Source of the DNA: Bacteroidia bacterium
GTDB taxonomy: Bacteria; Bacteroidota; Bacteroidia; Chitinophagales; Chitinophagaceae
Length of the DNA: 64,000 nt
Direction: 5' to 3'
Assembly (NCBI GenBank): GCA_030429205.1
Contig: JAUICZ010000001.1
Span: 1 to 64,000 of the forward strand
The notes under the pieces were generated by a model. It searched no databases. It was not told the DNA's origin and saw only the letters and a program-made list of their open reading frames with translations. A program made the translations under genes and the position numbers. Below are positions 1 to 64,000 of the stretch, piece by piece (position 1 is the stretch's first letter; every line of letters begins with the position of its first letter).

Positions 1-3000
1 GGTCGCCGGATACTGCTGATGCCGGATTGGCTACCGCTGCCGGTGGTAGAACCTCCGGTGTGAACTCATAGGCACCTATATCAGGTACACCATTCACCAC
101 ATCGTCTACACGTGCATTACCCTTGATATCCTTAACATCGCCGGCAATCTGAATTGCACGACCATTCAATGACCACGATGCAGGGTTTGCCTTGTTCGGT
201 AACAAGTTCGTCGCACTCGTAAATCCTGGATCGTAGGTGATCGAGTGTTTGTCATCACCAGTTGATGTACGATACTGAGTGAACGTGCTCTTATTTGAGT
301 TTCTGAAGTTACCTATAGTAGAACCTGTAGCCCAGATGTTATTATAGTCCATCTTATTGGTGCTGGTTCCCGTAGTGTAATCATAGAAATATACTGCTGG
401 TCCACCACCCTGGTTTGCAAACACATTATTGTAGAAGTTATTGTTACCATAACTACTACTGCTCAAATAAGCATATAGAGCGTATGCGCTTGAGTTAGGG
501 TTAGTTACATTGATACTGTTGTGATTAACATCACAGTATCTACCGTAATAATATCTAAGTCCGGAATAACCAGTTGTTGTTCCAGTTAATGCTATAGAGT
601 TATTGCTCAGCTCAGCTCTGTTAGACGATGAGCCCTGCAAGAAGTATGCGTAGATACCATAACCTCTCACTACCTCGATATCATTACCGGTAATAACAGG
701 GCTTTGGTACGGATAGTATGCATATAAACCATAGTACGAGTACTGAGTATTTACAGCCTTAAGAGTGTTATTGGTAAACTTCATACCGTTGGTACGGTAA
801 ATGTAAGCTGCCATATACATACCATGAATCTCGTTACCATCTACAACTAAACCGTTGGTATATGTAGTATAGTTATACAACCATAGCGCATAATAACCAC
901 CATCCATCAGGTTGTCCTTCAATACTAAGTTAGTTGAATTGAAGTTTGTGTTGTAACCATAACCATAGATACATGAGTTGTATGTATTAGCCACCTTAGG
1001 CGCAAACAAACGACAGCCTATGATCGAATCATTGTCAGATCTGTCATAAAGACCAAACGGATGACCTGTAGTATTTGTACTAACAGTCAGGTTCTTAAAT
1101 GTAAAGTTATCTGCATCTCTCAGCTCGATAACACCGTCATTAGACGTAGCATTTGTAATAGTAACACTGGTTGCATTACCATTTTCTGCCTGGAAGGTTA
1201 CACGACCGGTTGATGTACCTGCATTTACAGGATTCTGTATGTTCAATTTACCAGTGTATACACCCGGACGAATATCAAAGATCACATTACCACAAATACC
1301 ATATTGGTTCAATGCATTTACAGCTCCAACCGGATCTGCAAAGTCAGGAGTTGTACCACCTACAGTATAAGTACCTGCAAGTGCCGCCTGATATGCGATG
1401 TCTAATGTATCATCACCAGGTACAGGGTCAGTATTACCATTTGGCTCATGAGTCCACACCTTGATGTTTTGTGCAGTATTCGCAAAGTTCACACTACCAA
1501 GAGTGATCGTTGCGCTGTTACCACCGGCACTACCATTGATATTGATCGGTGTTGTATGGTTGATCGTGTTTTGGAATACTCCGTTCAGCGACCAGCTTAC
1601 CTTAACATTATTAATAACGTTGTTACCGTTGTTCTTAATACGAACTTTCACAGTATAAGTACCAGGACAGAAAGGAGGTGCCGGATCTACGATCGCGTCT
1701 GATCCTGCGTTATCCTTAACATCTATACCTGTAAACAGACCTTGTGCGTCATTAACACCAGGAGTGTTAATGAAATTACGGTTTACATTCGATGAACTTA
1801 CAGAAGGACTGTAACCACTCCATGCACTTGTACCGATCTTCTCTGCCAAACGCAATGCTGACTCTGATGCGATAGTACCCATCCAAGGGTCTTTATAATA
1901 TAGATCTTGTGTGTAATCTAAGCTGCTACCACTACCAGATGTTGCTATATATGAGAACATTTGAGTAGGGTTGATGCTCAAGATACCCGGAGGATTAGTT
2001 CCTGTATACTGCTTAACAGTATAGCTCGTTGGAACATTTGTATTCCAGTGCATTACCGCTACGGTATCCTCACCAAAAGTAAATACCTGATCGGTACCCG
2101 CTGCAGGCGCTGCCGGAGTAGCCACACAGTTTGGAGGTGTTGATGTTGGTGTAAACTCATATGCACCAAGATCAGGCACACCTTGCAAAGTAGTCAATGC
2201 ACGAGCATTACCATTAATATCTTTATCATTACCAGTCATTTGAACTCCGCGACCGTTCAACGCCCAACAATCAGGATCTGATGCATCAGGACGAAGATCA
2301 CCATTTGCAGCATTAACAAATGCCGGCATATACATTAATGAGTTCATATCCTGACCGGTACCATTACGCCATGATTGTATACTGTTGTGCTGACCACTAC
2401 CCGGACCAGTTACTGCATAAAAATCTCTGTTACCTGCAGTATAAACATTATTATAATCCATTGTAGCGTAGTTCATATTATACACATACAAACCTGTACC
2501 ATTACCAGAACTCATAGTAACTGAGTTATTATGGAAGTTTGCGTGATAAGATGAAGATGAGTTGTAGATATACGCACCATAGTTTGTACCGCTACGAGTT
2601 GCGTCACTATGGAATGTATTGTTATATACATCTAAGTTGGCACAAAAACGAGCATATAGCGGACCGTAACAGTAATAAGACGTATTAGTGTAAATCGCAT
2701 TGTTATATATTTTCCAGTTTGTTCCATAATATGCGTACAAACCGTATACATAACCACCATTACTACTAATAGCTGATATTTCGTTATTACCTATATCGAA
2801 GTTATTATCGCTATTCATGTAAGTATATAAACCGTAACAATAACCACGTTGAGTTCTGTTATGCAGCTTATTACCTTTGAATGTTAAGTTACTGGAATAA
2901 TAGATGTAGTTCAATACACCATTACTGCTAGAGCTGTTTCTATTCTGAGTAAAGCTCATATCATTATCACTGATGTTTGCATTATCAGAATAATATGCCC

Positions 3001-4465
3001 AGTAGTTGTAAGTATAGTAGTTCTGCGTACCTACTGAAGTAATTTTATTACCCTTAAACTCAGGATTTGAGTTACGATAGTTCCAATAGTTGTAGATGTA
3101 ATAACCGTTATTATATGGCTTGTTCTGTACAATCGTATTGTTATTGAACTTACTGTTATTAGAATAATAGTTCCAATAGTTGTAGAAATAATATCTACCG
3201 CCGTATTGATAATCTATAGTATTGCCAATACTCTCATTATTACCACCAAAATAGTTGTGGTAGTTATAGTAGTAAACCGCATCATTTGAAACATTATGCT
3301 TAGCCGTGTACTTATTACCATTGAACTTACAGTTATTAGCATAGTACATAGTGTACATTCTAAAATAGTCGTTACCGGTAATACTTACTTCATTGTTAAG
3401 CGCTTCACTATTGTTACAATAATATAATGTATAAGCATAAACATCACCACTACTGCTTGTTGTAGAAGCTGTGATCTTGTTACCCTTATACGTGAAGTAG
3501 TTTGAACGATAGTTATATACCGGATACACAGAGCTTGTAGTCTGACATGTAAAAGTATTATTCTCTACAACTACTCTGTCATTCGAATTACCATCACAAT
3601 AATAGAAATACATTGGCATACAAGTAGAACTCTTACCAGTCATACTACCACTGTTGTTCTTTACTTTTGCATTATCGCAATAGTACATATAGATACCATA
3701 GTAGTAGCTACTCTGTGTACTATTAAATGTATTATTCTCAACCTTTGTGTTTTTAGTATAGTAAAAATACGTTGCATAACCTCTCTGTTGAGTGAATGTA
3801 TTACCGGTAAACTCATTGTCCTCACTTAAAGAACCGGATGAGTTACCTCTCCAATAAACACCATAACCACCACGCTCGATAGTATTGTTTCTGAAGATGT
3901 TGTTAGTAGCGTTTGTTAAGCTGGTACCATAGATGCGAGCATTTGAGTTACTTGTAGAAGTTGAAGTACTTCCTTTAAGCACACAGTTCTCTACAATATT
4001 ATACTGAGTAGAACCTTCTATTAAAAAGACTCTACCATAAGATGAATAACTCTTATATAGAGTTAAGTTTCTAACGCGCACATATTTTGCGTTGTTGAAC
4101 CTGAAGATGTAGTTACTACTCGTACTACTACTAGAATTAGTATTCTGGATAGTAGTATTGGCAGCGTTACCGCTTTCAGATTCGAAGGTGATCGTGTTTG
4201 TAGAACTAGCACCTGCGACACTTAAGATATAAGCATCGGATGTACTGGAACTACTCCACGTACCCTGACGAATTTTAAATACTACAGGTCCCGATACACC
4301 TTTATTATTTAGGTCTGTCGCGGCCGCCTGCAGATTCGCATAGTCTGGCGACGATCCATAAACAGTATAAGTACCGTTTAGGGGTTGTGCCAAACCTGGC
4401 AACGCTGTAACCAATAAAATGACTATTGGTAACAAGGCTGCCGTCATTTTGTTGAAATGCTTCAT
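1..4465 (-). CDS. large secreted parallel beta-helix protein, 3' end outside window
   Basis: Reading leftwards from an ATG at 4465, the frame stays open to the window edge, so only the first 1488 residues are seen. It begins with a signal peptide (MKHFNKM, a hydrophobic stretch, then PGLAQ), followed by a segment of the type TYTVYGSSPDYANLQAAATD that opens many Bacteroidota beta-helix proteins. The body is unusually rich in Tyr and Asn, with short repeats (NN, YNYWNYY-like) as expected for right-handed parallel beta-helix coils. Two tandem modules of about 690 residues each end in a GVPDxGAYEFTP motif, near 2150 and near 70. Each module is followed by a Pro/Ala-rich linker, and the second restarts with TYTVGGTTPDFADPVGA after an Ig-like segment. 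The protein is probably exported by T9SS, but its C-terminus is not visible. An in-frame ATG at 4492 is an alternative start. Its function is unknown; an adhesin or surface polysaccharide-binding role is a guess. Confidence 0.85.
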   Translation of the reverse strand, partial: MKHFNKMTAALLPIVILLVTALPGLAQPLNGTYTVYGSSPDYANLQAAATDLNNKGVSGPVVFKIRQGTWSSSSTSDAYILSVAGASSTNTITFESESGNAANTTIQNTNSSSSTSSNYIFRFNNAKYVRVRNLTLYKSYSSYGRVFLIEGSTQYNIVENCVLKGSTSTSTSNSNARIYGTSLTNATNNIFRNNTIERGGYGVYWRGNSSGSLSEDNEFTGNTFTQQRGYATYFYYTKNTKVENNTFNSTQSSYYYGIYMYYCDNAKVKNNSGSMTGKSSTCMPMYFYYCDGNSNDRVVVENNTFTCQTTSSVYPVYNYRSNYFTYKGNKITASTTSSSGDVYAYTLYYCNNSEALNNEVSITGNDYFRMYTMYYANNCKFNGNKYTAKHNVSNDAVYYYNYHNYFGGNNESIGNTIDYQYGGRYYFYNYWNYYSNNSKFNNNTIVQNKPYNNGYYIYNYWNYRNSNPEFKGNKITSVGTQNYYTYNYWAYYSDNANISDNDMSFTQNRNSSSSNGVLNYIYYSSNLTFKGNKLHNRTQRGYCYGLYTYMNSDNNFDIGNNEISAISSNGGYVYGLYAYYGTNWKIYNNAIYTNTSYYCYGPLYARFCANLDVYNNTFHSDATRSGTNYGAYIYNSSSSYHANFHNNSVTMSSGNGTGLYVYNMNYATMDYNNVYTAGNRDFYAVTGPGSGQHNSIQSWRNGTGQDMNSLMYMPAFVNAANGDLRPDASDPDCWALNGRGVQMTGNDKDINGNARALTTLQGVPDLGAYEFTPTSTPPNCVATPAAPAAGTDQVFTFGEDTVAVMHWNTNVPTSYTVKQYTGTNPPGILSINPTQMFSYIATSGSGSSLDYTQDLYYKDPWMGTIASESALRLAEKIGTSAWSGYSPSVSSSNVNRNFINTPGVNDAQGLFTGIDVKDNAGSDAIVDPAPPFCPGTYTVKVRIKNNGNNVINNVKVSWSLNGVFQNTINHTTPININGSAGGNSATITLGSVNFANTAQNIKVWTHEPNGNTDPVPGDDTLDIAYQAALAGTYTVGGTTPDFADPVGAVNALNQYGICGNVIFDIRPGVYTGKLNIQNPVNAGTSTGRVTFQAENGNATSVTITNATSNDGVIELRDADNFTFKNLTVSTNTTGHPFGLYDRSDNDSIIGCRLFAPKVANTYNSCIYGYGYNTNFNSTNLVLKDNLMDGGYYALWLYNYTTYTNGLVVDGNEIHGMYMAAYIYRTNGMKFTNNTLKAVNTQYSYYGLYAYYPYQSPVITGNDIEVVRGYGIYAYFLQGSSSNRAELSNNSIALTGTTTGYSGLRYYYGRYCDVNHNSINVTNPNSSAYALYAYLSSSSYGNNNFYNNVFANQGGGPAVYFYDYTTGTSTNKMDYNNIWATGSTIGNFRNSNKSTFTQYRTSTGDDKHSITYDPGFTSATNLLPNKANPASWSLNGRAIQIAGDVKDIKGNARVDDVVNGVPDIGAYEFTPEVLPPAAVANPASAVSGD

Positions 4466-4848
4466 AATAACAATATTTAGACGTTTACCCATTAAAAAAA
4501 TGTTTACTATTCGATGTCGTATTTCTATAAATATTACAGATGTAATACAGCTATAGGATTACAACAAAAAAATTAACATAGTTATAAGTACTTAAAAATA
4601 GGAGATGTGCTTACTCAACCAGAACGGAAGCAATTAAAAAGCCAATAAACCAATATTAAAATAAAATTAACCTAAGATTATATATATATTAATCAACTCA
4701 AAATCAATGAGTTCCAAGGTTAAATCAATATTAACAAACGGCTGTGCTATTCACGACAAAAACATCAATTTGATGTATGAATGGTGTTGATACAATATTA
4801 TGGAACAAATAAGCAACCAGCTATATATGTATTTTTGATATAGAAGTC
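4466..4848. other. intergenic region, AT-rich
   Basis: This 383-bp gap lies between the beta-helix gene and the 3' end of the TPR gene, both on the minus strand. It is very AT-rich and contains the candidate promoter noted separately. I see no ORF, RNA gene or clear repeat in the remainder. Confidence 0.6.
4537..4568 (-). promoter_or_regulatory. candidate promoter of beta-helix gene
   Basis: On the minus strand a TTTG (4568-4565) is followed after 20 bp by TACATCTG (4544-4537), one mismatch from the Bacteroidota -7 consensus TAnnTTTG. It lies about 70 bp upstream of the ATG. Confidence 0.35.
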
Positions 4849-6333
4849 CTATTGTGTCGTTAACCTGTTGACACCGGCCTTTGCTTGCTGCTGTATGGCA
4901 TTTTTGAAATCGTGCTGTTTCATGGATAGTGCCTCGCGATACATACTGATAGCTAACTTATGTTCTCTATTCCTTTCGTACAAAAAGCCAAGCTGCAAGG
5001 CTGCTCTTGCGCCAAATTGCTCATGCCTGTCTCTTCCAAGCTCTATAGCTTGTTTATATTCTGTTATGGCTGTAGTTTCCATGCGCATCTCATCATTAAC
5101 CCTGGCTACACGGTAATGATATTCCAGCAACTCACTTTCTTTTGTAAAGTCTTTAGGAGAGTACCTTTTAAGCAATTGATATGCAGTATTATTATATCCT
5201 CCATCTATGAGCAATTGAGATTTCAGCAGCACCTTATTGGGCCATTCTATACGTTCCGCAAAACGTTGAGCGTGTTTATCAGCATCTGTTTGTGTATTCC
5301 CCTCTTCTGCTATCATTTGTTTATACTGCATAGCTGTTTCGGGCATACCAAAAAGGTAATTTGCATATGCTAATTTTTGCAAGGCATCTTTTACAAACAA
5401 AACACCCTTATAATTCTTTAAAAAGCGCTTAAATGCGTCAATAGAACGTTTATCTAAATGGTGTAGCAAACTATAACCATATTCATAGTCAAGTGTAGGA
5501 TATTGATAATAATACCTATTCTGCTGTGCGGCCTCCAGTACCCTGGCAGCATCTGCAGCTTTTCTGTAATTAAGGGCAATATTAGCTTTAACAAAACTGT
5601 TCAGAAGGTTATCCTTTGTGCCAAACTCATTAGAAGACACTATACTCCATGCCTTCTCTTTATCGGAAAGCAAGAAGTAGTTGAGGTAAACATTATATAT
5701 AAGTGCTTCTTCATAAAATAGGTCGCCCGGCTGATGTCTGTCTAAAAAACCTTGAATCTTCTTAGTACCAGCCTTAAGATTGCCTTTCATCCCGAATATA
5801 GACGCTATCCACTTATAATTATCAGGCAAAGCATCTACCGCAGCCTCTTCCATGCCAAAAAAGATATCGTCATACTCAAAATCCGGGAATTGGGTCTGAT
5901 TTTCTTTCAAGAGTATAAACGATTTTCTGAAGTAGTTTGCCGCTTTTAGCTTGTCGTCAAACCTTACCCCAATAAAGGCCCAGTGCATATATATGCCGGC
6001 CTTACACATTTTATACCACGGGGAATTTTTATCTCCTGCATTGATCAATGCTAAACGTTTATCCAGGTGCGGCTTCCTTCTTTCATACTCATCTTGCCCT
6101 CCGTTAAACAACAATGTCAAGCAGTCTTCATAATCTGCAATATAAACAGGCATTAAGTTCTTAGGGTGCTCCGCAAGCTCTTTATTGATGGCATTGTAGC
6201 CGGCATCGTTTTGTAACGCTAAAAAAGCCTGGTATGCTTTTTTACAGTTATCAGTATAGCTATAGTTGTGTTTCTGTGCAAACACACCACCACCAAACAA
6301 AACCAGTAAAAAAAAGCACAGGAAAGCCCTCAT
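4849..6333 (-). CDS. secreted/periplasmic TPR-repeat protein
   Basis: A 494-residue protein with an N-terminal signal peptide (MRAFLCFFLLVLFGGGVFAQ), so it is exported. The body is alpha-helical with TPR-like helix pairs, clearest at the C-terminus (ITEYKQAIELGRDRHEQFGA and LGFLYERNREHKLAISMYREAL). I chose the ATG at 6333 over the longer frame start at 6417 because the signal peptide starts there and a perfect -7 element (TACCTTTG, 6346-6339) sits just upstream. That would place the longer start inside or before the promoter. TPR proteins usually act as protein-binding scaffolds; partner and pathway are not evident. It is monocistronic and divergent from the EGF-like lipoprotein gene. Confidence 0.85.
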   Translation of the reverse strand: MRAFLCFFLLVLFGGGVFAQKHNYSYTDNCKKAYQAFLALQNDAGYNAINKELAEHPKNLMPVYIADYEDCLTLLFNGGQDEYERRKPHLDKRLALINAGDKNSPWYKMCKAGIYMHWAFIGVRFDDKLKAANYFRKSFILLKENQTQFPDFEYDDIFFGMEEAAVDALPDNYKWIASIFGMKGNLKAGTKKIQGFLDRHQPGDLFYEEALIYNVYLNYFLLSDKEKAWSIVSSNEFGTKDNLLNSFVKANIALNYRKAADAARVLEAAQQNRYYYQYPTLDYEYGYSLLHHLDKRSIDAFKRFLKNYKGVLFVKDALQKLAYANYLFGMPETAMQYKQMIAEEGNTQTDADKHAQRFAERIEWPNKVLLKSQLLIDGGYNNTAYQLLKRYSPKDFTKESELLEYHYRVARVNDEMRMETTAITEYKQAIELGRDRHEQFGARAALQLGFLYERNREHKLAISMYREALSMKQHDFKNAIQQQAKAGVNRLTTQ

Positions 6334-6338
6334 TGCAG

Positions 6339-6346
6339 CAAAGGTA
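6339..6346 (-). promoter_or_regulatory. -7 element, near-leaderless TPR gene
   Basis: TACCTTTG on the minus strand ends 5 bp before the ATG at 6333. A TTTG (6373-6370) lies 23 bp further upstream, slightly long for a -33 element. The transcript would have almost no 5' leader. Confidence 0.45.
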
Positions 6347-6410
6347 CTGTGCAGTACCGAACAATAAGGCAAATACTTTGTTATTCTTAGACAAAGAAAA
6401 TATACAAATC

Positions 6411-6442
6411 GTTGCAAACCAGCTAAAACACCACTATTTTTG
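6411..6442 (+). promoter_or_regulatory. promoter of EGF-like lipoprotein gene
   Basis: GTTG (6411-6414), 20 bp, then a perfect TATTTTTG (6435-6442), matching the Bacteroidota -33/-7 arrangement. It predicts a leader of about 35 nt before the ATG at 6484. Confidence 0.5.
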
Positions 6443-6483
6443 GCACAGCTTTTGAACTATATAAAATTCTAAAAATTTACTTT

Positions 6484-6999
6484 ATGAAATCAATACGTAA
6501 CATTGCACTGAGTGCCCTTTTAACAGTAGGCACATTCTCCACTGTGTTTTACACATCTTGTACTAAAGACGAATGTAAAGATGTAGTTTGTAAAAATGAT
6601 GGCACTTGCGTTAGTGGTACTTGTAACTGTACAGTAGGCTATACCGGCTCTGATTGTGGTTCTGAAATAAGAACAACATATTACAACACTTATAAAGGTG
6701 ACGGCTCTGATTCTGATGGCGACACTTACACAAACTTCGGCTTGAAGTTCTATGCAGTGGGTACACAAGCTAAAACATTTGGGATGGACGTTTTAGATGC
6801 TAACAACGTAAGCATCGGAGCATTTACAGTTACTCTACAAACAAACGGTACATTCGTAGTAAACCAAAAAGTTGATGGAACTACTACATTTACCGGTACA
6901 GGTACTATCAGTGCTACATCGTCTTCTCTAAGCCTAACAGTTGATGATACTATTGATGGAAAATACATCATTACATTTGCTAATATGCTTAAGCAATAA
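6484..6999 (+). CDS. lipoprotein with EGF-like module
   Basis: A 171-residue protein. Its N-terminal signal ends in FYTSC with the lipidated Cys at residue 26, a Bacteroidota-style lipobox. It is followed by a six-cysteine EGF-like module (CKDVVCKNDGTCVSGTCNC and GYTGSDC, about residues 31-58) and a Thr/Ser/Gly-rich C-terminal beta domain of about 110 residues with no recognised family. It is predicted to be anchored in the outer membrane. Such proteins are common in Bacteroidota and mostly uncharacterised, so the specific role is unknown. It has its own promoter and terminator, so it is probably monocistronic. Confidence 0.8.
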   Translation: MKSIRNIALSALLTVGTFSTVFYTSCTKDECKDVVCKNDGTCVSGTCNCTVGYTGSDCGSEIRTTYYNTYKGDGSDSDGDTYTNFGLKFYAVGTQAKTFGMDVLDANNVSIGAFTVTLQTNGTFVVNQKVDGTTTFTGTGTISATSSSLSLTVDDTIDGKYIITFANMLKQ

Positions 7000-7022
7000 T
7001 TAGTATTAAGTAATACTGCATT

Positions 7023-7052
7023 AAAAAAGGCTACCAAATGGTAGCCTTTTTT
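7023..7052. terminator. bidirectional intrinsic terminator
   Basis: A perfect stem of up to 14 bp (GGCTACCA core) is flanked by an A-run on the left and a T-run on the right. It can end both the EGF-like lipoprotein gene (+) and the convergent lipoprotein gene (-). Confidence 0.85.
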
Positions 7053-7069
7053 AATGCTTATATTTTGAA

Positions 7070-7519
7070 CTATTTATCAGATTTCGATTTGAATTTACTG
7101 CTACCAGACTGTTGATTTTGATCTGAGCTTGATTTAAACTTGTTACTTCCTGACTCCTTGTTATTATCAGCACTTGCTTTAAAACCGTCCTTAGGCTTTG
7201 TTGGTTTGGCTGATGCAGGTTGCTCTGTAGTACCGCTACCATCACTCATTTGTTGTTTGTCAATGATTCTTTTAGTTGGCTTTGGTTTTACAACCTTCAC
7301 ACCTTTGCGGGCATTTATTATAGAGTCTGCACGCCACATTGCCAATTCGTTGATGATAGAATCGTTCTCTGCCTTCAATTGTAAACGCATATCATCAACA
7401 CGTGCATTTACCATTGAATCTATTTTTGCTTGAGCTTCTTCTGCATTGCCGGTCTCTGTATTACAAGATGCTGTTGCCAACAAACCTGCTGCAATTAATA
7501 ATACGGATTGTTTTCTCAT
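7070..7519 (-). CDS. small lipoprotein, Ser/Lys-rich tail
   Basis: A 149-residue protein starting MRKQSVLLIAAGLLATASC, a clear lipoprotein signal with the acylated Cys at residue 19. The middle is a short helical, probably coiled-coil stretch (AEEAQAKIDSMVNARVDDM to about residue 65). The C-terminal half is low-complexity, rich in Lys, Ser, Gln and Pro with repeated SGSxKFKS-type units, and likely disordered. The start at 7519 is preferred over the upstream in-frame ATG at 7570 because the lipoprotein signal begins there. No family was recognised. It is convergent with the EGF-like lipoprotein and lies just downstream of the two-component system. Confidence 0.75.
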   Translation of the reverse strand: MRKQSVLLIAAGLLATASCNTETGNAEEAQAKIDSMVNARVDDMRLQLKAENDSIINELAMWRADSIINARKGVKVVKPKPTKRIIDKQQMSDGSGTTEQPASAKPTKPKDGFKASADNNKESGSNKFKSSSDQNQQSGSSKFKSKSDK

Positions 7520-7612
7520 TGCTGTTCTTTTTATGTACTGTAAAATTATCTTATGTAGCGTACTTAGCAAATAAAATGCCGCTATTTACTGTTAAAATAA
7601 CAAATAAACTAG

Positions 7613-9040
7613 CTAGGTAGTTTTGCCGGCAGGCTTTTCCTGTTTTTCAGCTTCTTCCTCTACTACACCCTCCATCGGCAGGGTGATAATAAAAGTGGTG
7701 CCCTTTCCAAGCTCAGATTTTACACGAATATCGCCCTTGTGCAAGCCTATTATCCTATGGGCTAACGAAAGGCCTAACCCGGCTCCTTTTATGTAGCTCT
7801 CGTGCCTGTTACTTCTGTAAAAAGGCTGGAAAATGTGTTTCATATCATGTTCACTAATTCCCGGCCCGGTATCTATGATAGAGATGATGATTCTATCTTT
7901 CGTAAACGATAGGATCATCGAGGACTTTTTGTCTTCAGAAAACTTGCACGCGTTATGTACTATGTTTTTGATAGAGCTGTATAATAAATGTTCGTTACCG
8001 TATATAATGAGCGATTTCTCATCCTCAGGCAATTCATCAAACTCAAGCTTCACATCATACATCGGGCTTATTTTCTTTAGCTCGGATGGTATACGCATCA
8101 GCAACTCATCTATACGCACAGAGGTTAACTCCGTACCGCCCATAGATCCGCTTACTTTTGCAATTTCTAACAGGCTTCGTACCAGCATACTTAATCTACG
8201 CACATCATCGTTCATAGACAACAGCGCCTTTTTATATTCATCACTACTACGTTCTCTTTGTAGTGCAACATCCATTTGACTGGCGATAGATGCCAGTGGC
8301 GTAGAAAGCTCGTGCGAAGCGTTATCTATAAACCTACGTTGCAGGTTAAACGATGCTTGTAGCCTATCAAGCAAGTCGTTAATAGTGATAGCTAGTTTAT
8401 CTAGCTCATCTTTACCCTTGCCCGTCTCTAAACGAAGCGAAAACTTTTCTGAGGATATATGCTTGATCTTATGAGTAAACTCTGTTAAACCATTTATCAA
8501 ACTAAGAGAGAATATATATCCTGTACCAATTACAATGAATATACTAGCTAAAATACATATCAATAGTATCCATTGTAGTTTGCTTAACCAAGCAACGCGA
8601 CCGCTATCATATGCGGCTGCTATAACAATGTAGTCATAACCATTCCCTTTATACTCTACAGCAACAGCATTCCTCTTTCCAATATCAAAATAATATGGCT
8701 TGCCGCTTGTAACGTTACTAACAATGTTATCTGTAACCGGTATGGTGTTCACACCTGCATCACAATAGTAGTACCTCTTGTTATTAATATAGTCTTGAGC
8801 GGTAACACTTTTTTTATCAAAAGACTCACCTGCCGCACGGTTAACGGTTCTAAAAACACTTGTATTAAACTGTGGGGATTTAAGAAGCTCTGCTGTACTT
8901 CTTGTCTTGTTCAGCAAACGCGCATTGAAACGCTTGACCATATCCTGATAAGAGAAAAGGTACAATGTGCCACAAAACAGTAAAAGTATTACAGTTACTA
9001 TTACGGAATAAACTAGTGTTATGCGGTACTTTATCTGCAT
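7613..9040 (-). CDS. sensor histidine kinase
   Basis: A 475-residue membrane kinase. Transmembrane helix 1 spans about residues 8-30, a periplasmic sensor about 31-150, helix 2 about 155-180, then a HAMP-like linker. The dimerisation/phosphoacceptor box FIDNASHELSTPLASIASQ has the phosphorylated His at 243. The C-terminal ATPase domain shows an N box (NIVHNACKFSEDK), G1 (DTGPGIS), F box (IFQPFYR) and G2 (GAGLGLSLAHRI). It autophosphorylates and passes phosphate to the adjacent response regulator. Its ATG lies 9 bp after the regulator stop, so the pair is one operon. The signal sensed is not apparent. Confidence 0.93.
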   Translation of the reverse strand: MQIKYRITLVYSVIVTVILLLFCGTLYLFSYQDMVKRFNARLLNKTRSTAELLKSPQFNTSVFRTVNRAAGESFDKKSVTAQDYINNKRYYYCDAGVNTIPVTDNIVSNVTSGKPYYFDIGKRNAVAVEYKGNGYDYIVIAAAYDSGRVAWLSKLQWILLICILASIFIVIGTGYIFSLSLINGLTEFTHKIKHISSEKFSLRLETGKGKDELDKLAITINDLLDRLQASFNLQRRFIDNASHELSTPLASIASQMDVALQRERSSDEYKKALLSMNDDVRRLSMLVRSLLEIAKVSGSMGGTELTSVRIDELLMRIPSELKKISPMYDVKLEFDELPEDEKSLIIYGNEHLLYSSIKNIVHNACKFSEDKKSSMILSFTKDRIIISIIDTGPGISEHDMKHIFQPFYRSNRHESYIKGAGLGLSLAHRIIGLHKGDIRVKSELGKGTTFIITLPMEGVVEEEAEKQEKPAGKTT

Positions 9041-9049
9041 TAATTATTG

Positions 9050-9745
9050 TTAGTCTTCTTCCACTTTCAGTATATAACCCATACCAACTTGCGTGTGTAT
9101 TAGCTTGGGTTCAAAGTTCTTATCGAGCTTCTTTCTCAAAAAGTTCACGTATACATCAATAACATTTGTTTGTGTATCAAAGTCGATATCCCATACATTC
9201 TTTGCGATCTCTGCACGAGAAACAACCTTCTCTTTATTCTTCAGCAGGTACTCCAGCAATTGAAACTCTTTCGCTGTTAATGATATCTTCTTATCATTTC
9301 TACGCACCTCCTTACTGTCCAGATTCATTTCAAGATCAGCAATTTGTAACATCCTTTCTTCTTCTGCATCTGTTCTCAAATCAGACCGGCGTAGCAATGC
9401 TTTAATTCTGGCTACCAACTCTACAAACTCAAAAGGCTTAGTTATATAGTCATCAGCACCACTGTCAAAACCTTCAATCTTGTTATCCGTAAAGTTCATT
9501 GCAGTAAGCAGTATGATAGGCACGTGTTCATCCGTTTCACGTATCAGCTTACAAAGCTCGTAGCCATTTACAAAAGGCAGATTTATATCCAGGATAATAA
9601 GGTCGTAGGCATTTTCGGCAAATAGCTTTTTACCATCCAATCCATTGTATGCTATTGTTACTTCGTAGTCGTGCTCAGACAAGCCGGCTTGTATTGTATC
9701 AGCCAACTTTTTCTCATCTTCTACCAGTAGTATATTATAGTTCAT
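9050..9745 (-). CDS. OmpR-family response regulator
   Basis: A 231-residue two-domain regulator. The receiver domain (1-120) has the acidic pair in LLVEDEKK, the phospho-acceptor D53 (LIILDINLP), the Thr in IILLTAMNF and the Lys in YITKPFEF. The C-terminal winged helix (about 130-228) has the OmpR/PhoB signature (LTAKEFQLLEYLLKNKEKVV, VYVNFLRKKLDKNF, VGMGYIL). It is the first gene of an operon with the histidine kinase. It is a DNA-binding transcriptional regulator with unknown target genes; Bacteroidota RprY-like regulators are the nearest type I can suggest. Confidence 0.93.
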   Translation of the reverse strand: MNYNILLVEDEKKLADTIQAGLSEHDYEVTIAYNGLDGKKLFAENAYDLIILDINLPFVNGYELCKLIRETDEHVPIILLTAMNFTDNKIEGFDSGADDYITKPFEFVELVARIKALLRRSDLRTDAEEERMLQIADLEMNLDSKEVRRNDKKISLTAKEFQLLEYLLKNKEKVVSRAEIAKNVWDIDFDTQTNVIDVYVNFLRKKLDKNFEPKLIHTQVGMGYILKVEED

Positions 9746-10016
9746 AAATCAAATTGCTGTTTCTAACTTAGCTACGAAAATTAGTACATGCTGCGTTATA
9801 ATGGATTAAAAAGCTGTTAAAGCATTTTCAGTACCATACACTTACATAAAGATAATTCTTTTTATTGTTGCATGAAGCGAACCTTGTTCAAATATTCAAC
9901 TATAATAATTCTCACTACTTGTTTCATCAATTGTTTTGCAAAAGCTACACAAACGAGTACCAGTGAAGAGCTTTAATTAATAGATTGCAAATAAAACATG
10001 TGAAAAAACTCAGGCG
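9746..10016. other. intergenic region between regulator and DGT-repeat gene
   Basis: This gap of about 270 bp must contain the promoter of the response regulator operon, although I do not see a convincing TAnnTTTG element. It also contains one short candidate secreted-peptide ORF, listed separately. Confidence 0.5.
9872..9976 (+). CDS. possible 34-residue secreted peptide
   Basis: ATG-TAA ORF encoding 34 residues, starting MKRTLFKYSTIIILTTCF and continuing INCFAKATQ. This resembles a cleavable or lipoprotein-like signal sequence followed by only a dozen mature residues. It stands alone on the plus strand between two minus-strand genes. No homology can be judged at this length and it may be chance. 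Confidence 0.25.
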   Translation: MKRTLFKYSTIIILTTCFINCFAKATQTSTSEEL

Positions 10017-11675
10017 TTAATCCAGTAATAGCTTCCGGTAATAAGCCCCTGCATTATCTGTAACAACCACCAGATATACCCCCCTTTGAAGATGCTGAAG
10101 GTTCAAACGCACATGCTTTTGATCTGGCTTAGATAGATATACCCTCCGCATTACCTGATCATATATCTCTATCTTCTCGATAGTTTTTTTATGCTCTACA
10201 GTAAAAACTCCTTCTGTAGGGTTGGGATATATAAAAAAGTTATTCTCCTCAATATTGCTAACACTACCAGGAGGCGGAGTTATTATTTTCTTTCTTGTAG
10301 ATGTGTCTTTCAAAGCCCACAACTCTCGGCCATTACCTTTATAGTCAGAGCAATAATATAAAGACGAATCGTACACAATTACTTCTGTAGTTCCGTAAAT
10401 AGGGTTGTTTTTAGGATTGGGTGGAGATACTGTAATAGCTCCCGTATCGGTACCGTCATATCTTGTAATGTGTCGACTACCACTATTGATTGTCGCAGTC
10501 ATGTACAAATAATCATTGTACTTTATTAATGTAGAAGCTTCCGGTATAGTGCCATCAGGTTTTACCTTCGTGTTTTTCACCACTTTAGTTCCGGCAACTG
10601 TGCCATCGGTAACCCATAAATTAGTTTTTGTACCGTTCTGGTCTGCATCTGTACATGCAAAATATACTTTATCATCGTACTCACAAAAGTTAGATATACC
10701 ATTAGTACTAACTCCCGGCTTGTATGGGAATACCTGTAGTTGTTGAGTACCGGATGGCGTACCATCCGTTAAATACAAATATGCCTTACCAACACTAAAA
10801 CGTGTTGTTGCCAGCATCAGTACTTTTCCTTTGTACTCCGTTATATATAAGCCCGATACTCCAAAATTAGGGCCGGGCACAACTTCTTTCAGTAATAATG
10901 TACCACCGGGTGTACCATCAGTAACCCATATTTCGTAATAATGTGCCGATGTATACTGTAGCATGTATAATTTGCCTAATACCTCCTGTATAAGTATTAT
11001 AGAATTACCGGTAAAGATTCCGGGAACAGGCACTGTTCCGGAAGGGGTACCATCTGTTGCCCACAGCTCTCTGCCATTAGCAGTATTTACCTGAAAATAA
11101 ACCTTACCATTGTACAGTGTAAAATCATATGGATAGCTACCTGTATCGCTAACATAAATATCCTTTAACAGCTTAGTACCAACTTCAGTACCATCACTGA
11201 TCCACAACTCCATTCCGGCAGTAGAATCTTCTGCAGCAAATATCAACTTGTTGTTATATACTATTTTGTTCTGAGGGTCAGAGTTTCCTATACCTACATT
11301 TATATCCTTTACCATTTTGGTACCAGTATCCGTTCCATCACTCACCCAAAGCTCTCTGCCAAATACAGGGTCTGAGGCCATGAAGTATGCCTTGTTGTTC
11401 ATAGTAACAAACTTACCCGGACCACCACCTGTTTTACCTGGATAGATATCTTTCAGCATTACTGTTCCGGTATCAGTACCATCTGTTGCCCATAACTCAA
11501 AACCATGAGATGTATCGCGAGCGGAAAACAGCAGCTTTCCACCGGCAATATTAAAGTTTGCCGGGCTTGAGCCTACCTTACCGGGGCTAACTTCAAACTC
11601 TTTGAATGTAAACGAGGGCTGAGCGAAAACAGTACAAGTCAATAAAAATGAGCATGCAAAAAGCAACTTCTTCAT
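10017..11675 (-). CDS. secreted DGT-repeat protein with T9SS sorting domain
   Basis: A 552-residue protein with a signal peptide (MKKLLFACSFLLTCTVFAQ) and about nine tandem repeats of the type ELWVSDGT followed by GTKxxKDI, each about 45-50 residues and likely forming a beta-propeller-like fold. The C-terminal segment (YPNPTEGVFTVEH, then RGVYLVVV and YYRKLLLD) is a type A T9SS sorting domain, so the protein is probably released or surface-anchored after outer-membrane passage. The start at 11675 is chosen because the signal peptide begins there; an ATG at 11684 is 3 codons upstream. It is paralogous to the gene at 12613-14310, with a secreted cyclophilin in between. The molecular role of the repeats is unknown. 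Confidence 0.88.
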   Translation of the reverse strand: MKKLLFACSFLLTCTVFAQPSFTFKEFEVSPGKVGSSPANFNIAGGKLLFSARDTSHGFELWATDGTDTGTVMLKDIYPGKTGGGPGKFVTMNNKAYFMASDPVFGRELWVSDGTDTGTKMVKDINVGIGNSDPQNKIVYNNKLIFAAEDSTAGMELWISDGTEVGTKLLKDIYVSDTGSYPYDFTLYNGKVYFQVNTANGRELWATDGTPSGTVPVPGIFTGNSIILIQEVLGKLYMLQYTSAHYYEIWVTDGTPGGTLLLKEVVPGPNFGVSGLYITEYKGKVLMLATTRFSVGKAYLYLTDGTPSGTQQLQVFPYKPGVSTNGISNFCEYDDKVYFACTDADQNGTKTNLWVTDGTVAGTKVVKNTKVKPDGTIPEASTLIKYNDYLYMTATINSGSRHITRYDGTDTGAITVSPPNPKNNPIYGTTEVIVYDSSLYYCSDYKGNGRELWALKDTSTRKKIITPPPGSVSNIEENNFFIYPNPTEGVFTVEHKKTIEKIEIYDQVMRRVYLSKPDQKHVRLNLQHLQRGVYLVVVTDNAGAYYRKLLLD

Positions 11676-11708
11676 AGGGAGCATTTCGGTTAATTATCAA
11701 TTCTTTTC

Positions 11709-12521
11709 TTATGGTTGCAACAACAACTTTTTATAAACAGATCCGTTGTCGGCAGCAATTTTTATGATGTATATACCTTCAGGGTTACCTGACAGGTCAA
11801 CGGTAATATCTTTTTTATTAGCAGCTTCTGTTTCGAACAGTACAGCACCCTGAAGGTTAGTCACCATTACACGAGTAGCCATATTTTGTGGTAAAGATAT
11901 AAGAAACAGACCTTTTGTCGGGTTAGGGTAAATATTAACAGTAAGTTCTGCTTGAACATTGTTTACTGATGCGGGCCATTTTGTAACACGCACACTGTCC
12001 ATTACCACATCTGTCAATGGTTTATCTTGCGGGTTACCCGAAGACCCTGACGTAGCTACATTACCTATTGCCTGCACTACCGACGAACCACTTGTAACCA
12101 TGCCAAATACAGTATGCTTATTATCTAAATGAGCGTTTGTAACAAGGTTGATAAAAAACTGACAATCGCCTGTGTTTGGCTGCCCTGTATTTGCCATAGA
12201 CAATGCCATTGGCACATTCTTTAAAGAAGAATGGAATTCATCAGGAATTTTAGTGCCTGTTCCTCCTGACCCTGTACCTGTAGGGTCACCACCTTGAATC
12301 ATAAAGTTCTTTATTACCCTATGAAAGATGATCCCGTCATAAAAATTACGCCCTACACGAGCCAAAAAGCTATCAACAGTTATGGGAGCTAAACTATCCC
12401 ACATTTTTATAGTGAAGTCTCCCATTGTAGTATAAAAGGTCACCTCTGTGCGTTGTGCTTCAACCTTGTTCGCAAATGTGCAAAACAGTACTATTACAAA
12501 TAAAAAGTATAGCTTTTTCAT
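11709..12521 (-). CDS. secreted cyclophilin-type peptidyl-prolyl isomerase with T9SS tail
   Basis: A 270-residue protein with a signal peptide (MKKLYFLFVIVLFCTFANKVEAQ, residues 1-23), a cyclophilin domain (about 25-190; motifs NFYDGIIFHRVIKNFMIQGG, CQFFINL, HTVFGMV) and a C-terminal type A sorting domain (IYPNPTKGLFLISLP, then PEGIYIIKI and VYKKLLLQP). It should catalyse cis-trans isomerisation of Xaa-Pro bonds outside the cell or on its surface. An upstream ATG at 12569 overlaps the terminator hairpin and is unlikely. A cyclophilin carrying its own T9SS signal next to two T9SS cargo genes suggests a role in folding exported proteins, but that is inference. Confidence 0.9.
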   Translation of the reverse strand: MKKLYFLFVIVLFCTFANKVEAQRTEVTFYTTMGDFTIKMWDSLAPITVDSFLARVGRNFYDGIIFHRVIKNFMIQGGDPTGTGSGGTGTKIPDEFHSSLKNVPMALSMANTGQPNTGDCQFFINLVTNAHLDNKHTVFGMVTSGSSVVQAIGNVATSGSSGNPQDKPLTDVVMDSVRVTKWPASVNNVQAELTVNIYPNPTKGLFLISLPQNMATRVMVTNLQGAVLFETEAANKKDITVDLSGNPEGIYIIKIAADNGSVYKKLLLQP

Positions 12522-12564
12522 AGAGTAGTTTTTTGTACAATATGTAAGATACACTTTTTGGCAT

Positions 12565-12592
12565 AACAAAAACCCTTCCGTAAAGAAGGGCT
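12565..12592 (-). terminator. intrinsic terminator after DGT-repeat gene 2
   Basis: A stem of CCCTTC/GAAGGG (12573-12578 with 12585-12590) is followed on the minus strand by a T-run. It lies 20 bp past the stop of the gene at 12613-14310 and before the cyclophilin gene. Confidence 0.8.
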
Positions 12593-12612
12593 TTGCTATG
12601 TATTAGTTATTA

Positions 12613-14310
12613 CTACTTGCTTATGCTTACTGTATGTACTTCTACATGCCTGTCCAGCTCTATTAGTACTTTATATATACCCGTAGCAATATTATTTAAT
12701 GATATTGTAGTTTGCGATTGCCCTCTTTCAAGCCCCTGACTATACACTTCTCTACCGGTAATATCGTACACACGTACCAAACCATTAAGAAATGAAGGGT
12801 TGTTAATATTTAGACTAAATGTGCCATTGTTTGGATTAGGGTATAACGTCGCTCTTCTTTCGGCTGTTATACCACCTATGCTCTGCGGAGTTGTTGACAC
12901 TTTTGCACGATGAAGGAATAACTCTTTACCAATAGCACCATCTGTCATAGCCAACCATACATTGTTGCTGTCAACAAAAATAAAGTCTAGCTCAGAGCTG
13001 GTTGCATTGTTAGGTATGTCACCTACATCTTCTACCATATATGTACCGGTATCTGTACCATCAGTACGCCACAACTCACTACCATTGGTGCCATCATCTC
13101 CATTTAAGTACATCACACCATTATATACATTATTAACTGTCAGCCTTTGCAAAAGCGTGCTGTAAGAAGAGGATACTGTATACTTACTACCATCTCCACT
13201 ACCTGTGTTGATATCGTACAATAGTTTTGTTCCGTTTGATGTTCCATCAGTTATCCATAGTTCATTACCGTGTGTGCCGTCATCTGCTCTGAATATTAGT
13301 TTATTATTCAGTATGCCTAGCGGTGCAGGATCAGCCGAAGATGCTCCGGGATAAATATTCTTCAAGAGCTTAGTACCATTTTCTGTGCCGTCTGTCACCC
13401 ATAGCTCTTTGCCCAATGTAGAAGTTTTAGCAGTGAACAGGAGCTTGCCATTTACCACCATAAATCTCTCTGGCTCACTATTACTGGCTGCGTTTATATT
13501 TTTTACCACTTTGGTACCTTGTGCCGTACCGTCTGTACTACACAATTCTATACCTGTAGAGCCAGGGTTTTGCCCTGCAAAATAGACCTTGCCATTGTAC
13601 TCTATCATAGTATGTCCGCTCGCACCAGAAAGTGCACCCGGATAGAAGTCTACTATCATTTTTGTACCATTGTCCGTACCATCGCTTGTCCACACTTCGT
13701 GCCCCGAATTACCATCTGAGGCGAGGAAGAACATTTTGCCATTTGCAATCGTCAATGCCGTTACGTAGCTATCTCCACTACCCGGGTTCATGTCTTTCAC
13801 CAACAAGGTGCCTGAAGGTGTGCCATCAGTCTCCCAAAGCTCTTCGCCCACGCTACTAATACCATTGAAGTATACTTTATTATTGTAATACTTAAACCAT
13901 GTATTAGCAGACAGACCAGTATCTTTCCCGGGGTAAATATCTAAAAGCATTTTAGTGCCTCCCGTAGTACCGTCACTTACCCACAACTCCGTACCATGTA
14001 CACCATCATCACCGGTAAAGTATAGTTTACCATTTAGATATATTGCGCTCTTATATAGGTACCCTGATTTACTACCCGGGTTGATATCCTTAACTATTTT
14101 GGTGCCTTGCGAAGTACCATCACTTACCCACAACTCTCTTCCGTTAATTGCATCGTAAGCAGAAAAAAGTATGTCACCATTAGGTAGCGCTGCTAGTATT
14201 ACCGGGCTGGAAGGGTCACTACCGGTATTGATATCCTTTACCCTGTTGATCTTTTGAGCATTTGCATGTATTGCAAATACACTTAATACTAAAAATATAA
14301 TTTTTCTCAT
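12613..14310 (-). CDS. secreted DGT-repeat protein 2 with T9SS sorting domain
   Basis: A 565-residue protein with a signal peptide (MRKIIFLVLSVFAIHANAQ) and about nine repeats of the form ELWVSDGTxxGTKxxKDI spaced by about 48 residues (for example HGTELWVSDGTTGGTKML and GSELWRTDGTDTGTYMV). A C-terminal T9SS type A domain follows (LYPNPNNGTFSLNI, then ATGIYKVLIEL). It is paralogous to the gene at 10017-11675 and has its own downstream terminator. It is predicted to be secreted or cell-surface. The repeats resemble those annotated ELWxxDGT in Bacteroidota; substrate and function are unknown. Confidence 0.88.
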   Translation of the reverse strand: MRKIIFLVLSVFAIHANAQKINRVKDINTGSDPSSPVILAALPNGDILFSAYDAINGRELWVSDGTSQGTKIVKDINPGSKSGYLYKSAIYLNGKLYFTGDDGVHGTELWVSDGTTGGTKMLLDIYPGKDTGLSANTWFKYYNNKVYFNGISSVGEELWETDGTPSGTLLVKDMNPGSGDSYVTALTIANGKMFFLASDGNSGHEVWTSDGTDNGTKMIVDFYPGALSGASGHTMIEYNGKVYFAGQNPGSTGIELCSTDGTAQGTKVVKNINAASNSEPERFMVVNGKLLFTAKTSTLGKELWVTDGTENGTKLLKNIYPGASSADPAPLGILNNKLIFRADDGTHGNELWITDGTSNGTKLLYDINTGSGDGSKYTVSSSYSTLLQRLTVNNVYNGVMYLNGDDGTNGSELWRTDGTDTGTYMVEDVGDIPNNATSSELDFIFVDSNNVWLAMTDGAIGKELFLHRAKVSTTPQSIGGITAERRATLYPNPNNGTFSLNINNPSFLNGLVRVYDITGREVYSQGLERGQSQTTISLNNIATGIYKVLIELDRHVEVHTVSISK

Positions 14311-14407
14311 GACGTATTTGTTTTAATGCGAAGTACGCAACACCGTCATGCCTGAGAAATCAATAAGATTCAAAAAGTGTAAAAAAGGATAAAAAGCAAG
14401 AATCCAC

Positions 14408-15058
14408 TTATTTACTATACAGCTCTTCTAGTGGTATCCACAAAGTAGAATCAGGAGCTTTACCTGTCATTTTTTTAAGTGCGATAGCTATATAATCAGA
14501 GAAGGACTGTTCAGATTTTTCATAAGCCGCTTCAATATCCGGATTGGCTACATTAAAGCTCTTAAACACATTCACTTTCCATATGCCGTCTTCATATATC
14601 ATCTCTTCAAACATATCTGCATCCTGTCCTCTAAAGGTCATTTTAAGTTGCGCAACAGTATCATCGATAGAGCTCGCCTCACCTGGCTCAAAATCCCCGA
14701 TCATACCATGCATCATTGGCATTGTTTTATGAAAAAAAGCATACACACTTTTTCCATCCATATCTAATAACCTTCCTCCTAATTGATGACGAAGCATTAG
14801 TACAATCATCTTTTTAGGTACAGGTAGTTGTGCCACTTTAATGCTGTCCAACCTTATAGCATATTGTATCAGGCTATCATAATAATCGAACATTTGATGG
14901 CTGATGAATACGGTTGCTCTTGTAGGACTCTCTTGCACTAATGCCTCCTTATAAAGGTTATAGCCTCTTATTATCTGCTCTTCTTCAACATGGTCCGTTT
15001 GGTTTCCGCAACTGGTGCAGAATAAGGTAATCAGTAAAAGGATCAATAACCTGGGCAT
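14408..15058 (-). CDS. putative lipoprotein
   Basis: A 216-residue protein beginning MPRLLILLLITLFCTSCGNQ, a lipoprotein signal with the modified Cys at residue 17. The rest is a mixed alpha/beta domain without motifs I can assign (QLKMTFRGQDADMFEEMIYEDGIWKVNVFK is typical of small lipoproteins with an NTF2-like fold, but this is a weak impression). It is preceded by the ahcY terminator, so it is transcribed separately. Its function is unknown. Confidence 0.7.
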   Translation of the reverse strand: MPRLLILLLITLFCTSCGNQTDHVEEEQIIRGYNLYKEALVQESPTRATVFISHQMFDYYDSLIQYAIRLDSIKVAQLPVPKKMIVLMLRHQLGGRLLDMDGKSVYAFFHKTMPMMHGMIGDFEPGEASSIDDTVAQLKMTFRGQDADMFEEMIYEDGIWKVNVFKSFNVANPDIEAAYEKSEQSFSDYIAIALKKMTGKAPDSTLWIPLEELYSK

Positions 15059-15083
15059 AGTGTATGATTTGTAGTAAATATAA

Positions 15084-15110
15084 AAAAGCCCCTCCGAAAG
15101 GAGAGGCTCT
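15084..15110 (-). terminator. intrinsic terminator of ahcY
   Basis: A 9-bp stem (AGCCTCTCC/GGAGGGGCT, one G-U pair, tetraloop TTTC) is followed on the minus strand by six Ts, about 25 bp past the ahcY stop. Confidence 0.88.
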
Positions 15111-15133
15111 TAGTATTATAAAGCTTAAAGCTA

Positions 15134-16462
15134 TTAATAACGATAATGCTCAGGCTTGTATGGTCCTTCCTTAGGAATACCTAAATAAGCAGCTTGCTCA
15201 TCTGTAAGCACATCCAACTCAACGTTGATCTTACCTAAGTGTAAGCGAGCAACTTTCTCATCCAAATGCTTAGGAAGAACGTATACTTTATTCTCGTAAC
15301 GATCTATGTGGTTCCAAAGCTCTATTTGAGCAAGCGTTTGGTTTGTGAATGAGTTACTCATTACAAAGCTTGGGTGGCCTGTAGCACAACCAAGGTTCAC
15401 TAAACGACCTTCTGCAAGGATGATGATATCATTACCATCAATATTGTAGATGTCTACTTGTGGTTTCAAAGTATCTTTAGTGTTGCCGTAGTTTTCGTTG
15501 ATCCATGCCATATCGATCTCGTTATCGAAGTGGCCGATGTTACAAACGATCGTCTTATCTTTCATAACACGGAAGTGCTCTTCACCAATTAGGTCACGAC
15601 AACCAGAAGCTGTAACAACGATGTCTGCTTCTTTAACAGCATCAATCATTTTCTTCACTTCAAAACCGTCCATTGCAGCTTGTAAAGCACAAATCGGATC
15701 GATCTCTGTAACTATAACACGGGCACCTGCACCACGTAAAGACTCTGCAGAACCTTTACCAACGTCTCCGTAACCACCTACAACAGCTACTTTACCTGCA
15801 AGCATTACATCTGTTGCACGACGGATAGCATCTACAAGAGACTCTTTACAACCGTATTTATTATCGAATTTAGACTTAGTAACCGAGTCGTTCACGTTGA
15901 TAGCCGGCATAGGAAGAGTACCTTTCTTCATACGCTCATACAAACGGTGAACACCGGTAGTAGTTTCTTCACTAAGACCTTTAATACCGTCAACTAGCTC
16001 AGTGTAGTTATCCAATACCATGTTGGTAAGATCACCACCATCGTCTAAGATCATATTTAACGGACGATCTTCGCTACCGAAGAATAAAGTCTGCTCAATA
16101 CACCAGTCAGCCTCAGCTTGCGTTTGACCTTTCCATGCGAAAACACCAATACCTGCTTCTGCAATTGCAGCCGCTGCCTGATTTTGAGTAGAAAATATGT
16201 TACAAGAGCTCCAACGTACTTCTGCACCAAGCTCTACTAATGTTTCAATTAACACTGCAGTTTGGATAGTCATGTGCAAACAACCTGCAATACGCGCTCC
16301 TTTTAAAGGCTGCTGATCTTTATACTCTTCACGAATAGCCATCAAACCAGGCATTTCAGCTTCTGCCAGTTTTATCTCCTTACGTCCCCACTCTGCCAGG
16401 CTAATATCAGCCACTTTGTAAGGCAGTTTAAAATCGATCTCTGAACGAGTCATTGTACTCAT
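15134..16462 (-). CDS. ahcY: adenosylhomocysteinase
   Basis: A 442-residue cytosolic enzyme that reversibly hydrolyses S-adenosylhomocysteine to adenosine and homocysteine, regenerating the methyl cycle. It shows the substrate-domain motifs [15 protein letters not shown] and [14 protein letters not shown], the catalytic stretch [16 protein letters not shown], the NAD-binding motif [16 protein letters not shown], the second signature [11 protein letters not shown], and the conserved C-terminus PYKPEHYRY. Length and motifs match the bacterial family closely. It is monocistronic with its own -7 element and terminator. Confidence 0.98.
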
Positions 16463-16500
16463 ACTTTATCTTTTATTCGGTTTAAAATTTTTACGAAGTG

Positions 16501-16508
16501 CAAAGGTA
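16501..16508 (-). promoter_or_regulatory. -7 element of ahcY promoter
   Basis: A perfect TACCTTTG on the minus strand lies 38 bp upstream of the ahcY ATG. A weak -33 candidate (CTGG) lies 19 bp further upstream. Confidence 0.45.
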
Positions 16509-16578
16509 CATAAAACCTTTTTATTAACCAGTTTTACCATATGATTAATAGACACTTAATACACAACAAAAAAACTGC

Positions 16579-17457
16579 TTAAAGGTTGGCCATATAGCCT
16601 TTTATTTTTGCCCTAAGGTCTGCCGAAGCTGCTACAAGTGGTAAGCGAACACCAGCACCACAAACACCCATTTCATCCAACACACACTTAACACCGGCAG
16701 GGTTACCTTCTGCAAATAACAACCTGATACCTTGCAATAGCTTGTAGTGCAGGCTTCTGGCAGTATTTAGATCTGCATCCAGAGAGGCGTTTACCATGCC
16801 TGTAAAGTCTTTTGTAAAACAGTTGGCTGCTACAGAAATAACGCCATCCATGCCGGAAGCTACCTGCGGTAATACAAGATCATCATCACCGCTTAAAACA
16901 GCAAAATGGTCGGGCTTACCTTGTACAAGGTCCATACATTGCCCCATGTTTCCACTGGCTTCTTTTACAGCTACTATATGCTTGAATTCGTTTGCCAACC
17001 TCAAGGTAGTTTCAGGCAACATATTAGCTACAGTACGGCCAGGCACATTGTACAGAATAATATCTTTATCGGTAGCCTCTGCAATAGTTTTAAAGTGTTG
17101 GTACATACCTTCCTGGGTAGGCTTGTTGTAATAAGGTACAACTGTCAAAATACCATCTACGCCACTTAGGTCGTTCTCTTTTAATTGACGAACCACCTCT
17201 GTAGTGTTGTTACCACCTACACCACATACCACAGGCACACGACCATCATTAGCTTTCACTATATGCGCCAGTACCTCTGCTTTTTCCGATACACTAAGCG
17301 TTGGGGTTTCTGCCGTAGTACCAAGTGCTACCAAAAAGTTTACACCACCATCAATAGTATGGTTCACTACTTTTGTTAATGCGTCAAAATCTACGCTTCC
17401 ATCTGCTGCAAAAGGCGTTACTAAGGCAACACCCGTTCCTCTGTATTTGTGAGACAT
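16579..17457 (-). CDS. dapA: 4-hydroxy-tetrahydrodipicolinate synthase
   Basis: A 292-residue TIM-barrel enzyme that condenses pyruvate with aspartate semialdehyde, the first committed step to diaminopimelate and lysine. Visible motifs are the active-site TT pair in VALGTTAETPTLS, the Tyr in IILYNVPGRT and the Schiff-base Lys in IVAVKEASGNMGQ. Its length is normal for the family. It starts 31 bp after the accA stop on the same strand and has no promoter of its own that I see, so accA-dapA is probably one operon. Confidence 0.97.
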   Translation of the reverse strand: MSHKYRGTGVALVTPFAADGSVDFDALTKVVNHTIDGGVNFLVALGTTAETPTLSVSEKAEVLAHIVKANDGRVPVVCGVGGNNTTEVVRQLKENDLSGVDGILTVVPYYNKPTQEGMYQHFKTIAEATDKDIILYNVPGRTVANMLPETTLRLANEFKHIVAVKEASGNMGQCMDLVQGKPDHFAVLSGDDDLVLPQVASGMDGVISVAANCFTKDFTGMVNASLDADLNTARSLHYKLLQGIRLLFAEGNPAGVKCVLDEMGVCGAGVRLPLVAASADLRAKIKGYMANL

Positions 17458-17488
17458 TTCCTTGATTGTAATTTATGTTATTCGAGAT

Positions 17489-18442
17489 TTATACTTCTTC
17501 GTGAAAGCCCATAGCTGAGAACTTCTCAATACGCTGGCTGATGCGGTCATCTGCATCAATACCTTGTAGCGCCTTAACACTCTCAACCAAGTACTTCTTC
17601 AGCGTTTGAGCCATTTCCTCTGGTCTGGCATGTGCACCGCCGTTTGGTTCTTTCAGCACATCATCTACTAGTCCAAAACCTTTCATGTCCTCTGAGGTCA
17701 GTTTCAACTGCTCTGCTGCCTGAACTTTATAGTCCCAACTACGCCAAAGTATGGTAGAACAGTTCTCGGGAGAAATAACGGTATACCATGTGTTTTCCAA
17801 CATAGCTACTTTATCTCCTATACCGATACCTAATGCACCACCCGATGCCCCCTCACCAATTACCACACAGATAATTGGCACACGTACGTTGAACATCTCA
17901 TACAGGTTACGGGCAATAGCTTCACCCTGTCCACGCTCTTCTGCTTCCAAACCCGGATATGCACCCGGAGTATCTATAAAAGTGATAATGGGCCTGTTGA
18001 ACTTTTCGGCCATCTTCATCAGCCTTAAAGCCTTGCGATACCCCTCGGGGTTAGCCATACCAAAGTTGCGCATCTGGCGCATTTTGGTGTTCACCCCTTT
18101 TTGCTGACCTATCAACATTACAGGCATACCGTCCAGCTCTGCCATACCGCCTACCATAGCCTTATCGTCCTTTACACCACGGTCTCCGTGCAGCTCACGA
18201 AAGTTGGTAAATATCTGCTCTACATAAAAATGCGTGTACGGACGATCCGGATGACGGCTCAACTGTACTCTTTGCCAGGGGGTAAGGTCTTTATATATTT
18301 TTTTACGCTCAGCCTCTATTGATGCCTCCAGCTCTTTAACTGTCTTAGAAACATCTACCCCATTCTTAGCCGAAAGATCCTTCAGCTTATTCATCTGCGC
18401 ATGTAATTCTTCCAGTGGTTGTTCAAAATCCAAAAACTGCAT
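17489..18442 (-). CDS. accA: acetyl-CoA carboxylase carboxyltransferase subunit alpha
   Basis: A 317-residue subunit of the carboxyltransferase that moves CO2 from biotin carboxyl carrier protein to acetyl-CoA, the first step of fatty acid synthesis; it works with AccD. Family motifs are present: SRHPDRPYTHFYVEQIF, GMANPEGYRKALRLMKMAEKF, FIDTPGAYPGLEAEERGQ and GEGASGGALGIGIGD. The ATG at 18442 gives the standard N-terminus MQFLDFEQPLEEL; the longer frame from 18520 would run through the promoter. It is divergent from tRNA-Asp and probably cotranscribed with dapA. Confidence 0.97.
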   Translation of the reverse strand: MQFLDFEQPLEELHAQMNKLKDLSAKNGVDVSKTVKELEASIEAERKKIYKDLTPWQRVQLSRHPDRPYTHFYVEQIFTNFRELHGDRGVKDDKAMVGGMAELDGMPVMLIGQQKGVNTKMRQMRNFGMANPEGYRKALRLMKMAEKFNRPIITFIDTPGAYPGLEAEERGQGEAIARNLYEMFNVRVPIICVVIGEGASGGALGIGIGDKVAMLENTWYTVISPENCSTILWRSWDYKVQAAEQLKLTSEDMKGFGLVDDVLKEPNGGAHARPEEMAQTLKKYLVESVKALQGIDADDRISQRIEKFSAMGFHEEV

Positions 18443-18462
18443 AATCAATCGATTGAAGTATA

Positions 18463-18470
18463 CAAATGTA
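18463..18470 (-). promoter_or_regulatory. -7 element of accA promoter
   Basis: A perfect TACATTTG on the minus strand lies 20 bp upstream of the accA ATG. The -33 region is T-rich without a clear TTTG. Confidence 0.45.
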
Positions 18471-18496
18471 AAGCTTTGAATTATTTTTAAAAGAGA

Positions 18497-18529
18497 TTTG
18501 CAAAATTTAAAAAAATGCACTTATCTTTG
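18497..18529 (+). promoter_or_regulatory. promoter of tRNA-Asp
   Basis: TTTG (18497-18500), 21 bp, then a perfect TATCTTTG (18522-18529), a full match to the Bacteroidota consensus. It lies 20 bp before the tRNA. Confidence 0.75.
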
Positions 18530-18549
18530 CACCCCTCGATAAGAGGTAC

Positions 18550-18623
18550 GGACTGGTAGTTCAGCTGGTTAGAATGCCGCCCTGTCACGGCGGAGGTCGC
18601 GGGTTCGAATCCCGTCCAGTCCG
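18550..18623 (+). tRNA. tRNA-Asp (GTC)
   Basis: A 74-nt cloverleaf. Acceptor GGACTGG pairs perfectly with CCAGTCC, the anticodon stem is CCGCC/GGCGG with loop CTGTCAC (anticodon GTC at 18584-18586), and the T arm is CGGG TTCGAAT CCCG. The discriminator base is G, typical of Asp. CCA is not encoded. Confidence 0.97.
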
Positions 18624-18628
18624 CAAAG

Positions 18629-18656
18629 AAGCTCTCAGATTACTGGGGGCTTTTTT
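18629..18656 (+). terminator. terminator after tRNA-Asp
   Basis: A 10-bp stem (AAGCTCTCAG with CTGGGGGCTT, two G-U pairs, loop ATTA) is followed by a run of Ts. Confidence 0.75.
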
Positions 18657-18670
18657 GATTTCAGGAGGTT

Positions 18671-18725
18671 TTGTCCACGCTGTCCACATTTGTACAGGCA
18701 CTTATTTCGTGGACAAGATGGACAA
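18671..18725. repeat. 55-bp dyad repeat, copy 1
   Basis: The outer 17 bases on each side form an imperfect inverted repeat (TTGTCCACGCTGTCCAC with GTGGACAAGATGGACAA), and each arm itself contains two TGTCCAC units. The copy is exactly 55 bp like copies 2 and 3. It lies just past the tRNA-Asp terminator. Confidence 0.8.
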
Positions 18726-18744
18726 CATAACACACAACTCTTGT

Positions 18745-18799
18745 TTGTCCGCGCTGTCCGCCTGACACCCGGCACCTATATTGCGGACAAGACGGACAA
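18745..18799. repeat. 55-bp dyad repeat, copy 2
   Basis: The same architecture and length as copy 1, but the TGTCCAC units read TGTCCGC and the opposite arm changes in step (GCGGACA). Base pairing is therefore preserved despite sequence change. It lies upstream of the cytochrome c gene. Confidence 0.8.
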
Positions 18800-18847
18800 C
18801 TACTATTATACCATTTACGAATACATATACTTTACTAACTTTCAACT

Positions 18848-19291
18848 ATGCTTATCAAGAATATTAACTTGATCATAGTAAGTAGTGTTATACTGATACT
18901 CTCCATTGGTGGAATATTAGTATATCATAGTATCAGCTCTATCAAAAACAACAGGCAGGAAGAAGTATTTATTTGTGGGAATTCAATTTATGATAACAAT
19001 ATAAAAATTAGTGGTAGTATAGACTCTATTGAGGTTGATGGTAAAGCTTTATTTCAATCAAACTGTGCCTCTTGCCATAACCCCGTAAAAGATGCTACAG
19101 GTCCGGCACTAAGAAGTATTATTACAGTTCGTTCTCCCGATTGGATTTATAAATTTCTTACTGATACCACCTTCCTACCTATAGATGATAGGGCTAGACG
19201 ATTAAAAAGCGAGTACGGGTCTAAGTGCATGAAGTTCCCCAACCTTACACCTAATGACGTAGAAGCATTACTGAATTATGTGTACATGTAA
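18848..19291 (+). CDS. membrane-anchored class I cytochrome c
   Basis: A 147-residue protein with one N-terminal transmembrane helix (about residues 6-28) acting as an uncleaved anchor or signal. A cytochrome c domain follows, with the heme-binding CASCH (about residues 75-79) and a likely axial Met in SKCMKFPNLT near residue 128. It would carry electrons on the periplasmic face; the partner oxidase or dehydrogenase is not encoded nearby. A -7-like TAACTTTC (one mismatch) ends 4 bp before the ATG. The gene is bracketed by copies of the 55-bp dyad repeat, so it may be part of a small insertion behind tRNA-Asp. Confidence 0.85.
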   Translation: MLIKNINLIIVSSVILILSIGGILVYHSISSIKNNRQEEVFICGNSIYDNNIKISGSIDSIEVDGKALFQSNCASCHNPVKDATGPALRSIITVRSPDWIYKFLTDTTFLPIDDRARRLKSEYGSKCMKFPNLTPNDVEALLNYVYM

Positions 19292-19296
19292 TTCAT

Positions 19297-19351
19297 CTGT
19301 CCACGTTGTCCACGTTTTAGGTGCCTGTACTTATGCGGACAAAGTGGACAA
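19297..19351. repeat. 55-bp dyad repeat, copy 3
   Basis: A third copy of the same length, with arms CTGTCCACGTTGTCCAC and GCGGACAAAGTGGACAA. Its centre (AGGTGCCTGTAC) resembles the reverse complement of the centre of copy 1 (TGTACAGGCAC). It lies directly after the cytochrome c stop codon. Confidence 0.8.
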
Positions 19352-19715
19352 ACTAACTCTCTACAAAGTACATCTTCATGTTGCCCAAGGTAGATGCATA
19401 GGTACTGAATCGTGTTCAGCATGACGATGCGAGCGGGAAAATCACCCCTTCCACACTCCCAACAATTAAACCTATCTTTACAGTTGAAAATATTGAAAGC
19501 GTAATTGCTTTCGTCTTGACTGGAAACGTAGGAAATTTCAAGAACACAGGACGAAGTAAGTACGCTCACGCTAAAGGCGTGGGCTCTCTTATTCGTGTTC
19601 AGGTCTCCTACGGCCTCCAGTCGGTAAGTTGAGTTCCACGCCCGTTTTTTTACGGTCGGTGCTCAGGTATCCTAAATAAGCCTATCAATTTATTGTGATA
19701 CTAAACCGTAACTGT
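19352..19715. other. intergenic region with REP-like hairpin
   Basis: About 360 bp with no convincing gene. It contains an 8-bp hairpin GCTCACGC-TAAAG-GCGTGGGC at 19564-19584, and a T7 run near 19647 after a GC-rich stretch. The base composition is more GC-rich than its neighbours, consistent with repeat-derived or decayed foreign DNA. Confidence 0.5.
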
Positions 19716-19946
19716 ATGAATACTTTCACCACCCGCTTTGCGGGGTTCGAGTTTGCCGGCACAGAACTGTCTGCCTACATTTTTTCAATAGACACTTTTG
19801 TGATCTCTTTAAAAGACGGACGCGTCGTCCGCTTCACTACCGACGACCCCGAGTTGTTCGAGCAATGGTTACAACATCATGGCGCCCGCAACATCAACGA
19901 TAAGGTCGGCTCTATGATTTACAACTTTTATTTTGATAAAAAATGA
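19716..19946 (+). CDS. small conserved-type hypothetical protein
   Basis: A 76-residue protein (start MNTFTTRFAGFEF; an upstream in-frame ATG at 19695 adds seven residues). It looks like a compact beta-rich domain (ISLKDGRVVRFTTDD) ending in a helix (LFEQWLQHHGARNI). No family was recognised with certainty. It resembles the small DUF2442-like proteins that accompany mobile or toxin loci, but I cannot confirm that. It has a higher GC content than the flanking genes. Confidence 0.6.
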   Translation: MNTFTTRFAGFEFAGTELSAYIFSIDTFVISLKDGRVVRFTTDDPELFEQWLQHHGARNINDKVGSMIYNFYFDKK

Positions 19947-19994
19947 CGAGGCTAGTTTAAGTATCTCCTATTACCATGTTAACCAGTATACATG

Positions 19995-20002
19995 TATATT
20001 TG
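19995..20002 (+). promoter_or_regulatory. -7 element, near-leaderless folD
   Basis: A perfect TATATTTG ends only 4 bp (CGCC) before the folD ATG at 20007. No good TTTG is seen at -33. Confidence 0.45.
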
Positions 20003-20006
20003 CGCC

Positions 20007-20891
20007 ATGCAATTATTAGATGGTAAGGCTACAGCAGCCCATATAAAAGAACAAATAAAGAAAGATACTGCCGAGCATATTGCTAAAGGCGGTAAGCAAC
20101 CCCACCTTGCAGCTATCATCGTTGGTAATAACCCTGCCAGCGAGGCCTATGTAGGTAGTAAAATACGTACTTGCGAGGAGCTGGGTTTCGGATCTACCCT
20201 TAAGCGCTTTGAAGAAGATATTACAGAGGAAGCATTATTGGACGAAATACGCCATATGAATGATAATGACGAGATAGATGGCATATTAGTACAGCTTCCG
20301 TTACCAAAACATATTTCTGACGATGCTGTGATCAATGCCATCGATCCCGGTAAAGATGTAGACGGGTTCCACCCTGTTTCTACCGGCCGTATGGTTTTAG
20401 GACAAAAGGCATATTTACCTGCAACACCTTATGGTATGATGTTGATGCTGAAGCATTATAACATTGACACAAAAGGCATGCACTGTGTAGTTGTAGGCCG
20501 TAGTAACATTGTTGGTACGCCAATGGCATTATTGATGAGCCGTAACAGCAACCCCGGTAATGCTACAGTTACGCTTTGCCACAGACATACTAAAAATCTG
20601 AAAGAGCACTGCTTACAGGCAGACATTATTGTTGCTGCAGTAGGTATACCTAAGTTCATTACAGAAGACATGGTGAAAGAAGGTGCTATTATCTTAGACG
20701 TAGGTATCAACCGTATAGACGACCCTACTCGTAAAAGTGGTAAGCGTCTTGTTGGTGATGTTGATTTTGATAATGTGAAAGATAAGTGTAGCTACATCAC
20801 ACCTGTACCGGGTGGTGTTGGGTTAATGACCATCTGCGGTTTGATGATGAACACTTTAGAGGCGGCAAAGGAACATTCTAATATTGACTAA
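20007..20891 (+). CDS. folD: bifunctional methylene-THF dehydrogenase/cyclohydrolase
   Basis: A 294-residue cytosolic enzyme that oxidises 5,10-methylene-tetrahydrofolate with NADP and hydrolyses the product to 10-formyl-THF. It shows the catalytic Tyr/Lys region (ASEAYVGSKIRTCEELG), the GILVQLPLP motif, the cofactor site VVVGRSNIVGTPMALLM and the C-terminal signature TPVPGGVGLMTICGLM. The start at 20007 gives the normal N-terminus MQLLDGK; an earlier ATG at 19992 would lie upstream of the -7 element. The stop overlaps the queE start by 8 bp, so the two are translationally linked. Confidence 0.97.
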   Translation: MQLLDGKATAAHIKEQIKKDTAEHIAKGGKQPHLAAIIVGNNPASEAYVGSKIRTCEELGFGSTLKRFEEDITEEALLDEIRHMNDNDEIDGILVQLPLPKHISDDAVINAIDPGKDVDGFHPVSTGRMVLGQKAYLPATPYGMMLMLKHYNIDTKGMHCVVVGRSNIVGTPMALLMSRNSNPGNATVTLCHRHTKNLKEHCLQADIIVAAVGIPKFITEDMVKEGAIILDVGINRIDDPTRKSGKRLVGDVDFDNVKDKCSYITPVPGGVGLMTICGLMMNTLEAAKEHSNID

Positions 20892-21501
20892 TACAGAACA
20901 TATTACAGCCTACCCTGTAATGGAACACTTTTATACGCTGCAAGGCGAAGGGTTTCATCATGGGGTAGCTGCTTATTTCATCCGTTTGGGCGGGTGCGAT
21001 GTGGGTTGCGTATGGTGCGACGTAAAGGATAGCTGGGATGCCGAAAGTCACCCGCAACTGCAAGTAACAGACATTGTAGCAAAAGCAAAAGAACACCCTG
21101 CACGTGTAGCTGTTATTACAGGCGGTGAACCTGCTATGTATGATCTAACCAGCCTTTGTCAATCTTTACACGACGAGGGCTTTAAAACGCATATAGAGAC
21201 ATCAGGAGCTTACCCTCTTAAAGGGAATCTTGACTGGGTAACAGTATCTCCTAAAAAGTTCAAAGCACCAATTGACGAAACACTCGCAAAAGCAGATGAG
21301 CTAAAAGTAGTAGTGTTCAACAAACATGATTTTGATTGGGCAGAACAACATGCAGCAAAAGTTTCAGAAAACTGTAAGCTGTACCTACAACCCGAATGGG
21401 ACAAGCGCGACAGCATGACACCATTGATCATCGATTACATCAAACAACACCCGCAGTGGGAGTTGTCTTTACAAACACACAAATACATCAACATACCATA
21501 G
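20884..21501 (+). CDS. queE: 7-carboxy-7-deazaguanine synthase
   Basis: A 205-residue radical SAM enzyme that converts carboxytetrahydropterin to 7-carboxy-7-deazaguanine in queuosine/7-deazaguanine synthesis. The iron-sulfur cysteines are in [11 protein letters not shown] (Cx3Cx2C), with ITGGEP and IETSGAYP following, and the C-terminal [12 protein letters not shown] is typical. The start is a TTG overlapping the folD stop; an ATG at 20920 ([11 protein letters not shown]) is possible but trims the usual N-terminus. No other queuosine genes are in the window. It is followed 1 bp later by uppP, giving a folD-queE-uppP run. Confidence 0.94.
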
Positions 21502-21502
21502 C

Positions 21503-22297
21503 ATGACTTGGATCGAAGCGATTATTCTTGGCATTGTAGAGGGGCTTACAGAGTTTTTGCCTGTATCATCAACAGGGCATATGATCATCACCAGCTCGTT
21601 GATGGGTATACAGTCAAACGATTTTGTAAAACTGTTTACAGTGGCCATCCAATTTGGTACAATACTATCTGTGGTAGTGCTGTATTTTAAACGCTTCTTT
21701 AAGTCGATACAGTTTTACTTAAGGTTACTGGTGGCGTTCATACCTGCTGCTATTTTTGGCTTACTATTTAGTGATGCGATTGATAACATGTTGGAGAACC
21801 CTATGGTTGTTGCCATATCACTTGTTATAGGCGGCATTTTCCTTTTGTTCATAGACAAGATCTTCAAGAACAATACCGACGAAGACTCTGACAATGTAAA
21901 GTACCCCAGTGCATTTGTTATTGGATTATTTCAATGTATTGCAATGATACCGGGCGTATCAAGATCTGCGGCTACAATCATAGGTGGTATGCAACAAAAG
22001 CTAACCCGCAAAGCTGCTGCTGAGTTTTCTTTCTTTCTTGCTGTGCCTACCATGTTTGCTGCTACCGCTAAAAAAATGCTCGACTTTTATCAGGATGGTC
22101 ATACCATTACCTCTGAAGAGGTCAACCTATTATTAGTTGGTAATATTGTAGGGTTCATTGTAGCTATCATAGCTATCAAATCCTTCATCAGCTTTGTAAC
22201 AAAAAGAGGGTTTCAGGTATTCGGTATTTACCGCATTATAGTTGGCGGTATTATACTGGCACTCTTACTAAGCGGCCACAGTCTAGAAATAATATAG
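21503..22297 (+). CDS. uppP: undecaprenyl-diphosphatase
   Basis: A 264-residue polytopic membrane protein of the BacA/UppP family. It dephosphorylates undecaprenyl diphosphate to recycle the lipid carrier for peptidoglycan and O-antigen. Both active-site motifs are present: [19 protein letters not shown] near residues 10-28 and [12 protein letters not shown] near 150-162. About seven to eight hydrophobic helices are evident. It starts one base after the queE stop (cotranscribed) and is convergent with the TerB-like gene. Confidence 0.96.
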
Positions 22298-22302
22298 TTG
22301 TA

Positions 22303-22674
22303 TTAAGCCTCGTCCGGTTTCCACGCGTCGAAGAGCATGTTCAAATATTTATTCTCTTCTTCAGTAATAACATTATCAGCCTTTGTCAGGTCTATTGCAA
22401 ATTGCAGTAGTCTGTTGCGCTCATCTTCTGTTGCGTCATCATAAAAGTCATCCATCATTTTAGAGAAGTGTTCTTCCCACTGATCAGGATGTAAGCCGCT
22501 TATCGTAGTCATTTCCTTATCAAGATCTACCTGTATAGGAAACTCCTGAACAAGATACTCACGTATTACGTCATCTTCTTCTGCAATGAATTTATGATCT
22601 ACCGCCGAAAGTATCATTAATAGGTGGTAGCCTGCTATTGTCTTATTTACCCTATTATTAGGCATATCAATCAA
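22303..22674 (-). CDS. TerB-like acidic helical protein
   Basis: A 123-residue acidic, all-helical protein. It resembles TerB-family domains, with the paired features LLMILSAVDHKFIAEEDDVI and LLQFAIDLTKADNVITEEEN, a repeat of a helix followed by an acidic D/E motif that in TerB binds metal. The function of stand-alone TerB-like proteins in Bacteroidota is not established. It starts 9 bp after ald on the same strand, so it is probably cotranscribed with it. Start codon options are 22674 and 22665. Confidence 0.75.
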   Translation of the reverse strand: MIDMPNNRVNKTIAGYHLLMILSAVDHKFIAEEDDVIREYLVQEFPIQVDLDKEMTTISGLHPDQWEEHFSKMMDDFYDDATEDERNRLLQFAIDLTKADNVITEEENKYLNMLFDAWKPDEA

Positions 22675-22683
22675 TTCTTTATT

Positions 22684-23895
22684 TTAACTCGGAGATGCGA
22701 ATAGCAAATCTAAGTCAGTATACTTAAAATCAAAACGTTTTGCGATAGGTGCATTTGTAACACACCCTTTGTAAAGATACACACCATTACGGATGCCTGT
22801 CTTTGCCATTATCACACCTTCTACACCTCCCAGGTCAGCACAATCCAGCATAATAGGCATCAATACATTACTAATAGCTCGCGATGCCGTTCTCGACACA
22901 CTGGAAGCAATATTCGGTACGCAATAATGTATCACGTCAAACTTCTTAAATGTTGGTTGTTCGTGAGATGTAACGCGTGAGGTTTCAAAGCAGCCGCCCC
23001 TATCAATGCTCACATCTACAATTACAGAGCCTGCTTTCATATTCGCCACCATATCCTCATTCACTACAACAGGTGTAATACCGTTTACCGGCTTTAAAGC
23101 ACCTACTGCTACATCTGCCATAGACAATTCTTCTGCTAATGTCACCGGCTCTATTACTGAAGTATAAACACGTTGCCCGATATTATTCTGCAAACGCATT
23201 AATCTGTATATAGAGTTATCGAACACCTTTACCGATGCACCCAGCCCTATAGCTGTTCGTGCAGCATATTCACCTACAACACCTGCACCTAATATCAGTA
23301 CTTTTGCCGGCGGTATACCTGACAAGCCACCCAGCAAAACCCCTTTACCGTTGTGCACATTGCTCAAGTACTTGGCTGCATTTAATATGGCCGAACTACC
23401 CGCAATCTCACTCATAGATCTTACAATCGGATAAGTGCCTGAGTCGTCTTTGATAGAATCGAAAGCAATAGCAATGATCTTCTTTTTGATGAGCTGCTCC
23501 AGCATCTCCGACTTTAACAAAGGCATGTGTATCGGGGAGATGACAGACTGGTTGGGTTGCAACAATGGTATCTCATCCTCAGATATAGGTGCCGACTTAA
23601 TAATGGTATTGGCCTTATAGAGCTCTTGCCTGTCGTATACAATACGTGCTCCTGCTTCGCTGTAATCGCTATCGAAATACGATGAGCCTACTCCGGCGTT
23701 ATGTTCTACCATTACTTCGTGCCCATTATTTACCAGTACTGATACAGCTTCCGGCGTTAATGCAACACGGTTTTCCTGAAAAGATGTTTCTTTCGGAATA
23801 CCTATAAAAAGTTTTTTCTTTTTCGGTAGAATCTCCAGCGTCTCTTCCAGGGGCACATACGAAAACGATGGCGAGATATACGGCCTCTTACTCAT
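22684..23895 (-). CDS. ald: alanine dehydrogenase
   Basis: A 403-residue enzyme of the AlaDH/PntA family. The N-terminal catalytic domain carries GIPKETSFQENRVALTP, EHNAGVGSSYFDSDY and a HMPLL substrate motif. The Rossmann domain has VLILGAGVVGEYAARTAIGLGA, then DVAVGALKP and DVSIDRGGCFETS. It catalyses NAD-dependent interconversion of L-alanine and pyruvate plus ammonia. An N-terminal extension of about 27 residues before the usual start is common in Bacteroidota. A 2-gene operon with the TerB-like gene is likely. Confidence 0.92.
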   Translation of the reverse strand: MSKRPYISPSFSYVPLEETLEILPKKKKLFIGIPKETSFQENRVALTPEAVSVLVNNGHEVMVEHNAGVGSSYFDSDYSEAGARIVYDRQELYKANTIIKSAPISEDEIPLLQPNQSVISPIHMPLLKSEMLEQLIKKKIIAIAFDSIKDDSGTYPIVRSMSEIAGSSAILNAAKYLSNVHNGKGVLLGGLSGIPPAKVLILGAGVVGEYAARTAIGLGASVKVFDNSIYRLMRLQNNIGQRVYTSVIEPVTLAEELSMADVAVGALKPVNGITPVVVNEDMVANMKAGSVIVDVSIDRGGCFETSRVTSHEQPTFKKFDVIHYCVPNIASSVSRTASRAISNVLMPIMLDCADLGGVEGVIMAKTGIRNGVYLYKGCVTNAPIAKRFDFKYTDLDLLFASPS

Positions 23896-23953
23896 CTATT
23901 ACACTTAGTGTGATTTGCTGAAAATTACGAAACTCCACTTTATTTTTAAAGCA

Positions 23954-23977
23954 ATTAACATACATTTTCATGTTAAT
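23954..23977. promoter_or_regulatory. candidate operator between ald and rpoN
   Basis: A perfect 8-bp inverted repeat ATTAACAT / ATGTTAAT is separated by 8 bp, in the divergent ald-rpoN intergenic region. It is AT-rich, so chance is not excluded. Confidence 0.3.
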
Positions 23978-24052
23978 GTAAGTTTTATGTTTTTGTTAGT
24001 TATCTGCTACAGAGCGTTTCGTATATTGTATTGAATTTCAGACAGGGAAGTA

Positions 24053-25528
24053 ATGTTAAGACAGACCCAACAACAAAAATTACTACAAAAGTTATCGCCG
24101 CAGCAGATCCAATTAATGAAGCTGCTGCAAATACCTACGGCCAATTTAGAAGAGCGTATCAAAGAAGAAATGGAAGAAAATCCTGCTCTGGAAACCGGTA
24201 CTGAAGAAGAGGATGATGAATATGGGTTAAATGACAGCGTAGAGGATGAGTATGAAGACGATGTGGAACTAAGCAACGATGATGCGGAGAAAATAGACCT
24301 CGATGATTTTTTGAGGAGAGAAGATGACGATGGACCTTCTGACTACAACAGAGACTATTACGGCAATCAAGATAACGAACAGCCAAGTACCCCCGTAAGA
24401 GTAGAAACCAGTTTTCATGACCACCTGCTAAACCAGGTAGGCATGCTCGAAGTTGATGAACGAATGGAGAAGGTGGCCCAGCAAATCATAGGTAGTATTG
24501 ACGAGGATGGTTATTTGAGAAGAGAAGTAATAGCTCTGGTAGACGATCTAGCATTCGGGCAAAACATTACCACAACGGAGCAAGAGGTACAAGAACTGAT
24601 AGAACGAATTCAGCAATTCGACCCTCCGGGCGTATGTGCGAGAGACCTGCAAGAATGTTTACAATTACAACTGGATAAAATTGAACCCAGAACTAAAGAA
24701 GTTGAAGATGCGCTAACTGTAGTCAATAAATATTTTACTGAATTCACTAAAAAGCACTACGATAAAATTCAAAAACAGCTAGGCTTAAACGATGAAGACT
24801 TTAAGGCTGTTATCAATACCATAATAAAACTAAACCCCAAACCGGGTGCTGCATTTGCTATAGTCAATAAGGCAGAGAGCTACATCCTGCCCGACTTCTT
24901 TGTACACAACAACAATGGCAAACTTGAGCTATCTCTTAACGCCAAAAATGCACCTGAGCTGAGAGTATCTGCCGGGTACAAGGATATGATGCGTGCTTAC
25001 GACAATAGCGAGAAGAAAAATAAAAAACAGAAAGAGGCCGTGATGTTCATCAAACAAAAACTTGACTCTGCAAAATGGTTCATCGATGCGATTAAACAAC
25101 GCCAGCATACTTTACTGCAAACCATGCAGGCTATACTGGATTTTCAAAAGGAATTTTTCTTAACAGGCGACGAGGTAACACTCCGCCCGATGATATTGAA
25201 GGACATTGCAGAAATGACCGACTTAGACGTGTCTACCGTTTCGCGCGTTGCTAACAGCAAGTTTGTACAAACAGAGTTTGGTACTTTCCGTTTAAAATAT
25301 TTCTTCTCAGAATCGTTACAAACAGAGAGCGGTGAAGAGGTTTCTACTCGTGAAGTAAAAAGTATTCTGCAAGAGATCATTGACGGAGAAAACAAACGCA
25401 AACCTTTCTCTGACGAAAAGCTCACAAAGACACTACAGGAAAAAGGTTACAATATTGCCAGAAGAACAGTTGCCAAATACAGGGAACAGTTAAATATTCC
25501 TGTCGCACGTTTAAGAAAAGAGTTATAA
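24053..25528 (+). CDS. rpoN: RNA polymerase sigma-54 factor
   Basis: A 491-residue sigma factor. Region I is a Gln/Leu-rich helix (QQQKLLQKLSPQQIQLMKLL) that contacts activators, followed by a strongly acidic region II (about residues 45-105). The core-binding region III contains QFDPPGVCARDLQECL. The HTH includes VSTVSRVANSKFVQTEFG, and the C-terminal RpoN box reads ARRTVAKYREQL. It directs transcription from -24/-12 promoters with enhancer-binding proteins. One base separates its stop from the DUF1801 gene. Confidence 0.97.
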   Translation: MLRQTQQQKLLQKLSPQQIQLMKLLQIPTANLEERIKEEMEENPALETGTEEEDDEYGLNDSVEDEYEDDVELSNDDAEKIDLDDFLRREDDDGPSDYNRDYYGNQDNEQPSTPVRVETSFHDHLLNQVGMLEVDERMEKVAQQIIGSIDEDGYLRREVIALVDDLAFGQNITTTEQEVQELIERIQQFDPPGVCARDLQECLQLQLDKIEPRTKEVEDALTVVNKYFTEFTKKHYDKIQKQLGLNDEDFKAVINTIIKLNPKPGAAFAIVNKAESYILPDFFVHNNNGKLELSLNAKNAPELRVSAGYKDMMRAYDNSEKKNKKQKEAVMFIKQKLDSAKWFIDAIKQRQHTLLQTMQAILDFQKEFFLTGDEVTLRPMILKDIAEMTDLDVSTVSRVANSKFVQTEFGTFRLKYFFSESLQTESGEEVSTREVKSILQEIIDGENKRKPFSDEKLTKTLQEKGYNIARRTVAKYREQLNIPVARLRKEL

Positions 25529-25529
25529 A

Positions 25530-25886
25530 ATGAACTTTGAAGAGATATTTGCAAACTACCCGGAAACGCTGATAGATATGGCCAAACAAATAAGGGCAGT
25601 AGTTATAAACATCGATAAACGCATAGAAGAAAATGCATACGGTTCTAAAGTCCCCACAGTACTATACAGTATTGGCGACAGCAACCAAGTACTATATGGA
25701 ATAGGGCTAGGCAAAGATCATGTAAAAGTTTACTTACACCACACTCAAAATGCAGATACTGCCACATTAAAACTCGAAGGACAAGGCAAACATGCCAGGA
25801 CTGTAAAAGTCAAAACTATAGATGATGATTATTTGAGCGTGATGAAACAAGTGATGAGTAATATTAGAGATGTCGCTAACTATTAA
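25530..25886 (+). CDS. DUF1801 domain protein
   Basis: A 118-residue protein resembling the DUF1801/YdhG-like fold (related to the MmcQ/YjbR and frataxin-like group): a helix, then a beta-sheet with VPTVLYSIGDSNQVLYGIGLGKDHVKVYLHH and a C-terminal helix. These proteins are small, cytosolic and functionally uncharacterised. It is translationally linked to rpoN (1-bp gap), but that neighbour does not define a role. Confidence 0.8.
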   Translation: MNFEEIFANYPETLIDMAKQIRAVVINIDKRIEENAYGSKVPTVLYSIGDSNQVLYGIGLGKDHVKVYLHHTQNADTATLKLEGQGKHARTVKVKTIDDDYLSVMKQVMSNIRDVANY

Positions 25887-25895
25887 AAATGGTTC

Positions 25896-26462
25896 TTACA
25901 TATGCTTAGCTGTAGCATCCAGTGCATCGTAATACTCTTCACCATACTTCCTGATGATAGCTTCTTTCAAAAACTGGTATACAGGTATTTTTAATTTACC
26001 ACCCAGTTCGCATGCAGGGTTACACATAGGCTTACGCGGCGAATAGTTTACCGCATCGTACCCATCCATTTCTTTAATGCGTATAGGATATAAATGACAT
26101 GATATGGGCTTCTTAAAACCTATCTCACCGGCCATATATGCTTTCTCAAAACCACACTTAACAATACCTGCAAAGTCGGTATAAGCATATACACAAACAC
26201 CGCCGTTCACAGTTGGAGTGACATAACCAAACTCATCGTCGATGGTATGTGTACCTTGTTTTTCTATTTCGTCTATATATTCCTGGGGTAAGTATTTTTT
26301 GATCTTAGGGTAGTTCTCTGCAACCAGCTTTGTTTCCTCTTCTGTAAGCGGTGCACCGCAATCTCCATCAACACAACAGCCACCTTTACACTTATTTAAA
26401 TCGCAAACAAATTGTGCTGCCACAACATCATCACTTATCAGCGTTTCACCTATTGCGATCAT
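25896..26462 (-). CDS. DUF3109 family cysteine-rich protein
   Basis: A 188-residue protein with conserved cysteines (CDLNKCKGGCCVDGDCG near residues 20-36, then VCVYAY, IVKCGF, ISCHLYP and MCNPACELG). This matches DUF3109, a Bacteroidota family whose cysteine pattern resembles YkgJ-type metal-binding domains. It probably binds zinc or an Fe-S cluster; the biochemical role is unknown. It starts 3 bp after the CBS-domain gene and is cotranscribed with it. Confidence 0.85.
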   Translation of the reverse strand: MIAIGETLISDDVVAAQFVCDLNKCKGGCCVDGDCGAPLTEEETKLVAENYPKIKKYLPQEYIDEIEKQGTHTIDDEFGYVTPTVNGGVCVYAYTDFAGIVKCGFEKAYMAGEIGFKKPISCHLYPIRIKEMDGYDAVNYSPRKPMCNPACELGGKLKIPVYQFLKEAIIRKYGEEYYDALDATAKHM

Positions 26463-26465
26463 AAA

Positions 26466-27128
26466 TTACATATTGATATAAGCCATCAAAAGATTGTACC
26501 TGTCCATCATATCCTCCTTGTTACTTTGTTCTCCGAACACTTGCAGTACTTTGTAACCGAAACGTTCGTATGTTGCTGCCAGAGCATCAAGCTTCGTACG
26601 GTTTGTTTTCAATGTAAGCTCATGTCGTATCCCTGCAGGTGGTGTGTATAGCTGAGCACTAATAATGGTCACCTCTTCACTTTCTGCAATACGGGCAACT
26701 TCATACAAGCTATAATCATTCACAGGTATTTCCAATACAATAATACCACCCGGATTATCAATACCGCTCTTTTCCGCTATATAATGAAGTATCGTTTCGT
26801 GCGATGCAACACCCAGGTATTTGTTCTCTTTGTCTACTATCGGCACTACAGAAAGCTTTTGATCATGTGCCAAACGTAAAACATCGTATGGATGCGCATT
26901 TGTATTTACGGCAGGGCTATAACGCATAAAATGTGATGAACTCACTTTGTTATCAAGAGCCTGCCATTCCAGCATATCTTCTTCACGCACCAATGCCATA
27001 TATTGCCCGTTAACAACAACCGGTATTTCTGCAAGATTGTTCTCTTCCATTAACCGCAATGCAGTATCCCCCGTATCGTCGGGTAAAATAGTAGGCACGT
27101 CGTATGCTATAATATCAAGTAGTGACAT
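26466..27128 (-). CDS. CBS-domain pair protein
   Basis: A 220-residue cytosolic protein with two CBS motifs (DTGDTALRLMEENNLAEIPVV and DVLRLAHDQKLSVVPIVDKE), which typically bind adenine nucleotides as an energy sensor. The C-terminal region (EIPVNDYSLYEVARIAESEE) has an ACT-like pattern. The start at 27128 (MSLLDIIAYDV) is supported by a full promoter just upstream; the longer frame from 27173 would begin inside it. It is the first gene of an operon with the DUF3109 gene. The process it regulates is unknown. Confidence 0.88.
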   Translation of the reverse strand: MSLLDIIAYDVPTILPDDTGDTALRLMEENNLAEIPVVVNGQYMALVREEDMLEWQALDNKVSSSHFMRYSPAVNTNAHPYDVLRLAHDQKLSVVPIVDKENKYLGVASHETILHYIAEKSGIDNPGGIIVLEIPVNDYSLYEVARIAESEEVTIISAQLYTPPAGIRHELTLKTNRTKLDALAATYERFGYKVLQVFGEQSNKEDMMDRYNLLMAYINM

Positions 27129-27142
27129 AACGTGTTTGTATG

Positions 27143-27174
27143 CAAAGTTATTAACCATTGCACACATGAACAAA
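27143..27174 (-). promoter_or_regulatory. promoter of CBS-DUF3109 operon
   Basis: On the minus strand: TTTG (27174-27171), 20 bp, then a perfect TAACTTTG (27150-27143), 14 bp upstream of the ATG. This predicts a very short leader and fixes the start codon. Confidence 0.7.
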
Positions 27175-27193
27175 GTTCTATTAGTATTAACAG

Positions 27194-27955
27194 TTATGAT
27201 TTATGCTTCGCAAGGAACTCATCTAATACTCTGTTGAATTCTGCAGGAACCTCCATCATTGGTGCATGTCCACACTTATCTATCCAATGTACTTCAGAGT
27301 TAGGTATCAGTTTATGGAACTCTTCTGCAACCATTGGAGGAGTAATAGTATCGTTTTTACCCCAGATCAAGCAAGTAGGTATGGTTATATCGTTAAGTTC
27401 ATCGCCCAGATTATGCTTAATAGCAGAGCGTGCCAACGATATAATTTTCAATGCCTTCAGCCTGTTATTTACGATAGAATAAACTTCATCGACCAACTCC
27501 TTAGACGCCACATCCGGATCATAAAAAGTCAGCTCTGTTTTTTTCTTTATATAATCGTAATCACCACGCTTAGGATAAGTCTCCCCCATGCCGTTTTCAA
27601 ACAAACCAGAACTACCTGTAAGTGTTATCGTCTTAACCTTGTCTTGATTCTTTAAAGTGTATACCAGCCCTACGTGTCCACCTAATGAATTACCTAACAA
27701 ATGAACATCTGTTAGCTCACGTGCTTCAATAAACTTCTGAACATGTTTAGCTAATCCACCAACGGTTGTATTAGGCAATGTAAGTTCGTACAGTGGTAAC
27801 ATTGGTATAATTACCCTGTGTGTCGCCTTAAAATGATCGACCAGGTCTTTAAAATTACTTAAAGCACCAAACAGACCATGCAATAGAATTAAAGGCTCTC
27901 CCGTGCCTTCCTCTACATACTTGAATTTACCAGATTGTTTTATCTCGTATTCCAT
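27194..27955 (-). CDS. alpha/beta hydrolase
   Basis: A 253-residue alpha/beta-hydrolase fold protein with the oxyanion region PLILLHGLFGALSNF, the nucleophile elbow LLGNSLGGHVGLVY (Ser in GNSLGG, near residue 93), an acidic residue in CLIWGKNDTITPP and the catalytic His in IDKCGHAPMMEVP. It has no signal peptide and is cytosolic. The family includes esterases and C-C bond hydrolases; the substrate cannot be inferred. It is monocistronic and divergent from ispG. Confidence 0.9.
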   Translation of the reverse strand: MEYEIKQSGKFKYVEEGTGEPLILLHGLFGALSNFKDLVDHFKATHRVIIPMLPLYELTLPNTTVGGLAKHVQKFIEARELTDVHLLGNSLGGHVGLVYTLKNQDKVKTITLTGSSGLFENGMGETYPKRGDYDYIKKKTELTFYDPDVASKELVDEVYSIVNNRLKALKIISLARSAIKHNLGDELNDITIPTCLIWGKNDTITPPMVAEEFHKLIPNSEVHWIDKCGHAPMMEVPAEFNRVLDEFLAKHKS

Positions 27956-28099
27956 CCGGTGCTAAAATACTATTGTTTAGCAGAAAAACATACACCTATG
28001 GTTGTTACTATTAGATTGTATTTATCCTCTTATAGATATAAAAATAAGCCATGAGACCATTTATCAGCACATTTCACATATCTCTACCATCTCTTTAGC

Positions 28100-28107
28100 T
28101 ACCTTTG
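28100..28107 (+). promoter_or_regulatory. -7 element of ispG promoter
   Basis: A perfect TACCTTTG lies 20 bp before the ATG at 28128. It makes the longer in-frame start at 28002 unlikely. The -33 box is weak. Confidence 0.5.
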
Positions 28108-28127
28108 CCAAGCAAGCAATATTAAAT

Positions 28128-30134
28128 ATGACAGGACAATACTGCCATCCGCTGACAGAATACAAAAGACTAAAAACAAGAGAAGTAAGAGTTGGCAATC
28201 TGCTAATAGGGAACAACAACCCTATACGCATTCAGACCATGACTACTGCCGACACAATGGATACAGACGCCACCGTTGCTGAAACTATTCGCTGCATAGA
28301 GGCAGGAGCAGAGCTAGTGCGCATTACCGCACCTAGTAAGAAGGAGGCAGAACATCTGGCTGTCATCAAAAAAATAATTCGCGACAAGGGCTACAATACT
28401 CCATTAGTTGCTGATATACATTTTACCCCTAATGCAGCAGAAATTGCAGCAAAAATAGTTGAGAAGGTACGTGTAAACCCCGGCAACTATATAGATAAGA
28501 AGAAGTTTGATTTTATAGAATACACTGACGAGCAATACACAGCAGAAATAGATCGTATTCGTGAACGCTTTACCCCTTTAGTAAAAATATGTAAAGAGCA
28601 TGGCACTGCTATGCGTATAGGCACCAACCATGGTTCTTTAAGCGACAGGATCATGAGCCGATATGGAGACTCCCCAATAGGCATGGTAGAAAGCGCCATG
28701 GAGTTTTTACGTATCGCTCGTGATGAAGATTACCACCAGATCATCTTAAGCATGAAATCCAGCAACCCGCAAGTAATGGTACAAGCCTACCGTTTGCTGG
28801 TAAAAACCATGGTGGAAGAATTTGGAGAGTGCTACCCACTACACTTAGGCGTTACTGAAGCTGGCGATGGTGAAGATGGTCGAATCAAAAGTGCCATTGG
28901 TATAGGCACATTGCTGGAAGATGGAATTGGTGATACAATACGTGTATCTCTAACAGAAGATCCTGAATTTGAAATACCTGTATGCCAGGACATTGTGAAA
29001 CGATATGATAACCGTGCAGACCATGAACCAATACGTGACCTTATTCAGGATATAAAGACCATTAAGTATAATCCATTTAAGTTCAGTAAAACAATCAGTA
29101 AACCTGTAAATAACATAGGAGGAGAACAGGTACCGGTTGTGATAGCTGATTATTCAAATGAAGATATTATTACTCCTGAAAACCTTTCAACAATAGGATA
29201 CAGGTACGATGCAGCTACAGACAAATGGAACATAAGCGATGCTGCGGCCGATTATATATACACCGGCAACAAGTTGTTAGACTTTAATCTACCAGGCACT
29301 TTGCAAGTAATCTGTAATTACCGGGCATGGGAAAATGCTGCAGACAAAAGCAAATATTATCCTTTATATGTCAATGGAGAGTTTCTGCATCATACCACAC
29401 CAGAACAATTGCATTTTGTATTGTTAAATGCGAATGACGAGCCATTGAAGCTGATGGAGATAGTAAAGCATGTCAATAATCATACGATACTGGTTGTTGG
29501 CAGCAATAACCAGCACACTATGGTTTCTGTGCGTTGGTTCCTGACAGAGCTGAAACAGCTTGGAGTTGAATGTCCCGTGATACTGAAAGCAGAGAATAGA
29601 GACAAAACAATTGATGAACAGCTTATAGACTTTGCGACTAATGCAGGTGGGCTAATGCTGGATGGATTTGGTGATGGTATCTGGCTATGGAACAATATGC
29701 AATCTATTGAAAACATAAAAGCCTCCGGCAGAACATATTTAGAAGTAAAAAACATCCATCAGTTTTTAAACAATACTGCATTCTCCATACTACAAGCTAC
29801 ACGTACACGCATCAGCAAAACAGAATACATTAGTTGTCCCAGTTGTGGCCGTACCTTATTCGATCTTCAAGACACTACAGCAATGATCCGTAATGCTACG
29901 AACCATCTTAAAGGAGTGAAAATTGCCATTATGGGCTGCATAGTTAACGGCCCCGGCGAAATGGCCGATGCGGACTTTGGCTACGTAGGTAGCGGTCCGG
30001 GCAAGATCACACTATACAAAAATAAAGACGTAGTAAAGCGTAACATTCCAAACGAAAATGCGCTTGATGAATTAATACAGCTATTAAAAGATAATGGAGT
30101 GTGGACAGAACCTACTGAAGTTCTGGAGCATTAG
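28128..30134 (+). CDS. ispG: 4-hydroxy-3-methylbut-2-enyl diphosphate synthase, long form
   Basis: A 668-residue enzyme of the methylerythritol phosphate pathway, converting MEcPP to HMBPP. The N-terminal TIM barrel starts PIRIQTMTTADTMDTDATV and includes VADIHFTPNAA and VRVNPGNY. A long central insert (about residues 300-550) is characteristic of the Bacteroidota/Chlamydia/plant type. The C-terminal 4Fe-4S domain has ISCPSCGRTLFDLQDT (Cys near 570 and 573) and IMGCIVNGPGEMADADFG (Cys near 604). I start it at 28128, where the family N-terminus begins and after the -7 element. The 3' end overlaps the convergent ligase gene by 23 bp. Confidence 0.96.
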   Translation: MTGQYCHPLTEYKRLKTREVRVGNLLIGNNNPIRIQTMTTADTMDTDATVAETIRCIEAGAELVRITAPSKKEAEHLAVIKKIIRDKGYNTPLVADIHFTPNAAEIAAKIVEKVRVNPGNYIDKKKFDFIEYTDEQYTAEIDRIRERFTPLVKICKEHGTAMRIGTNHGSLSDRIMSRYGDSPIGMVESAMEFLRIARDEDYHQIILSMKSSNPQVMVQAYRLLVKTMVEEFGECYPLHLGVTEAGDGEDGRIKSAIGIGTLLEDGIGDTIRVSLTEDPEFEIPVCQDIVKRYDNRADHEPIRDLIQDIKTIKYNPFKFSKTISKPVNNIGGEQVPVVIADYSNEDIITPENLSTIGYRYDAATDKWNISDAAADYIYTGNKLLDFNLPGTLQVICNYRAWENAADKSKYYPLYVNGEFLHHTTPEQLHFVLLNANDEPLKLMEIVKHVNNHTILVVGSNNQHTMVSVRWFLTELKQLGVECPVILKAENRDKTIDEQLIDFATNAGGLMLDGFGDGIWLWNNMQSIENIKASGRTYLEVKNIHQFLNNTAFSILQATRTRISKTEYISCPSCGRTLFDLQDTTAMIRNATNHLKGVKIAIMGCIVNGPGEMADADFGYVGSGPGKITLYKNKDVVKRNIPNENALDELIQLLKDNGVWTEPTEVLEH

Positions 30135-31596
30135 AGTCCTTTTCTAGTTTATCTTTTTCCTCTTGTTCATTAGCCATTCTACGCAATACTACAAGTATTG
30201 CCAGGCTGATGTAAAACAGAGAACCCACCTTATGTGTTTCTAGCAGTTCTGAGAAAAAGTTATTGATAAACCCTGCACTGAACATCATTACAGCACCAAG
30301 CGTAGCATACTTATAGAACCTGTCTTTAAACTTATAGTAGGTTTTCTGTGCATGAGCCAAGGCAACCATCACTAATACAGCATATAATATCATAGCAGGC
30401 CACCCCTGCTCTACCAGCATGTATAAAAAGTAGTTGTGTGTGGTAGACTTTTCTACATTCCTACTCACATACGTTCTGAAAGAACTTACTGCGTATGGCT
30501 TATAATAATAATAGAATGCGTTAGGGCCCCACCCTTTTACAGGTTCTTCTTTACTCATACGCATCGCAGCAATCCAACGATACAATCGCTCCATAGAGGA
30601 CATATCCTCCCCTCTAAACGTTGCGATCATATGCTCGGTAAAGCTCTTGTGCATATACGTCTTCTCGTAGTTGGGACGAAAGTTGATAAAGCGATTATCC
30701 TTTGCTAATACAATGATGATAAAGGCTATCAGCCCATAAAAGACTGGCATAACCAGATTAACTAACTTCAAACGAATAGCTATCACAATACCAAAAGCAA
30801 ATGCAACTGCTGCTAGAGCAGCACGTGCGTATGTGAAGTATAGTGCCGGTATAAACAACAATATGATACCTACCAATATCAGATTAGAGAAAGGTCTTTG
30901 TAAACCTTTGTTCATAGGTATTGCTACAAACAGCACAGGAAATACTACCGATAATACTGCAGAATAATCTACGTGGTTATAATACAGGTCTCCAATTGCC
31001 TGTTCTACTTTATAGAAAAAGAAGTTCCTTGCCGCGTGTCTATACATGATAATAACCACGGTAATCAACAACGGAATCAAGAACATTAAAAATGCTGCCT
31101 TAAAATCCTTCTTCTCTCTAAACACGTAATAAGGAAAGACAAAGAAACACACTAAAAACCAAGTTTTAGCCGCCATGAATTTTAGCGATAACACAAACTC
31201 TTTCGAGTAGATTACCGCCACTATCATCCATAAAAACTCCAGAATTATTACTGTAACTATCGGGTCTCGCCACCATGTTCTTCTACCTAGTACTTTAGGG
31301 TTTTGTAAAAAGATCAATGGAAACAGACTAAAGAAGATCCACATGAGCGGCTCATCCGGTAAAGAGGTGGATAGAGAACTACTCAAATCAAAATCGATAG
31401 ACAATGGTATGGTAAACAAGAATAACCAGTAGGCAAACTTCCAGTTTATCATCAGCAAGCAAGCGAAAATAAACCCTAGCGGCAGCAACAGAACTTTATA
31501 ACTCTGTGTTGCAGCAAATAGAGCTATGCTTACAAATAGCACAGCCAGGCCGATACGCATCAGCCACTTTTCACTTATGTTCAGCTCTTTTATCAA
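30112..31596 (-). CDS. O-antigen ligase/polymerase-like membrane protein
   Basis: A 494-residue protein with about 10-12 hydrophobic helices and a large periplasmic loop near residues 300-390 (FRGEDMSSMERLYRWIAAM, KGWGPNAFYYYY, STTHNYFLYMLVEQGW). This is the pattern of the Wzy_C/WaaL family, in which H in THNYFL and R residues of the loop are functional. It probably ligates or polymerises surface polysaccharide. It overlaps the Wzz-like gene by 4 bp, forming a two-gene operon. The C-terminus is acidic and Lys-rich. Confidence 0.88.
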   Translation of the reverse strand: MIKELNISEKWLMRIGLAVLFVSIALFAATQSYKVLLLPLGFIFACLLMINWKFAYWLFLFTIPLSIDFDLSSSLSTSLPDEPLMWIFFSLFPLIFLQNPKVLGRRTWWRDPIVTVIILEFLWMIVAVIYSKEFVLSLKFMAAKTWFLVCFFVFPYYVFREKKDFKAAFLMFLIPLLITVVIIMYRHAARNFFFYKVEQAIGDLYYNHVDYSAVLSVVFPVLFVAIPMNKGLQRPFSNLILVGIILLFIPALYFTYARAALAAVAFAFGIVIAIRLKLVNLVMPVFYGLIAFIIIVLAKDNRFINFRPNYEKTYMHKSFTEHMIATFRGEDMSSMERLYRWIAAMRMSKEEPVKGWGPNAFYYYYKPYAVSSFRTYVSRNVEKSTTHNYFLYMLVEQGWPAMILYAVLVMVALAHAQKTYYKFKDRFYKYATLGAVMMFSAGFINNFFSELLETHKVGSLFYISLAILVVLRRMANEQEEKDKLEKDSNAPELQ

Positions 31597-32528
31597 CGCT
31601 CTACAGTAATTAATCTGCGGTAGTAGCTAACAATAAGTATATAAATAGCTGTAAAGAATAAACCAAACAACCCTGCACCCACAACCGTCAATGCCAAACC
31701 AACACCTTTAGGTTTTAATGGTGGTTGTGCCGGAGTAACCTGATATAAATAACGGTTTTGATCCTTCTCATCTACACCCGTCATAAACTCATTCAACAAA
31801 GAGGTGTGCTTTGCCTTATCTTCTATCAATTGTTTATTAATAGCGTTCAGTTCTTCAATTTTTGTTTGCAGTATCAGGTGCTCTTCTATGCTACTCTTAG
31901 GAGATCTTGAAGATCTTTTCTCTGCCAGTTTAGCCAGCTCTTTCAAGTTACCTTCAATGGTACCGTCTATATCACTAATTTTATTTTTCAGAGAGTTCGC
32001 CACATTATCTCTCATTCTCAAATAGTACCCGCGATATAGGCTCTCACAAATATCAATTGCAGTATTCACTACTTCTGCAGCTCTATCAGGATCCTTATCT
32101 GTATAATAAACCTTAGCAGTTGTATACTCGGTACGTTCCATTTTAAAATCATCCTGGAACTTTTCCTTCATCTTCAATCTGTCTTCCTTATCCGTTTTAT
32201 CCAGCTTGTATATTTCCCACAAGTTCAACTTGTCGGCAACTGCGTTTCTTAAAGAATCAGAAGAACCGATCACCAATACCCTATCGATATCATCATCACC
32301 ACCAAAGTAATCTACAAAACGAGTATCCGTTGTACGAAACAAGTTGTTACGGTCTGTATACAAAGGGTTAGAAACAATCAAATCTGCTTCTGCCTTATAT
32401 TTTTTAGGCCATGCAACATAAAAAACAGCACCTAAAATTGAAGAAATGACCAAAACGATCAATAACAATTTTTTACGACTGGTCAACGTTTGGGCTATGT
32501 CAACCAAATCAAAACGAGGATTACTCAT
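31593..32528 (-). CDS. Wzz-like chain-length determinant protein
   Basis: A 311-residue inner-membrane protein with the chain-length determinant architecture: N-terminal helix (about residues 19-36), a long helical periplasmic domain with coiled coil (about 170-230), and a C-terminal helix (about 275-300). The Pro-rich segment before the last helix (PAQPPLKPKGVGLAL) is characteristic. It would control length or export of the polysaccharide made by the downstream Wzy-like protein. It has no tyrosine-kinase domain. Confidence 0.88.
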   Translation of the reverse strand: MSNPRFDLVDIAQTLTSRKKLLLIVLVISSILGAVFYVAWPKKYKAEADLIVSNPLYTDRNNLFRTTDTRFVDYFGGDDDIDRVLVIGSSDSLRNAVADKLNLWEIYKLDKTDKEDRLKMKEKFQDDFKMERTEYTTAKVYYTDKDPDRAAEVVNTAIDICESLYRGYYLRMRDNVANSLKNKISDIDGTIEGNLKELAKLAEKRSSRSPKSSIEEHLILQTKIEELNAINKQLIEDKAKHTSLLNEFMTGVDEKDQNRYLYQVTPAQPPLKPKGVGLALTVVGAGLFGLFFTAIYILIVSYYRRLITVER

Positions 32529-32597
32529 TGTATTTAATTAAAAAGATTTAAACAATAAACATAGTTATTTTATCGCAAAACAACTGTCTTAGTAAAG

Positions 32598-33674
32598 TTA
32601 TATTACTGTTTCTCCTGCCTGCATCTTCTCCGTATTCTCTGCCAGTTTCAATGCCTCAATCATATCATCTATATCACCATTTATAAACTCATCCAAATTA
32701 TATACGGTCATATTTATTCTATGATCTGTTATCCTTCCCTGCGGCCAGTTGTACGTTCTTATTTTAGCAGACCTATCTCCTGTACTTACTAAACTTTTTC
32801 TTCTGCCGGCTATCTCTTCTTCATGTTTACGCACTTCTTCTTCGTAAAGTTTGGTACGTAGCATATGCATAGCTCTTTCTCTGTTGCCTAACTGTGTACG
32901 TTCCTGTTGGCATACTACAACCGTTCCTGTTGGTATGTGCGTCAACATTACTTTAGTCTCTACCTTGTTCACATTCTGTCCACCTGCACCACTACTACGT
33001 GCTGTCTCCATCTTCACATCACTCTCCTTCAACTCAAAGTCCACCTCCTCAGCTTCAGGCATTACTGCAACTGTTGCTGCAGAAGTATGTAGTCTACCGC
33101 TTGTTTCTGTTGCAGGCACACGCTGTACACGGTGTACACCACTTTCAAATTTAAGCGTACCGTATACATCATCACCTATTACCTCCAACTGTACCTCTTT
33201 GTATCCACCAACAGTACCTTCCGTATCAGAAAGAACAGCAACTTTCCAGCCTTTCTTTTCGCAATACTTCAAATACATTCTCAACAAATCTCCCGCAAAC
33301 AAACTTGCTTCATCACCACCAGTTCCTGCACGAATCTCCAGAATAGCATTCTTCTCATCTTCAGGATCTTTAGGTATGAGCATCATTTTCAGCTCTTCTT
33401 CTAAAGTTGTTTTTTCTTCTTCCAGCTTTTCTATATCGTCTTTTGCAAGCTGTTTTAACTCTTCATCACTTTCATTAGCCAAAACATCTTTTGCGAACTC
33501 ATAATTGTCCAGGCATTTTTTATAAGCATTTCGCGCATTTACAATCCCTTCAAGCTTACGATACTCCTTGCTCAGTTGCATGAACTTTTTGTTGTCCGAC
33601 ACAACCTCCGGGTTGGTCAAAGCCACACCCAGATCATCAAATCTTGCCACAATGGCATCTAACTTATCCAGCAT
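32598..33674 (-). CDS. prfA: peptide chain release factor 1
   Basis: A 358-residue translation factor that recognises UAA and UAG and triggers peptide release. The GGQ motif sits in [20 protein letters not shown], with the codon-recognition stretch [19 protein letters not shown], and the usual N-terminal coiled coil precedes it. The Gln of GGQ is the PrmC methylation target in other bacteria. It starts 17 bp after the FkbM gene and is probably cotranscribed with it. Confidence 0.97.
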
Positions 33675-33691
33675 AAGAACTGATTAAATAG

Positions 33692-34609
33692 TTATTTATT
33701 GTCTTTTTTAAACACTATATTTTCTGATGTTACGGCATTGGCTTTCATATAACCTTGCACATCATCAGTTTTTTCCAAAGTGCCATCCAAATTTATTACA
33801 AAGGCATTATAACCTGCCTTTTTCAAAATATCTGTGGCATCACAGTAAGTGGTATCTTTTTCATCCTCCAACAAATACTCCATAATCACTATTGGAGATA
33901 TACTACTCCACATTCTTGTACCGCCTGTTATTGCTTTTACTTCTGCCCCTTCAACATCTATTTTTATCATATCCGGCACCAATCCGCCTTCCAACAATCC
34001 GTCTAAAGTAATGGCTTGCACTTCTGTTTGTTCCGGTTGATACTTTTTCATCCAAGCTTCATCTTCAAACTTAGATATATCTATCGCATTATACTCAGAA
34101 TACCTGATAGGGAATTCATAAAAACTCACAACTTCATTCTTATCTGATATTGCATTGTGCAACACGCGGATATTTTCTTTAGCATGAGTATTTCTACTCA
34201 ACAATTCAAAACTACCCTTTGCAGGCTCAACACTTACAACCTTGCCCGTACTCCCAACAACTTTTGCTGCCAATAAAGTAAAATATCCAAAATGAGCTCC
34301 TACATCTAAAAACGTTTGGCCTTCTTTAAGGTTCTTAATAAGATACCTTGCAAGAGCTAACTCAGAACTATGTGTTTTACCACCAGTTAGAAAGATATCT
34401 GTAGCTGCAGGCAACAACACTTCCATATCATCACCAAAGAACAACGATGCTTTTTTTAAAACGCCCCTTTTAGTAATCGGATAAAAGCAATGTTGTAATA
34501 ACATAGCCCTTGTATAACGTAACGGGCTATGAGCAAGGCGCGTCAGCTTACCGGCTGTCGCCAATCTCTCTACCTGTTCCAACTGTTGTTTAAGGTTGCT
34601 CAATTTCAA
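33692..34609 (-). CDS. FkbM-family methyltransferase
   Basis: A 305-residue SAM-dependent methyltransferase of the FkbM type. Motif I is FLDVGAHFGYFTLLAAKVVG, then VVSVEPAKGSFELLSRN, and the family signature PDMIKIDVEGAEVKAITGG follows, with PIVIMEYL. These enzymes usually O-methylate sugars of surface glycans or natural products. The substrate is not evident; linkage to prfA is positional only. It lies after the infB terminator. Confidence 0.9.
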   Translation of the reverse strand: MKLSNLKQQLEQVERLATAGKLTRLAHSPLRYTRAMLLQHCFYPITKRGVLKKASLFFGDDMEVLLPAATDIFLTGGKTHSSELALARYLIKNLKEGQTFLDVGAHFGYFTLLAAKVVGSTGKVVSVEPAKGSFELLSRNTHAKENIRVLHNAISDKNEVVSFYEFPIRYSEYNAIDISKFEDEAWMKKYQPEQTEVQAITLDGLLEGGLVPDMIKIDVEGAEVKAITGGTRMWSSISPIVIMEYLLEDEKDTTYCDATDILKKAGYNAFVINLDGTLEKTDDVQGYMKANAVTSENIVFKKDNK

Positions 34610-34617
34610 ATATGATA

Positions 34618-34655
34618 TAAAACAAAACCGTTAATCTCTATGAGATTAACGGTTT
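34618..34655 (-). terminator. intrinsic terminator of rimP-nusA-infB operon
   Basis: A perfect 14-bp stem (34625-34638 with 34642-34655, core ACCGTTAATCTC, 3-nt loop) is followed on the minus strand by a T-rich tract, 19 bp past the infB stop. Confidence 0.92.
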
Positions 34656-34673
34656 ATAATATTTCAAGCGTCG

Positions 34674-37619
34674 CTATAATGTACGTTTTACTTCTACCTC
34701 TTCGTAACCTTCAATAATATCACCAACTTTTATGTCGTTGTAGTTCTTGATTTGTAAACCACACTCATAACCTGCACTTACTTCTTTCACATCATCTTTA
34801 AAACGTTTTAACGATGCCAGCTCACCACTGTATGTTACAATACCTTCACGTATCAAGTTCACTTTTGTATTACGAGATATTTTACCATCCAGTACATAAC
34901 AACCTGCGATACTACCTACGCCACTGATCTTGAACACCTCACGTACCTCAACATTACATACTGTTTTCTTCTCGATCTTAGGTTCAAGTAGACCTTCCAT
35001 CGCACTCTTCACTTCTTCTATTGCATCGTATATGATAGAGTAATTTCTGATCTCAATATTCTCTTGCTCTGCTAGTTTAGCAGCTTGTATTGACGGACGC
35101 ACCTGGAAACCAAGTATAATCGCATCCGACGCTGTTGCTAACAATACATCACTCTCTGTAATCTGACCAACACCTCTATGCACTACGTTTACCGCTACTT
35201 CTTCTGTAGTTAGTTTTTGTAAAGAGTCACTTACCGCTTCCACAGAACCATCAAAGTCTGCCTTGATAATAACATTAAGCTCTTTAAAGTTACCTAATGC
35301 CAGACGACGTCCGATCTCATCAAGCGTAATGTGTTTCTGCGTACGAATACCTTGTTCACGCAATATTTGTGCACGATGTGTAGCAATACTCTTAGCCTCA
35401 TCTTCATTCACATATACTTTTGCTTTCTCACCGGCTTGTGGTGCACCGTTCAAACCTAATATCTGTACCGGTACAGATGGTCCTGCTTCTGTAACTCTCA
35501 AACCATGCTCATTAAACATAGCTTTCACTTTACCAAAGTGCTGACCACATACTACCATATCTCCCTGCTTTAATGTACCTGCCTGTACAAGTACCGTAGC
35601 CTGATAACCGCGCCCTTTATCCAAAGAAGCTTCAATCACACTACCTATTGCAGATTTATCCGGATTAGCTTTCAACTCTAATAACTCAGCCTCAAGCGAT
35701 ATTTTTTCTAATAGCTCATCAATGTTCAATCCTTGCTTCGCTGATATTTCCTGACTTTGGAATTTACCGCCCCAATCTTCTACAAGGATGTTCATAGCAG
35801 ATAACTGCTCTTTAATCCTTTCAGGGTTGGCACCTTCCTTATCTATTTTGTTGATCGCAAAAATCATCGGCAAGCTAGCTGCCTGGGCATGCGAAATAGC
35901 CTCTTTTGTTTGCGGCATTATCGCATCGTCCGCAGCAATTACAATTACTGCAACATCTGCTACTTTCGCTCCACGAGCACGCATTGCTGTAAATGCCTCG
36001 TGACCCGGTGTATCTAAGAAGGTAATTTGTTTACCAGAACTGGTTTCTACCCTATAGGCACCAATGTGCTGTGTAATACCACCAGCCTCTCCGCTGATAA
36101 CATTTGCACTTCTGATGTAGTCAAGTAAAGATGTTTTACCGTGATCTACGTGTCCCATAATAGTTACAATAGGAGCACGTGATTCCATATCTTCAGGATC
36201 ATCCACTTCCTCCTCTTCAATATCCGCTTCTTCCTTAAGGTCTATGAATTCAACTTCATAGCCAAACTCTTCTGATACAAGCTCGATAACCTCAGCATCC
36301 AACCTTTGGTTTATAGATACCATGATACCTAAGCCCATACATTTACTAATGATGTCTGTAAACTCTACATCTAGTAAGCTGGCCAATTCACTTACAGAGA
36401 TGAACTCTGTAACTTGAATTACCTTATCCTTCAATTCTGCTGCTTCTTGTTCCGCAGCACGTCTTTCAGCCATTTCCTCACGCTTACTACGGCGGTATTT
36501 AGCTTTCGACGGTTTATTTCTTCCACCACCACCGGCTAGTTTAGCTTGTGTCTGGCGGATTTTATCCTGAATTGCTTTTTCGTCTATTTCTTGTATTGGA
36601 GCATTTGCCTTGCCTCTTCTATTACCTCCGCCTTTTCTATCTCCTGCACCACCGCGTCTGTTATCTCCGCCACGGTTTCCACCACGCCCTTGTATGTCCT
36701 TAACTCTTTCAGGCTTTTTCTGAACAGGGATACGCTTTCTACGCTTTTCTTTTGATTCCTTAGGCTTGTCCTCTTTAACCGGCAAATTGATTTTACCAAT
36801 AATCTTAGGGCCTTCCAACTTAGGAGCTTTCATTTGTATATGCTCCATTGGCGGTGCCTGTTCGGCTGGCTGTTCTTTCTTTTTAGCAACAACCGGCTTC
36901 TCTTCTTTCGATGTCTCTTTTACAGGCTTTTTAGCGACTTTACTCTTCTCTACCTTTTCTTCCTTCTTCGGCTCTTCTTTTTTCTTAGCCGACTTTTTAG
37001 GTCTGGTAGATTGGTTCAACTCATCTAAATTGATCTTCCCTACCAGTTTAGGGCCACCTACTGTAGATTTCTTTTCTTCTTTAGGTTCTTCTTTAACCTT
37101 AGGCTCTTCTGCTACTGGAGCCTTCTCCTCCTTCTTCGGCTCTTCTTTAGCTACAGGTGGCTCTTCTACCACAGGAGCCTTTTCCTCCTTCTTCGGCTCT
37201 TCTACCTCTGGAGCCTCTTCCTCCTTCTTCGGCTCTTCTTTAGCTACAGGCTCAACAGGCTGCTCCTCCTTTTCCGGTGCTAGAGCTTCCTCTGTTTCCT
37301 TAGTTTCTTCTGTAGCTGGTTCAGAGTCCTCCTCTTCTTTATCGCGAACGGTAATGTCCAGCTCCTCCTTTGTTTTATCAATATTATCCAACAAAGCGCC
37401 TTTAGGCAGATCGATCTCATCGCTTTTGCGTTTTGCCAGTTTATCCTGAGCAAACTCTTCCTGCAAAGCCTGATACATTTCTGCTGTAAGCTTAACGTTT
37501 GGATTACTCGACTTCAATTCAAAATTCTTCTCTGTAAGGAACTCAATTAAGGTATCCTTTCCGATGTTAAATTCTTTCGCTGCAGCCAGTAATCTTGGTG
37601 TTTTTGTTGCTGTCGCCAT
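34674..37619 (-). CDS. infB: translation initiation factor IF-2
   Basis: A 981-residue GTPase that delivers initiator tRNA to the ribosome. The N-terminal IF2 domain is followed by a long low-complexity region of Glu/Lys/Pro repeats (EEPKKEE-type, about residues 80-310) and a Gly/Arg-rich stretch (about 318-345). The G domain has [34 protein letters not shown] and [11 protein letters not shown], and domains II-IV follow. The last gene of the rimP-nusA-infB operon. Confidence 0.97.
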
Positions 37620-37742
37620 TCGTTTATTTACTCTGTATTAAATTCTCTTTTTTTCTTCTGATCTTTAGTTTAACAATAAGCTACAAACCTAAGCATTTTT
37701 TTAGCTAAATATCTATAATTGCTTTGTTTGCAGGCCTTTCTG

Positions 37743-39020
37743 TTAACTTTCCTGCTCTTGTTCTTCTTCAGCGGCTTCATCATTAAATTCAGCCTCTAAA
37801 ATCTTTCTTACATCTTTTATTGTCTCAATCTCTAAATCTGTACGACGTGCCAAATCTTCATCAGATAGCTCAAGCACACTCAATGCTGTATCGCAACCCA
37901 CTTTCTTAAACTCGTCGATCACCCACATATCGATTTCGTCAGAGAATTCCGCCAAATCAATATCATATTCCATTTCTTCATCAGGCATATCTCTAAAGAC
38001 ATCAATACTATAGCCTGTTAGCTCTTGTGCAAGTTTGATGTTCACACCTCTACGACCAATAGCTAATGACACCTGATCCGGCTCCAGATATACATCTACA
38101 CGCCCTGCTTCATCATCTATAGCCATACGGCTGATTCTTGCAGGTGTCAATGATCGCTGTATCAGTAGCTGCTGATTATTTGTAAAGTTGATAATATCAA
38201 TATTCTCATTACGCAACTCACGAACGATACCATGTATACGACTCCCTTTCATACCCACACATGCTCCTACCGGATCAATACGATCATCGTAACTTTCTAC
38301 AGCAACTTTAGCTCTCTCGCCCGGCTCACGAACAATTTTTCTGATCACAATCAAGCCATCCATTATCTCAGGAACTTCAATTTCCAGAAGCTTCTCTAAG
38401 AACGATGGGTGTGTGCGGCTTAATATGATAATTGGTGTATTATTCCTTGTTTCTACCTTCTTAACTACAGCACGTACAGTTTCCCCTTTCTTAAAGAAGT
38501 CTGTAGGTATTTGCTCCGATTTTGGGAGTATCAATTCATTACCTTCCTCATCTAATAACAATATCTCCTTTTTCCAAATTTGATATACTTCACCTGAAAT
38601 GATCTCGCCAATACGGTCTGCATATACTTTTAATAGGTGGTTTTTCTTCAAGTCTCCTATTCTGGCTGCTAATGTTTGTTTTGCAGCCAAAATTGCACGA
38701 CGTCCAAAGTCGCGTACATCCACCTCTTCATACAACTCTTCACCCACACTATAGTCCGGCTCAATTGCCAAAGCTTCAGATATCCCTACATGCATGTTCT
38801 CATCTTCTATTGCATCATCTTCAACTATTTCGCGCCTGCGGAATATCTCCAAATCACCTGTCTGGTCATTCACGATTACGTCAAAATTATCGTCTTCGCC
38901 GTATTTTTTACGCAATAAAGTTTTAAACACATCTTCTAAAACTTTCATCAGGGTTGGCCTGTCAATACTCTCGGCATCTTTAAACTCCTGAAACGAATCA
39001 ATTAAATTGATACTTGCCAT
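37743..39020 (-). CDS. nusA: transcription termination/antitermination factor NusA
   Basis: A 425-residue RNA polymerase-associated protein: NusA N-terminal domain (1-125), S1 domain (about 130-200, ending LSRTHPSFLEKLLEIEVPEI), and KH domains with VGACVGMKGSRIHGIVREL and VSLAIGRRGVNIKLA. The C-terminus is acidic, including a short SAM-like helical repeat (LSVLELSDEDLARRTDL). It modulates pausing, termination and antitermination. It sits between rimP and infB in the universal order, about 30 bp after rimP. Confidence 0.97.
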   Translation of the reverse strand: MASINLIDSFQEFKDAESIDRPTLMKVLEDVFKTLLRKKYGEDDNFDVIVNDQTGDLEIFRRREIVEDDAIEDENMHVGISEALAIEPDYSVGEELYEEVDVRDFGRRAILAAKQTLAARIGDLKKNHLLKVYADRIGEIISGEVYQIWKKEILLLDEEGNELILPKSEQIPTDFFKKGETVRAVVKKVETRNNTPIIILSRTHPSFLEKLLEIEVPEIMDGLIVIRKIVREPGERAKVAVESYDDRIDPVGACVGMKGSRIHGIVRELRNENIDIINFTNNQQLLIQRSLTPARISRMAIDDEAGRVDVYLEPDQVSLAIGRRGVNIKLAQELTGYSIDVFRDMPDEEMEYDIDLAEFSDEIDMWVIDEFKKVGCDTALSVLELSDEDLARRTDLEIETIKDVRKILEAEFNDEAAEEEQEQES

Positions 39021-39052
39021 TTTATTAAATATTTGCCCCTATCAGGGTATTG

Positions 39053-39511
39053 TTATTTAAGACTTACTTGTACTATTGTTTTCGCAACATCTGCAAACAA
39101 TACATCTTCAACTAAAACTTCCTTCTTTTTCTTTTGCTTTATCTCTAATGTCAGCCTGTCATCGTTTACAGCAATTAGCTTACCTTCTTTTTCTCCCCCA
39201 TCTACTAAAGCCACAGACACACTTCTACCGATATTCTTTTTGTACTGTCGTTCGTTTACCAAAGGTTCATCAACGCCCGGGCTCGATACTTCAAGCGAAA
39301 AATCACCGTCCGGAAAAAAACCTTCTTCCTCAATTAGTTTATACAACTTGCGGTTAATACCAGCACTTTTGTCTATCGACAACCCACCATCTGCATCTAA
39401 AAAGAGCTTGATATTATTGGTGGGTTTGTTCTTGATACGCACAATAAACATATCCGTCCCCTCTAATAAAGGCTCCGCAAGAGATACTATTTTTTCTAAT
39501 ACGTCTGTCAT
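39053..39511 (-). CDS. rimP: ribosome maturation factor RimP
   Basis: A 152-residue 30S-assembly factor with the family motif KLFLDADGGLSIDKSAGINR and SLEVSSPGVDEPL (the usual EVSSPG signature), then a C-terminal SH3-like barrel. The ATG at 39511 (MTDVLEKIVSL) gives the normal N-terminus; a longer frame to 39547 runs through a terminator-like hairpin. It is the first gene of the rimP-nusA-infB operon. Confidence 0.95.
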   Translation of the reverse strand: MTDVLEKIVSLAEPLLEGTDMFIVRIKNKPTNNIKLFLDADGGLSIDKSAGINRKLYKLIEEEGFFPDGDFSLEVSSPGVDEPLVNERQYKKNIGRSVSVALVDGGEKEGKLIAVNDDRLTLEIKQKKKKEVLVEDVLFADVAKTIVQVSLK

Positions 39512-39514
39512 AGG

Positions 39515-39544
39515 TAAAAACAAAGGGGACTTGTCAGTCCCCTT
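39515..39544 (-). promoter_or_regulatory. terminator-like hairpin in rimP operon leader (possible attenuator)
   Basis: A perfect 9-bp stem (AAGGGGACT/AGTCCCCTT, 4-nt loop) is followed on the minus strand by TGTTTTTA, ending 3 bp before the rimP ATG. It lies between the promoter and the first codon, so it would stop or modulate transcription of rimP-nusA-infB. Confidence 0.65.
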
Positions 39545-39545
39545 C

Positions 39546-39557
39546 AATTAGCTAATT
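39546..39557. promoter_or_regulatory. perfect 12-bp palindrome at rimP transcription start
   Basis: AATTAGCTAATT lies between the rimP -7 element and the leader hairpin, at or just after the predicted transcription start. It is a candidate operator; it is AT-rich and may be chance. Confidence 0.3.
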
Positions 39558-39563
39558 CCAACG

Positions 39564-39595
39564 CAAAAGTAGTTTTTTTTTCATTTCCCAACAAG
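39564..39595 (-). promoter_or_regulatory. promoter of rimP-nusA-infB
   Basis: On the minus strand: CTTG (39595-39592), 20 bp, then a perfect TACTTTTG (39571-39564). The predicted leader is about 47 nt and contains the hairpin noted above. Confidence 0.6.
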
Positions 39596-39657
39596 AAACT
39601 GTCTTTTTATCTCTGCAATTATCTTTTCATTAACGCATATGGTTGCTGTAGTTTCAG

Positions 39658-39665
39658 TACCTTTG
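39658..39665 (+). promoter_or_regulatory. -7 element, near-leaderless DUF4834 gene
   Basis: A perfect TACCTTTG ends 5 bp (AAGTT) before the ATG at 39671. No clear -33 TTTG. Confidence 0.45.
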
Positions 39666-39670
39666 AAGTT

Positions 39671-39886
39671 ATGTTAGGAAAAATAATTGCACTGATAATT
39701 GTATTTCTGATTTTCAGATTTGTAATTAAATATATTGTACCCATCTTCCAAATGACAAGAGTTGCTAAAGAAAAGCTAAGCCAAATGCAGGAGAATATGG
39801 AAGATATGCAACGCAAACAAAACAAATCCGGCAATACACAAAGAAATATTGACGGAGAATATATTGATTACGAGGAAGTTAAATAG
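39671..39886 (+). CDS. DUF4834-like small membrane protein
   Basis: A 71-residue protein with one N-terminal transmembrane helix (about residues 4-27) followed by a charged helix rich in Gln/Met/Lys (RVAKEKLSQMQENMEDMQRK) and an acidic tail. Size and pattern fit DUF4834, a Bacteroidota family of unknown function. Its stop overlaps the convergent HAD gene by 8 bp. Confidence 0.75.
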   Translation: MLGKIIALIIVFLIFRFVIKYIVPIFQMTRVAKEKLSQMQENMEDMQRKQNKSGNTQRNIDGEYIDYEEVK

Positions 39887-40505
39887 GTTTAAAGATATCC
39901 TTCTCTATCGTCATTCCTTTTTCAAGCCATATTGTTTGAATACCTAGTTGCTTTGCCCCTTCTATGTGTTGCGGGCTATCATCAATAAACAAAGTATGCT
40001 CCGGGGTAAAATTGCAATCTTGTAGTATCCTCAAAAATATTTCTGCATTGGGTTTACGCATACCTACCCTATGTGATAAGTATATCCTATCAAAAAAAGC
40101 AGCAATATTAGGTATGGTATGACTATCCATCAATATTTTATTGAATGCAGCCTCGTGGGTTTCATTTGTATTACTCAGCAAAACCATATCGTAATACATT
40201 CTCAACTGTTGTAATATTTGTAATCTACGTGTAGGGAAATCCAGCAACATTGCATTCCAGGCAGCAACTACATCCTGCTTACTGATATTAATTTCTGCAA
40301 CGTTTAATAGTAGTTCCACAAACTCGTCTTCAGATACCCTACCAGTTTCAAAATCATCAAATAGAGAGGTTTGTCTAAGCTGCGAATACATATCAGGGAA
40401 GTTCTTTACCCCTAAGTCAACAAAAGCCTGCTCTGTAAGATGGTAGTCTATATTTAATAACACACCACCCAAATCGAATATGATATGTTTTACACCTTTT
40501 ATCAT
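39879..40505 (-). CDS. HAD-superfamily hydrolase
   Basis: A 208-residue haloacid dehalogenase-like phosphatase, subfamily IA. Motif I is IIFDLGGVLLNID, motif II VLLSNTNETHE, the Lys region GMRKPNAEIF, and motif III HTLFIDDSPQHIEGAKQLG. The cap is helical. It resembles YihX-type sugar phosphatases, but the substrate is uncertain. The -7 element TATTTTTG ends 4 bp before the ATG, implying a near-leaderless mRNA. Confidence 0.92.
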   Translation of the reverse strand: MIKGVKHIIFDLGGVLLNIDYHLTEQAFVDLGVKNFPDMYSQLRQTSLFDDFETGRVSEDEFVELLLNVAEINISKQDVVAAWNAMLLDFPTRRLQILQQLRMYYDMVLLSNTNETHEAAFNKILMDSHTIPNIAAFFDRIYLSHRVGMRKPNAEIFLRILQDCNFTPEHTLFIDDSPQHIEGAKQLGIQTIWLEKGMTIEKDIFKPI

Positions 40506-40509
40506 GTTG

Positions 40510-40517
40510 CAAAAATA
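40510..40517 (-). promoter_or_regulatory. -7 element, near-leaderless HAD gene
   Basis: A perfect TATTTTTG on the minus strand ends 4 bp (CAAC) before the ATG at 40505. Confidence 0.45.
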
Positions 40518-40554
40518 ACCTTAGAATATGTTTTATTTTTTAAGAAAACAGCAA

Positions 40555-40562
40555 TACCTTTG
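40555..40562 (+). promoter_or_regulatory. -7 element of CAU-anticodon tRNA promoter
   Basis: A perfect TACCTTTG lies 39 bp before the tRNA, with a T-rich -33 region (TTTT at 40531-40534, 20 bp spacing). Confidence 0.5.
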
Positions 40563-40601
40563 CAATCCTCTCAAATCAATTGAGAGCTTGGCAATTGCCA
40601 G

Positions 40602-40675
40602 GGTCCTATAGCTCAGTTGGTTAGAGCACCTGACTCATAATCAGGGGGTCCAAGGTTCAAGTCCTTGTGGGACCA
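40602..40675 (+). tRNA. tRNA with CAT anticodon (Met elongator or Ile2)
   Basis: A 74-nt cloverleaf. Acceptor GGTCCTA pairs with TGGGACC, D stem GCTC/GAGC, anticodon stem CCTGA/TCAGG with loop CTCATAA (anticodon CAT at 40636-40638), and T arm CAAGG TTCAAGT CCTTG. The discriminator is A; CCA is not encoded. The loop is compatible with both elongator tRNA-Met and lysidine-modified tRNA-Ile2, which I cannot separate by eye. It is not initiator-like because it lacks the GGG/CCC anticodon stem. It marks the left border of the accessory island. Confidence 0.92.
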
Positions 40676-40696
40676 CGTTTTAAAAGCTTGATAAAC

Positions 40697-40726
40697 AAAG
40701 CGTTGTGCATTGCATGACGCTTTTTT
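40697..40726 (+). terminator. terminator after tRNA
   Basis: A stem AAAGCGT/ACGCTTT (40697-40703 with 40717-40723), with an inner TGCATTGCA self-complementary part, is followed by a T-run. Confidence 0.7.
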
Positions 40727-40810
40727 ATTTTCTTTCTTTCAGTTACTCGCACTGAATGTCGCATTGTTTAGGAAAAGAAAGACCATACAGACCTATTCTT
40801 GTTTGAATTT

Positions 40811-40829
40811 GGTGCTCTAACCAACTGAG
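40811..40829 (-). repeat. 19-bp inverted fragment of the adjacent tRNA
   Basis: These 19 bases are the exact reverse complement of tRNA positions 40612-40630 (D stem and loop into the anticodon stem). The match ends sharply at both sides. It lies at the boundary between the core genome and the island. Confidence 0.85.
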
Positions 40830-40868
40830 TTAAACACATTCAACTTAGGATATTTACCTTTATTAATC

Positions 40869-41369
40869 ATGAAAATTTCTCCAGAGTATTATTTAAAGCA
40901 TATATCGTTAGGAATAGAGTATCAAGACTATTCAATGTTTCGTCACTTTATTGATAGATGGTTTTGTTTAAAACATGGCTACATTAATAAGAATGGCAAT
41001 CCTAATTGGCATAAGATTATAGGCAAGGAATACATATCAGAAAAATATAAAGAACATAATATAGATAAAGATGGAAACGAGCCGTATGTTCACAAGGAAC
41101 ATATAGTACCTCTTCGTGTAATTAGCAATATTTTACTCAAACTACCAGAAAACCATAGCCTTAATGACATAGAAAATATACTTATTAAACATGTACACTT
41201 TGCAACTATATTGAAATCAGAAGATAAAAAACTACGTACATCATCGATGCCCGAAGAATATTATGACAAAAGACATCAACTATATGGTAACATCTTTGCA
41301 AGATATAGAATAGCCGGAATAGACCTTTATAAATACAACGACAAAACTAATGACTACATTAAAGCATAA
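40869..41369 (+). CDS. hypothetical protein with HNH-like His motif
   Basis: A 166-residue protein with a possible nuclease-like pattern: KEHIVPLRVISN (near residue 78) followed by KHVHFATILKSEDKKLR (near 109). The first resembles the DHIVPL of HNH enzymes and the second the Asn/His-containing helix, but the cysteines are absent, so assignment to HNH is tentative. A one-mismatch -7 (TACCTTTA) ends 6 bp before the ATG. It is the first gene of the island, convergent with TIR-STING. Function unknown. Confidence 0.6.
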   Translation: MKISPEYYLKHISLGIEYQDYSMFRHFIDRWFCLKHGYINKNGNPNWHKIIGKEYISEKYKEHNIDKDGNEPYVHKEHIVPLRVISNILLKLPENHSLNDIENILIKHVHFATILKSEDKKLRTSSMPEEYYDKRHQLYGNIFARYRIAGIDLYKYNDKTNDYIKA

Positions 41370-41435
41370 GCAATGTTACTTTTTATTATAAAGTTGAATT
41401 GTTTTTAACAACTAAAGGCGACGCATTTGTTTATT

Positions 41436-42377
41436 TCATATGTCTGTTTCTCTAATTACGTATACCATATCATCATAACCATTTCGAAGTAACAACATCT
41501 TTAGTGTACTAATAAACCTATTAAGTTCTCTCTCAACTATTAAATCGTAATCATTATCTAATTGATTGAATTCGTTAGGTAGTAAGTTTGATATAGAATA
41601 ATTAATACCACTTATTATTGTAGGGAAATCTATTAGCTCCAACTTGCCACCTATAATTTGTGTATCTATAGAAATATTTCGAGGTCTGCTTGCATAGTTG
41701 TAGCTAACATTTGTCAACGAAAACCTTGATTTTAATCTTTCGAACTTAATATTCAAATCATTGGATATTCTATCTGGTACAATTACTTTGATAACAACGT
41801 TTTCATACTTAATACCATCGTGCTCGAAACCTTTGTTTTCTATCAAGTATCTACAAGTTGGGGAAATTAAATTTTCAAAATAAACAGAAGCCAATGTAGC
41901 AGATGGGAAAAAATTAATTTCAAAATCTTTACTTTTTGTAAACGCCTCTTTCACTCGTAATACCGCACTTTCAAATGTAGAGGTATTAGCTTTCTCAAAT
42001 ATTGATAAAGAAACACCTTGCAAATCAGTAAGTATTTTTAAATCTTTTTCTATAATAAACGAGCACTTAGACACTCCTAACCTACCAAGGAATAGTCCTA
42101 ACTCAAACAAAATATTATCTCGTGGCTGCAGAACACTCTTTCCCCGATATTTTACCCTATCATCAGTTGTCCCAATCAAGATTCCAAAATCGAATTTTAG
42201 TGATGCTCTTAGTAAGTCTGATAGAAAATTTTGGTTTAGCCTGAATACTGCATTATCCCAAATAGTATCATTCCAAATTGTCACATCATATTCTGGTTCT
42301 AAAATTTTTTTTGCGATGCTTGCAAACTTAAGTTCTTCAGAAGAGGAGCCGATAAAAATTCTTTTTTTTGTCCGCAT
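41436..42377 (-). CDS. cap12: TIR-STING effector of CBASS
   Basis: A 313-residue two-domain protein. The N-terminal TIR-like domain (about 1-150) has RIFIGSSSEELKFASIAKKI, GILIGTTDD and QPRDNILFELGLFLGRLG, with the probable catalytic Glu at 92, matching the TIR of CBASS Cap12. The C-terminal domain (about 155-313) starts SATLASVYFENLISPTCRYL and carries a RPR motif (231-233) and IDFPTIISGI (249-258), as in bacterial STING. In studied homologues, cyclic di-GMP binding makes filaments that degrade NAD, causing abortive infection. The ATG overlaps the CD-NTase stop by one base (TGATG). Domain calls rest on motif recognition, not a search. Confidence 0.85.
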   Translation of the reverse strand: MRTKKRIFIGSSSEELKFASIAKKILEPEYDVTIWNDTIWDNAVFRLNQNFLSDLLRASLKFDFGILIGTTDDRVKYRGKSVLQPRDNILFELGLFLGRLGVSKCSFIIEKDLKILTDLQGVSLSIFEKANTSTFESAVLRVKEAFTKSKDFEINFFPSATLASVYFENLISPTCRYLIENKGFEHDGIKYENVVIKVIVPDRISNDLNIKFERLKSRFSLTNVSYNYASRPRNISIDTQIIGGKLELIDFPTIISGINYSISNLLPNEFNQLDNDYDLIVERELNRFISTLKMLLLRNGYDDMVYVIRETDI

Positions 42378-43396
42378 CAGTAGTTAATTAATGAGTTATA
42401 ATTGTAGGAATACTTTAGATTAGATTTTACGTCGCGTATTAAAGTATCAAGTTCATCCTTAAGATTTATTAACTGCTCAATACAGTTTTCGCCTATCAGT
42501 GGATATTCTGTACCATTGGGACTTTTAACAGATTTTCTATATCCATTATTATTTATCAAGGCAGATAACTCAAAAGAAACTTGTTGAGCTAAAGAAAGCT
42601 CATCTCCTAAAGAAGCAGGAAGCAGATTATTATCAATTGAATGCACTATTGAAGTTAGCTGGAAACTTGTAAGCTCATTATTTGAATCAGCTTTAATATT
42701 CTTCAGCATTCTAATTGCTTTTTTTGAACCACCATTAGTGTAAACACCCTTTGTATTAACGCTTTGAATATGTGCGAATGGGTAGTCTAAAATTTTCTCA
42801 TTTTTGTCGAAATCAAACAAATATACTCCTCGGTAATACTCATCTCGTGATGATTCATATTTAACAGTGTTATACCAATAACAAAAAACGACATCAACCT
42901 TCCTCTTTAGGTTCTTATTGAAAATTGATATGCTTTTTGAACCAGACAAGTCTATTTCATCATATTGCTTTTTTAAAATGTCAATTGTTTGCTCTCTTAA
43001 TAATTCAATATCGCTTATTGGATTTGTCTCTGTATAGGGATTATTATTAGGAACCCCTTCTCCTGTATAATGATACCTATCTATAATAGTTAATAAATCG
43101 AAGTCGCTATGAACCTTAATATTAGTATCTGTCATAACTGAACCTTGATTACGATACGCAATAGAAAGATGCAAGTCAAGACCATTTTTTAAATGATTTT
43201 TGACCCTGCTACCAGCATCTATAGTTTTATTGTTATACAACCTTCCTAATGGGGTCGTGATTTCTCTCAAATATTTTATATCAGCAGGTATATCAGTGCG
43301 ACTAAAAGATTTAGAAATTAGAGACTCATTTATACTTGAATCAAACTTGCGCGCCTGAATATTGTCAAGCCTCTGTATGTAATCTATTACTGCCAT
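42377..43396 (-). CDS. cdnE: CD-NTase (cyclic dinucleotide synthase) of STING-CBASS
   Basis: A 339-residue nucleotidyltransferase of the cGAS/DncV-like superfamily. The GS loop is at residues 85-86, the metal-binding DxD in HSDFDLLTI (D98, D100), and a third Asp in KRKVDVVFCYW (D168). The helical C-terminal domain follows. In homologous STING-linked systems this enzyme makes cyclic di-GMP on infection; the product here is inferred from the TIR-STING partner. The stop overlaps the effector start, so the pair is translationally coupled. It starts 19 bp after the 86-residue gene. Confidence 0.85.
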   Translation of the reverse strand: MAVIDYIQRLDNIQARKFDSSINESLISKSFSRTDIPADIKYLREITTPLGRLYNNKTIDAGSRVKNHLKNGLDLHLSIAYRNQGSVMTDTNIKVHSDFDLLTIIDRYHYTGEGVPNNNPYTETNPISDIELLREQTIDILKKQYDEIDLSGSKSISIFNKNLKRKVDVVFCYWYNTVKYESSRDEYYRGVYLFDFDKNEKILDYPFAHIQSVNTKGVYTNGGSKKAIRMLKNIKADSNNELTSFQLTSIVHSIDNNLLPASLGDELSLAQQVSFELSALINNNGYRKSVKSPNGTEYPLIGENCIEQLINLKDELDTLIRDVKSNLKYSYNYNSLINY

Positions 43397-43415
43397 GTTA
43401 CACTATATTAATTCA

Positions 43416-43676
43416 TTAAGTATGACTATATCTTTTCCAAGGAATTTGTGATGGATGAATACTTAACAAAAAACGCACGATGTCTGGTTTGCCATGATAT
43501 GTTGGGACGCCTCTTGAATCCTGTCCCATTAGAATAATTGGTATCCCAGGGAAGAAACGGCTAAAGCTTTTTCTTGTTGTTTCTCTTTCAGAACTATTAT
43601 TTAATATGTATGATTTCACAACGACAATTGCAAAGGTCACTCCTTGTTCTTTTATTATAGCTCCATCAAACTGCAT
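43416..43676 (-). CDS. small conserved-looking protein in CBASS operon
   Basis: An 86-residue protein, MQFDGAIIKEQGVTFAIVVV to PSQIPWKRYSHT. It is a compact alpha/beta domain with the motif FFPGIPIILMGQDSRG and VPTYHGKPDIVRFLLSI. I have the impression of similar small proteins in Bacteroidota defence loci but cannot name a family. It sits 15 bp after the zinc-ribbon gene and 19 bp before the CD-NTase, so it is very likely in the same transcript. Role unknown. Confidence 0.7.
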   Translation of the reverse strand: MQFDGAIIKEQGVTFAIVVVKSYILNNSSERETTRKSFSRFFPGIPIILMGQDSRGVPTYHGKPDIVRFLLSIHPSQIPWKRYSHT

Positions 43677-43691
43677 AAAATATTTTTTAAT

Positions 43692-43911
43692 CTATCGACC
43701 AAAATTCTTTAAAGTTTTTTCAAAGTCTTTAAACGCTTTGTTTATATCACTCACACTTCTTTTTACACTACCCTTATCATCTCTTAATTGAATATTAGTA
43801 CCACAGTTACAATGAATCACTTTCTGCTTACCAACATCATTAAAAGTTGCATTATGCTTTCTTCTGCATGTAGGACAATCGACTTGAATTTTTTTGTTTT
43901 CCTAAATCCAT
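43692..43911 (-). pseudogene. zinc-ribbon protein, frame broken in an A7 run
   Basis: Reading from ATG at 43911, the first codons MDLGKQK continue into a 65-residue zinc-ribbon sequence only if one A is removed from a 7-A run (43889-43895). The downstream frame encodes IQVDCPTCRRKH (CxxC), then VIHCNCGTNIQL (CxC), and ends FEKTLKNFGR. The span of 220 bp is one base more than a multiple of three. Without the shift the downstream frame has no ATG, GTG or TTG start. The alternatives are a real mutation, transcriptional slippage restoring the frame, a rare ATT start, or a sequencing error. It lies 6 bp after the HNH gene and 15 bp before the 86-residue gene. Confidence 0.65.
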
Positions 43912-43917
43912 AACATA

Positions 43918-44337
43918 TTACTTTTGAGGAGTACTATCACTCCCTATTAATCCTCCTACCAGGCCTCCAACTAAAGCTCCAATTGGCCCAAAACGCAATC
44001 CAATTATTGCTCCAACAATGAAACCGCCAGAGGTATTAGTATTCTTAATACTTTCCAACTTACTTTTTGAGTACGGTGCTCTCTTGTGTCCATAAACACT
44101 TCTAACCAGTTTATTATTAGAGTCGCTTTTAGTTAAATTACATGGGACGCAAGCAGCATAAAGGTTATTCAAGTGGTCTGAACCACCCTTGGCTCTTGGG
44201 ATTGAATGGTCAATATGCCAAGCACCTTTTGCGCCATTAATACCATAATTGGAAAAGGCTAACTTTTTATGACATAAATGGCAGTATCCATTTGTTTTAT
44301 CGTAGATAGCATTTAACCTTTCATTACTTCTTTTCAT
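43918..44337 (-). CDS. HNH endonuclease-like protein with glycine-zipper membrane tail
   Basis: A 139-residue protein. The HNH core has CHLC (C19, C22), WHIDHSIPRAKGGSDHLNNL (H41, D43, H44, N57/N58) and CVPCNLTKS (C63, C66, N67), a complete zinc-supported HNH motif. The C-terminus (about 104-132) is a hydrophobic glycine-zipper stretch (GGFIVGAIIG, GALVGGLVGGLIG) that could insert in a membrane. It heads the operon leading to the CBASS genes, starting 60 bp after the WYL gene. It has no SAVED domain, so it is not Cap5. Whether it cuts DNA or acts at the membrane is not known. Confidence 0.8.
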   Translation of the reverse strand: MKRSNERLNAIYDKTNGYCHLCHKKLAFSNYGINGAKGAWHIDHSIPRAKGGSDHLNNLYAACVPCNLTKSDSNNKLVRSVYGHKRAPYSKSKLESIKNTNTSGGFIVGAIIGLRFGPIGALVGGLVGGLIGSDSTPQK

Positions 44338-44396
44338 ATTGCTACTGTGAGCTTTTTACTACTCCACAATACAAAAGAACGACATGATGGCGCAAT

Positions 44397-45422
44397 CTAT
44401 TTTCGCGATGTACTTTTTTTATTATATTTTTTTTCTCCCTTAACTAATGACTCATAAATCGCATCTCGTAAACTTTGAGGAGAAACTACTTTAACAGCAG
44501 GTGTTTTACTTAGTATGTATGCCCTTAACTCATAGGAATCAAATACATCAATAGAAATATCTGTGTACGACTTTCCCTCTTTAACAACCTTTTGAGTAGT
44601 ATGAATCGGTAATGATAAAATATACGGCATCTCTTTTATATCAAACCTTAGTATGACCTTCATAACTTCTCCATCTGGTGCCGTTATACCAAAAGAATGT
44701 TTGAAATATTCGTCTGCATCAAAATGTACTGTCTTATTAAACGACTCATCTAACACCTTCATGCTTTTTATTCTATCAAAAGCATAAGTCTTAATCTTAT
44801 CCTCTTTCTGATTTGTAGCAAGCAAATACCAACGATTTTTATACTCTTTCAAAAAATAAGGACTCAAAGTCCTCTTAAACGGTTTATCCCATCCAAAACC
44901 TTGATACTCTACCAATACTTTTTGTTGTTTGTCAATTGCGCTTACCGCTTCGCCTAAAAACCTATGACCTTTTGCGACAATTAATGAGTCTGTTTGCAAT
45001 ACTTTATTTACATTCTCCCTATCACTTATCTTACCACCAGCTTTTACACCTTCTATAATTTTGTTCAACCCATTAGAGAAGTCGTTGAAGAGACTATAAT
45101 CTTTAAATATGTCGAGACAATTTGCATAAAACACAAATGCAGATATTTCTTGGTCTTGCAACCCAAAATTTTTAATCGTATATCCCTCTTCAGTATATTT
45201 ATATGCTTTATTTTTTCTGTCGTACTCAATTGGAGCAAAATATCCCAATCTTGTGTCTTCTTTTAAGTCTCGAATATCATTTTGAATTGTTCTCAAACTT
45301 ACTTCTTCACCAAACCGCTCAACTATGACTTTTTGCATAGTCGTACTTTTTACCCAATTTTTACGAGCTAACAGCTCATCAATTACCCTAATTCTAAATA
45401 TTTGATTCTTTGTAGCAGACAT
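44397..45422 (-). CDS. WYL-domain transcriptional regulator
   Basis: A 341-residue regulator: N-terminal winged helix (residues 10-70, SLRTIQNDIRDL recognition helix) and a central WYL domain (VLVEYQGFGWDKPFKRTLSP, NRWYLLATNQKEDKIKTY, FDRIKSMKVL), followed by a WYL C-terminal extension. WYL proteins such as CapW and BrxR repress defence operons, and this one lies directly upstream of the CBASS operon, a plausible role in control of it. It also starts 6 bp after the DUF2779 gene and is probably cotranscribed with that. Confidence 0.88.
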   Translation of the reverse strand: MSATKNQIFRIRVIDELLARKNWVKSTTMQKVIVERFGEEVSLRTIQNDIRDLKEDTRLGYFAPIEYDRKNKAYKYTEEGYTIKNFGLQDQEISAFVFYANCLDIFKDYSLFNDFSNGLNKIIEGVKAGGKISDRENVNKVLQTDSLIVAKGHRFLGEAVSAIDKQQKVLVEYQGFGWDKPFKRTLSPYFLKEYKNRWYLLATNQKEDKIKTYAFDRIKSMKVLDESFNKTVHFDADEYFKHSFGITAPDGEVMKVILRFDIKEMPYILSLPIHTTQKVVKEGKSYTDISIDVFDSYELRAYILSKTPAVKVVSPQSLRDAIYESLVKGEKKYNKKSTSRK

Positions 45423-45428
45423 CTCTAA

Positions 45429-47393
45429 TTAATTACACCATTTATTCCAGGCTTCCCAAATCAATACCATAGCAAAAGTATCGAGCTCACAATACTTTAA
45501 AAGTGCTTTAGTAGTATTATCTCTTTCAATCTCGCTCATTTCTGAAAACTGCATTTTAGCATAAGCTATCATAGCCGCTCCGCCATCTGCGATAACTCCA
45601 TCCTCGCCTAACATCAAATTGTCTAAATCTTCATTTTTGTATCCCTTGTTTACTTGCTGCAGCAATAAATAAGGATTAATAACTTTGCTATCTCTATCAA
45701 AAGTTATCCAGATTTGTTTACTAAAATTCAAGCTCTTAATCTCATCTCCATAAATTGGCCTTGAATATTTCTCCTGCAAATGACTACTTTCCTGAAGAAT
45801 TGCTGGTAATACATCCTTTATAGAGTTTGAACCTCCCATTTGTGGGTGATAGTAATATTTCTTTACTAAGTCCCATAGGTCAACCATATCACGCACACCT
45901 ACCCATTTATCAGAACTTGATTTTGTAGAATGTGTTATAGTTTTTATCCATTCACACAGCTCTGATTTATCTTTTTCATCTGAATCTATTAGTTGTTTGT
46001 ATATAGCATTTAGAATTGAATTCTCATGTGGAGCATACCTGAATATTGTGCCACCGTCTGACTCCAATTCTTTTTTTAATGCCCTAACAAAATTGAAATT
46101 TGGGAACTCGCCCCTATTGGGATTAATCCATTCTCCAACATGCTCAACTATACCGTCTTCATAAACAATATGATGTGAAAACTGAAATGCCACTTGCTCG
46201 TATGGTCGCCTTCCTTTGCTAAATGGAATAGCGACAGCAGAGGTTTCAAAATCTATAAAATGAAGAGGATATTCCCATTTATTCATCTCATCTTTTAATC
46301 CATCCACATCTATAAAATGCTCACTATCCTTTTGTGTTAGTTTTTCAATCTGTAACATTTGTCTGTCAACTCGAGACAAATATGTAGAATTGGGTTTTGG
46401 CTTTGAGCTTTTTGACTCTAAGTCTTCACGTTTGAGCTCATTGAGAAAATACTTGCCATCCTTAATGTAAGCATCTTTCTTTCTAAAATCCCACAGAGAT
46501 AATATAGAAGCTCTTTCAAAATCATTATCTGAAAATTTGGCATCCGATTTCCAACATTCATGAAAACCCGACAACTTTCCGTCTTCATTCTGACCTTTGA
46601 CCTTAAATTCACATGAAGCACATTTAGCACCTACAGCACTGTGAATCTTCCTCTCGTCAGTATAGCTTTTCGAATACAACTCAATAAGATTTTCAAATGA
46701 ATCAGCTTCTTCAGGTTTAATATCATGTATAGAATCAATTTCATTTTCAACTATAACTTCAGTTAATATTCTATCGCCTAATGCCTTTAAACTCACATCA
46801 CCATTAAGAACAACTTTTGTCCTCCCATTTTCATTTGTTAGAAGAAACTTTTGGTTTAACCCTTCAACTGTTGCGACCGCTGTCTTATCAGCGAGTAGCA
46901 AGTATGAGGATACTTCAAAATCCGGATTTGAACTGGTTATTACATACTTCTGAAATGCAATATCATATAGGTAGGGCTTCCAATCAGGTTTAATATTACC
47001 CTTCTTCCCAATAAAACTGTCAGCCTCTTTATTAATAGACTTGGCCTTAACTTCTATTAATTTGATTTTGTTTCCAGATTTAACGACAATATCAGCCCTG
47101 ATAAATAAATTTTCATACCTAAACGCAGCTTCATATATAGTTACATCATCTTGTTCAAGTAACCTATCTGTTTGTTCAACTGCTTTATCATGGTCTAATG
47201 TTTCAATATCAACTCCATTAGGATAATATAGTTTTGCTAACTCACCTACTTGGAATCCACCTTCTGCAAGTGCCATTAAAAAAGAGTCTTCTAAACTTGA
47301 ATTATAATATTTGCTCTTGTGGCTTTCATAATACAATTTAGTTGGGCACTCAAGCCCAAGCTTAAATTTTGATTTAGTGAGGTACTTGCTCAT
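45429..47393 (-). CDS. DUF2779 family nuclease-like protein
   Basis: A 654-residue protein. The N-terminal third resembles a Cas4/RecB-like PD-(D/E)XK domain: LTKSKFKLGLECPTKLYY, then FIRADIVVKSGNKIKLIEVKAKS with the D...E.K residues, and later Cys pairs (CASCEF). The C-terminal region has HFIDFETSAVAIPFSKGRRPY and later PHENSILNAI and YCELDTFAMVLIWEAW, a DEDD exonuclease-like pattern described for DUF2779. It probably acts on DNA or RNA. It forms a transcription unit with the WYL regulator. Confidence 0.82.
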   Translation of the reverse strand: MSKYLTKSKFKLGLECPTKLYYESHKSKYYNSSLEDSFLMALAEGGFQVGELAKLYYPNGVDIETLDHDKAVEQTDRLLEQDDVTIYEAAFRYENLFIRADIVVKSGNKIKLIEVKAKSINKEADSFIGKKGNIKPDWKPYLYDIAFQKYVITSSNPDFEVSSYLLLADKTAVATVEGLNQKFLLTNENGRTKVVLNGDVSLKALGDRILTEVIVENEIDSIHDIKPEEADSFENLIELYSKSYTDERKIHSAVGAKCASCEFKVKGQNEDGKLSGFHECWKSDAKFSDNDFERASILSLWDFRKKDAYIKDGKYFLNELKREDLESKSSKPKPNSTYLSRVDRQMLQIEKLTQKDSEHFIDVDGLKDEMNKWEYPLHFIDFETSAVAIPFSKGRRPYEQVAFQFSHHIVYEDGIVEHVGEWINPNRGEFPNFNFVRALKKELESDGGTIFRYAPHENSILNAIYKQLIDSDEKDKSELCEWIKTITHSTKSSSDKWVGVRDMVDLWDLVKKYYYHPQMGGSNSIKDVLPAILQESSHLQEKYSRPIYGDEIKSLNFSKQIWITFDRDSKVINPYLLLQQVNKGYKNEDLDNLMLGEDGVIADGGAAMIAYAKMQFSEMSEIERDNTTKALLKYCELDTFAMVLIWEAWNKWCN

Positions 47394-47565
47394 AAATACT
47401 TAGGTTTTGCTATCTCACAAAATACATAAGCATAGAATTACAAAACAGGGTGTTTTAACCCTTTTTCATAATAATTGAACTTATTTTGAGAGTGTATAAC
47501 CAATTAAATTGAGCATTCTTTACATAAAGAAGTAGGCAGTTTACAATTCTTGTTACATTTACTTT

Positions 47566-48534
47566 ATGGACGAATTCTATAAGGAGCCTCTATCTAAGGG
47601 GGCAGTAAAATATTACGAAAAGGTAAGAGACCTAATACAATATTGTAATTACGACCAATCATATGATGGTAGCGAAGTCATTTGGCTTTGGGGTCAACAG
47701 GCTGAACTTGGGGAAGTTTTAGCAGACAACAAAGTGCCAGACAAGTATATCGATGAGGTAGCTTCACATATGTCATGTAATGGGTGCGGTTGTGAGGACT
47801 TTGACAGATATTCGACAATTGGATTAATTGACCTTATTGATAAAGAGGTTCAAGATAAAATTGAAAAAGCAAATAAGAAGTATAAAAAGCATATCGAAAA
47901 GCTACTTGAATATATAAATAGTTACCCCTCACTTGCATTAAATAACCCGGTAGCTAAAGCAATTCACAAAGAGATTAGTAATAGTAAAGTACCCGAATGT
48001 ACTATCGAAAACGTTACCGTATACCGCTGTCGCATGCCAGAAGGAAATAAGACGTTTTCCTTTAAAGAGATTCATGCTCCAGAAGTTGGTATCTCTAACG
48101 CTGGCAGATATAACCATTTTGGGCAAAGTGTTCTTTATGTATCATCATATCCTGAAACTGCAGTCACAGAAGTTTCAGGTGAATCTAAGGGTGATATAAA
48201 AATATGGATGCAAAAGTATACAATAAAGAAAATTGGTAAAATTTTAGACTTGACAAGTGATTGGGAAGGTTTTTTAAAATTGAGTACAATATTTACAGCA
48301 ATTATTAACAATAGAATTCTCGAACAAACGAGTCCAGGCAACACATCAACATGGAAACCAGAATACCTATTCACCATTTTTATTTCAGACTGTGCAAAGT
48401 CATGTGGTTATAACGGGATTAAATATCCAGCAATTAAGGGAGTAGGAGAAAACTATGTATTCTTTGACCCATTAAATAAAGAAATCGTCCCTGCTGAGCC
48501 CCCACCAACTCATAGATTTCAAATTCAAAGTTGA
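47566..48534 (+). CDS. HEPN/RES N-terminal domain plus RES-domain protein
   Basis: A 322-residue protein. The N-terminal half is helical with a Cys cluster (MSCNGCGCEDFD, 69-80), as in the HEPN/RES N-terminal domain. The C-terminal half has the RES-domain signature: VYRCRMP (152-158), GRYNHFGQSVLYVSSYPETA (180-199), VTEVSG, and a distal GIKYPAIKG/YVFFD. RES domains in toxin-antitoxin systems degrade NAD. No antitoxin-like small ORF is adjacent, so it may work alone. A one-mismatch -7 (TACATTTA) ends 4 bp before the ATG. Confidence 0.8.
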   Translation: MDEFYKEPLSKGAVKYYEKVRDLIQYCNYDQSYDGSEVIWLWGQQAELGEVLADNKVPDKYIDEVASHMSCNGCGCEDFDRYSTIGLIDLIDKEVQDKIEKANKKYKKHIEKLLEYINSYPSLALNNPVAKAIHKEISNSKVPECTIENVTVYRCRMPEGNKTFSFKEIHAPEVGISNAGRYNHFGQSVLYVSSYPETAVTEVSGESKGDIKIWMQKYTIKKIGKILDLTSDWEGFLKLSTIFTAIINNRILEQTSPGNTSTWKPEYLFTIFISDCAKSCGYNGIKYPAIKGVGENYVFFDPLNKEIVPAEPPPTHRFQIQS

Positions 48535-48699
48535 TAGTGCAATTTTAGATATTTAAGAACCAAAATTAGCAATCAATATATTCTATCATCAATACCTATA
48601 TCTTCTAAGCATTTTAGTCTTGAATATGACTGCTCAAAACTCTGTTTTAGATAGTTTTTTATTCATTTTTATAATTGAGTGTCTTCTTTTTTCTTACAG

Positions 48700-49038
48700 T
48701 TAATGCTCACTTGGAAGTAAAATCACATTTCCCTCTACCCAAACAGTAGCGCTATCAGCTTCAAACATGATGAATGGTATTTCTTGAGTCTTTATTACTC
48801 TGTCATTCCCATCAGTACAAACCACTTTACCTGAACCATCTTCGTTCTTTCTCAAAGTCCACACCTGGAAATCTTCTCCTTTAAGTTCAGGTTGGTAGGA
48901 GCATACAATATCAATGAACCAGAAACATTCAAACTTTTCACAGAGGGCTTTTGTTCCATCAGTCAATAACATTCCTAATAAATACCTGTAATAACTTTCT
49001 GAACAGGTATACTCCTTAAGCTGGTCATTCGCATTCAT
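48700..49038 (-). CDS. DUF6876 family protein
   Basis: A 112-residue protein, MNANDQLKEYTCSESYYRYLLGMLLTDG to EGNVILLPSEH. The pattern (YRYLLGMLLTDGTKALCEKF, CFWFIDIVCSYQ, FQVWTLRKNEDGSGKVVCTDG) matches DUF6876, small proteins of unknown function found with conjugative elements and plasmids. It supports an accessory origin of the region. It is monocistronic and divergent from the winged-helix gene. Confidence 0.75.
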   Translation of the reverse strand: MNANDQLKEYTCSESYYRYLLGMLLTDGTKALCEKFECFWFIDIVCSYQPELKGEDFQVWTLRKNEDGSGKVVCTDGNDRVIKTQEIPFIMFEADSATVWVEGNVILLPSEH

Positions 49039-49237
49039 AATGAGATTATTTAAAGCGAGTGTAGAAGAAGTTTCGGGTAAACGGAATGTTTTCTTTGCTA
49101 ACGTTTCGCTAATCTGCCGGAGTTTCTTTGTGTGTACTTAAGAATTGCCACAGAACCGCTAAAGAATCGCAAACGTTTCCTTTATCCTGACCCGTTTCCG
49201 CCCTTTCCCCATATACTCGTCTTAAAAACGAAGTATT

Positions 49238-49825
49238 ATGGCAAAGACAAATCAAAAGCTGCTTACGTTCTTGGAGCAGAATCCCAAATCAACAAAGAAC
49301 CAAATTCAAGAAGCGACTGGTCTTAAAGGATTACAACTGTATAACCTTCTAAGAAAACTCACAAAAGAGGAGACCATTATTGAGCACCCTAATCAAACCT
49401 ATAGTGTAGATATAATAGATGGTACTGAAGAACAAGAACCTGTTCAACAAAAAACAAAACAGACAACTACAGTAAAACCAAAGACAGCTTCAAGGGATAG
49501 TTCCAAGTATAAGTTTGAAGGTAAAGAGTACGGTAAAGGGCCACTTGTAAGAGCAGTTGTTTCAAAATATGTTGAGGATAACCCAAAGACTACCTATGAG
49601 CAACTTAAAGAGGTATTTCCTGATGAACTATTAAAACGCTTTGGAATATTCCAGGATGAAAAGACCGCCAAAGAAATCGCTCCTAAGGGTAAGCGTTACT
49701 TTGAGAAACCTGAACAGATGATAAAACTCAAAGACAGGAAGGTTGTTGTATGTAACCAGTTTACATTAGCAAACATCCAGCCGTTCCTAAAAGTGGCTAA
49801 ATCATTAGGTTATAAAATAAAGTAG
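49238..49825 (+). CDS. winged-helix protein
   Basis: A 195-residue protein. The N-terminal winged helix (about 5-55) has TFLEQNPKSTKNQIQEATG and LYNLLRKLTKEETI. A linker rich in Lys/Thr/Gln follows (60-95), then a C-terminal domain (about 100-195) with KYVEDNPKTTYEQLKEVFPD, GKRYFEKPEQMIKLKDRKV and VVCNQFTLANIQPFLKVAK. It may be a DNA-binding regulator or part of a nuclease; the C-terminal domain looks like one common in phage and defence proteins but I cannot name it. Confidence 0.7.
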   Translation: MAKTNQKLLTFLEQNPKSTKNQIQEATGLKGLQLYNLLRKLTKEETIIEHPNQTYSVDIIDGTEEQEPVQQKTKQTTTVKPKTASRDSSKYKFEGKEYGKGPLVRAVVSKYVEDNPKTTYEQLKEVFPDELLKRFGIFQDEKTAKEIAPKGKRYFEKPEQMIKLKDRKVVVCNQFTLANIQPFLKVAKSLGYKIK

Positions 49826-49850
49826 GGTCAACACCTCATTATTTATCAAG

Positions 49851-49870
49851 GGGGCAAAATTGCCCCTCTT
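49851..49870 (+). terminator. terminator-like hairpin after winged-helix gene
   Basis: GGGGCAA/TTGCCCC with a 2-nt loop (49851-49857 with 49860-49866), followed by TCTT. The T-tract is weak. It falls between the winged-helix gene and the next small ORF. Confidence 0.5.
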
Positions 49871-49883
49871 AATATCTCAATTC

Positions 49884-50120
49884 ATGAACAAATTGGATAG
49901 CTACTCAGAAGAAACAAAAAAGCAGATTGAATACTTCTTAGAGAATTCGAACCATGAAAGGATGAGTAAAACAATAATAAAGTTATTCTTTGCCTACTTA
50001 AGAGATTCCAAAGAAGGTCTAAGCGTTGACTTTGATGACATCCTATATGATGTAGAAACTTTAATCAACTTTCTTGATAAAACACATTGTAGTATTCAAG
50101 CGACTAAAAGCGACAAGTAA
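49884..50120 (+). CDS. small acidic hypothetical protein
   Basis: A 78-residue helical acidic protein (MNKLDSYSEETKKQIEYFL to SIQATKSDK). I use the ATG at 49884; an upstream TTG at 49860 would overlap the hairpin. No family was recognised. It is convergent with the Fic gene. Confidence 0.55.
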   Translation: MNKLDSYSEETKKQIEYFLENSNHERMSKTIIKLFFAYLRDSKEGLSVDFDDILYDVETLINFLDKTHCSIQATKSDK

Positions 50121-50126
50121 CTCATT

Positions 50127-51083
50127 TTATTTGTACCTATACTTCGTTAATCGTTTATCACCCTTTTTGATTAGTATCCTTTCCGTTACTGCCCACTTTA
50201 AATCTCTACTCGCTGTTGCTTGACTTATTTCCTTATAATTCAACAAATATTCTTTTCTACTGAATTCACCATCTTTTATTTTGTCTCTAAACAGTTCAAT
50301 TCTTTCTCTGGCTGTAAGTGTTCTATTCTGTGTTTGAAGTAGTTCTTCTAATGCAGTTAGTATTATTTGAAGCATAAACTCAATAAATAAAGTTGAATTC
50401 CCTGCTTTATCTGATTGGCCCAATGCTTTATAATATTCCTCTTGGTTCTCTTTTATCAATGATTCTACTGGTAGATATTCAAATACAGGATATTCTTGCA
50501 TTAATAGTAGCGTTTGCCACAATCTTCCCATTCTTCCATTACCATCTATGAATGGGTGTATAAATTCAAATTCATAATGGAATACACAGCTTTTTATAAG
50601 CAGTATCTCTTTGTCTTTTTTGATGTAATTGAACAAGTCTATCATTAAACCCTTCACCATTGTTCCTATTGGGGCTAAATGAGCAACTTTTGAACCTTTT
50701 ACAATACCTACATTCTTTGTTCTGAACTTCCCAGCCTTATCAATTAGACCATTCATCAAAATCTTATGAGCATCTTGTAGGTCTTTTATACTGTGTGGAT
50801 TGTAAGTATCTATATGTTCATATACTTGTATTGCATTCTTTACTTCTACTATATCTTTTTTTGGTGCTAAAATTCGCTTATTATCAAGTAACGCTGTTAT
50901 TTGTTCTTCTGTGAGTGTATTACCTTCTATTTCTAATGAAGATTGGATTGTTTTTATCCTGTTCTTCTTTCTGAGTTCAGTAGGTGGCTTCTGTAAATGC
51001 GTTGCCTTTATCTCTCCTAATCGCTCTGAAATACTTACAATTAGTCCTAATATCTTTTCTGTTAACGTATATGGTGGCTTCAT
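50127..51083 (-). CDS. Fic family protein (AMPylase-like, class II inhibition motif)
   Basis: A 318-residue protein with the Fic core motif HPFIDGNGRMGRLW (catalytic H176) and the N-terminal inhibitory motif SLEIEG at 49-54 (SxxxEG), so it belongs to the class II, self-inhibited Fic enzymes. The C-terminus is a winged helix (RKEYLLNYKEISQATASRDL). It probably transfers AMP or another nucleotide to a target protein. No small antitoxin is adjacent. The downstream neighbour is convergent and the upstream gene unrelated. Confidence 0.9.
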   Translation of the reverse strand: MKPPYTLTEKILGLIVSISERLGEIKATHLQKPPTELRKKNRIKTIQSSLEIEGNTLTEEQITALLDNKRILAPKKDIVEVKNAIQVYEHIDTYNPHSIKDLQDAHKILMNGLIDKAGKFRTKNVGIVKGSKVAHLAPIGTMVKGLMIDLFNYIKKDKEILLIKSCVFHYEFEFIHPFIDGNGRMGRLWQTLLLMQEYPVFEYLPVESLIKENQEEYYKALGQSDKAGNSTLFIEFMLQIILTALEELLQTQNRTLTARERIELFRDKIKDGEFSRKEYLLNYKEISQATASRDLKWAVTERILIKKGDKRLTKYRYK

Positions 51084-51372
51084 TTATGATAATATCATTT
51101 GATACTATCAAATATAGTCTTAAATTTTTCCCTGACTATTAAAACTTCTTCTTAATCGTCATTTTCACCCTCATAAGCATTTATACCCTTAATCATTTTC
51201 GTCGCGATTATGGCTATCTAATACCCCATTCAGGTCATTTTAAATCCTTATAACAATCTAATAATGTGCAACTTATCATTTTACAAGGGTTCACGTGAGC
51301 CATATATCAAGGTAATTTATCTCATTTAGGATGGTCAGGCATATAGAATTACAAACCGTGGTTCGATTCATG
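51084..51372. other. intergenic region
   Basis: 289 bp between the Fic gene start and the end of the 158-residue gene. Apart from repeat copy A and a short imperfect palindrome (GGTTCACGTGAGCC, 51288-51301) I see no gene. Confidence 0.5.
51174..51223. repeat. 50-bp direct repeat, copy A
   Basis: About 42 of 50 positions match copy B at 52211-52260 (both begin TAAGCATTTATAC and end in GGCTATCTAA). It lies about 150 bp downstream of the stop of the 158-residue gene on the minus strand. Confidence 0.7.
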
Positions 51373-51849
51373 TTACTTATCTAACCCATTCTTAGAATTA
51401 AATATCACATCAACACTTAACCTCTGTGTTCTATATCTTTCTATACTGCTATTATTCACATCTACAGTATCTGAATTAAACATTAAAGTTCTATCATTAA
51501 ATATGGTTAATGAACAGTTCTGTATTTCCTCTTCTATTTTATAGTTAGTAATTAGATTCTGTATTTCATTATCAGTTTTTTCTAAAGATGGATACTCTCC
51601 AGTAGTTTGTTCTTCTTTATCAAACTCATCATTTAGTAATAGTATACTCTCTGTGTTAAGCCAACAAACATTGAATACATCATGTAGTGCTATGCTGTTT
51701 ATATCTGTATACCCATCCTTTAAGGAGTTCAATGCTACGTTTATATTGTCTGTCAAATTCTCATCAATCCATATAATTCCAGATGTATTATTTCCTGAAT
51801 GATTAAATGCTTTTACTATTATTTGCTTCTTTTTCTCTACGTTTTTCAT
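51373..51849 (-). CDS. hypothetical protein
   Basis: A 158-residue protein, MKNVEKKKQIIVKAFNHSG to VIFNSKNGLDK. It has no recognisable motif; it is rich in Asn, Asp, Ile and Leu and lacks signal or membrane segments. Its upstream and downstream flanks resemble those of the 516-residue gene, hinting that both sit in related cassettes. Confidence 0.55.
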   Translation of the reverse strand: MKNVEKKKQIIVKAFNHSGNNTSGIIWIDENLTDNINVALNSLKDGYTDINSIALHDVFNVCWLNTESILLLNDEFDKEEQTTGEYPSLEKTDNEIQNLITNYKIEEEIQNCSLTIFNDRTLMFNSDTVDVNNSSIERYRTQRLSVDVIFNSKNGLDK

Positions 51850-52254
51850 CGTCGTTATCTATTACTGTTAGAAAATTATTGTTTACAAGAGTGAAGATGC
51901 AGGAGAATGATTTAAAAGGTCGTAATTATCATGTTTATTCTTAAACTCCATGAATCTTTAATAAACTATAATTGATTACCAAGACTTTAGTGAAAAAATG
52001 ATGTACTGAACTTCATGGGGAATACTATTTCATAGTCCAGATTATTTATTAGAAAGTAGATAGCTGTTTTATTTATAAGGTTACTACTATAGATATTAAT
52101 CAACAAGAGGACATTCAGTATATAAATAATAATAAAAGATATGTTATACACTGAAAGTCCCTTTTACTCACTATTTATTTTTTTTCATTATCCTTAATAA
52201 CTATACTTTCTAAGCATTTATACTCTTAATCATTTTTATCTTGACTAAGGCTAT
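51850..52254. other. AT-rich intergenic region
   Basis: A 405-bp AT-rich gap. It contains the 20-bp upstream repeat (51935-51954) and most of repeat copy B (52211-52260). No ORF or RNA gene is apparent. Confidence 0.5.
51935..51954. repeat. 20-bp repeat upstream of 158-residue gene
   Basis: 18 of 20 bases match 53871-53890 (TTATTC, TAAACTCCA, GAA). It lies about 85 bp upstream of the 158-residue gene start. Confidence 0.55.
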
Positions 52255-52260
52255 CTAAAA
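52211..52260. repeat. 50-bp direct repeat, copy B
   Basis: Counterpart of copy A. It spans the stop codon and 3' flank of the 516-residue gene. Confidence 0.7.
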
Positions 52261-53805
52261 CTCCGTTATGGATAGTTCCTGTTCATTCTTGTCAAGGTGT
52301 TCTTCATACTCTATATTAAAAGTCGGATTTACACCTACCTCATTAAATGCCTTTCTAAGAAGTTCTTCAGCTATTTTATAATCTTCATAGCTTGTTACAT
52401 AGATTGAATCAAAAATATTGAAGGCGCTTATTCCCCTTTTCATCAATTCAACATTTACAGTATCATATATAATTGCAGATTCAACCATTTGTAATTTCTT
52501 AGCAAATTCATTGTATTCCATACAGTATAAGCCACCTTTTTCATCGCATATCATTGACCATACACTTGGATATTTCTCAATGAACATATCTTTTAAAATA
52601 TTTGATTTAGCTATAACCTTCGAAAAGAAAACTTTCTGAAAGAAGTCCTGTTTAAACTCGCTTCTAAGGTTAGCTGGCAAATCTAATTTTTCCATAAAAT
52701 CATCATAGAATCTTCCTTGCTCACAAGCCTTCTGATATTCTATAACGTCTTCAGGTAATTCATCTTGTTTATTAAGCCAATATCTTCTTATTAGGATAGA
52801 AGCTATCAGCGGTTGTGAATTCCTTATATCTATACCGATAATCATCTTACCATCCAATAATATTGATTTCCTAAACTCTCTATTCAGGTTTGTAATTAAA
52901 CTGTATACGCGTGAATCTTTTACTGGCCTTTTAGGTATTATCTCTCCTCTATTTATTTTATCTATGTAATGTAAACATCTTGCTCTTATACTTTTTCCAT
53001 CTACCAATTCTGGTTCAACTATTACTATTTTATTCTTAATAAACTTCTTTATTACAAATGGAGACTGGTTACACCTTTGTTTTGAAGTAAAGATTCTATG
53101 CTCATTTTTGGCTGATTTTATAGGTACGATTACACCGCTAAATGGTTGTATTACTTTATTATTATTTGATTTATTATGATATTCTGATTCTTTGTTTGAT
53201 ATAAATCTCTTGTATTCTTTCTTTGATTCTATTTTCTTCTTTTTGTTTTCTATGATTTCTGATATGGTATTGTTTATTAGAGAAGAATCTATTGTGATTT
53301 TATTTAAGATTTCATGATAATTTTTCATGGATTCACCTACAATAAATTTGATATTTTGCTTCAAAATTGTTTTTGATGCAAAATGTCTGTTGTCAAGTAT
53401 TGACACAATAACTAATGGTTTCTTTTCAATAAACTTATATCCATAGGATTTACCATCTTTCAGATATATTTTTTCTCCGTTTCTTATAGTTGTTAAAGCT
53501 GTTTTTGATATGCCATCTTTCTCTAATATTTCATGTTTAATTAAGTCTCTAAGTATTGAAGACATTTGTTGGTTATTTACCGCCAACATTTCAGCCATCA
53601 TAGCTATATGAATGTTTACATACTCTAATTCATCTTTTTCATAAAACTGATTTGATATGTATTCCAATAGGTAGAAGAATTTCTGTTTCCATATTTCTTT
53701 TCTTTTATACTTATCGGACTTATTTACCAGTTCTGCCACCTTCTTATCTAAACCTTCTGGTATCAGATATTTTACTGTTTTTTGTTTGGGTTTCTTTCTC
53801 GGCAT
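52255..53805 (-). CDS. unrecognised protein with polymerase-like motifs
   Basis: A 516-residue basic protein. The N-terminal part contains a winged helix (about 60-110, IHIAMMAEMLAVNNQQMSS). Then follows a region with VYSLITNLNREFRK and IIGIDIRNSQPLIASILI (near residue 320), and near the C-terminus AFNIFDSIYV (near 467). The pairing of D..NSQP with a terminal (H/F)DSI resembles motifs A and C of family A polymerases, but this is only a motif impression and key residues may differ. I cannot assign a family. Upstream are two GTTTAGGAAT-type direct repeats. Confidence 0.5.
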   Translation of the reverse strand: MPRKKPKQKTVKYLIPEGLDKKVAELVNKSDKYKRKEIWKQKFFYLLEYISNQFYEKDELEYVNIHIAMMAEMLAVNNQQMSSILRDLIKHEILEKDGISKTALTTIRNGEKIYLKDGKSYGYKFIEKKPLVIVSILDNRHFASKTILKQNIKFIVGESMKNYHEILNKITIDSSLINNTISEIIENKKKKIESKKEYKRFISNKESEYHNKSNNNKVIQPFSGVIVPIKSAKNEHRIFTSKQRCNQSPFVIKKFIKNKIVIVEPELVDGKSIRARCLHYIDKINRGEIIPKRPVKDSRVYSLITNLNREFRKSILLDGKMIIGIDIRNSQPLIASILIRRYWLNKQDELPEDVIEYQKACEQGRFYDDFMEKLDLPANLRSEFKQDFFQKVFFSKVIAKSNILKDMFIEKYPSVWSMICDEKGGLYCMEYNEFAKKLQMVESAIIYDTVNVELMKRGISAFNIFDSIYVTSYEDYKIAEELLRKAFNEVGVNPTFNIEYEEHLDKNEQELSITEF

Positions 53806-54094
53806 TATCTACATCTATTTACATAGCGTAGTTTAAACCGTTCTGAATTCCTAAACTTGATTTTGAAGGATTATTCCTAAACTCCACGAAACTCACATAA
53901 AGGCTATTCATAAGCTCACCACCAGCCTATAATTGTGCTGACTTACACTTTACTTAGAATTAGATTATTTGAAATAAGAGAGGAATTCACTTACGTCCAT
54001 GCTGCTGTAAGTGGTGATGATTTTGACACGTAAATAATCATCATATGTACCTATTAACAAGTTCATATGTTTGATTAACTCTATATAAATCCGC
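53806..54094. other. intergenic region with upstream repeats
   Basis: 289 bp between the 516-residue gene and the CoiA-like gene. On the minus strand it contains two AGTTTAGGAAT units (around 53847-53855 and 53875-53884) and the 20-bp repeat at 53871-53890. Confidence 0.5.
53871..53890. repeat. 20-bp repeat upstream of 516-residue gene
   Basis: Matches 51935-51954 at 18 of 20 bases. It lies 65 bp upstream of the 516-residue gene start. Confidence 0.55.
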
Positions 54095-55060
54095 CTATGT
54101 CTGTGAACTTTGCTTGTTAATATGGTATTCACCAAGGCAACAAATTGATTTTCTTGCATTAAAAAAACCATTGAAATGTAAACACGCAATGCAATGCATT
54201 TTAACTTCAGCTATATACTCGCCTTTATATTCTTTCCTTTTTATGGGACAAGGACTTACATATTCTGTTTTCTGGGTGACTCCTATAAGACCACGACCTT
54301 TAATTCTCTTATAAACTTTCTCCTCCTTAACTCTAATTTCTTTAGTGTTTTTCGAGAGCAATTCTTCTCTTTTTCTTTCTTCATGTATTGCCTCATACCG
54401 ATTATCCGATATGAATTTAGTTCTTTCAGCATTATATCTTCTTTCTGCTGCTCTATTGTATATCCATTTTTTATTTTCTGTTCCTATTATAATCTCTTCT
54501 TTAAGTATCTCGTTATTTATTGTTCTATCACTTTTGCTTAAATCAATTTCAATAGTAGATATTCCTAACTGTTTAATTTTTTCAAGCTTGACCTCATCTA
54601 TAAAGTGTGTTACTGCGATTTCAACGATTACTTTCTGACCTTTAATTTCAAGAACTATATCAGGGATGATATTATCAGTTCTTTTTTCTAATATCACATC
54701 ATCTACAACAAATGTCTCTTCCTTGATTAACGTAAGAGAACTCGGCAAGTCAATAAACACTTCAACGTCTTCATTAAAAACATCTTCTTCATTTATTTCC
54801 TTAGCATATGCTGGAATTCTGAACTTCTTCTCTTTTGAAAGTATTTCTTTTGCTGCTAAGTGAAGAGCACTTTCAAGGGCATGCTCACATTCCATTGTTT
54901 TATAGTGAGCGAAGTGGTGGACTTTTTTAGTTCCTTTACGTGCTATCAACACCGCTCCACATGAAGGGCAGAAACAATCTTCTTGGATACCTGAACCTTT
55001 TATATCATCAATATGAACAAGCTGATTATTGTTTAAAGCATATGGTAGTTTGACTTTCAT
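54095..55060 (-). CDS. CoiA-like protein (zinc finger plus PD-(D/E)XK-type domain)
   Basis: A 321-residue protein. The N-terminal zinc finger CFCPSCGAVLIARKG (C31, C34) is followed by HHFAH (48-52), the signature of CoiA-like proteins. The domain that follows contains ALHLAAKEIL and TDNIIPDIVLEIKGQKVIVEIAVTH (about 128-152), in the position of a PD-(D/E)XK fold, although the final Lys is not obvious. A C-terminal Cys cluster (CPIK, CIACLHF, CCLG) adds a second probable zinc site. It is a probable DNA-processing or defence nuclease. Confidence 0.75.
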   Translation of the reverse strand: MKVKLPYALNNNQLVHIDDIKGSGIQEDCFCPSCGAVLIARKGTKKVHHFAHYKTMECEHALESALHLAAKEILSKEKKFRIPAYAKEINEEDVFNEDVEVFIDLPSSLTLIKEETFVVDDVILEKRTDNIIPDIVLEIKGQKVIVEIAVTHFIDEVKLEKIKQLGISTIEIDLSKSDRTINNEILKEEIIIGTENKKWIYNRAAERRYNAERTKFISDNRYEAIHEERKREELLSKNTKEIRVKEEKVYKRIKGRGLIGVTQKTEYVSPCPIKRKEYKGEYIAEVKMHCIACLHFNGFFNARKSICCLGEYHINKQSSQT

Positions 55061-55192
55061 AGTTGAGGTAGTTCACATTCAAATGAACATACTAATAAAG
55101 TTACTATATATACCTATTACTGAGTTCGCATTACATTTATTCAATATATAGCAGACAGTAAATTGTCAGTTCGTTCAACAAAAATAACTTGA

Positions 55193-56137
55193 TTACAAAC
55201 AATTAAATAAACTGGCTATAGGTGTAAAGTCTAAATATCTTTTCTTAAAATCATGTACCCACTGCTGGTGAGAGTTTGGTACATTTTCTTTTAATGAAGA
55301 AACAAAATCTTCTAACCAATGCTGGAACATTGTATGTTTATAATCAGCAGCTAAATCTTGTTTAAAGCTTTCAATCTCTGATTCCGAACTGTTTTCTTTA
55401 GGTGACAATACAACGGCAAATACTTTACTATAGTTATGCACTTGAGCGTATTTTAGACCTAACAAATAGTTTCTACCTATCTGACTGTAACCTTTCTCTG
55501 CATTATAAAATGCTTCTACATTGAACCTACCAGAATTCTTTACAATGTCTATTTGTTGTTCTTTATTTCTTGAAGCATTTGAACCTAACTTCTCTACATA
55601 TTTTGTTTCAACAGCTAACAAACATCTTTCTCCTTCATTATCCTTAAATAGTATCAAAGCATCAAAGGCTGTTTTATCATTCAAATATTCATCTTGGGGA
55701 TAAGGGTAATACTCAATTTCAATTCCCAATAGTTTCGTGATTGGTAGATTGGGAAAACATGATGCAATAACTTTTGTTGCTGATGCATCATCTCTTTCAA
55801 ACAGTCTTTTTAAAGGGTAAAACAAATTAAAACACATAGGTTGGCTCCCAAGCATATTATTGAACAACCTATATTCTTCCATAGTTTCACCCTTTAGCTC
55901 AGTTTGCTTTCTATATTTTGCATATTCAAATGTCTCAGGTGTTAGAAAGTTGCTTCCGGTAACTTCTCCGTCTTTGAGCATATTACCATATGTGACGTGA
56001 CTTGTTTTACTCGGGCCATATCCACAGTCTTGTTTCAGAATAGTATGTCTGTACCACGATTGTAGCAATCTACATTTCTTAGCGAATTTATTATCGCTTG
56101 AACTTTGGTTTCCTAAGTGTGCTGGAATGGCTTTCAT
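55193..56137 (-). CDS. PD-(D/E)XK-type restriction endonuclease-like protein
   Basis: A 314-residue protein with a PD-(D/E)XK core: FDALILF (D159) and LAVETKYVEKLG (E177, K179). It also has SQPMCFNLFYPL and a C-terminal helical region. This matches PGN_0703-type predicted restriction endonucleases of Bacteroidota. There is no adjacent methyltransferase, so it may act in defence without modification, or on modified DNA. It is divergent from xseA. Confidence 0.75.
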   Translation of the reverse strand: MKAIPAHLGNQSSSDNKFAKKCRLLQSWYRHTILKQDCGYGPSKTSHVTYGNMLKDGEVTGSNFLTPETFEYAKYRKQTELKGETMEEYRLFNNMLGSQPMCFNLFYPLKRLFERDDASATKVIASCFPNLPITKLLGIEIEYYPYPQDEYLNDKTAFDALILFKDNEGERCLLAVETKYVEKLGSNASRNKEQQIDIVKNSGRFNVEAFYNAEKGYSQIGRNYLLGLKYAQVHNYSKVFAVVLSPKENSSESEIESFKQDLAADYKHTMFQHWLEDFVSSLKENVPNSHQQWVHDFKKRYLDFTPIASLFNCL

Positions 56138-56429
56138 ATAAGACTAATATAAGTCAATCGCATATAGATTAAAAACCTAAAGAAACTTATCGAGAAACCG
56201 CAACTGTTAGAAAATATGGTCAACTGCATTGAATTTAGAATAAGAAAGCCATCAAATATTGTACAACTAAGCAAGGTTATAACAAAAGTGCATAATTACT
56301 ATCATGTTTACAGTAACCACTAACTAATTACACATGTATTTTGCATTGTAGACATAAGTCGAAAAGAGAGTATTTCTTTCCAAAAATAATTAATATGTAT
56401 TTTCACAAGACCCAATAATGTAATCCTAA
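56138..56429. other. divergent intergenic region upstream of xseA
   Basis: 292 bp, AT-rich. It must carry the promoter of the xseA-xseB-gajA-gajB operon, but no clear TAnnTTTG element could be assigned. Nothing else seen. Confidence 0.45.
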
Positions 56430-57917
56430 ATGCCAGAGCAGAACTATAGGACACTATTTCAATTGACGAATTACCTAAAAGGCTTAATCGATGAGAAGTT
56501 ATTGAATAAAGGGTTCTGGTTAAAAGCTGAAATATCCCAAATTAACTTTAGTGGTGGTGGACATTGCTATTTGGAACTTTCAGAAAATAAAGATGGTCAA
56601 ACAATTGCTAAATGCTCTGCAAATATTTGGAGAACTAATATTCAGAATATCAGATATTCACTTGGAGAAGATTTCAACAATATTCTTAAAAAAGGAAGTG
56701 AAATATTATGTTTTGTTGAAGTTACATTTGATAACGTATATGGCTTAAAAATCAATATTAGTGATGTCGATAAAACCTTCGCCTTAGGGGAACTTGAGAA
56801 AAAGAAACAAGAAACAATTAAACTGCTTACCGAACAAGGACTTATCAATACTAATAAGCAGTTTAGTTTACCTATCGTTATTCAAAACATAGGTATTATT
56901 GGTTCGCCTAACACCTCAGGACATACAGATTTCTTAACTCAACTAAGGAAAAATGAATTCGGTTATGAATTTAATTTAACAAACTACACTTGTTCAGTTC
57001 AAGGATTAAAAGCTGAAGGTGAAATAATCAATGCAATTTCTGAATCTTTAAAAGCTCAACATGACATAATAGTCATTATTAGGGGTGGCGGCAGTAAACT
57101 TGATTTAGAAGTATTTAATTCTTATGACCTATCAAAAAGTGTAGCTCTATATCCTAAAGCTGTTTTAACTGGTATAGGCCATGAAACTGACACAAGTGTA
57201 GTAGACATGGTAGCAAATACAATGCTAAAAACACCAAGTGCACTTGCAGCTTATATAGTAGAAAAAAATAGAGAATACGAAGTAAAGATTTTGAGAGATT
57301 ATCAAGAAATCCGAAACATATTTTCAAACAAATTTCAACTACAAAAACATAGAATTAATCAAGGTTTACTGAACTTTAAAAACTCCTCTATTTCATACAC
57401 TCAACTTAGAAGAGGAGCATTACACAAAACAGGAAGAAGAATAACAGCCGAAACCAATCAAATACTTTCAAATAATAAAGAACAAAACAGTATTATTTCA
57501 CAAAACATAAAAAGTGAAATAACTACATACTTTACAGCAAGAAAGAATAGACAAAATGAAATCTTACAATTGTGTACTGTTACTTCTATAAATAAAATAG
57601 AAGACAATAAAAGTAAGATTAACCACTCAGTTGAGTTGTTAGATATATATTCCAAAAGAACACTTACTAAGCATACAGAATTCATATTGCAAGCAAAAAA
57701 TATCATTCCAATTTATCACCCTGATAATACATTAAAAAGAGGATTTTCTATTTCAAGGAAACAAGGAGAAATAATTGGTCAAACAACAAATTTAACTACT
57801 AATGACAAATTAGAAATTGAGTTAGTTGACAAGTATATTAATGTATCTGTTATAAATGTGAAAGAAAAAAAATCAAAATGGAAAACCTTAATTACGAAAG
57901 TGCTGCAAAAGAGTTAG
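56430..57917 (+). CDS. xseA: exonuclease VII large subunit
   Basis: A 495-residue protein. The N-terminal OB fold (about 10-105) has GFWLKAEISQINFSGGGHCY. The catalytic domain (about 130-300) has IGIIGSPNTSGHTDFL, IIVIIRGGGSKLDL, and VLTGIGHETDTSVVDMVA with KTPSALAAYIVE. A long coiled coil and a short C-terminal OB-like segment follow. It degrades single-stranded DNA with XseB. It overlaps xseB by 40 bp. Here it lies in a defence island directly upstream of Gabija-like genes rather than in its usual core-genome setting, so it may be a defence-linked paralogue. Confidence 0.93.
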   Translation: MPEQNYRTLFQLTNYLKGLIDEKLLNKGFWLKAEISQINFSGGGHCYLELSENKDGQTIAKCSANIWRTNIQNIRYSLGEDFNNILKKGSEILCFVEVTFDNVYGLKINISDVDKTFALGELEKKKQETIKLLTEQGLINTNKQFSLPIVIQNIGIIGSPNTSGHTDFLTQLRKNEFGYEFNLTNYTCSVQGLKAEGEIINAISESLKAQHDIIVIIRGGGSKLDLEVFNSYDLSKSVALYPKAVLTGIGHETDTSVVDMVANTMLKTPSALAAYIVEKNREYEVKILRDYQEIRNIFSNKFQLQKHRINQGLLNFKNSSISYTQLRRGALHKTGRRITAETNQILSNNKEQNSIISQNIKSEITTYFTARKNRQNEILQLCTVTSINKIEDNKSKINHSVELLDIYSKRTLTKHTEFILQAKNIIPIYHPDNTLKRGFSISRKQGEIIGQTTNLTTNDKLEIELVDKYINVSVINVKEKKSKWKTLITKVLQKS

Positions 57918-58072
57918 AACAAATTCTTGAAGAATTAAAATCAGACTCTATAACAATTGATAAGCTTGCAGATAAAGTCGAGCGGGCGTCAGTACTATTA
58001 AAATTTTGCTCTGAAAAATTACGTACAACCGAATCTAAAGTAAATGAGGTTATACAAAAGCTCGGACTATAA
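57878..58072 (+). CDS. xseB: exonuclease VII small subunit
   Basis: A 64-residue helical protein (NLNYESAAKELEQILEELKS, then LRTTESKVNEVIQKLGL), the usual XseB size and pattern. It forms coiled coils with XseA. It is translated in a frame overlapping the 3' end of xseA, and ends 45 bp before gajA. Confidence 0.9.
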   Translation: MENLNYESAAKELEQILEELKSDSITIDKLADKVERASVLLKFCSEKLRTTESKVNEVIQKLGL

Positions 58073-58117
58073 CATATACTTAAAACCTTCAAAGAAACTG
58101 AATAATCCACCATTGAT

Positions 58118-60259
58118 ATGTACATCTCTAAAGTAAGTTTAGTTAATTATAGAAACTTTTCATCGGCAAAATTTTATTTCAATAAAGGTATAAATACTAT
58201 TATTGGAGAGAATGGTTCAGGAAAAACAAATGTTTTTCGGGCGATAAGACTCCTTTTAGAAGACTCCTCTTACCAGTATTCTTATAAGCTTACAGAAAAT
58301 GACTTTAACAGAGTACTGGATGAAAATAAGTGGAAAGGTCATTGGATAATAATTAGTATAGAATTTGATGAATTAAGTAATGAAGAAGCTATACAATCAC
58401 TATTTATTCATGGAATTGGGATTTTAGAAGAAGAATATGTAAAAAAGGCGACCTATAATCTTTTTTTTAGACCGAAAGCTGATATAAGACAACGTCTATC
58501 TGAATTAAAAAAAGGAGACAAGGCTGGACTTAAAAATATTCTTGATGACATTACAATAGAAGAAAACTACGAAACAGTCTTTACAGGAAAAAGCACAGCT
58601 GATTTTACCAGCCCAGATGTATACTCCGAGCTTGTTGGAGATTTTGAAAATGTTGTATTTCCAGAAAAAATAGATGCCTCAAAATACGGCTCAAAGATAC
58701 CTCATCAGCTATCAGTATCAAAAGAAGTCTCTTTTACATTTATAAAGGCATTGCGTGATGTCGTAAGCGATTTTCACTCAAATAGAACAAACCCGCTACT
58801 CAAATTATTAAAGAACAGAAGTGGTGATATTAAAGAAGAAGACTACCTGCCTATTAGTGAGTTAGTTGAAGAATTAAATGAGAGCATAGAAAATCTCCCT
58901 GATGTACAAAATATCAAAAATGATATCAAGTCAACAATTCAAGATACAGTAGGCCAAACCTATTCTCCATCTTCCTTATCTATTACTTCAAGTGTTCCAG
59001 GGGAAGCAGAAAGGTTACTGCAATCACTTAAGTTATTCATAGGAGAACCCGGAGAAAAATATGAAGGTGGTGTTCATGAATTAAGTTTAGGGGGAGCTAA
59101 CCTTATATTCTTAACTCTTAAACTACTTGAATTTAAATACAGAAAGTCTAAGGATACATTTGCAAACTTCTTAATAATTGAAGAACCTGAAGCTCATATT
59201 CACAATCACATACAAAAATCCTTATTTGACAAATTGGATTATGGAGACACACAGATAATTTACTCTACACATTCAACACAAATATCAGAGGTGAGCAATG
59301 TGCAAAACATAAATATTCTAACCAAAAAATCTAACTACGCAGAGGTTTACCAACCATCATATGGTTTGAACGCGGATAATGTAAATCAGATTCAAAGGTA
59401 CTTAGACGCAGTCAGAACTAATTTACTTTTTGCAAAAGGTATAATTTTAGTTGAAGGAGATGCAGAAGAAATATTAATTCCAATAATTACAAAACAAGTG
59501 CTTGGACTCAGTCTTGATGAACTCGGCATAAGTCTAATTAACATTAGAAGCACTGGCTTTAAAAATATTGCGCAACTATTCCATGATAATCGTATAAAAA
59601 GAAAATGCGCAATACTTACAGACTTGGATGATGCAATTTGTGATACAACTATTGAGGAAAGAGATAGTGAAAGAGTTAAACGGTACAAGCGAAAAGTTGA
59701 AAACTCGATGAATAGTGGCTTAGCAAGAAAAGTAGATTTAGAAACGTTTCAAAAAGATAATAAGTGGATAAAATCATTTTATGCAAATTATACTTTTGAA
59801 ATAGATTTTATCCAAGAAGGGAACGAAGCAGAAGTAATAAGCACTATTAAAGATATTTACTCAGAAAAGACTACAAGAGAAAAAGCACAATCAGAACTCG
59901 AAAGTGATGACGTTGCCATATATGGGAAACGTATTTTAACTATGGCACAGAATGTTGGCAAAGGTTGGTTTGCTATACTATTAGGAAAATACATTACTTA
60001 CGAGACATGCATTCCTGAATATATTATTGATGCTATTGTTTTTGCGAAAGACAACTTTTCAAATCACATTATTTCTGATATTATTGAGTATAGAATTGTA
60101 AAATATCTTGAAGACGATGACACGTTAGATTTCACTGAGTGTAATAGTAACCTTTCTAAATACAGACATGGAGAGATTCTCTTGGAAGACTTGGTATTTG
60201 GCTTAGAGTCAACTATGGAAGACGATATAGCAATAACAATAATTGAGAAACTAAGTTAA
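58118..60259 (+). CDS. gajA: OLD-family ATPase/TOPRIM nuclease, GajA-like
   Basis: A 713-residue protein. The N-terminal ABC-type ATPase has Walker A GENGSGKTNV (30-39), a signature-like LSLGGANLIFL (near 325), and Walker B FLIIEEPEAHIHNHIQ (near 355), followed by IIYSTHSTQI. The TOPRIM domain shows ILVEGDAEEILIP (Glu near 447) and AILTDLDDA (Asp near 503). This is the class 2 OLD nuclease paired with a UvrD-like helicase, i.e. Gabija. It is longer than the characterised B. cereus GajA (578 residues) because of a C-terminal extension. In Gabija, nucleotide depletion activates DNA nicking. Confidence 0.87.
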   Translation: MYISKVSLVNYRNFSSAKFYFNKGINTIIGENGSGKTNVFRAIRLLLEDSSYQYSYKLTENDFNRVLDENKWKGHWIIISIEFDELSNEEAIQSLFIHGIGILEEEYVKKATYNLFFRPKADIRQRLSELKKGDKAGLKNILDDITIEENYETVFTGKSTADFTSPDVYSELVGDFENVVFPEKIDASKYGSKIPHQLSVSKEVSFTFIKALRDVVSDFHSNRTNPLLKLLKNRSGDIKEEDYLPISELVEELNESIENLPDVQNIKNDIKSTIQDTVGQTYSPSSLSITSSVPGEAERLLQSLKLFIGEPGEKYEGGVHELSLGGANLIFLTLKLLEFKYRKSKDTFANFLIIEEPEAHIHNHIQKSLFDKLDYGDTQIIYSTHSTQISEVSNVQNINILTKKSNYAEVYQPSYGLNADNVNQIQRYLDAVRTNLLFAKGIILVEGDAEEILIPIITKQVLGLSLDELGISLINIRSTGFKNIAQLFHDNRIKRKCAILTDLDDAICDTTIEERDSERVKRYKRKVENSMNSGLARKVDLETFQKDNKWIKSFYANYTFEIDFIQEGNEAEVISTIKDIYSEKTTREKAQSELESDDVAIYGKRILTMAQNVGKGWFAILLGKYITYETCIPEYIIDAIVFAKDNFSNHIISDIIEYRIVKYLEDDDTLDFTECNSNLSKYRHGEILLEDLVFGLESTMEDDIAITIIEKLS

Positions 60260-60263
60260 GATT

Positions 60264-62072
60264 ATGTTCTTACTTGAAGACGGGAACTTAAACAAAGAGC
60301 AAATTTGTTCAATACTTAATGAAGATAGCATCTTATTAATTGCTTGTCCTGGAAGTGGGAAAACTCGGACACTATCTTATAAAATAGCCTATGAACTCAG
60401 CAGATTAAACACTAATAAAGAGTTCATAATTGCAATTACTTATACTAATATCGCAGCAGACGAAATAAAGGAGAGAGTAGAATTATTAGGTGTAAACACG
60501 ACACAATTATGGATTGGAACAATTCATTCTTTCTGTATGGAATGGATTCTAAAACCATATCATTTGTATTCAGAAAGACTTAAAAATGGGTTTAAGGTCT
60601 GTAATTCTTATGACTCTGAAGAGATATTAAAAACCTTATGTAAAAATTATACTAACCCAAAAGTTACCATATACGACTTTCAATACTACGCTACAGTAAA
60701 TGGCACTTTTGAATTCACTTCAAAGAATAATAACCAGAATAATCATATCCAGTCTATACTTGAAGAATATTTCTTGATATTAGAACAGAATGACCTTTTA
60801 GACTTCGAACAAATTCTCTTCTATTCATATGAGATAATTCGCTCGAAACCTATTGTATGCAATATACTCTCCAAGTTATTTCCATATATTTTGATAGATG
60901 AATACCAAGACACGAAAGAAGTACAATATCGAATTATTGCAAGTATTCTAAAAGAAAATAATGGGAACTCAAAAACTCTAATTGTAGGAGACCCTAATCA
61001 GTCTATTTATCAATCTTTAGGAGGTCACCCAAAATCAAAAAAAGAATTAGAAGGCTTGTTAGGTTTTAGACTAACTCAGCTAAGCTTAGAAAAAAATTAC
61101 AGGTCATCAAAAGCTATTATTAATTATTTCCAATACTTTAGAACTTTTGACTCTGAGATAATTGCTAAAGGAGAAAATAAGGATTACGAAAGCGATATAA
61201 CTTTTAATAATTCAGTCCATTTAGATGATTTAATTAGTGAAATTGCAAAACTTATTTTATACAATGTTCATGAAGTAGGAATAGACCCAAAAGAGATTTG
61301 TATAGCCGCTCCTCAATGGATACATATTGCAAGTATAACAAGAAGACTAATGGTTGAACTGCCTGACTTTAGTTTCAACGGACCTGGCATGGCTCCTTTT
61401 TCAAGAGATATAGATAATATTTGGTTTAAAGTTGCAAGAATTGTCTTAACTGAGCCCTCACCGAAAATGTATATTAGGAGATTAAGATGGAGTAGTGAAG
61501 TATTATCAGAGTTTGAGGCTGCTGGCATTGACATTTCTGAAATATCTAATAAAACTCTTTTAAGAATATGTAATTCTATTGATATTGATGAAACAGATGG
61601 CATATCTTATTTGCAAATATTTTTTGATACTATATGTCAAAAAATAAATATTGATATTAAAAATTTCCCATTACTAAAAGAACATCATGATTCCTTTTTC
61701 GAAAGCTCTGAAAAAAGGATTAAACGATTAATAGATGAAGGGAACCCATACATTGGGGATATTGATAATTTCAAGAAAGTATTTAGGCAAAAAGACGGAA
61801 TAACAGTTTCAACAATTCACGGTGTAAAAGGTGAAGAATATGATACTGTTATTGGGTTTGCATTACTTGATGACTACGTACCACACTTTAACGATGATAA
61901 GGGTCATGAGAATTCTAAAAAACTGCTATACGTATTAGCCTCAAGAGCAAGAAAGAATTTGCATATAATTTCTGAAAAATTCAGAGGGGTTCATAAATAC
62001 TATGCTCCAGAAGGCAAACAGCCAACTCCTCTTTTATTAGAATATGAATATAATTACATAGACATTATATAG
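60264..62072 (+). CDS. gajB: UvrD/Rep-like helicase, GajB-like
   Basis: A 602-residue superfamily 1 helicase. Motif I is ACPGSGKTRT (28-37), motif Ia AITYTNIAADEI, motif II ILIDEYQDTKEVQ (D near 212), motif III VGDPNQSIYQSLGG, motif IV region LEKNYRSSKAI, motif V TVSTIHGVKGEEYD and motif VI LYVLASRARKNLHII. It starts 4 bp after gajA. In Gabija GajB forms a complex with GajA. It is somewhat longer than the characterised GajB (about 494 residues). Confidence 0.9.
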   Translation: MFLLEDGNLNKEQICSILNEDSILLIACPGSGKTRTLSYKIAYELSRLNTNKEFIIAITYTNIAADEIKERVELLGVNTTQLWIGTIHSFCMEWILKPYHLYSERLKNGFKVCNSYDSEEILKTLCKNYTNPKVTIYDFQYYATVNGTFEFTSKNNNQNNHIQSILEEYFLILEQNDLLDFEQILFYSYEIIRSKPIVCNILSKLFPYILIDEYQDTKEVQYRIIASILKENNGNSKTLIVGDPNQSIYQSLGGHPKSKKELEGLLGFRLTQLSLEKNYRSSKAIINYFQYFRTFDSEIIAKGENKDYESDITFNNSVHLDDLISEIAKLILYNVHEVGIDPKEICIAAPQWIHIASITRRLMVELPDFSFNGPGMAPFSRDIDNIWFKVARIVLTEPSPKMYIRRLRWSSEVLSEFEAAGIDISEISNKTLLRICNSIDIDETDGISYLQIFFDTICQKINIDIKNFPLLKEHHDSFFESSEKRIKRLIDEGNPYIGDIDNFKKVFRQKDGITVSTIHGVKGEEYDTVIGFALLDDYVPHFNDDKGHENSKKLLYVLASRARKNLHIISEKFRGVHKYYAPEGKQPTPLLLEYEYNYIDII

Positions 62073-62263
62073 TTATATGTTCGGCACTAATGCCTAAATG
62101 AATTAGTACTGAACAACCTGAAAGTAATCATATCGGACAACTATCAATAACATTGTAATGCATGAGAGAGACATTTTTAAGTACTCTAATACAAAAAACT
62201 ACAGTCTAAATGTTTAGGTTAGGTGCCCCCCACCTGGCAATAAAATTGCCTTATGATGCGTTT

Positions 62264-63340
62264 TTACTCATTTATCTTCCTTCGCCTTGTGTTTCTTTTA
62301 TATATCATATATATAGGTCCTGCTATTAATAAAAATCCGAGTAGACCATCTAAACTTTCGCTTTCTACTTTTTTTGAAAGTGCCACTGATAACATAAGCA
62401 ATATGAAAAATATAGCTACCTCAATATTTGATTTCTTATTCGCTCGATTAATTAGTACTTTTTTTATCTCATCCGATACAGAATTAAGTTCTTCATCAAC
62501 TTTTACAAATTGATTAGCTTGTTTTATATGTTTTAAAGCTACTTCGTAGTCCATATTTTGATATGCATCAAGTGCCTTTTTCTTGGCACTATGAAACATA
62601 TGGCTACTATCCTCAAGAATAGGTTGTGCTTGTTCTAATAGTATTTTTTTTTCTTGTTCACTTTTTATTTTTTCATTCGCAACTTCTATTTCTTTTTCTG
62701 TTCTACAAAGTGCAGTTGCTTCCTTTTTTGATTCAAAAAGAAATTTTTTAAACTCTTTTAGTTCACTTTCATCGGAGTCATCACTATAAAACTCAAGTGC
62801 TTGTTCGGTAATTTCTGAAATTAATTCTTCAATTACCTTAATAGCTTCTCGTAAACTTTCAGCACTTTCTTTCGAATCAATATATCCCATAAAGTTCATT
62901 GCAGATAGCCCTACACCCATCATATAACTTAACTTGTCATTTGCTTTGCTGGGAGGACCCGACATGGCTAAAATTCCAATGGATGCTATAAGTTGTTTTA
63001 TTCCCTCAGCTTTGACTTTACGCTCTTTCAAAACTGCTTTTACATAAGTTTTATACAATTCAGAAATAATTTCTTTCGAAGCTTCAAGAGTAAGAATGTC
63101 GATTTTGGGTTTTTCATCAGAAGTTGATTTTGCTTTTGAAAAACAATGAAACACTTCTAATACAGTAACATCTTCTGTAATTAGTCCAAATTTTGCTATA
63201 CCTAATCCAATCCAAGAAAAAGTACTATTTGTAAGCCTTGCCAATTCTGAGAATTTCTCTATTGCATCTCTGTATCGTTTCCCCTTCAAGTCAAGAGTTG
63301 CCATTTCGGTTTCATATTCATATATATTCTGATTTTCCAT
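62264..63340 (-). CDS. membrane-anchored TPR-like hypothetical protein
   Basis: A 358-residue protein. The N-terminal part looks like TPR helices (GKRYRDAIEKFSELARL, TFSWIGLGIAKFG), with a Gly-rich hydrophobic patch (LIASIGILAMSGPP and MMGVGLSAMNFMGY near 120-150). A coiled coil (about 190-250) and another TPR-like pair (DAYQNMDYEVALKHIKQAN) follow, and the C-terminus ends in two hydrophobic helices (about 310-345) with a basic tail. No family was recognised. It is divergent from the XRE gene. Confidence 0.65.
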   Translation of the reverse strand: MENQNIYEYETEMATLDLKGKRYRDAIEKFSELARLTNSTFSWIGLGIAKFGLITEDVTVLEVFHCFSKAKSTSDEKPKIDILTLEASKEIISELYKTYVKAVLKERKVKAEGIKQLIASIGILAMSGPPSKANDKLSYMMGVGLSAMNFMGYIDSKESAESLREAIKVIEELISEITEQALEFYSDDSDESELKEFKKFLFESKKEATALCRTEKEIEVANEKIKSEQEKKILLEQAQPILEDSSHMFHSAKKKALDAYQNMDYEVALKHIKQANQFVKVDEELNSVSDEIKKVLINRANKKSNIEVAIFFILLMLSVALSKKVESESLDGLLGFLLIAGPIYMIYKRNTRRRKINE

Positions 63341-63450
63341 TTACAGTTTTCATTTAGAGAATTAGCTATTACAATTTTGTTGAAAATAACAAATACTGAC
63401 AAATATGTCATTAATATTATCACCAATGATTTGGACTTTGCCATTGATAA

Positions 63451-63672
63451 ATGGCACAGTTCAGAGACCAAAAGTTATTAGACAAAATCGCAGCGAGGTT
63501 GAAAGACTTACGGGAAGAGCGTGGTGTGTCTCAAGAAACTGTATATCATGAGCTGGACATACATATAGCACGTATTGAGGTTGGAAAAGTAAATATTAGT
63601 GTAAGTACTTTATCAAGGTTGTGCGAGTATTTTGATATTGGTTTGGCTGAATTCTTTTCAGAGCTTGAGTAA
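63451..63672 (+). CDS. XRE-family transcriptional regulator
   Basis: A 73-residue helix-turn-helix protein: LLDKIAARLKDLREERGVSQETV, HIARIEVGKVNISVSTLSRL and CEYFDIGLAEFFSELE, the standard HTH_3 fold. It is probably a DNA-binding repressor, possibly autoregulating. It lies divergent from the 358-residue membrane gene, which it might control. Confidence 0.85.
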   Translation: MAQFRDQKLLDKIAARLKDLREERGVSQETVYHELDIHIARIEVGKVNISVSTLSRLCEYFDIGLAEFFSELE

Positions 63673-63686
63673 ATAGCATTGCATTT

Positions 63687-64000
63687 CTAAAACAATGTAT
63701 CTTTTGGGTATATAAATTTCTCTTGTACTTCCGGTATATTGGGCTGAGAATTTATAATGCTCTTAGATATTGTATAAGCATCAAGATTTCCGTCAGGTAA
63801 AGTTTGCATCATATTCTTGACTGACACTCTATCAATATCACTTAGCCATTCTACTCTATCATTTGGTTGTATAACTAAAGGCATCCTTTTTTGGCTGTTA
63901 TGAATATCTGCCATTAATTGATTTGCTTCAGTTGTGATGATACTAAATGTTTTAATGATTTCACCTGTTTCAAAGTCAATGTTATAATCATACAAGCCAC
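63687..64000 (-). CDS. SOS response-associated peptidase (SRAP/YedK-like), 5' end outside window
   Basis: C-terminal about 104 residues of a SRAP/YedK/HMCES-type protein. The frame is open to the window edge. The conserved core is seen as GLYDYN (residues before TFSIITTEANQLMADIH), then KRMPLVIQ and ANQLMADIHNSQKRMP, followed by EWLSD. The N-terminal catalytic Cys is off the window. SRAP proteins cross-link to abasic sites in single-stranded DNA to protect them. It is convergent with the XRE gene. Confidence 0.8.
   Translation of the reverse strand, partial: GLYDYNIDFETGEIIKTFSIITTEANQLMADIHNSQKRMPLVIQPNDRVEWLSDIDRVSVKNMMQTLPDGNLDAYTISKSIINSQPNIPEVQEKFIYPKDTLF

Follow-up and report, generated by a model that had tools for sequence, protein, structure and literature searches.

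Dyads around a Cytochrome c Gene of a Bacteroidia Bacterium Are Probably Orphaned Iteron Arrays of an AAA_25 Helicase Family

Three 55-bp dyads that surround a cytochrome c gene in a Bacteroidia bacterium (genome G000) are probably iteron arrays of an AAA_25 helicase with a C-terminal helix-turn-helix (AAA_25-HTH), origin-like and paired around a gene cassette whose copy in this genome is orphaned. This reading draws on relatives, for which we computed an association of arrays with helicase genes, covariation of the array unit with the DNA-binding helix, exchange of blocks, and both occupied and empty sites.

RESULTS

The dyads of the window and the gene between them

In the window (the whole stretch of 64,000 nucleotides that was analyzed), a sequence-only reading had described three 55-bp copies of nested build, and a sequence check bore this out. 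All copies are equal in length and lie at the coordinates claimed, and each arm contains a pair of TGTCCRC-type units at a 9-bp spacing, with the complement in the opposite arm. Dyad 1 (18671 to 18725, plus strand) has TGTCCAC units at 18672 to 18678 and 18681 to 18687 and inverted units at 18709 to 18715 and 18719 to 18724, a pattern that the genome has at no other locus. Dyad 2 (18745 to 18799, plus strand) follows head to tail after 19 bp, with G replacing the A of dyad 1 in all four units (TGTCCGC); both lie 3′ of tRNA-Asp. Dyad 3 (19297 to 19351, minus strand) is inverted, as revealed by the loop core GGCACYTA that the window dyads have in common. Its alignment scores (inverted/direct) were 31/24 and 21/15 against dyads 1 and 2, while dyad 1 against dyad 2 gave 8/27. 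Thus, the cytochrome c gene is bracketed by inverted copies. The motif TGTCCNNNNTGTCC, with at most one mismatch, occurred 9 times in the window compared to 1.83 expected, and none of 100 shuffles reached 9. With short units 9 bp apart in two opposed halves, the window array has the build of an iteron array.

The bracketed cargo is an open reading frame (ORF) of 147 amino acids (18848 to 19291, plus strand) with a hydrophobic N terminus, as judged by eye, and a cytochrome c domain at residues 64 to 145 (Pfam PF00034, E value of 4.6e-8), which is 46% identical to part of a 432-codon reading frame elsewhere in the same genome. The placement of the dyads around a cytochrome c gene behind tRNA-Asp (18550 to 18624, plus strand; ARAGORN and Rfam) was likewise confirmed; the tRNA gene is an upstream neighbor outside the cassette, and the Rfam scan returned tRNAs only. 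The upstream array lies 48 bp before the cargo start (24 bp at locus L095 and 98 bp at locus L096, two helicase loci of the same genome), and dyad 3 begins 5 bp past the cargo stop codon (4 bp in L095 and L096).

Nine ORFs were scanned around the cassette, including accA, folD, a radical SAM gene, and bacA; the gene set of Tn4555-type elements (integrase, excisionase, helicase, DUF6371, and mobilization genes) was absent among them, and no helicase gene or recognizable remnant was found in the window. The gene accA is conserved in same-genus relatives, and tRNA-Asp adjoins it in G002, where it follows accA, and in G006 and G009. The DNA 3′ of tRNA-Asp/accA in G002 and G001 was unrelated to that of the window, and the folD, cytochrome, radical SAM, and bacA proteins had no match at the loci of five relatives. 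An empty site of the window cassette was not found in the same genus. The window also contains repeats of other kinds. Three overlapping copies of a 60-bp repeat (37098 to 37250, offsets of 57 and 36 bp) sit inside a 981-amino-acid ORF (34674 to 37619). A 67-bp repeat with seven copies (10869 to 14137), six of them 61 to 70% identical to the reference copy, is common to two minus-strand ORFs (10017 to 11684 and 12613 to 14310), which encode repeat proteins.

Between copies 1 and 2, A-T had been seen to change to G-C in both arms together, which was taken to imply selection on the fold or on a dimeric binding site. The paired changes are real (2 of 14 pairs), but covariation across the three copies was not significant, as 102 of 500 shuffles reached the observed count. 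At the A/G position, all four units switch together between copies 1 and 2 and are mixed in copy 3. There, one changed pair places A opposite C on the plus strand (G-U on the other strand), yet every unit remains a good TGTCCRC, a pattern that favors a protein-binding unit rather than a fold. Joint changes of the units are to be expected because the unit in relatives varies with the DNA-binding helix of the ATPase encoded next to it (see below). Therefore, of the two options, the binding site was supported, and no sign of a hairpin constraint was seen. It is very improbable that the dyads are RNA or DNA hairpins, terminator-like or structural, that were selected for folding. Two pairs are altered on both sides, and single-strand folding beats shuffles (z of −3.0 to −3.7), as is expected of any dyad; besides the lack of significant covariation, this explanation has to face the finding that mirror symmetry in unit number and spacing is kept in 14 of 71 dyads and equal unit number in 37 of 71.

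Copy number in the genome

The full TGTCC dyad pattern matched only the three window sites in the 3.64-Mb genome (reversed control, 0), and a looser exact pattern found no other TGTCC dyad; the sole further TGTCC half-match was located at C4:889762. A lack of further copies and of covariation would have counted against the sequence-only reading, which saw a resemblance to REP/BIME-type elements, and both were observed for the TGTCC unit, as exact patterns gave no more copies and covariation was not significant. The statement of that reading that the window holds no REP transposase extends to the whole genome, in which PF01797 (Y1_Tnp, the Y1/RAYT transposase) had no match at an E value of 0.001. 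REP/BIME elements spread by a RAYT transposase are short imperfect palindromes between genes, as the dyads are. Y1_Tnp was present in 16 of 22 genomes searched, and the three same-genus relatives searched have Y1_Tnp genes; the hairpins listed at 30 fetched Y1_Tnp loci of relatives included no TGTCC palindrome. Three copies at one locus, a genome with no Y1_Tnp match, short units of the binding type, and the lack of a hairpin constraint all set the dyads apart from such elements, and as far as this genome shows, we reject this origin, the least probable of those considered here.

The array search of G000 covered two unit types, TGTCC and TTCCA, and among these, TGTCC arrays were confined to the window. 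Arrays of the same build with TTCCA units were found at three other sites, each adjoining a helicase gene and each with two arrays; one more TTCCA match lay at C4:2138173, while the reversed control gave two. In G024, of the same family, nine dispersed near-perfect palindromes of 49 to 51 bp were observed (TGTCCTTCGTGTCC...GGACACGAAGGACA; loci L007, L009, L011, and L013 to L018), together with four Y1_Tnp matches. These palindromes (TGTCCTTCG...) were set aside as different, with no AAA_25-HTH match in the nine 3-kb loci, and may be real REP-like elements.

Arrays beside AAA_25-HTH helicase genes

A pattern search of 394 genomes of the family revealed TGTCC dyads in seven, namely, G000, G024, and five members of genus g126. 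Some of the g126 dyads flank genes and start right past the stop codon of an AAA_25 protein with a C-terminal resolvase-like helix-turn-helix (396 amino acids at L071). The family contains 31 AAA_25-HTH genes in 22 of the 394 genomes. An array at the stop codon was detected at 24 of these 31 loci when units of at least 5 nt were required in both halves (strict detector) and at 25 when 4-nt units were allowed. Three more arrays were judged present by eye (L101, L102, and L110), and those at L113, L114, and L115 were not convincing. On 980 shuffled 430-bp regions, the detector responded in 0.2% at 5 nt, in none at 6 nt, and in 3.7% at 4 nt. Twenty fetched loci held 29 dyads, and letter-shuffled sequence of equal total length (257,696 bases) held 2. 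The arrays of relatives consist of 5- to 7-nt units with a period of about 9 bp in opposed halves; neighbor spacings were 8 to 10 bp in 234 of 239 cases in 71 dyads, a figure that is partly built in since the detector required 8 to 10 bp. The array loops are not strongly AT rich (G+C of 0.40). Outside the family the link was weaker, as the strict detector found arrays at 4 of the 16 phylum-search loci that are not from G000; one of the four is the G204 locus again (L180), and another is a copy of a Tn4555-like array (L170).

A PHROGs comparison matched the ATPase to DnaB-like phage helicases (E value of 1.2e-13), and a weak match linked it to the solved DNA helicases 1e0j/1cr0 (T7 gp4; E value of 0.0075). 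Scanning viral contigs returned a single one by pattern (L084, which has no helicase) and none by protein. A pattern scan of genome contigs returned six stretches, of which L078 belongs to the relative G364 and L079 to L083, having no helicase match, were set aside. At L135 (G173:C7, 6789 to 8214), two TTCC-type arrays lie on either side of the helicase gene itself, and an ORF outside both arrays (5742 to 6743) appears restriction-endonuclease-like by eye.

G000 itself has three homologous helicases (56 to 61% identical), and a search with E values up to 10 gave no fourth. Each is followed by an array just past its stop codon, then by cargo, and then by a second array. They carry GLGT, GAGT, and GLAS helices and TTCCA-type units (TGTTCCA at L091 and L093, CATTCCA at L092). 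Among relatives, an SKST helix occurs in G364 and an SAAT helix in G260.

Covariation of array unit and DNA-binding helix

The relation between unit and helix was analyzed at the 27 loci with a readable helix and a unit, the units being read by hand from array listings. The set includes L101 and L102, although the strict detector missed their arrays, and leaves out L109, L110, L113, L114, L115, L164, and all 16 phylum loci. Unit distance tracked helix distance given the ATPase body (partial Mantel r of 0.61, n = 27), as it did with near-copies dropped (r of 0.51, n = 21) and among G000/g126-like loci (r of 0.45, n = 16), with P values of 0.0001 to 0.0003 in all three sets; for body distance given the helix, r was negative (−0.21 to −0.26). 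TGTCC units occurred with SKST, GKST, or SKSK helices at seven loci (L097, L100, L102, L116, L119, L120, and L163), and the other 20 had no TGTCC. Within the set, VNR without KST went with TTCC, except at L121 (GTTTCA), VNK or VNN went with TTCA or TTCG, and HMKV or HMRV went with TGTAAC. Two loci outside the set, L114 and L115, count against such a code; their longer proteins (40 to 41% identical) have a GKST helix, and no TGTCC array was found at the stop codon.

Close pairs allowed helix and body to be separated. Where bodies were 92 to 98% identical and helices different, the units differed in seven of eight pairs; in the eighth (L100/L102, helices 81% alike), the unit was common to both. 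The g126 bodies of L086, L139, L140, and L141 are 92 to 98% identical, whereas the loci diverge in the final 100 to 130 bp of the gene and in array and cargo; L086 and L140 are the exception, with a common helix type and unit and different cargo. Helix, array, and cargo differ likewise on the 95% identical bodies of L085 and L133, both from G364. These sequences suggest that exchange involves helix, array, and cargo together as one block. The paralogues L138 and L137 of G336, with 95% identical bodies, helices GKGTVSKYLG and GTGTVSRYIN, and units TGCCCA and TGCTCCA, represent a near-minimal change of predicted specificity. The six g126 genomes that encode two helicases (G209, G260, G303, G336, G364, and G431) each have two different units, a situation that recalls incompatibility; the rule fails in G000, where two of three helicases (L091 and L093) share TGTTCCA.

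By the same relation, the TGTCC units of the window predict an SKST/GKST-type helix in the partner helicase. Since no helicase with such a helix was found in G000, the window cassette is orphaned in this genome and would be either a relic or awaiting a matching helicase in trans. G364 contains both a TGTCC cassette that lacks a helicase (L090) and a TGTCCA helicase (L085), the combination expected at the sequence level if cassettes were served in trans.

Cargo between paired arrays

Sixteen cargo genes lie directly 3′ of a family helicase and its array (strict or by eye) with no DUF6371 gene there, L135 being left out of the count. A second array was seen at all but two of them (L137 and L138), so that two arrays bracket cargo at 14 loci. 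Nine of the 16 match PADLOC families at an E value of 1e-5 or better, although a match to a PADLOC model is not proof of defense: bSEFIR (L129), Old-like (L131), AIPR/AbiU (L132), the candidate family PDC-S31/DUF2971 (L138 and L142), SIR2/ThsA-like (L140), Fic, candidate PDC-S04 (L141), TIR (L139), and, over a short stretch, a TIR-effector model (L137). The L133 cargo gave a weak match (5e-4), and six had none (L130, L086, L071, L094, L095, and L096); the cargo of the three G000 helicase loci is among those with no defense match. At L094, a second small ORF (97 amino acids, HTH-like) lies between the arrays. Ten flanking control genes gave one match, of RecA to an ATPase model; the difference (Fisher P of 0.023) is indicative only, as the controls were hand-picked and not random. 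Four array-adjoining genes without a helicase had no PADLOC defense match, namely, the window cytochrome c ORF, a GldM-like gene at L088, L090, and L216.

The cargo often resembles defense genes, which are often regulated, and one array stands upstream of the cargo start in the window, at L095, and at L096. The strongest rival to the helicase reading is an operator model, in which an AAA_25-HTH regulator binds the arrays and controls the cargo gene, with the second, downstream array perhaps serving in looping. We judge it unlikely. The ATPase resembles DnaB-like helicases, integrase-bearing elements of relatives encode the protein together with DUF6371, and the concentric arrays described next would be odd for operators.

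Nested arrays and occupied or empty sites

In G336 and G388, arrays are arranged concentrically between a cation-efflux gene and RNase H as A-B-C, a small region, and C-B-A (A, TGTCCA; B, TGCTCCA; C, TGTCCC). The aligned ends of the convergent cation-efflux and RNase H genes are about 30 bp apart in G410 and G135 compared to about 730 bp in G336, so that this locus is empty in the former two, while the arrays that fill it in G336/G388 differ from those in G209. In the latter genome, RNase H is adjoined by two GTTTCA arrays, which were detected with 4-nt units; a 247-amino-acid ORF ends 8 bp before the first of them, and no array was seen upstream of this ORF within the locus. The arrays of L088 (G303) are nested as well.

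Such insertion between genes, and the fact that the inverted alignment scored higher for 9 of 13 array pairs, could also be explained if the arrays were the terminal inverted repeats of a nonautonomous transposon or of an integron-like cassette that depends on a transposase or integrase encoded elsewhere for its movement. This explanation appears somewhat less likely still than operators. When the single filled/empty pair of relatives was inspected by eye, no target duplication was apparent; integrase genes were seen only in elements where DUF6371 directly follows the array, and unit number and spacing vary, unlike in typical transposon ends. The unit TGTCCRC of the window differs from the RYYYAAC/GTTRRRY motif of integron attC sites.

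DISCUSSION

The arrays have counterparts in known mobile elements. Bacteroides plasmid records contain an AAA family ATPase gene with a GKST helix and a TGTCCCA array within the gene end. In CP103138, Zn-ribbon/DUF6371 and mobilization genes come after the array, and the same circle carries integrase and excisionase genes. Such records, which do not themselves name Tn4555, are called Tn4555-like here by gene order, on the basis of the Tn4555 gene list in an excerpt of PMC13183296. They share helicase, array, and DUF6371 gene with the family loci, and CP103138 has a single array with no cargo bracketed by arrays; the window, in contrast, has no integrase, helicase, or DUF6371 gene. DUF6371 and the Zn ribbon were identified by Pfam at L095, L096, L126, L129, and L163, that is, near two of the three G000 helicases (none was seen in L094). 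TGTAACA-type elements of the family have the order integrase, small HTH_17 protein, helicase, array, and DUF6371 (by Pfam in L126 and by the look of the sequences in L125, L136, and L143). The Tn4555-like element of Butyricimonas (L164, NZ_CP032820.1) carries a TGTCCC array in the helicase gene end (6042 to 6119) and, 157 bp away, another before the DUF6371 gene (6277 to 6345), and is possibly an intermediate toward paired arrays.

According to an excerpt of PMC7581432, the Rep helicases of SaPIs read iterons directly 3′ of their own gene with a C-terminal domain. The likeness lies in a helicase gene with short repeats directly downstream and a C-terminal DNA-binding domain, an arrangement found at 24 of the 31 family loci and not in the window. 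As far as that excerpt goes, the SaPI helicases belong to other families (DUF927; D5/primase C-terminal domain) than AAA_25, and one origin lies beside rep, whereas here two arrays surround cargo and arrays may be nested. P4-like satellites, which are small mobile elements, likewise have variable anti-phage defense genes at a hotspot; the abstract of that work (PMC9122126) names no bounding arrays of the initiator type.

In the mechanism that we propose, the 55-bp dyads would act as double-stranded iteron arrays, that is, as clustered sites for a DnaB/gp4-like AAA_25 helicase that would assemble into hexamers and bind through its C-terminal helix-turn-helix. From the resemblance of the helicase, the SaPI precedent, and the DUF6371 neighbors, we infer that the array is an initiator-binding origin; in Tn4555-type integrase-bearing elements, the array at the helicase 3′ end, before the zinc-ribbon/DUF6371 gene, is probably the replication origin. 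In G000 and its relatives, the array is often paired around cargo, usually one gene, and the window contains a helicase-less cassette made up of two arrays, the cytochrome c gene, and one inverted array. As a guess, paired arrays might let the helicase act on the enclosed segment, by local replication or together with recombination. Cassettes could be copied or mobilized by a matching helicase in trans. Several observations count against the helicase reading. An origin alone does not account for a pair of arrays around a gene, and the window has no helicase gene or remnant. The link is weaker outside the family, and array pairs are inverted in most but not all cases. The G+C content of the loops, the G000 cargo with no defense match, and the unit shared by two G000 helicases likewise stand against it.

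Iteron origins beside a helicase gene are known already. In titles and the starts of abstracts from a partial coverage of the literature, we found no account of paired or nested arrays around cargo with a helix-unit code. It is conceivable, and we suggest it tentatively, that these loci constitute a gene cassette of a new kind, with cargo, often similar to anti-phage genes, between two iteron arrays. Its defining parts would be a replicative helicase and the arrays bound by it rather than a transposase or integrase, and its marks would be block exchange onto a conserved ATPase body, concentric nesting, and helicase-less cassettes that persist and are served in trans. What looked like a REP element would thereby become part of a predicted protein-DNA code, in which an orphan array would reveal, through its unit, the helix expected of its helicase. 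The arrays also indicate a candidate replication origin of Tn4555-type elements, and paired arrays beside a helicase gene would provide a sequence handle for defense-like cargo, including proteins without a known family.
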